Translations under genes and position numbers: made by a program | Origin: Spirogloea muscicola | Taxonomy: Eukaryota > Streptophyta > Zygnematophyceae > Spirogloeales > Spirogloeaceae | Length of the DNA stretch: 30,275 nucleotides | Direction: 5' to 3' | Assembly (NCBI GenBank): GCA_009602725.1 | Contig: WELB01000058.1 | Span: 229,993 to 260,267, forward strand | Notes under the pieces: generated by a model | The model's database searches: none | Told to the model about the DNA's origin: nothing | Seen by the model: the letters and a program-made list of their open reading frames with translations, nothing else | In this document: positions 1 to 30,275 of the stretch, piece by piece | Numbering within the stretch: the first letter of the stretch is position 1 | Layout of the letters: each line of letters opens with the position of its first letter

Positions 1-230
1 CCCGGTGGCTCGGTGCCTTTGGGTCTGGTGTCCTGCTACCGTATGCGACTGTCTATGTCCCTGCAGCGCTCCCAAGCGCTTGCTTTGCACCGCCGCGCTG
101 GTCGCGCCCTTGCAGCAGCCTCTGGCTTGCGCAGCGGGGTTGCTCTTCCTCCCCTCAGCTCATCTGACTTCTTACTGCTGACACGGGGGTATTGAGGGCG
201 CCCTGTCTGCCTAGCCTTTGGCTCCGTCAT
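1..230 (+). repeat. Diverged repeat-like stretch, left edge
   Basis: No gene is convincing here. Conceptual translation of about 13-195 on the + strand resembles translation of 6069-6230 on the - strand: a shared pattern of LALH-RAG, then G-R-G, then an S-(D/E)F ending. The two stretches may therefore be old inverted copies of one repeat. Just downstream, 255-300 resembles 20510-20555 (both carry the string ttcacagccgattctttca), a second link to the repeat clusters. Nucleotide identity over the first pair is modest, so the relation is an inference. Confidence 0.3.
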
Positions 231-340
231 GAACACCTGTATGCATCTGGCTGGCATTTCACAGCCGATTCTTTCATATCAGCAGCCGCTTTCTCTTCTG
301 ATTCCATTTGCCTTCCGCCCTAGCCGGCGTTGCCCAGCCC

Positions 341-1902
341 ATGGCGGCGGCCAGCCGCAACCTGCCCGCGCCGCCGCCGCCGCCGCCGCCGCCATCGTCG
401 CCGCCGCCGCCGCTGCCGCCCCAGCCACCGCTGCTGGTGTTCCAGTGCCAGCAGTGCCACCTCGCGCTCAGCGACTCCACGCTCATCGCCGGCAGCGATG
501 CCGACCTCAACCTTGTCGCAGTCCAAGGTGGCCACTGCCAGAATGGCCCTTCTCTCACACCCAGCCCCCTTCCCTTCCCTCCTCCGGCACCTCCACATTC
601 GGCCCCCACGATTCTTCTCAATCTTTTCATTCAGAGCAAGATGCTACCCAAGTGTTGATGCTACAGACTCAAAGGCGCGCTGATGGTCTTGAATGGCAGC
701 TTCTTACACTACAGCCTCAAGAGCTGGAGTCTGGTAGAACTCATGCACTTTTCGTGACATTTGCCAACATATAGGCCAGCTGCCGACCTCTTCCTATGGC
801 GGTGCAGCTGACAGACTTGGTGCTCTGCTGACTTGTTCCTCCAGGAGTGACCTGTGCGGAGATTGTGCCAGATGACCTGCGCACGTCAACTTCTGGCAAG
901 GATGCCGGCAGGTGCGCTCAGCACAGGAAAGGCTTGCTGAAACGTCCCTTGTCTTTACTAGCACAAACAAAGTGGGCCCCTCGGTGCAGGCCAACCACTT
1001 TCGAGGAGGGAGTCTGAGTTTACTGTAGTTGTGGATTCTGCACAGCACCTACTCCATTGTCTCGTGTCGGGGGTGCAACTGCAATGTTGGCCGTGTCTAT
1101 AGAGCAACACCAAGCGCTCTGGATCGCATGCGGCAAGTCTTTCCTCCCTCGTCTCGTTAGTAGTGAGCGCTTCTCTTCTTCAAGTGTACATGGAGCGCAT
1201 GGTACAGCGAATGTCAGGCATGACCAAACCAAGTATTGCAGCGCCAAAGGTTCTGTGAATGCCTGCCTTGAGCTCGTCAAGCACTTCTCATTTGCTACGC
1301 TGATCTAGCCACTGCATGTGCATGTGTGCAGAGGATATATATGCCTGGAGACGCATGCAATTGTGAGGTACTGCTGGGCGTATGGTTGCTGTGATTGTGT
1401 CCGTACATATTTGTAGCAGAATGTGTAGCAATCTACCCAAGTATCTGCTGATTTTGCCATGCATGAGGGCTGCAAACAAGCTGTGCTAATGCTCCTCCTC
1501 TTGTCCGTTTACCTCCAGTTATGAGCTTGGCACCAGCTCCGCGGTTGAAGGGACTGGACTTGGCAGCCAGATTATGGTGGACAATCAACCCAATAACATC
1601 AAGTTATGTCACTTGGAGACACAGATTATCAAGGTTATGCCTGATCCAAGCATGTCTGCTCTGGTACCAGTCAAGCCTAAGCAATTCATATGAGGTGTTC
1701 TCATTAGACAAGCCTTGTATAGCCATGGTGTCCTTTGTGTATGCTTTGCAAGGTTATGTACCATTAACTCAGACAGGATCAAAGACGCGATCTGACATCA
1801 GCATGTCTCCTCCAGATCGAGAATCTACTGTTGCTATACAATGAAAGACTGGAGGCCTTGGAGGAGGGGCTTGATGAGATCGTAAATGGTCAAGGGTCGT
1901 AA
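341..1902 (+). CDS. MIS18: Mis18-domain protein (MIS18-like centromere loading factor), 6 exons
   Basis: Exons: 341-527, 845-911, 1046-1155, 1334-1367, 1519-1633, 1816-1902, giving 199 aa. All introns are GT-AG and phases agree; the 1155/1334 junction is the least certain. The N-terminus is proline-rich (about residues 9-30). The Mis18/yippee-type zinc fold follows, with CxxC at C36/C39 and at C92/C95, GKDAG before the second pair, GRVYRATPSALD after it, and SYELG further on. The last exon (IENLLLLYNERLEALEEG) is a short coiled-coil tail. This is the architecture of human MIS18A and fission yeast Mis18, which prime centromeres for CENP-A loading, and the length fits the family. Acting at centromeric chromatin is inferred from the family. 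The start at 341 is the first ATG in frame with the fold. An unrelated yippee-like zinc protein is the main alternative, but SYELG plus the coiled-coil tail favours Mis18. Confidence 0.82.
369..420 (+). repeat. CCG trinucleotide tract in MIS18 exon 1
   Basis: A nearly pure CCG/GCC run with single interruptions (atcgtcg, ctg) lies inside the first MIS18 exon, where it encodes most of the polyproline segment (residues 11-27). Confidence 0.85.
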
Positions 1903-1968
1903 ATGGAATCAATCCTCAAACGAGGACGTTCCACCTGACATTAGGAGACTGTGCAGACTGGCACAGCA

Positions 1969-3246
1969 ATGACTTCAGTGAAGCCCGTGGCCGATGATCA
2001 GGACTTGGTCTTCGACAACTTGTGAGTCATACCGTCATTGCCATCTCGCATTTGGGTCCATTCTACTCCTTGCTTGACAAGGTCTACACATGCCATGACA
2101 TCCATCACAGACATTGACTCCTGTGTCGTCTCGTCCTGACGCAGGGTCATGGCGATGTTGAAGTAGCACCACGTCACTGGATATCATGCAGCTCGGTTGG
2201 CAAGTGGGGTGATGCTTGTCCTGGCTGGCAAGATGCTATGCTAGTGCTCTTATTTGCAGATCGTGACGGTAACACAAGAAAACAACAAAGTCTCACCTGA
2301 ACTTTCCCAATCAGTAGCATGCCCTGCCATTGCCCTAGCAGCAGTAACTTTGCAAGCTGGAAAAGCATGCCATCATGTTGTGCTTGCAAGCATGTAATTC
2401 CCCACTGGAAATAATATAGGCAAGTTTGGCAGTCTATCCATCTGTGCCTATCTATTCTTGCACGCTCTCTCTGAGGTCATATTCCTCGATGAGACCAAGA
2501 TTGTCCACCAGCTGATGATAGACTTTACACCCTTGGCACTGACATGGCAAGAGAAGTAAATGAGCTGCATCCTATCATGCCAACAGCACCCCCTTGACAT
2601 CCTGGAATCTCATACAATAACTTTGGTACCAACTCACTTTGATTAACTTTGCAATTCTCTATACTATATACACCTATTCACTTTGATTGACTTTGCAATC
2701 ATCTACTATATACATACCACTAAATGCTCAAGCAGTACCACTTAAGACTATGAAGCCATTACTGCTCTCACCTGAACAAAGACTGTCCCGCGGGTAAGAG
2801 CAGTGGGGTTTAACATGCGTGTGCTTCTTGTGCCACATGAATTACATGTAAACTGGATCTGCAGACTACGACGTGGTATGTCCAATTGCATCTGTACCAC
2901 ACCGTACATGTACGTGACTGTGAGAGGGTTGAACAGTCAGCAACACGACAGCGTGAGGTGACGCTCCGTTTGACTTGCATGAATGAGCTTGGCAGACTTG
3001 GTAAGCAGCTCTCATACAGCTCTCACACACATCCAAGTTGTATACAAGCGTCAATATCTAGGAGGATCTGAAAAATGAATCGAAAGCTTTCTCTGAAAGC
3101 AAGTCAGGTCTTGATAAAGATGATAGACCTGTGGCTCTGAATATGCAATGTTTCCTGACTCTCTGGATAATTTTAAGAGCCAGCCTGGCTTACCTGCACT
3201 GGGGAGACATCAGATGGCCGATCTGGCTGGCCGGATTCCTCGGATG
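1969..3246 (+). CDS. Exon-like fragments of an unidentified gene
   Basis: Not recognised. Possible first exon 1969-2021 (MTSVKPVADDQDLVFDNL) ends at a strong GTGAGT donor, and an acceptor near 2150 continues in frame with VMAMLK. Further open pieces flanked by possible splice sites are: about 2478-2558 (VIFLDETKIVHQLMIDF, then TPLALTWQEK and a stop); about 2955-3000 (REVTLRLTCMNELGRL before GTAAGC); and about 3062-3232 (EDLKNESKAFSESKSG, later LTLWIILRASLAYLHWGD and PIWLAGFLG before a TGA at 3230-3232). I could not join all pieces with consistent phases, so this may be one gene, two genes or partly chance. The last piece has a possible membrane segment. It starts 66 bases after the MIS18 stop on the same strand. 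Confidence 0.25.
2634..2720 (+). repeat. Two-copy tandem repeat, 44-bp period
   Basis: A unit starting tcactttgatt(a/g)actttgcaat and ending in ctatatacata/c occurs at 2634 and again at 2678 with a few substitutions. It is AT-rich and lies in the unassigned stretch after MIS18. Confidence 0.75.
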
Positions 3247-3754
3247 AGGAACTTGTGCTGCTCTGATCTGCCGACGAGAACCGCAGAACAGGATGACCGT
3301 GCTGTCAAGCTATACAGCAGCACTTTTGCATGTGAGATGTTGCCCAGGGGTCAGCAACAATGGTCAGCACGAGGGTGGATAAGCATGTAGAAGGTTGATA
3401 GAGGTTATGCATCCCAGTAAATTCTTGACCCATGCCTTCTTCTCTTCGCATATACAGCGCAGGCGAGGTGCATGATTGCGAGAGGTGAACCGCCAATAGC
3501 AATACTCAACGCAGCAGTACCTGAGGAAGTGTCACTGTCAGCCCCGAAATGCACTTGTTGCAGTCGTCTGGACCCCGTTCTTATCGCCCACACGCTAAGA
3601 CTCAGAAAGTTCTGCCATCTGCCATGCGATGCGAAGGCCTGGCCGTGACTTTCATCCGAGCACCTGCCCACATGAGCAACTCCGACAGACGGGTACCGCA
3701 GTCCGTCGGCCCTGCAGCACAGCCGCCGGACCCTGGCACGTTGCACCCCTCCGC

Positions 3755-5380
3755 ATGATAGCAAGCGCCTGGCGGGGCCGCTGGCAGGCCCGCGCGGGCT
3801 CCCGCCGCCCGCCGCGCCGCGCCGCCCGGCCGGGCGCCGATGCGCCAGCGGCCCGAGCCCCTATGAGGCGCCTCATGGACGAGGTCGCGACCGCCGGAGA
3901 CGCCGGCAGCGTCCCGGGCCTCTCCATCCTCGCGCCGTCCCACCACGGCCTCACCGCCCTGTTCACTAACGCACCTCTCGTCGCGGCGTTCCTCTCCTTC
4001 GCCATCGCCCAGGTCCTGAAGCTCTTCACCACCTGGTGAGTCTTTCCCGTGGATCCCTTCTCTAGTCATGCGAATGCTCGGAGGGGAAGCCTTTGTTCCT
4101 CGCTGTACAGATGGAGCATGCGTGTGCCTGCGAGGAACACAGGCGGCTGGGCAGACCCCGGCGAGATCTGCATCATGAGGTGGATCTCACTGTCGTCCTT
4201 CCCCAATGTCCAGGCATAAGGAGAAGCGATGGGACTGGAAGCGGCTGCTGGGCTCGGGAGGCATGCCCTCCTCCCACTCATCCACTGTGATGGGCCTGGC
4301 CACGGCTGTCTGCATCAGCGAAGGACCAGGGAGCAACCTGTTCGCTGCCTGCATGGTGCTGGCCAGTGTGGTGGGTCACCCCTACCTACGCTTGCCCCTG
4401 CATTAGGCTGTTTAGCTCATTGGAGGCGCAGCCGGACGGACCCTAATTTGCCATGAGTCGGGTCACGCATTTGGAGGAGTCACCTGGCTTGCACCAGGTC
4501 ATACATGGCGAGGTGCCTCATGAAGAGCATGGGAAGCCCACTGCTGTGAGGCAGTACCAAACTTGGAGACATTTGACTGCTGAAAGCATGCCACAAGCTT
4601 GCAAGCAGCAGTCATTGTGCCGTACAGTGTGCCGCACGATGCAGCCTTAGGAGAGGAGTTGACGACACACAGAACATCGATTCCACAGCTTTCAGATCTT
4701 TTCTAAGCATGAGTGCACCGCATCGTTGTCACAGGTGATGTACGATGCTTCAGGAGTTCGTCTGCAGGCTGGTCGGCAGGCTGAGGTGCACAATTGATTC
4801 CCTGCTCTTCATCAGTTGCCGACACAGCAGAATCATGTTCTCGTTGTGCTTGCTGTCTACCGGCAGTAGTAGTCATATCACTGGACTGTATGTTTGGGCA
4901 TCCATTTTGCTGGAGTGATCTCACCCACCGCCTAGAACGTTGTGGTGATGGTATGACTGAAACTTGTCTGGATGCCTCAGAATCAGATGCCTTACACTCA
5001 GATAGCTGGCAGCAGTTGTCATGCCTGAGGCGATTGGATCTGTGATCGCTCCAGGTCCTGAACCAGATTGTGTACGAGTTGCCACCTGAACATCCGCTGT
5101 CGGACTCTAGGCCCCTTCGAGAACCTCTAGGACATACACCTCCTCAGGTACGTGCACAGGAGCCGCTCTGCAATATGTGACGCCAGAAGTGGCTAAGGCC
5201 TTGGTGCATGTGCCTTGCACGGACAGGTCACGAGTATCGGCAGCAATGACATTGTAGTTGATCAGAACCTTGTCTTTGACGTTGCAACAGGTTGCTGCAG
5301 GGGCCCTCTTAGGCTGCATAGTGGCCATTGTGTTATCATATGTTGCAGTACAACCTGCTGTGGCTCCAAGCCCACCATAA
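3755..5380 (+). CDS. Divergent PAP2 family (DUF212) protein, probably plastid-targeted, 5 exons
   Basis: Exons: 3755-4035, 4214-4370, 4735-4785, 5055-5147, 5291-5380, with consistent phases; 223 aa from ATG 3755. An in-frame ATG at 3629 would add 42 residues. The first ~35 residues are rich in Arg, Ala and Pro, as in a chloroplast transit peptide. The conserved body follows: a membrane segment ending AIAQVLKLFTTW, then KEKRWDWKRLLGSGGMPSSH (residues 96-115), then VMYDASGVRLQAGRQAEVLN, then PLRE-LGHTPPQV, and a C-terminal membrane segment. These are the hallmarks of the plant and bacterial acid phosphatase/vanadium haloperoxidase-related family; PSSH corresponds to the PAP2 catalytic loop. Enzymatic activity and substrate are not established for the family. 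The intron before 4735 is long (364 bp). The donor after 4785 (GTGCAC) is weak, but the protein join is what the family requires. Confidence 0.9.
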
Positions 5381-5699
5381 ATATGCCCTTGCAGCCTTTG
5401 TAGCGTATGTGCCAGCAGCCCAAGGTCAGGTCAGATTACATCTGCTGCACATCTCTTAACAGCGTTCTATCGACGTCACATGGGGAGCTTCATTTGCGGC
5501 AAGGCTTTTGGAGAAGATGAGGTCACACGATATATTATTGTAATCCTCGTCTGAGTTCCTGCCCAGGTCATGTGAATTAGATGTGCTCATTCAGTTGACC
5601 TTCAATGCTAGCTCCTGTCATCAGGGTCAATCTTACCAAGGCCTTGGCCCTCTAGTCTCTGCAATCTCAGATTTTGCCTGGCAGTTGCTCTTCATCTAT
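5381..5699. other. Spacer after the PAP2 gene
   Basis: Presumed 3' untranslated and intergenic sequence. A TGTAA element near 5540 could be a chlorophyte polyadenylation signal. No coding evidence seen. Confidence 0.4.
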
Positions 5700-6630
5700 C
5701 ATGACCCAAAGTTAGAAGATATAGCAGCAGGAAGATGAAGCTCTTCCAATGTGAAAGTGGTCTCAAAACTGGTACGATGGCTACAAAAGGCCAGCCCAGT
5801 GCAAATGGACAAGGCCTGGGGGACAACCCCATGGAAAGAGTGGCTCTTCCACTGAAGGGACAGTGGCTGGGAAAGGCCAGCTCAGAAAGAGGTAAAGGCC
5901 CGCTGTGCGTTTGAAGTGAAAGTGAGGCCAAGCCGAGCCAATACATTGGTCAAGCAGAAAGCAAAAGAATTGCAAAGAATGAAAGGTTTACAGAAGCGAA
6001 AGCCCCAGGCTACGTAAGAGTGGCTGAGGAAGCAGGGCAAAGGTGAAGCTGGCCACGAGTGAGCAGCTTTAAAATTCAGACCGGCTAAACTGCGGGGCTG
6101 GAGCACCGGCACGGAATCCGGTGGCCTGGCTTAGGGAGCGTCCAGCACGCTGATGAAGGGCCAGGGCACGGTAATGAAAGGCCAGGGCTGCAGGCTCAGC
6201 AAGCTGCATCCTGTAGCATGCAACTACTGCTTGCGGTATGTCTTGTACATTCTTGTATGGGCTGGCCTTTTGCTGCCATTGCATCCCGCTGGGAAATCGT
6301 TCTTCTTTGCGGAATGTCAGTGTAGCCCATAAAGCAGGAGGGAAGAAGGGAAGCAGCTCTTGCAAAGGGGGAGGACTGTGGAAAAGAGTACAGCTCTTTA
6401 ATGGACGGCAACGGCTGTGAAAAGCCAGCCCAAAGCATTGGACAAGGTCTGAAAGAGAAGCAAGTCTTGTGAGGGGGTGCTCGGGCTGTTGAAAGCCAGA
6501 CCACAAAAGAATGTAAGCATCTTCTCCAACAATGGGGCGATGGCTATGCAAGATCAGCCCAAAAGAGATTAGACAAATGGACAGGTGAGGAGCCGTCAGC
6601 CCGCCGTTATCTGAGGCGGGCCGGTAATGG
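5700..6630 (-). repeat. Cluster of hairpin-type repeats, mostly minus orientation
   Basis: Copies of a motif that reads gggctggc-N4-cacagcc on the minus strand lie near 5779-5797, 5865-5883, 6413-6431, 6483-6502 and 6542-6560. One plus-orientation relative lies at 6259-6277. On the minus strand the better copies follow a pyrimidine-rich leader resembling CTTGTCCATTCTTTT. Open frames here translate the repeat in different frames, so they are not taken as genes. A separate 7-bp hairpin (gcccgcc / ggcgggc) lies at 6599-6621. Confidence 0.7.
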
Positions 6631-6637
6631 AGTACAA

Positions 6638-6720
6638 AGTGATGGAGGGTGTGAGTGGCCAAGTACAAAGGCAAGCACATTGACAGAGGTAAATCACTTG
6701 CTGCTAAGCTGACCCGCTCA
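6638..6720 (-). repeat. Inverted-repeat arm A
   Basis: The reverse complement closely matches 7131-7215, sharing gagcgggtcagc, then ctgtcaatgtgcttgcct, then acttggccactcacaccc. A third, shorter relative lies at 20385-20445. The two arms face each other across about 410 bp. Confidence 0.8.
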
Positions 6721-6879
6721 GGAACCACGAGTTAGCACATACAGGTCGCGAGCTGATGCTCGCATACCGATGGCAATTGACAAGCTCTTGTGCCACCAGC
6801 TAAGTGCTTGAGCAGCTTCTGGTGTAAAGCATGACCCTGAGCTCGCTGCAAACAGGCTGACACACGACTTTTGCAAAAA

Positions 6880-7380
6880 CGACAAAGTAGGCTTAAGGGG
6901 GAACACTCCTCAAAATCCTTTCGGGCTGGCCTCTCACAGCCATCGCCGCCTTCCGGTTACTATGTGACTATCCTTCGCAGTACTTGCTTGAGTGGTGTGC
7001 TTCAGCGCTTTCAGGCCCCTTCGGACTCTGTCCACTCTTTTCGGGCTGGCTTATCAGAGCCCTCGCCCCCATCAGATGAGCTTACCGTTTCCACCAGTCA
7101 ATCTGGCCGCGCTTGCTTCCTTTGGTTAATGAGCGGGTCAGCTTTAGCAGCAGTTGATGTACGTCTGTCAATGTGCTTGCCTTCGAACTTGGCCACTCAC
7201 ACCCTCCATCACTTCATACACACTAAACACTACCTTTTCCGCTGGGTCATGCTCTTTCTGGGCTGGCCAATGACAGCCATCGCCGTCTGCTGGAAGAGTC
7301 CATCTTTCGGAAGAGCTGCTTTGTCTCCGCTCCGAGCTGGCGCCGCGCAGCCGGCGACATGGCCCGCAGGTGGCCCGTGG
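6880..7380 (+). repeat. Cluster of hairpin-type repeats, plus orientation
   Basis: Copies of gggctggc...cagcc occur at 6923-6941, 7043-7062 and 7260-7278, with a weaker relative near 7338-7359. They run opposite to the 5.7-6.6 kb copies, so orientation flips near 6.8 kb. The accessory string gtcaatctggccgcgctt follows one copy at about 7097 and recurs at 18403 and 20656. Confidence 0.7.
7131..7215 (+). repeat. Inverted-repeat arm B
   Basis: Partner of the arm at 6638-6720, with scattered substitutions. The pair encloses an open stretch with no recognisable gene. Confidence 0.8.
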
Positions 7381-7835
7381 CGGCGCCAATGAGCAACTGG
7401 ATCTCGCCACGTGGTAGGGACGGCTGATCCAATGGCTATTCGCGGCGCTGGGTTGGGCGCCTCGGCGCTCGGCTGCCCGCCAGTGACGGGCAGGTAGGGG
7501 AAAAGGAAGCTCATCGACGAGGCTCGGGCTGGGTGGCGCGTGGGATCGTTGGCGTGACCGCGGAGAGCGCAGCCGGTGGCGCGCCCTGCCGACGACCTGC
7601 TGCCCGTGGAGCGCCTGGGCTGCCCAGGCCAGGAAAAAGCGGCTGCGAGAGAGGCGTGGGCCAACCCGGGGTCGAAGTGGGGTGCTTGGGCGGCCGGTAC
7701 ACCGGGGTTGTCCGTGATGTGACAAATATCCGGAGCCCGCCGGTAAGGCTTACGTGCAGGGGGCGCAGTATTTGAGGCCCGCCCCTATTAGTTCATCGAT
7801 TCACGCCGCCCCCTCCTCAACACCTCGCCCCCTCC
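7381..7835 (+). promoter_or_regulatory. GC-rich leader upstream of the protease gene
   Basis: About 450 bases between the repeat cluster and the protease start become strongly GC-rich and are probably the promoter and 5' untranslated region. No TATA box or defined site is clear. A C-rich run (about 7800-7835) sits just before the start codon. Confidence 0.35.
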
Positions 7836-10800
7836 ATGGCTCCCTCGTTTCACCTCCCCCTCTCGCCAACGCGGCCTAGCGCCTGCNGCTCTGCTGCTCG
7901 GCCTTGCATCGCTCGCCATCCCCGCGGCGGCGGCTCGCAGCCCCGCCGGCGCCGTCGCGCCGGAGTTCCGGACCTGCCGGCTCGCCACCACGACGACGTT
8001 CGTGGGCGGCGAGCGCGTGACGGGCCCGCGGCCGCACGAGGCCATGGCGGTGCGCGACCTGCCCGAGGCCTGGTTCTGGGGCAACGTCAGCGGCGTGAAC
8101 TACCTCACCGAGATCAAGAACCAGCACATCCCCCAATACTGGTGCCGATCACCGCAACTCCAGAGCCCGCCTTCCCCTCGCGGCGCGCTCCAGCTCTCAG
8201 CGGCTGGCTGGCCCGCTCTCGCGCGTCCAGAGACGCTCGCTGTGCAGCCTTATCAAGCCCATCTGTAGCCCTCGAGGTTCTGTCGCTTGCATTTGCGGCT
8301 TGGTTCAGTTGCTCTGATGCTGGTCTCCTCAAGCAGGACATGCCGAGGCCCGTAGCCGTCGCGGGCCTGGTCAAGCGTCTGACCAGCCAGATTGTCGTAA
8401 GCTTTCTCTCTGGCGTGCTCGTACCCACGAGCTCCTCACCTGCGGCTCTGTGTATCACACGGATCGTGCTGGGCTTTCGGGACTGCCACAGCCATGTCGG
8501 ACCGTATAAAGATCCAGCGCAAGGCGGCCTGGCCGGAGGTCATACTGTCGACCCAGGTGGGTATAGGCAGCTCGGTGGACTTCCTGTCGCTGTTGGGGGC
8601 ATACGCTAAGATTGGCAGCCTTGCTGCTGAAGGCAGACTTTGCTCCGTCGTGGACAGCAATATGAGACGGCTGACGGAGACACCAAGCTTTTGTGCTGCT
8701 TCCTCTGCAGGTCCTTGTTAACTGCGCAGATGAGGGAAGCTGCATGGGAGGTAGCCCGTATAGCGTGTACCCTTACATGGCGGCCCATGGACTACCGGAT
8801 GAGACGTGCCAGAACTACGAGGCTGTTGACGGCGAGTGCGCTCCGTATGGCATCTGCGAGACGTGCAGCCCCGGGCAGGCGCCCAACCCCTTCCTGCCGG
8901 GCACCTGCAACACGGTCAAGAACTTCACCATCTATGGTCTGAAGCAGTATGGCCATGTGCTTGGCGGTAAGACCCTGCATACAGCTGGCGTTGGCAAAAG
9001 CTCAATGACCAGCAAATCTAGTGTTAAGGAATGTTGCCTCCTCGTGCGGGCTGTCTTATGGAGGTTCGGCAGTGTCAACATTAGCGCTGGCCTTGCATAA
9101 TAGAAGCAAACCCCTTGCGTTTGCTCACACCACAGCAACACTGCAGAGTTGTAGAGCATTTGTGCAAGGCAGGGCTTGAAGCAACTTGGCCTGAGGCAGA
9201 CCTCCTTGGGTATACTTAGTAGGGGGGAAGGAGGGGAGGGCACTGTGACAGGTGTTTGTAGATTTTCTGGCAAGGAGTCCGTTGTGCAATAGAGCCTTAC
9301 CTGCGTGGTCACACAGCAGAGGAATATGAGCCTTTCCATTGCTTTTTGGCGCAGGTGCCAATGTTGATGCCAATGGTTTCTTCGTCAAACGATCAGACAA
9401 GATCAAAGGTGCGCTTAGGCACCTCTACCTTCACCACATACAGTGCTCAAAGTTGCACTGAGAGACTTATACTGCAGTTTGTTGAGCACGTCAATATTGT
9501 ATAAAGGGGAATTCTTGATGTTATTTGTTTGCAGCTGAGATCTACAAGCGCGGCCCTATTGGGTGCGGCATCCATGTCACGGACAAAGTCTGGCACCACT
9601 ACAGCAGCGGCATCTTCCAGCAGTGGACGCCTGTCCCGCTACCCAACCACGAGCTCTCTCTTGTCGGATGGGGCGTTGACAAAGCAACTGGCATGGAGTA
9701 CTGGATAGGAAGGAACTCTTGGGGAACCTACTGGTATGAGAAGTACTTAAGCTGCTCCTGTCTGAGCCAGGTGACTGTCAACATTCATTGAAGGATTGCA
9801 GCAGGCCTTTGAGTCTCGCTCTCATATACACCAATGTTGTTCCCATGGCAGGGGCGAGAACGGCTTCTTCAAGATCAGGATGCACAAGCACAACCTGGGC
9901 GTTGAGTATTTCTGCAACTGGGGGGTGCCAGACTTTCGCGGAGTTCCTTCGACTAACCACCCCAAGTCGCTGCGACCAGCGAAGAAGCTCGTTCCGGGAA
10001 GCGTGAATGTTTTGCAGAGTGTGGCTGATGAAGCTGAGCCTGTCGAGATTGGCAATGCACCCTCAGTGGACTTCGATGAAGACTCTCGACGAGTGCCCAA
10101 GGGCTACTACCACTCGTACGAGCAGTCCTGCTTGAAGCGCGGCTCTCAGGTATACCACATATTGTGCATAGCAGAGCTCTTGGTGAGCAGACTCAGGCTG
10201 ATCTGCGGTGCACCATCATCCAAATTCAATGACAGAATTGCTCACACCTTTTACCTGCAATTTGCATCATCCCACACCGTTCTGAAGTCCGTTCTGTGGT
10301 GGTCTTGCAAGTTCTTCAAGGATGGAATTGCCTTCTCCACTGCTGGTTACCCCCCGTTGGAAGAGTTGCCGGAGTCTTACGACATCCGCAACATCAGTGG
10401 GAGGAACCTTGCCACTCTCAACCGCAACCAGCATATACCGCAGTACTGTGGCTCATGCTGGACTATGGCCACCTCCTCCGCGTTGGCCGACCGCATCAAC
10501 CTTGCTCGGAATGATACTTTTCCTGAGATCAACCTTGCCCCACAGGTATGTAATGTGACATAGCATCTCGAGTAGATCACTAGGTCCTGACGCACTGTCG
10601 GTTCTAGCCGCACCTCTGGAGCCTGCACTAGTCACTGGCCCATCTCAGCCGCCGTGTGTCTTTCATTTGACTGCACTCATAACCGCAGCTACCACCAGTC
10701 GTTTGATCAATCTATAAGATAGGGCAGAGCAGCCATAGGCTGGTCCTGCATTGCAAGCAGGCGGCTTTCATGATGCTCAATGAGGCCAGTGGAGTGCGTG

Positions 10801-12659
10801 CACCGAAGATAATATTATAATGGTCGAAGCCATGAAGCAATGGTTCTTCAAGGAGAACCATTGAAGAGTCATGCACATGCGGCTGGCTATTGCTGATGGC
10901 CGTAAGCGGTGGTAGGACTGTGTTGTGTGCCAAGAGCAGCGCCTGAGAGAAAAGTGCTCTGCCTGTCTGCCATCCAGGTGCTGGTCAACTGTGTGAAGGG
11001 CATGGGGAGCAATGGGTGCAGCGGCGGGGAGCCCTATGCAGTATATGATTGGGTGAGTTGAAGCTTAACTTGCATAGCATCAGCATTATAGAACGTCCAG
11101 AGCCTTGCAGGTGCTGGGAAGATTTGTGCTGACTTTCTTTCCAGTTGTGACAAGAATTTTCTGGTAATGATTGTCAGTTGAAAGACAATGGCCTACCTGA
11201 TGACTCGTGTGCCAACTACGAGGTAGGCACTTCCTTGGCCATTATTGGTTTTTCTGCCTCTCGATGTTGGTCCATCTACCTCCCAACTATGCTTAGCTGT
11301 TCAGACTTATGGTGGTTCCCTCCTTAATAAATGTCTGTGAAGCAGTTGGGTATGATGTGCTGCATCCATGCCTTTGAGTCTCTGTGTTACATCGTTATGC
11401 AGGCGAAGGACAAGGAATGCAATGCTATCAACACCTGCACTAATTGTGATCCTATGAGAGGTTGCTTCGCTGTTGAAGTAAGTTGACAAGGACTTAATGT
11501 AGAGGACAGATGTCCTCTACATGCTCTCTCTTTCACAGAGGACGTATTTAAGGGTGCCCTTTGTCGCTGTTTTGAGAGTTTGGATTCACGAAGGCAGGGA
11601 GAGCAGTCTCGATGGGATTATGCTTGGCAGTCAGCAGTGCCAAGGCACTAAAGGATATTTTTTTTGCATATGCATCTGTTGTGCAGGAGTATGTGAAGTA
11701 CTATGTTGCTGAGCACGGCAAGGTCAAGGGAGAAGCAAACATGATGGCCGAGGTACTTTCAAGCACCCCAAATAAACCAATCAAGATCTGCGGTCGGACT
11801 TGTGGTGGCTAGATGGCCATGCTTTCAAGGGGGGGTGACATTCGCTGCTCTGAAGTGGCTCACTTAGCTCTTGCCATGCAGATCGCGACCAGAGGTCCCA
11901 TATCCTGCGGCATGTGCGTGACTGAGGATTTTGAGAATTACAAGTACGTAGACTCTTTACGAGGATGGACTTCGGCAGGTTCATTAGGCTTCCCTCAAAG
12001 GCATGCATTTCCATCAAGAACATGCTCTCACGCCTTAGCAGTCTGCCAGGTCTATGTCATGTTTGCTTACGTGCATCTCATTGTGCAGGGGCGGTGTTTT
12101 TGTGGACACGACTGGCTGTACGGCTGAGATGCATGCTATCTCGATCGCCGGGTATGGGCAGACTGAGGACGGGACCAAGTATTGGATTGCGCGAAATTCC
12201 TGGGGAAGCTACTGGTCTGTCCTCGCTTTAGCAACTTCGAGAATATGTGATGTATAATTGGGTCCAAAGCATTTCCTTGTAGCTAGGCCGCAGCAGCTAC
12301 TCATCTGTTGTTATTCGTGATCTCATGCTCATTACCACTTCCCAGGTTTTGTGGCCCCTGGACTTGTTGAGGCTAGCATCGCATATTTCTCTGAACTCGT
12401 GAAACTTGCTAAGTAGTTGCTTACAAAAGTGGCAGCAACAACATGGTGGTCATCGTTCTAGGAGTAGACTGGTGGCTTGCTGCCTATCTGCTATGCTAGG
12501 ATCATCTGTCCATGTACTTAAGAGGGCTCAGCAGTTCTCGTGCTGGGCCTCTGTTGCAGGGGCGAAGGTGGATGGTTCAGGATCATCCGAGGGGACGACA
12601 ATCTTGGCATCGAGGAGAATTGCGATTGGGCTGTCCCAAAGAAGACTTGGTTAGATTAA
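7836..12659 (+). CDS. Double-headed cathepsin X/Z-like cysteine protease (two papain C1 domains), 14 exons
   Basis: Exons: 7836-8141, 8460-8556, 8711-8966, 9355-9408, 9535-9733, 9852-10149, 10312-10545, 10978-11052, 11178-11222, 11403-11477, 11687-11752, 11882-11943, 12089-12214, 12560-12659; about 663 aa if the N at 7887 is surplus. A signal peptide (ALLLGLASLAIPAAAA) is followed by domain 1 (about 45-332): the cathepsin X mini-loop NQHIPQYC, catalytic Cys105 in GSCW, His276 and Asn298 (RNSWG). Exon 6 then reads from the domain 1 C-terminus through a ~70-residue acidic linker into domain 2 (about 404-663): NQHIPQYCGSCW with Cys452, His604 and Asn625. HIP is the cathepsin X hallmark linked to carboxypeptidase activity, so both heads look active. 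The protein is probably secretory or vacuolar. Oddities: the N at 7887 breaks the frame between ATG and signal peptide, and intron 1 lacks an AG before 8460. Post-translational cleavage into two enzymes is possible. Confidence 0.9.
7887..7887. other. Ambiguous base that breaks the protease frame
   Basis: The only N noticed in the window. The ATG at 7836 and the hydrophobic signal peptide are in different frames as written. Leaving out this one position joins them, so it probably marks an assembly error and not an unknown base. Confidence 0.75.
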
Positions 12660-13513
12660 GAGGCCACCCCTCATCATGATCATCTCAGGGTCCTTGGGAC
12701 AGTAGGACAGCAATGTATTCATTGCCATCTCAAAGCAGGAGTAGCTTGTATATATGATTGCTGCTGCTGTGGGCATGCCTAGACGGTTTGTTCCTCAATG
12801 TCCTCGGACATCATTCAGATTATTAAACAGACTTGGGCTGAAAGTTGTGCAGTGGACGCCCCCAGGAATGTCCTTGATTGTTGTGTTCAAGCAGGAAGTA
12901 GGGAAAAGAAGGCCGTAAGTACCCCTGGGACAGAAGTAGATCTGTTATTTCCTCCATGAGCTCTCTGCACTTCTATTATTAGCCACTTCTGACAAGGTCC
13001 ACTCACACGTCACACGTCCCAGTGCTAAGCAAATGAGGACTAGTGGTGGTACCCCTAGGCAAAGGCTTGTGTATGCTGAAGCTCAGTAGTATCATCGACA
13101 TCCTTGCTAGCAACGGCTGCTAGATTGATTCACATGGTGCACTATACGATACGCTCCCAAGACAGCAATGGTGCAACTTAGCAACGTTTTGCACAATTGG
13201 TGTACGGATAACCGAGGGCTTACACACTGGCCACACTCATTTACTCATTCTAAGCGCCAGATAACACACTGGATCTAATGCTGATGCCATCATGACCTCC
13301 TTTGCTTGCCCTATAAGGGTGTTATGTCAAGATAGTGTACAATTGCCATTGCCCTTCATGCGGGCATCGGTGGCATCCAGGATAAGCACAAATGAAGTGT
13401 AACGGATGAGGGGTGCAATTGCAACCCCTACTCTCGGACGTTGCGAGATCAAGGCCAGCTAAGCCTCAGCAAAGGAAGGCTCCAGCTTTGATTTGAATTA
13501 CCTGCAACTTTGT
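12660..13513. other. Convergent spacer between the protease and GT77 genes
   Basis: The 3' ends of the two neighbouring genes face each other here. The sequence is unremarkable and AT-richer than the exons. No further gene or repeat array was recognised. Confidence 0.5.
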
Positions 13514-16500
13514 CTAGGCCAGGCTTTTGTTGGGTGTCTCGGTCTGTTTCATCTCTGAGGTCGCATTGGTGAGCAAGGAGGTTGCTGGCCTTACTTCACC
13601 GGCAGCTACTGCCAGTGGAGTTTCACGGGGCTTTACGAATTTGCCATCGCCCCAATCTACATTCTTAGCAAAAAGGTGCCAAGGGTGGATGCACATGCGG
13701 CCCACCATGTCATATCGCCAGAACCCATTCAGCTTCAAGCGGTCAATCTTCGCATCCAGGCCCTTGATCCAGTTGTTGTGCAGGACTTTGCAGCCCCTCC
13801 GTTGGCATTCTTGAAACACGTTCTTGGAGTTCCATATCTATAAAGCGCAAGATTTGTAGGGACTTGTCAGTCCCTGCAGAAAGGTTAGATGTCTAGAGGT
13901 GGCATGCATTTGAAGCTCCTACTTTTCACATGATCTGATGCTAGATTGGAGTAGTCACCTCGCCCACAGCACCATTGGGGTACTCTTTGCTGCTGAGGAA
14001 GACGACTTTGAAGCCGTCCTTATTTGTGCACCCATCATTCCCAACTTTCAGCTCTCCGGCCTTCCCACAGAGTACATCATAGAAGCTTGGCTGCTCCGAA
14101 AGCGGCGACTTGCTGGCATCCGCCACCACTGCCTCCAGAGCTTTGATAGTCTTTGGATCTGATCTTGCTATGTAGAATCCAGAGTTGATACGCCTGAGAC
14201 CATTGCTGGCCAGAGTGTGGTTTGGTTCATTGCTCTGGAGGAGGAATACAAGGTATCAGTCTTCCTCGACTCGAATATCATAATCATATCGGCCAGACAC
14301 CACTTCCTTGACAAGCCAATGGCAAGTCAGTCGCATATTACACACCGTATTGCTGCAATGGATGTCCATCAACTGAATAATGACCTTGACACAATCATAA
14401 GCATGCAGTACCTGGATAGCCAAGACCCCAGGGCCATATTTCATGAGGTCCGGGAGGGGATTTGTAAACCAAACAACATCCACATCACTCCAGAGAACTG
14501 AAAACCCTGCCTTCAGAACCTTGAGAACTGCTCGAGACTTCAACTTGGTAGCTGAGCGAAAGCACGCAGAATTGAATTCGCACTCTCCAGAAGTCTTTGA
14601 ACCATCACCAACGTCTTTGTCGTAGTATACAGGTAACCCCTGCAGGAAGAAGAAGACACATCACAAGGACAAGGGCCTGAAAGAGTTGGTCAAGGCGTGC
14701 AGATGATGCTCGTGACACAGCACTTGGCACGCAATCAAGCTCCTCCAATGATGGTTCAGCTTGTCAGAGCAGCTGGCATGTTGCTCAGGGGGCACATCTG
14801 CAGAAGACTGATGATACCACCTTCTTGCTGCACAGAGCTTGTGAGTAAGCTAAGAAAGTGACACAGATCTGAGAAGTCCATGTTCTGAGCATACACTTCA
14901 GCATGAACTGGCCTTACCTGAGCAAAGGCAAATTTGTACAAGTCCACATCAAGGGCCACCACAAGGTAGTTGGTGACTTGCAGGCTTTGTAGCCGGCACA
15001 CAAAGTTGATGAGGAGGTCTCTGTAGGCATATGTAACACCTATAAGGATCACGACCTTGTCCTCGTTTGCCACCTGGCCAACAAGAAGGTGCCAACATGG
15101 TGACTCCGCTTTCAGGAGGCTCAGGAGGGAATAAGTGGTCCGGCCTAGCATCCATTGCAGCCCTTGCTCACTGAGACCCAGGATGAAATCTGCCAAGCTG
15201 TAGGCATTTTCGATGGGCAAATCTACCTGTTCAAGAAGGTGAGGCATCGTGTGGGGCAGGCCGGGGAAAGAATCCTTCTTGGGGGTGGCCTCGATCTCGT
15301 AGAGTTTCTCAGAGCTCATCGCCCCACACTTGAATGTTCTGTTATCTTTCATCAGACTTGGATCGTTCTGGCAGTCATTACAAGAACAGGGGTGTCAGGA
15401 CTAGATAGGAGACTCGAGAGGTTATCAGGTCCACATACCGCGCAGATTATCGTTGACAGGATTCTTGGGACGAAATGTCATTAATGTAGCTGCATGTACC
15501 TAACAGATGTCCTGGACGTTGATGTCTAAGTTATTGGGGTAGCGACAAAGCCCTAGCCTCGAAGGCCAGCCATGTTACTGCAGGGAGCATCTCCTGATGA
15601 TTGCTGCAAGGGCTGCTTGCCACTGACCTGTGTCTTCAGAGCGTAGTTGCTGGCCTCGCAACTGCAGACCCCGAGCCTCTTGCGCTTGATCAGGCACAAG
15701 TTGCCCTCTAGCGGCGCAAAGCAGCTCATAAGCCTCCAGGGGCAGTGGAACGCCGTGCCGAGCTGGTTGCGGAAGGTACCCCCCGACGTTTGCGACAGGT
15801 GCACGTTCAAAAAGGCCTCCCATGTCCGGGCTTTATTGGCTGACCAAAAGTTGGTGCCCTTCGCCGCACCAGCAGCACCTTTGTTGGCCTCCATCATGTA
15901 TCTACATCAGACAGACGCTGGCACAGTGAGCGAACAAGGTAAACAAACCGCACAGTACATAGGTTAATTGCAGACGTAGCAACCAGTTTTACCAACCACT
16001 TTGCAGAGCTGAAACTTGCTGCAGAAACCACTTGAAACACTTTCATGGTTGCCATTTGTTCTGACCCCTAAACCCCTAATCCGATCTTGAGATCCTAGTG
16101 CATCGGGAAGATGGCCACTCAAGAATGGCCACTCACTCATACGAATGTTCCACATGGACATTTGTGGCGGTATCTGTAGAATCAACGACCTCCCGGTACC
16201 CAGACTCCACAGTCTCGTGAATTATCCAATTGTCATATCGCCCTCGCGCGTATGCATAAGGAGGCATTGGAATATTGTGTAGGGGCACGCCAGGCGCATT
16301 ATTCCATGCCCAGAAGTCGAGGCCGCCGTATGTGTGCAGTGTCCCATTGGTCTTAACGTAGTGCGCAACATCTTGCTCCGTGGCTACAGTGCCATTCTTA
16401 TGAAGAAGCGGAGCTCCAGGTGCTTGATATGTGAAAGGGAAGTCCTTGCCAAGGTCCCACCGCATGGATGTGAGCAGCCAATTGCGGTAGCTGTTGGCAA

Positions 16501-17704
16501 CCTAGAAGCAGTCCAGAACAGTGAAACTACATCAGCTGAGCTGTAACAGCTGTTTGCAAGCTTTGGTGTGACACCTTGTGATCCGCGTTTGCACCAATAT
16601 CACAGGGATGATACTGAACCCTTGCGTCCTCCGTCAAAGACCAGGCGCAAGCCCTTCGAGCAGACGCTGACCTTATAGATGGTGGGCATGATATCACCGA
16701 GGAGAAGAATGTCGGCATTGATGAGTAGCGACACATCAGTGTCAGCAGCCAGGGCTCTGGCTAAGAGCGAGTGGAAAAGTGGGAGGCCGCGGAAGTTGCT
16801 GTCAATGTGTGGGTCCACAGTGATCCTCCCAGGAAAATCCTTGGCGACGGTGTAAAGGGAGGGGTGGCTGCCGAGAAGGACGATCTTGACTGGCGGCTCC
16901 AGCCTCAGATAGGAGAGCAGGGCTCTCTTGCTTCCATCATCCGGGCTATCCGTGTACTCCTTGGGGGCGCAGAAGATGGTGATAGTGGGCTGGTGCAACT
17001 GGCCCTGGTTCAGCACAAAGTCGCCTTATAAGATTTAGAGGCCCGATTGCAGTGCAACCTGGCCCCTGGAGCAGCAGAAGGGGCTACAATTGCTGGAAGG
17101 TATGCGGCCTGAATAGCTGGTGCGCTTCTCTGGCAGTGCTCAGAAAATCAACTCAACTCAAGCCAATGCCCCTGCAACACGACTTAGTGGTGCAGCTGCT
17201 ACGGCAAGCTAATGCAAGACTGAGTCCCTCATCCCCAAAAGGCGCAACCCCTGGTAATCCACAAGATGAACTATGTGACATTCAGCACCGTTCCTGGCGA
17301 CCAGGGACCATCTATTCCGAGACCTTCCTTAAGCAGGTGTTGAAAGGCCGCACCTCAATCTCCACCACCCCCCTATCCCGGCTGTACATGAAGATGCGCT
17401 TGGCGTGGGCAGCAGCTTCTCCGGCACTCACGACGAGGTACTCCACATCGAAGACCACTGCCAAGAGGCAGGGTTCTTTCAGATGTCAGGGACGAGATGA
17501 GAGGATCAGGAATGAAGGAGCAAAGCGGCCATGCGGACAGCACGCCCCCACGGCTTGCTGCCACAGCCTGCTGCTCGAGCGGGACAACTGAGCCCCCTGA
17601 AGGGGGCGGGGCTCACCGGTGAAGGCGGCGAAGACGAGCAGGGCGAGAGCCGCGACGGCGGCGGCACGGCCCTTGCCGCTGCGGAGGACCTTGCCGGCGG
17701 TCAT
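13514..17704 (-). CDS. GT77-type glycosyltransferase, RAY1-like, type II membrane protein
   Basis: Exons in coding order: 17704-17617, 17457-17324, a short exon near 17083-17059, 17024-16672, 16501-16137, 15901-15628, 15328-15227, 15073-14918, 14639-14412, 14234-13959, 13837-13514; about 768-774 aa. A hydrophobic signal anchor at residues 14-28 suggests Golgi residence. The first module carries PTITIFCAPK, then VDPHIDSNFRGLPLFHSLLARA, then INADILLLGD and later YAYARGRYDNWIIHE. The second is the nucleotide-diphospho-sugar transferase domain: YAYRDLLINFVCRL, TNYLVVALD, SVLWSDVDVVW (DVD near 545-547), INSGFYIARS, YPNGAV, VLHNNW. This two-module layout matches plant RAY1-like proteins of GT77, whose relatives add arabinose or xylose to cell-wall glycoproteins and pectin. 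The exact sugar is unknown. Exons 2 and 3 cannot join in phase directly, so an intervening exon of 7 nt (17059-17065) or 25 nt (17059-17083) is needed. Confidence 0.85.
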
Positions 17705-17758
17705 CCTCGCGGGCGCAGAGGGCGCGGCAGGCGGCGGCCGCCGTCAGCAGCTGCCGCG

Positions 17759-17790
<32 letters not shown>

Positions 17791-17795
17791 GGGGA
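17759..17795. repeat. CGG trinucleotide tract upstream of the GT77 gene
   Basis: A GGC/CGG run with one GGT interruption lies 55-90 bases upstream of the GT77 start codon, probably in its 5' untranslated region. Confidence 0.75.
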
Positions 17796-17938
17796 GGCGC
17801 TGCCGCGGCGGGCACCATGATGGTGGAGTTGGCCGGCTCGTTCCTACCTTCCCCGCCGACACCACCCCCCAACTCGACGGTGGCCCGTCGGGCTGACGGC
17901 TGACGGCCATCCCATCTGAATAAAAGCATCGTAATATG

Positions 17939-17982
17939 GTGACTGTTTGACAACAGTCACAGTAGCCGGCCTCCCAGCCGGC
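17939..17982. other. Perfect 9-bp hairpin followed by a GCCGGC pair
   Basis: gtgactgtt (17939-17947) and aacagtcac (17952-17960) are exact inverted repeats around a tgac loop. Just after, gccggc occurs at 17965-17970 and again at 17977-17982. The element is about 240 bases upstream of the GT77 start. It could be a regulatory or mobile-element end; its role is unknown. Confidence 0.6.
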
Positions 17983-18089
17983 AGGGGGATAGTTTTCCGG
18001 CAGCTAGTCTGTCGGATCTGCGGCTTCTTACTCGTAGCTACTGAGTGATCCATCCTCCCCCTGTGCTGACATGACACCTTCAGGCACCT

Positions 18090-18850
18090 CTGTAGCTGCT
18101 AAACGCTTGTCCCTTCTGAACCCTTGTCAATTCTTTTTGGGCTGGCTTATCACAGCCCTTGCCCCCATTTGGAGTGCCACTTCTTCTCCCCAGCCCACCC
18201 GGGCAGGTGCGCTGCTGACGGCTGACGGCCGGCTGGCCAGTCGCCGGGCCAGATGGCGGCAGCAGAGCGGGGGCGGCCCGGGGGGGCGGCCCCGACAACA
18301 GGGGACATTGAGCACCCAGTCACCACTTGAGTGGTCATGTGCTCTAGTGCTTTTCTGGCTTTGTCCATTCCTTTCGGGCTGGCTCTCACAGCCACCAAGT
18401 CAATCTGGCCGCGCTTCTTTTTCTGGCCCCTTGGAAGTGTGTTCTCGGTGCACCTCTGGGCTGGCCAGTCACAGCCACCGCCCTCTGCTGAGCTCTCAAA
18501 ACACAGCTGCGCACCAGGTGCCGGAATGGTTGCACTTTGCGTGCGGGCCACCTGGAGCCGGCCAGCATGGCGTCCAGCGTGGCAGGGCCCCGGCCCGACG
18601 ACCAAAGGCCACATTTTCCCACAGGTCAGCCCACTGAGAGATGGCCGCTCTGACGATGCGGCAGTTGGCCGGCTCTGGCCAACCCATCACCCGGCGCACG
18701 CTGATCCTCCGGGGTCGACGAGGGTCCACGGCGTCCGGCGAGCCCCTGGAGATAGCCAGTTTTGAGACGGCGCTTCTGGCCCCTTCGTAGTTTGGCCCCT
18801 TCGAACCTTGTCACGTCTTTTCGGGCTGGCTTCTCACAGCAATTGCCTCC
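18090..18850 (+). repeat. Second hairpin-repeat cluster, part 1, plus orientation
   Basis: Copies of gggctggc...cacagcc occur at 18139-18158 (a perfect GGGCTG/CAGCCC stem), 18376-18393, 18458-18476 and 18823-18840. The leader at 18090-18138, with gtagctgctaaacgcttgt, recurs at 20236. The doubled string gctgacggctgacggc occurs near 17890 and 18215. Open frames cross these copies in different frames, which argues against coding. Confidence 0.75.
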
Positions 18851-19384
18851 TGTCGTGCGATATCCCGTCGGTGGCTCATTGGTGTCGGTGTTGACAAGGA
18901 TGCGGATGTGGCTGCTCACGTGGATATTCGAGGGTGAGTCATTACTCAATTTTGTGTGAAGGTGGGCGGCATCTCCAACCTGCTTCGGTCAGAAAAGATA
19001 CGTTTCGATTTGGTCGGGGTCGGAGCACCATCCGGATCCGGCGCCAGTGCCTCGCCATCAACGGTGCTTAGGCTTCCTCGCCGCCATGGTCAATCAGTGC
19101 CTCGGCGTGCAGCGCATTGCCCTCTTGCCACCTTTCGCCACACAAAGCCCTGCTGATTTATCTAAGCCAAGAAAGCTCACGAAAGCACGTCGAAGGTGTG
19201 ATATGCCTCGATAAGCCGTGAGGGACCAGTAGGGCAGTGGTAGGGTAATGGTAGGTAGTGGTAGAAGCGAATCTCAGGCTACACTAGCCTTGAGGCTGGG
19301 GAACCCAAATGGGCCAAATGGCCCACCCCAACAAACAATGTCATTCTTTATCTGACCAAACATAAAGGGTGTGGAGGGCCGGGA
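18851..19384. other. Stretch without recognised genes
   Basis: No coding evidence was found. A short degenerate GGTAG-rich stretch lies at about 19226-19264 (gtagggcagtggtagggtaa and similar). Confidence 0.4.
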
Positions 19385-19403
19385 GCCGAGCAACTCGCTC
19401 GGC
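19385..19403. other. Perfect 7-bp hairpin
   Basis: gccgagc (19385-19391) and gctcggc (19397-19403) are exact inverted repeats around a 5-base loop. No run of T follows that would suggest a terminator. Confidence 0.55.
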
Positions 19404-19435
19404 CTAGTCTCTTCCTTTGGCTGCTGCCAACCTTT

Positions 19436-19484
19436 GCCGCCGCCGCCGCCGCTGCCGCTGCCGCCGCTGCTGCTGCTGCCACTG
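19436..19484. repeat. CCG/CTG trinucleotide tract
   Basis: A run of gccgccgcc, gctgccgctg and ctgctgctg, without a linked gene. Confidence 0.75.
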
Positions 19485-19787
19485 CACAGTAAGCGTAGCG
19501 CGCGCGCCCAGGGCCACGCCACGAAGGCGTGGGCACAGGCAAAAGCACAGACCTGCAAAGAGCCTCACCCGACGAGCCCCGCATTCGGTCGCGAAAGACC
19601 GAGCGTGCACTTGGTAAGCCGCAAACATTGCGACCTTGTGCGAATCATCCCCAAGTCCAAGCCTAACCTTGGATCATCAAAGAGCCTTGCCGAACACGCG
19701 CGAGCGACTCTTATCGTGCTCCATTGCATCTACTGCATTGTGAGCTTGTTTCTCCGGCATCTTGTCATTGTTACTCGAAGTTTCCAG

Positions 19788-19961
19788 TTACTGGGGCCAC
19801 TCCCCTTGGTTCGAGTTTGCTGTTACTGGGGCCACTCCCCTTGGTTCGAGTTCGCTGTTACTGGGGCCACTCCCCTTGGTTCGAGTTCGCTGTTACTTGG
19901 GGCCACTCCCCTTTGGGTCGCGGTTACTGTTATTTGGGGCCACTCCCCTTTGGGTCGCGTG
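19788..19961 (+). repeat. 35-bp tandem repeat, five copies
   Basis: Units start at 19788, 19823, 19858, 19893 and 19930. The first three are almost identical (ttactggggccactcccc, then ttggttcgagttcgctg). The last two are diverged, with tttgggtcgcg in place of ttggttcgag. Each unit holds a GGGG-ccact-CCCC dyad. A frame at 19371-20093 stays open across the array but has no domain. Confidence 0.92.
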
Positions 19962-20227
19962 TTATTTTCTGTTGTGTTGTTTTCATTCGATATCCAAGTA
20001 GCTCCTAAATTCCTCGCGGACCTATTTCCACCTCAATTCATGGAGTGCCTGCCACGCCAGACTGATTTCTTGCCTGCTTCCGTACTAATCTGACTTCTCG
20101 ACGCTATCTGGCAATCGATGCCCTGTGGCACGACACTCTTTTGGGAGAGCCACTTCCCTGGCCTCTTCCAGCGGCTGCTGATACTAAAAGAGCGGCTGTA
20201 AGAAGAACTTCCCTGGCCTCTGAATCT

Positions 20228-20650
20228 TCAGGCCCGTTTGTAGCTGCTAAACGCTTGTAGGCCCCTCCGAACCTTTGTCAATTCTTTTGGGCTGATTTTT
20301 CGCAGCCCTTGCCCCCATTGGGAGTGCCACTCTTTCTGGAGGGCGGCGCCGTCTCTGCTCCCTTGTACGCTCTCCTTGTACGTACATTTGTCAATGTGCT
20401 TGCTTTCGTACTTGGCCACACAGGCCCTCCATCGCTGAATGCACACTCATTTCCCTCGTATGTACTCACTCGCGGATACTAGTGTCCGCCTTAGCCAGCC
20501 CATTGCCCCGTTTCACAGCCGATTCTTTCATTTCAGCAGCCGCTTTTCTTCTTTCTACCAGGACCTTTGTAAGGCTCGGATGGGGCCTCCATGTCTCTTT
20601 CATGCGCACCGCGCCTTGACCATTCCTTTTGGGCTGGCCTCTCCCAGCCA
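20228..20650 (+). repeat. Second hairpin-repeat cluster, part 2
   Basis: 20231-20335 repeats 18090-18182 in the same orientation, from gtagctgctaaacgcttgt through gggctg...cagccc to ttgcccccat(t)tgggagtgcc. Hairpin motifs are at 20289-20308 and 20631-20649. A shortened copy of the 7131-7215 element (gtcaatgtgcttgc, acttggccac) lies at 20385-20445, and 20510-20555 matches 255-300. Confidence 0.75.
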
Positions 20651-20846
20651 CCAGTCAATCTGGCCGCGCTTGCCTTTGCAGCAGGTGCAGGGCTGCTCGA
20701 CATGGCCCCCGTGTGCAGGCCTCTCCTTGCTAAACGACAGACACAGCTGCAGCTGCTGCAGTGGCCTCCACAGGCGAGACGCACAGCTGCAGGATTCCCA
20801 TTGATGCTCTCTGCAAGCCCAGCTGTGCGTCGGAACCGCCAGGACT

Positions 20847-20880
20847 GCCTGGCTGGCCTGGCCTGGCCTGGCCAAGCCTG
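20847..20880. repeat. CCTGG pentanucleotide microsatellite
   Basis: About five diverged units of cctgg/ctggc in a row. Confidence 0.75.
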
Positions 20881-22180
20881 CGGAGCGTCTGCCTCGAGCG
20901 CCAGTGCTCCAGGAAAGCCGAATAAGCTGCGCAGCAGGCCCACGTCCAAGCTGAGGCCCCGTCTCGAAGTCGGCAGCTTGGCATCTGGACCCCCGCTCCC
21001 CAGCTCCCTCGCTACCACAGTGGCGTTAGGCAAGGCTCATTGAGTCCTTCAAAAACCCAACCTGCCCTCCTTTGAACGAGCCTACCGGCTCATCCTCACC
21101 TGCATAACGCGCATCCCCAAAACATTGCCTGTCGAATCAATATGTGCTCGCTCGTGGGTACTCAGGTCCCCTTTAGCCACCTCCTGCACTGTTATTGTAG
21201 GACCCCTCAGGAGCTTTGCTTTGCGTAGCCCTGTGCTTTGCACTAGCTTTTGCCTGCACAGCATGCTGGCCTCATTCGGAATCCCTTTCTTCATGCGCAT
21301 CGCACGCCTTCCCCCTTGCATGGACAGTGTATCGGCACAGGTTGGCCTCCCTTTTATTCAGCAGCCGCATATGTTTATTCCATGCGCACCACAAACTGTC
21401 GCACTTCATCTCATACGCACTTTGTGCCTCCTCACTCCCAAGCCATGCCCAGTTTCTGCCATGTCGTGAGCACCACGGCGCTGGCTTGGCGGCCTCGGCA
21501 CGCGCAGGCTTCCAAGCCCTCTGCCCGCGTCCTCGACTTCAGCTCGGTGAGACGTGGTGTGCCCTCACGTCATCGTGGCAGCCTCGGACGCCTGAACCAG
21601 GGGCGGTGCGCCACACCGGTGACTACACCGCACGCTACAACACTTAAGCTGACGACCTCCTCTTATCCAGGACCTCTGTCTTGGCGAGCACTTGAGGGAC
21701 TGCATGTTGTCTCGAGAGATGCACTAATTCTTGAGGTCGTCCATGGCACGGCTAGTAAGAATGGCCTGTCCTGCTTGGCCAATGAGCGAGGAGTCCAGAC
21801 AAGGCGTGGTCTCCCAGCCCTTTGTGGTACATGAGCTCTTATTGACAAGTGCTTAGGATACTATGGGCCCAAGTCAAAGCTGCTCCCCGCACATAAATGC
21901 AGTATATTGCTCCTTTGCAAGTGCGTAGTGTCCCTAAGCAGCAGGCTGTTCTTGTTATCCAACGATCACTGTTAGCATCTGCAATATTGCTCTGCCAAGA
22001 TGGTTACAGATTGTGTTGGCACACTGCAAGTTGCAAGGTCTCAATAAGAAGCAAGTCAAGAGAACCGCCACCTTGAACCTCTTACATAAGATGAAATTAG
22101 TAAGAGCTTTCCTTGAGTATGTGATGTTGCATGCTTCACAGACAGACCCTTGATCCTTGCAATTTTGTCATCAGTAGACA
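20881..22180. other. Stretch without recognised genes
   Basis: Several open frames exist (for example 21250-21834 +), but none shows a domain, a splice-consistent extension or a clear start context. They are treated as chance frames next to the repeat cluster. Confidence 0.4.
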
Positions 22181-22185
22181 GGTAC

Positions 22186-23321
22186 CTGTTGAGCACGTAG
22201 TTGTTGTGTGACGGAAAAGGCCCCTTGTCAGGATAACGCTTTCGACATTGTTGTATCCTAGGCCTGTCCTGAAGCACATGCGCAAGTTGACATTGTGAGT
22301 GGGGGGAATTGTAAGACAACACTCTTTGACAAGTCCGCCTCTCACATTGTGAGATTGCATGTTGAGGCGTATGAAGACTGCTGGTTACCTCATTGAGGCC
22401 CCCGGGATATGCCTCAATGCAGAAGCTCTGATAATTGCCTGTGAGTCCCCTTAGCGGGCGGCCCATGAGTCGAAGTGACGGGTTCTGGCCGGAAACATTC
22501 AGCTCCTGCGATCTTGCACTCTCAGTAAAGTCTGCCTTGCTGGAAAGTACGTGGTGCAGAGCTTTCAGTCACTTCCCCTCGTAGACAGCTAACAAGAAGC
22601 TACATATAGGAATCAGCTAGCTGGAGATGACATGTTGGAGAGCTTTCAGTCTCTTTGCCTTGTTGAAGCTCCTCAGAGGCTACACACAGGAATCCGCTAA
22701 CTGACTCCTGACCACGAGTTGCAGCTTGCCCTCCTCAAGTGCATACTCTTACTTTGTCTTCAACATCGTAATTTCAGCAACTTGTGCTTCAATGCATAGC
22801 AGGTTGGGGGCTTTGAGCAGCTTCACAAGTGCATATATATGACACATGATTCCAATATTACGGCACTCTTTGGTATTGCAAGGCAGTGAAGTGGCCACTG
22901 TCAGGGATCAGGTAACTACTTATGATTCACTGAATGGCTAAGATATGGATCACACTTCAATTCTCTACGTCCTGATCATGGGTTGCAGATTGCCCTCCTC
23001 AAGTCAGTGCCTTAACATGCACTTACTCTGTCTGCAGTGGACTCCTGTCCACTGCAGGCTCACTTAGGCAGTTTATGTATCTCCAGCCAGCATTCCACAA
23101 TACATTAAGCGTGCAGAGTCTGCCTGGCAAGCAAGTGAGGACAGGAGCAACAAGCCAAAACAGCTTGTCATCATGGACAGCACATAAGGATCGGAACTGT
23201 AGGTCTCTGCAGAGATAGTATCATTCTACCTCCGACCACTTTGAGGATTCCGAGGTAAAGGGAGGTCGAGCTAACCAGAGTGGCTAGTAAGCAAGCTTCG
23301 CGGAATGTATCACGGTTGCAG
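22186..23321 (-). CDS. Exon-like fragments of an unidentified gene
   Basis: Not recognised. Three pieces join with correct phases on the minus strand. 23321-23276 encodes CNRDTFREACLLATL between a CAG acceptor and a GTTAGC donor. 22505-22389 encodes a 39-residue piece starting ELNVSGQNPSLRLMGR and ending SFCIEAYPGGLNE before GTAACC. 22268-22186 encodes DRPRIQQCRKRYPDKG, then SHNNYVLN, before GTACCT. The 3' end and any upstream exons (possibly up to 24.4 kb, where a piece TAMSVAGFEEFV precedes GTAAGC) were not resolved. The first intron would hold the 22.5-23.1 kb repeats. The compositional feel of the middle piece is that of a folded domain, but chance cannot be excluded. Confidence 0.3.
22556..22755. 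repeat. Diverged direct repeats
   Basis: gagctttcagtc followed by aggaatc(a/c)gcta(g/a)ctg occurs at about 22559-22622 and 22640-22703. The next block (gttgcagcttgccctcctcaag, about 22718-22739) recurs as gttgcagattgccctcctcaag at about 22982-23003. All copies fall within one presumed intron or spacer. Confidence 0.6.
23032..23057. other. Perfect 11-bp hairpin
   Basis: ctgcagtggac (23032-23042) and gtccactgcag (23047-23057) are exact inverted repeats around a tcct loop, forming the strongest simple stem noticed in the window. It directly follows one of the diverged direct repeats. Confidence 0.8.
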
Positions 23322-23329
23322 CTGCAGTA

Positions 23330-24750
23330 CAAAGAGAAGCATCGCTCTTGACCACAGGACATCGGCTTGCCGATACTTCAGACACCAGTGGTCAGATAGT
23401 TTGGATACAACGTCAGACTGAAAATGTCTCACAACAAACCAGTGAAGCTGCACTTTGATGCATTATATGAATGATTAATTTGTGAACAATCACTTCACTA
23501 GTGGGTACGCAAAGTATGAGCAAGCTGAAGGCTTGCTGACGCCTTGGGTGCCTTTGCTCTCATGATGATAGCGCATCTTTGCAGAGCTCACTAGCTCTAC
23601 TGCAGGCACCACTTGCAGATGCATCCCAGGCGCAGCACCAGTGGACAGGTGCTGCTTTGAGGGCAAGCGCATTGGTTGCTTGGGCTCACTCCTTGAATCG
23701 TCCTCCTGCTAGACAAGCAAGATACATCAGCAGTAGCCTTATGTTGGTCGGACCAAGGATTGATGTCTGTACACTGAGGTACAAGGGCATCCACTTTCTA
23801 GCCGCTGTCCTCAAGCGAGCCTCCAGGCAATTACAGTGCACTTTTTATGCCACTTGCAAGGCATCCCTCATTGAGGTGCATATTCTGAAAGTTGCACGCC
23901 ATAGAGGCAAGCGTAGTAGGTCATTTAGTAATCTGGTACATCTAAGAGCAGACTGCAAAGTTACCAGGAAAACTTCATGGTCACTTTGCAGCCAGAGTCT
24001 GAGAGAGAGATCATGCAACTTGGTTGCAATTAAGTGTGGAATGTAAGTGCCGTGACCGGAGCTTGTAGATCTATTTCAAGTTTCTCTTGTCTTCATGGTG
24101 ACGCAACCAAGTGAGGATGGCCAGCTGCAGAGCCAGGTCGAGAAATGCACATCTCATAGACTGTACGGGCGTTTTTGTCGCCTTGGGCAATGACTGTCAA
24201 AGATTGCGCTTGTGCTTCCTTGCTCTTATCTGCTACCCTCCAGCCTACAAACTGAAATGTAAGCCGCACCCCCCGGCCTCCAACCAATGTTTGCACCAAT
24301 AAAAGCACCCCAACTGCTCTCGCAATGGTGATACAGCCGCAAGATATATGTCAAAGCTTACTACAAACTCTTCGAACCCCGCCACTGACATTGCTGTGGG
24401 CAACACTGCAGGCAATAGCCCCCGACAAAATGGCCACCGGAAGAGATTGTGCTCGTAGAAGCAATGCTCGATGTACTTCTGAGGTGGGGAAAAATATGAG
24501 GGAAAAGGGAATAGATGGTCACACATCCGGCGCAACCCGGTTGCATAAAGTCAAGGGGAACAATAAATGTAATTACTAGCCTCATGGCGATCAAGCCCAG
24601 CAATGAAACACATCCTCTCCACCATCACCTCTGTCAACACCTACAGGTCTTCCTTCCTCATAAGAGCAAGCTCTCCATGGTGCTCAACAGGTTCCACTAA
24701 TAACTGCACTTTGAGCAAGGAGAGGGCGGCTGCAGTAATTTCGACTGATA
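23330..24750. other. Stretch with unassigned open frames
   Basis: Short minus-strand open pieces flanked by plausible splice sites occur, for example near 24370-24415 (TAMSVAGFEEFV before GTAAGC) and 24100-24230. None could be tied to a family or to one another. Confidence 0.3.
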
Positions 24751-24751
24751 G

Positions 24752-24808
24752 GATTCTCATCCTGAGAATCTGCGGGAGAGGGAAAGGGAGGGGTGGGGGG
24801 GGCGGGGC
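24752..24808. other. 8-bp hairpin and adjoining G-run tract downstream of the SPA-like gene
   Basis: gattctca (24752-24759) and tgagaatc (24763-24770) form an exact stem with a 3-base loop. About 15 bases on, 24786-24808 holds four G-runs (gggaggggtggg, then gggggcgggg), enough for a quadruplex on the + strand. Both lie 210-270 bases beyond the SPA-like stop codon, perhaps in its 3' untranslated region. Confidence 0.55.
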
Positions 24809-25021
24809 AGCCAAGCCCAACCCTCCATGGGCCAAAGCATGACGATGGTGCGAATGCTGGAGCCCACCTTGTCCCCTCCAGTGCACAGCTTTGTAGCTGT
24901 GGCTGCCTCTTCAGATACTTGCCAGCCAGCACAGGGATCCACAGCGTTCTATGCCGCCGCTAACCTGCACAGCTGTGCTACCTGTCCCGCATGCGGACAA
25001 CACCATGATGATGGTGACCAC

Positions 25022-28000
25022 TCACACCATCTCCAAGACTTTTATGTTGCCCATGCTGTTGGCGGCCACCAGCGTCTGCGTCTTGCCCCGCCAGCACACG
25101 CTAGACACGAACTGGCCACTGTCGTCCTCAGTCTCAGTCCCCGTAACAGGATCCGCGCCACCGAATTTGTGGGAGGCCATTGGCATCGGCAGCGACTTGT
25201 GATATGCAAAGTCCTGCAAATGAAGCGGCGTCTCATCAGAATACGACACGAAGTCAGTTCCCGATGCCGCTAGCCGAGCAATGCAAGCGAGCCCAAGTAG
25301 CGAATCAGGGTAGGTGTGTAATGCACCCAACAAAGATCGTATAATGAGCCCAGCGCACCAGCTCATCACCAGGGCTGTACAAAGATCTCAGCTACAAGGT
25401 ACATCGTCAACTAAACTGCAAAGAGTCAGCTCACCGCGTTTGTCTCTGAGCCGCAGGCAATGTAGCCATCTGCCACTGAAAGTCCCACAAAATTCTGCGC
25501 AACCAGGTTCTACAGTCAGACACCACGACGGCTAGCATGTCCAACTCAGGTCACCTAATATAACATGCTTTGGCCCCTACAGACACAGCCACACAATATT
25601 ACAAGGAGCATATTTGACAAAGGTATGAGTAGAATGCATACAGCAAGATCATTAGATGTCAAGGGATATCAAGGGTGGTCTTCGCTGCAGGCAGGAGAAA
25701 GATCAGCACCTTCTCATTGGTGTGCCCTGTGTACGTGAGCGATGGCGACGTGGACAGCCCACTATGCTGCTGGTGGGTGACTTGAGTGAGGTCCCAGAGC
25801 TTGAGCGTGTTGTCGGTGGACGCCGACACCAGCGTGCCAGCGTCCACAAACTTGACGTAGCTCACCGCCTTCTGGTGGCCGGACAGCACTGCCAATGGCA
25901 CCTTGGCGTTCCTCAAGTCATAGCAGTATACCTTGTAGTCTGCCGATCCAAATGCGAGGAGATGCGACGACTCCATTGGGAATTGTACGCAGCACACATT
26001 AGCTTTTGTCCTGATTGTTGCCACACTTGCCTCCTGCTCATTGGTCAAACAAAGGCAGGAAGTGTTATTCTGATTCAACACCATTCTCAACCATACAAGG
26101 ACAGCAGGTTTCTGTGCTTTGCGCACAGGCAGACGCTCATGAGACATGAGATAGTATTGCAAGAGCTAAACTGCAGCAGGCCTTCCCACATAAGTAGATT
26201 CCTGCATGGTAGGTAAAAATCTAAAAGAGCAGGACATTACCTGGGAGATGGACCAGAGCTTCACAGAGCCATCATCGGAACCAGACGCTAGGCGGGTAGG
26301 GTCCGCACGGCTGAAGTCCACGCTCCACGCCCGCTTCTCGTGCTCCTCGTACTCAATCACCGGTTGCGACGTGGATGCATCCCACAGCTGCCAGTCACAA
26401 CCAGAGTCAGTGAGACTTACAACACAAGTTGCTGCACTTCAGGAGACATCTCGTTAACTGCCTGCAACTGACTGCAACCACAAGCCAAGGCGTTGACTAC
26501 AGCAAAAGGAAGGAGCTCCAGAATACCCCAAAGCCCAGAAACTGTGAATGGACCAATAGTGGCCCTTGACAATAACTCAAAGTTGATAAGAGCTCCAGTA
26601 ATTGACAATGCCAGTTGAAACGAAACTGATGGCCAATCTGTGATGCTGCCTGCTGCTCCTGAAAATTATACCTGGACGACGCCTTCGTAGTCTGAAGAAG
26701 CCATGTGGGACTTGATGTACGAGTTCCAGCAAACAGAGGAGAGCTTGGAGCGAGATGCCATCTCAACGACCAGATAGTGGATGTCGACGGCCTCCCCAAG
26801 CACGGCATCTGCCTCGAAAATCTTGATGCGCTTGCACACGCCCGCGGTCGCAAAGAACTCCTCGTCGCGGTCGAATGCAAGCGAACACACCATGTTGGCA
26901 GTGTTGAGCAGGTCCCCGTGGCGCAGCGTTGCCCGTACCTCGAACCGGCTGTACCGCGCAAACTTGCACAGGGAGTCGAAGAAGCAGCCGAGCCAATCCT
27001 TGTCGCTGCTGCTCGCGTGCGGCGCCAGGCCCGCACCCCGCGCGCCCGCTGCAGCTGCAGGGCCTGGAGGCGCCAGGTCTGCTGCTGGCGGCTGCAGCTG
27101 AGACACGAGGCTGCTGTGCGAGCCGGGGCCGTCTGAGCCCAACGTGGGTTGTAGCAGCAACGGCTGTCCTGCTGTCGCGGCCGCTGGTGCGGCGGTCCCA
27201 GCTGCCGCCCCAATGGCTGCCGCTTCCGCTGGCTCTGCCGGCCCCAGCTTCCAGCGCATGGCAAAGTATATGCGCTCGAGGTTGTCGAAGTTGCTCATCA
27301 CCCGGGCGCTCCGCGACGACAGGCTGCCGTCCCCCAGCCGCCGCCGCTGCGCCGAGCTCCGCTCTCGGTCGTGGTGGCCGTCACTGTCCGCATCGCTGCT
27401 GGCCGCATTGTCGACCCCGGCCTCCGGCCTAGATCGCTTGCCCAGAAGATTCCCTGGACGGCGGTCCACGGCAGCCGCAACGGGCATGACGGCAGCGGTG
27501 GCGGACACGGTGGCAGTAGCTGGAGATGCGAGGCCATCACCCTCCGCACAGTTCTCGTCCTCGCTCGAATGGCCGGCCTCCGGGCGGAGCCGGTCGCGGC
27601 TGGCTGCGCCGGCGGCGCCTGTGCATGCGCGCAGCAGGGCCTGCCGCCGGACCACCTCCCCGATGTCAAAAGTCAGCCGCTCGACGTCAGCCGCCAGGCG
27701 CTGCGTGGACGCGGCCTTGGATGCGTGCATGTGCTGCAAGAAGTCGAGCAGCACAGACGCCTCGCTCTCCTGCTCCTCCGCCTCCACCACCGCTTGCCGC
27801 TCAGCCAGCGCCTCCTCGGCCTCGCCCAGCAGGTCGCTCTCCAGTACCTCCCTGGCAGCACCAATTGCCTCCAAGTTAGCAGAAATTTAGCAACAAACAG
27901 CTGACTGTGCTCCGTCAATCAATCACATACTGACACAGGCTGTGGAGACAACTCACTGCATCTTGGGGCGCGATGTGGGCTGCGGGTGGAGCAGCCACAG

Positions 28001-30275
28001 GCAGAAGGCGGCCTCCTTGGGACATTCTGACAGGAGCCGTGGCGGCAGGATGCGGTGCCGCAGGTCTGCCATCACCACTGCACGCTCTGCTGGCGAGCGA
28101 ATCCGGCAGAAAAGCTGCAGACAACGATGAGGACGTCACCGACGCGCCGTCAGCCACACAGACACACCCAGGCATCACTCTCTATATTCCTTCCCTCTAC
28201 AGATATCGTGACTGCATGTCGACAAACAGGAGAATGGCTGCCGCGCATTTGGGTGAGATCTCCATAATAAGGAACCAACAAATGTTTAAACACAACTGTG
28301 ATAGGCATTTAAGCAATAGCATTAGCATTAGCATTAGTATGGGCATTAGCTATTGCATTCGCGTTAGCAATAGCATATATTGGCAGCTATGTGAAGTTCT
28401 TTCATTGCTGGTGAAGAAGTGAGGGAGGAGGAGGGAGGGGGAACCTCGAAGAAGAGCACGCCAAGGCTGTAGACGTTGGCTGCAGGCGACACTGGCAGCG
28501 GCGTGCCACTGCTAGCCCGTCCGGCGGCCGAGGCCTCCGCCTCCTCGGGGCTTGAATACCATGCCAGCTCCGCCTCCTCTATGCCATCGAGCCACGCATC
28601 GCCACCTCCGACACTTACGAGCCTTGGCGCTGCCTGATGCTGGTGCATGGCCCTGGCTAAGGTGCTGCCGTCGCCGACGCCGGCCATGGTGGAGGCGGCC
28701 CTTGCTGCGGGCTTCCACCAAGGCATCACGCCACTGCCGCCAGGATGCACGCCGTCACCGCTGCCGCTGCCGCTGCCTCTGCCACTGCTGCCGACGCCGC
28801 TGGCATCCACAGCCAACCTAGCCGTATCTGGCATTGCACCAATGGTGGGGCGCCGCGCCAATGCCGACGATGTGGCAGCCTTCAGAGGTTGCTCCGCTGC
28901 GCTGGCACGGGCATGGCCTTGCTCCAACCTGTGACCGCGCCAACCTTCGCTGGCAGGTATATGGTGGTCCCATGGCGGCTGCTGCGGCAGGGCCCGGGAG
29001 GCAGCGCGGAGGGGCGCGCGTCCAAGACAGTGACGCGGTTCGTCAGCGGCGCGAGCACAATGCGGGACGGCCGCAGGCCTGGGAGCGGGACGCCGTCCCG
29101 GTGTGCGGCAGCCAGCACGTCCGCCACCTGGCGCAGGATGTGCAGGCACTCGGCGCGGTCCACGTCGCGCTCGGGCCGCGACAGCCACTGGCGCAAGGTG
29201 ACGCTGTCGTCGGCCAGCTCCAGCTGGCCATGCGCAGCCGGTGGCAGAGAGGGCAGCGGCGCCGCAGGCTCTGCCGCGGCGTCGTCCTGGTGCCGTAGCT
29301 CCTGCTCCAGGTCCCACCGCAGCTGCTGAGGGGGCGGCGGCGGTGGCCCCGCCAGGCGCCAGCGGTCCTGTGGCAAGCCCCAGTATGTCACGCCGCCGCC
29401 AGCGGCCTCGGCTGCAGCGACAGTGGAGGTGAGCCTGCTGGCCCACGTCCTGACAGCCCGTGTCTCGCCCTCGTGCTCAGCCTCTCCTTCGCCGTCATCG
29501 TCACCACCGGCACTCTCCTCCGGCCGCCCCCGCTGGCTGCCACCCTCAACCTCGTCCTCAAACTCGTGGTCACCTTCGGCGCCATCCTTGCCGAGATTGC
29601 CGCCGCCGCCGGCATGGCCATGGCTCTGCTTGCTATACCAGAAGCCCGCGGCGGCGGCACCGCCGGCAGCCCAGGCCTCCGCCATCCGGTGCATGTGCGG
29701 CTCGTCGCCGACGGCGGCAGCCGCCTCCCTGGCAGTCCTCCTACCCCTGGCCCCCGACTGGCCACCGCTGCCGCTGCCATCACCGCCACCCCGGTCGTCG
29801 TGCTCGTCATCCTCCTCTTCCTCCTCCTCCACCGCCCTCCAGCCATGGTGCTCCTCCTGCTCCTGGCCGCCACCGGCTGCTGCCGTCGCCGCCACTGCCG
29901 CCGCCGCGCTGCTCAGCAGCCGGTGCGCCTCCAGTTGCTGCTGCCACCGCTGCGCGCTCTGCATCTGCCAGTCGGCGTCCATGTCAGCGCTGCCGCCATC
30001 GCCGCCCAGCTCACATGACCGCTGTAGCAGGGTGCGCATGTCCTTCACCACCGACGGGGCCGGCGTTGGCATGGACAGCGCCATCTGCATTGGCATCGCC
30101 TGCACCGGGAGGCCTGCCGAAGCCATCTGCATCTGCATTGTCAGAGGCATGTGCGGCGGCATCGCCTGCAGCCTCGCCGCCGCGGGCGGCACGGCGCCGA
30201 AGAGCGTCCACGGCGACTCGGCCCGCGGCAGCACCATCGCCGGCACCGCCTCCAGCCCCGCCTGGGCCGCCGCCC
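25022..30275 (-). CDS. SPA1: SPA-family photomorphogenesis repressor (kinase-like, coiled coil, WD40), 8 exons
   Basis: Exons in coding order: from the right edge to 28945, 28633-28445, 28114-27957, 27851-26672, 26387-26241, 26033-25710, 25494-25435, 25213-25022; about 1180 aa from the ATG at 30235-30237. The frame is open to the edge, so the true start may lie outside. The low-complexity N-terminus holds a Glu/Asp run. The SPA kinase-like region follows: [48 protein letters not shown] and [14 protein letters not shown]; canonical ATP-binding and DFG motifs are not evident. A coiled coil ([27 protein letters not shown]) precedes a WD40 propeller ([25 protein letters not shown]) ending NIKVLEMV. 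No RING finger is seen, which separates it from COP1. SPA proteins partner COP1 in a CUL4-based ubiquitin ligase; in Chlamydomonas the pair represses photoprotection genes. The 28945/28633 junction is the least certain. Confidence 0.9.
28313..28377. repeat. TAGCAT hexanucleotide microsatellite in a SPA-like intron
   Basis: Runs of agcatt/tagcat, with gcaatagc (28313-28320) mirrored by gctattgc (28349-28356). The array lies in the intron between 28445 and 28114. Confidence 0.8.

Follow-up and report, generated by a model that had tools for sequence, protein, structure and literature searches.

A tandem pair of cathepsin X/Z-like protease units in one reading frame of Spirogloea muscicola

Cathepsin X is described in PMC13257197 as a single-domain carboxypeptidase that is able to form homodimers. 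The locus studied here raised the question of whether two such domains can be encoded in a single polypeptide, as had been predicted from the DNA alone, and what would become of the two catalytic heads. The locus lies in a stretch of 30,275 nucleotides of DNA (contig WELB01000058.1) from Spirogloea muscicola, a green alga that is probably closely related to land plants, which we refer to as the window and whose first letter is position 1. We found that positions 7836-12659 on the plus strand hold one 14-exon gene that reads through two full cathepsin X/Z zymogen units in a single frame. From 7960 to the stop, the coding length is 1,860 bases, which gives 619 residues (an estimated 68 kDa). Rfam and ARAGORN gave no matches on the window. 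The same genome carries a diverged copy of the gene (L001, on contig C142) with the same layout, and all 13 intron positions are common to both copies.

The first unit is spread over exons 1 to 6, all features being on the plus strand. Exon 1 (7836-8141) contains a candidate start ATG at 7836, a signal-peptide-like stretch downstream of a single N at 7887, propeptide 1 (7960-8058), and the start of head 1 with its HIP mini-loop (8125-8133). The propeptide 1 Cys (7975-7977) aligns with that of propeptide 2 and is a candidate tether to the active-site Cys, which is encoded in exon 2 (8460-8556) at 8467-8469. Head 1 continues through exon 3 (8711-8966), exon 4 (9355-9408), and exon 5 (9535-9733), which encodes the catalytic His (9648-9650) and Asn (9714-9716). 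Exon 6 (9852-10149) encodes the C-terminus of head 1 (to 9936), a 50-residue spacer (9937-10086), and the first 21 residues of propeptide 2, including its Cys (10129-10131). After intron 6 (10150-10320), exon 7 (10321-10545) supplies the remainder of propeptide 2 (to 10365) and the N-terminus of head 2, with its HIP mini-loop (10432-10440) and active-site Cys (10456-10458). The rest of head 2 is encoded by exons 8 (10978-11052), 9 (11178-11222), 10 (11403-11477), 11 (11687-11752), 12 (11882-11943), 13 (12089-12214; catalytic His 12132-12134, Asn 12195-12197), and 14 (12560-12659), the last of which forms the C-terminus and ends in a stop at 12657-12659.

The gene had originally been placed at 7836 to 12659. 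Its end stands, whereas its start is less firm: a single N interrupts the frame in the signal-peptide stretch of both copies (position 7887 in the window, 1725 in L001), and ATG 7836 is out of frame with head 1 when the N is counted as one base, so this ATG is a candidate start only. Because the N-terminal frame is broken at this N in both copies, the signal peptide was read by eye. A second blemish lies at the end of intron 1, where the window copy reads CACA|CGG without an AG and L001 reads GCAG|CGG.

For each of the two heads, the closest match is human procathepsin X. A Pfam scan of the joined protein gave two Peptidase_C1 stretches (305.7 bits), and procathepsin X (1deu) was the top match of each half, at 3e-69 (236.8 bits) for head 1 and 8.1e-70 (238.7 bits) for head 2. 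Among the best 60 of 174 sequences, molecules not named cathepsin X reached at most 123.5 bits with either half. The original prediction that both halves keep the HIP mini-loop and the catalytic Cys, His, and Asn was borne out, with all of these elements located in head 1 and in head 2 and the HIP tripeptide lying between the oxyanion Gln and the catalytic Cys (NQHIPQYCGSCW). Both propeptide-like stretches carry a Cys, beyond which propeptide 2 has little likeness to propeptide 1.

Human cathepsin X/Z (MEROPS C01.013; PDB 1deu, 1ef7) likewise has a Peptidase_C1 domain, the HIP mini-loop, the Cys, His, and Asn, and a short Cys-bearing propeptide. Its precursor of 303 residues has one catalytic domain, in contrast to the two domains in one frame of the algal protein. 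A three-way alignment of the heads with the human enzyme showed two insertions in head 1 that the human enzyme lacks, and exon 4 covers an insertion found in neither head 2 nor the human protein. A 14-residue C-terminal insertion and an 8-residue central insertion are given as features of cathepsin X in PMC13257197; near the C-terminus, head 1 and head 2 each fall 8 residues short of the human protein.

Cathepsin C (dipeptidyl peptidase I; PDB 1jqp, 3pdf), another exopeptidase in this family, is an aminodipeptidase with an exclusion domain and is not a tandem protein. It was the next-best molecule for both halves, although far weaker than 1deu, with 123.5 and 121.1 bits for heads 1 and 2. Proteins with more than one C1 domain, as in the algal protein, are documented: duplication of the C1 domain is listed as an evolutionary force among C1A proteins (PMC10380794, Table 4), and the sections of that article available to us contain no cathepsin X case. 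Searches among open-licence papers for tandem or two-headed cathepsins and for algal cathepsin X/Z or papain-like proteases brought up no tandem cathepsin X.

How old is the pair? Heads 1 and 2 are 45.1% identical over 235 aligned sites (129 differ), and human cathepsin X is 47.4% identical to head 1 and 46.6% to head 2 over 232 sites of the mature part. The heads are thus as far from each other as from the human enzyme, and a recent internal duplication is unsupported. A younger duplication followed by fast divergence is conceivable. In 232 columns, 27 sites are shared by the two heads only, 31 by head 1 and human only, and 29 by head 2 and human only; this pattern is close to a star and therefore gives no order of splits. 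The alignment used to compare the introns of head 1 with those of head 2 was adjusted by hand.

The second copy allowed us to ask how each part of the gene evolves. L001 is 88.8% identical to window positions 8439-13488. Exons 2-13 are equal in length in the two copies, exon 14 of L001 was set at 100 bases by the shared stop, and from the site matching 7960 to the stop L001 again has 1,860 coding bases. In counts that begin past exon 1 and intron 1, exons 2-14 are 96.5% identical with no indels, as against 88.1% and 47 indels for introns 2-13. The spacer and propeptide 2 together show 13 differences and no indels, where 30.7 and 4.9, respectively, would be expected at the intron rate, so the linker evolves as coding sequence. 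The dN/dS between the copies, counted from 7960 onward because of the N bases upstream in exon 1, was 0.11 for head 1, 0.07 for head 2, and 0.36 for the spacer plus propeptide 2 (on 13 changes). The strong constraint on both heads argues against either being a decayed head.

The stretch between the heads had been called an acidic linker. This description fits its second half, with 8 acidic and no basic residues in the last 23, and not the spacer as a whole, in which 8 acidic residues are accompanied by 5 basic ones in all 50. Judged from their sequence, the 36 residues that follow the spacer are likely the propeptide of head 2, with a Cys like the human tether Cys. Since this propeptide 2 lies between the heads, maturation of head 2 in the human manner would require a cut in the linker.

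We consider it probable that the protein is a secreted or vacuolar polyprotein whose linker is cut, freeing two different carboxypeptidases. A single preproprotein, composed of a signal peptide, propeptide 1, head 1, the 50-residue spacer, propeptide 2, and head 2, would enter the secretory or vacuolar route once, via its sole signal peptide, and each head would fold as a zymogen in its own right. As in human cathepsin X, a disulfide from each propeptide Cys probably keeps the active-site Cys blocked. The propeptides would then be cut by a cathepsin L-type or legumain-type endopeptidase, the cut at propeptide 2 would also part the heads, and two different carboxypeptidases would result in equal amounts. 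In the human protein, a disulfide tethers the propeptide, which is removed during maturation, according to PMC13257197. Counted against the polyprotein are the frame-breaking N, the intron 1 end without AG, the 8 residues by which the heads are short, the weak likeness of the propeptides, and the stop that L001 would meet in a retained intron 6.

The prediction had mentioned different substrates for the heads, their cooperation, and their separation in the linker. Separation appears the better candidate, and an enzyme that stays double-headed less likely. In the latter case, the heads, still linked by the spacer, would form an internal dimer comparable to the human homodimer but contained in one chain, and might prefer different substrates. 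Such a dimer would be in keeping with human cathepsin X, reported as an active homodimer in PMC13257197 and PMC10380794, with the 129 differences between the heads over 235 aligned sites and the two insertions in head 1, and with a layout kept in both copies of a genome in which no single-headed gene was found. However, removal in the human style of the likely propeptide 2 would cut the chain, and the dN/dS of the spacer and propeptide 2, higher than that of either head, is what a segment destined for removal would be expected to show, albeit from 13 changes. We thus regard a lasting double-headed enzyme as unlikely, though still a serious alternative. Somewhat more doubtful is the suggestion that an ancient covalent pair of heads took the place of the single-headed enzyme in the lineage of this alga, acting as an obligate heterodimer with two specificities.

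Exon 6 proved to have the predicted boundaries, and no stop interrupts the frame between the C-terminus of head 1 and head 2, the linker included. By itself, such an open frame is weak evidence, because 122 of 2,600 80-codon windows in the joined introns of the window copy are also open; we reject a chance open frame on the strength of L001 instead. Intron 6 is a GT-AG intron of 171 nt in both copies, and exon 6 has the same length in L001. Read in frame, the intron has no stop in the window copy, whereas L001 has one. Mixed output could follow, with the spliced form giving the two-headed protein and the retained form, at least from L001, a one-headed product. However, both splice junctions have been kept and intron 6 has diverged much as the other introns have (identity at 145 of 170 aligned sites), with no sign of a retained form in use, and we judge mixed output improbable. 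Retention of intron 6 in L001 would lead to the stop inside the intron and leave head 1 and the linker only.

Two adjacent genes with separate transcripts, which would look fused for want of an intervening stop, could account for the weakly informative open frame and for the AAG at the acceptor of intron 6, in place of the CAG found in introns 2-5 and 7-13. It is nonetheless hard to place a separate start for head 2. In exons 6-7 there is no in-frame Met usable for this purpose, the only ones being at 9880, inside head 1, and at 10465, past the catalytic Cys, and L001 has its in-frame Met codons at the same two places. From an ATG at 10322 in the window copy, a reading frame runs without a stop through the rest of exon 7, but it is not the frame of head 2, and the ATG has no counterpart in L001. 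Further, the sequence connecting the heads has evolved in the manner of coding DNA, without indels, and intron 6 sits within propeptide 2 with both splice junctions kept in L001. The absent start in both copies and the coding-like linker lead us to set two separate genes aside as very improbable. An assembly error that brought together two unlinked cathepsin X genes, which the N at 7887 and the intron 1 end without AG might suggest, is contradicted by the diverged copy of the same layout on another contig and deserves next to no credence; chance and artefact are both very unlikely because that second copy exists. Taken together, the open frame, L001, the lack of a head 2 start, and the coding-like linker give good support to the prediction of two cathepsin X/Z-like domains in one polypeptide.

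As far as sequence features go, each head qualifies as a cathepsin X/Z, and the whole protein is best described as a tandem variant rather than a standard member: the enzyme is of a familiar kind, and what is new and unusual is its arrangement. Two diverged heads in one precursor would offer a natural test of whether it matters that heads are paired, and of how a zymogen becomes active when its propeptide doubles as a linker. Genome-wide, the mini-loop motif occurs four times, always within the window gene or L001, and this motif search found no single-headed cathepsin X in the genome. The alga may therefore have no source of cathepsin X activity other than the tandem form.

Other searches extended beyond this genome. 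NCBIfam gave no family for either head, and head 2 gave five pattern matches in viral contigs, none of them confirmed. An alignment of the four heads found 20 loci in prokaryote genome contigs at 22-38% identity, which we take to be distant papain-family proteins.

The gene at window positions 7836-12659 (forward strand) was modeled by reading both of its domains against cathepsin X, which gave 14 exons running from 7836/7888 to 12659. All 13 introns of this window copy begin with GT and 12 of the 13 end with AG, the exception being intron 1, which ends ..CACA and is followed by CGG. Exon 6 falls at 9852-10149, the same coordinates as in the original prediction, which had described two fused cathepsin X/Z-like domains. 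That description was borne out: a Pfam scan of the joined protein found two Peptidase_C1 stretches, and the top match of each half was procathepsin X 1deu (236.8 bits for the first domain, head 1, and 238.7 bits for the second, head 2). The next molecule, dipeptidyl peptidase I, scored 123.5 and 121.1 bits for the two halves. The HIP mini-loop and the Cys, His and Asn said to be kept by both halves are all present in head 1 and in head 2. Taken singly, both heads are ordinary cathepsin X by sequence.

A whole-genome search with the protein, covering the Spirogloea muscicola assembly G000 (153 Mb, 471 contigs), found a second gene, L001, on contig C142. All 13 intron positions are common to L001 and the window copy, exons 2-13 are of the same length in both, and L001 has AG acceptors at intron 1 as well as at introns 2-13. 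When the coding sequences were compared from 7960 to the stop, leaving out exon 1 upstream of 7960, each copy had 1,860 coding bases with no frameshifts and no internal stops. C142 also matches window DNA at least 3.3 kb downstream of the gene (89% over window 16001-17960), and this match places the two copies in corresponding segments of two related chromosomes or subgenomes.

The only in-frame Met codons in exons 6-7 are one within head 1 (9880) and one past the head 2 active-site Cys (10465); the same two are found in L001, leaving head 2 without a usable start in either copy. Intron 6 (10150-10320) keeps its GT and AG ends in both copies. Read in frame, it is open in the window copy and carries a stop in L001, and therefore fusion in L001 needs intron 6 to be removed. 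We conclude that the two cathepsin X heads are very probably fused in a single gene.

Head 1 ends at about 9936 and is followed by a 50-residue spacer (9937-10086). An acidic linker had been predicted here, and this holds for the second half of the spacer, whereas the 36 residues beyond it (10087-10149 plus 10321-10365) read as propeptide. In an alignment they match propeptide 1, the propeptide-like stretch preceding head 1, at a Cys and at little else. Human cathepsin X has a short propeptide that is disulfide-tied to the active site and lost in maturation, as described in PMC13257197. The stretch joining the heads can thus be read as a spacer followed by a putative second propeptide (propeptide 2).

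Between the copies, exons 2-14 are identical at 1,619 of 1,678 positions (96.5%) with no indels, and introns 2-13 at 2,164 of 2,456 (88.1%) with 47 indels. The spacer and propeptide 2 (258 coding bases) hold 13 differences where the intron rate would predict 30.7 (Poisson P 2.7e-4); they hold no indels, where it would predict 4.9 (P 0.007). The dN/dS between copies was 0.11 for head 1, 0.07 for head 2 and 0.36 for spacer plus propeptide 2, the last figure having only 13 changes behind it.

We propose that one precursor would enter the secretory or vacuolar route via a single signal peptide, and that each head would fold together with its own propeptide. Removal of propeptide 2 during head 2 maturation would then sever the chain between the heads to give two separate enzymes, and carboxypeptidase action could afterwards shorten the tail left on head 1. 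This two-enzyme outcome is the simplest one, because removing propeptide 2 must cut between the heads. The same cut, if head 2 matures by propeptide removal, counts against the main rival, a lasting two-headed enzyme whose heads stay joined; such an enzyme is made plausible by the human cathepsin X homodimer reported in PMC13257197 and PMC10380794, but we consider it rather unlikely. Taken as a whole, a precursor yielding two enzymes is the reading we favor, with some confidence.

Cathepsin X is widespread in eukaryotes according to a 2023 survey (PMC10380794), which in its Table 4 also counts 'C1 domain duplication' among the forces that shaped the family's evolution. In view of this entry, C1 domains in tandem are in themselves probably nothing new. 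A tandem cathepsin X was not found in the open-licence literature searched, including the accessible part of PMC10380794. What appears new is the tandem precursor, not the individual heads.

In the mature part, the heads are identical to one another at 106 of 235 sites (45.1%), compared with 110 of 232 (47.4%) between head 1 and human cathepsin X and 108 of 232 (46.6%) for head 2; neither head is therefore any nearer to its partner than to the animal enzyme. Of the 5 introns in head 1 and the 7 in head 2, two coincide in both column and phase (P 0.0008 if placement were random, which for introns it is not). The shared introns fit duplication of an intron-bearing gene, and may themselves predate that duplication.

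A search of G000 with a degenerate DNA pattern, built from QHIPQY and the two opening bases of the codon after it, gave four occurrences: two in C58, the contig that holds the window at 229993-260267, and two in C142. The same pattern reversed, used as a control, gave none. Protein-search matches in G000 outside the two genes had at most 49% identity. Only tandem forms were thus found in this genome, where a gap or other stretch missing from the searched sequence, a codon change or an intron-split motif could hide another gene. Judged from the locus table, papain-family loci (PF00112) appear to recur as two to three similar copies across contigs (C162/C106/C10, C29/C64/C19, C68/C120 and C16/C14, for example), which suggests a polyploid or multi-subgenome assembly. 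Spirogloea muscicola has undergone genome triplication, which the recurring copies would fit. The plastid PsaB of this assembly gave its top scores with PDB chains 8htu, 9lut, 6l35 and 7ksq (1623-1627 bits) and clearly lower ones with 6zzx (1524 bits) and 6ijj (1519 bits). Of these chains, 8htu, 6l35 and 7ksq come from moss, 6zzx from a Chlorella and 6ijj from a Chlamydomonas, a pattern indicative of a streptophyte alga.

Exactly one N is present in each sequence, at window 7887 (30,275 bases) and at L001 1725 (7,501 bases), both inside the GC-rich signal-peptide stretch. In both copies the frame of the candidate ATG parts at this N from the frame of the propeptide and head 1. Because the single N, which lies in exon 1, breaks the frame between the ATG and head 1, the signal peptide was read by eye and is a candidate. 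Just upstream of the head 1 active-site Cys, the AG of the intron 1 acceptor is missing at window 8456-8462 and present at L001 2154-2160; an error of assembly may account for its absence, or else a damaged splice site that leaves head 1 of the window copy poorly spliced.

Elsewhere in the window, a 212-codon open frame at 14756-15394 (reverse strand), coding-like by eye and reminiscent of plant glycosyltransferases, had no Pfam match at E 0.01. Fragments of a gene for a COP1-type WD40 protein, possibly SPA-like, lie at 25659-27886 on the reverse strand (PDB 7vgg_A, COP1, 8.1e-33; WD40 repeats). The stretch at 17980-18190 belongs to an interspersed repeat (about 210 bp) found on many contigs, with at least 38 strong matches (89-94% identity, E 1e-75 or better) among the 40 of 4,576 candidates that were scored.
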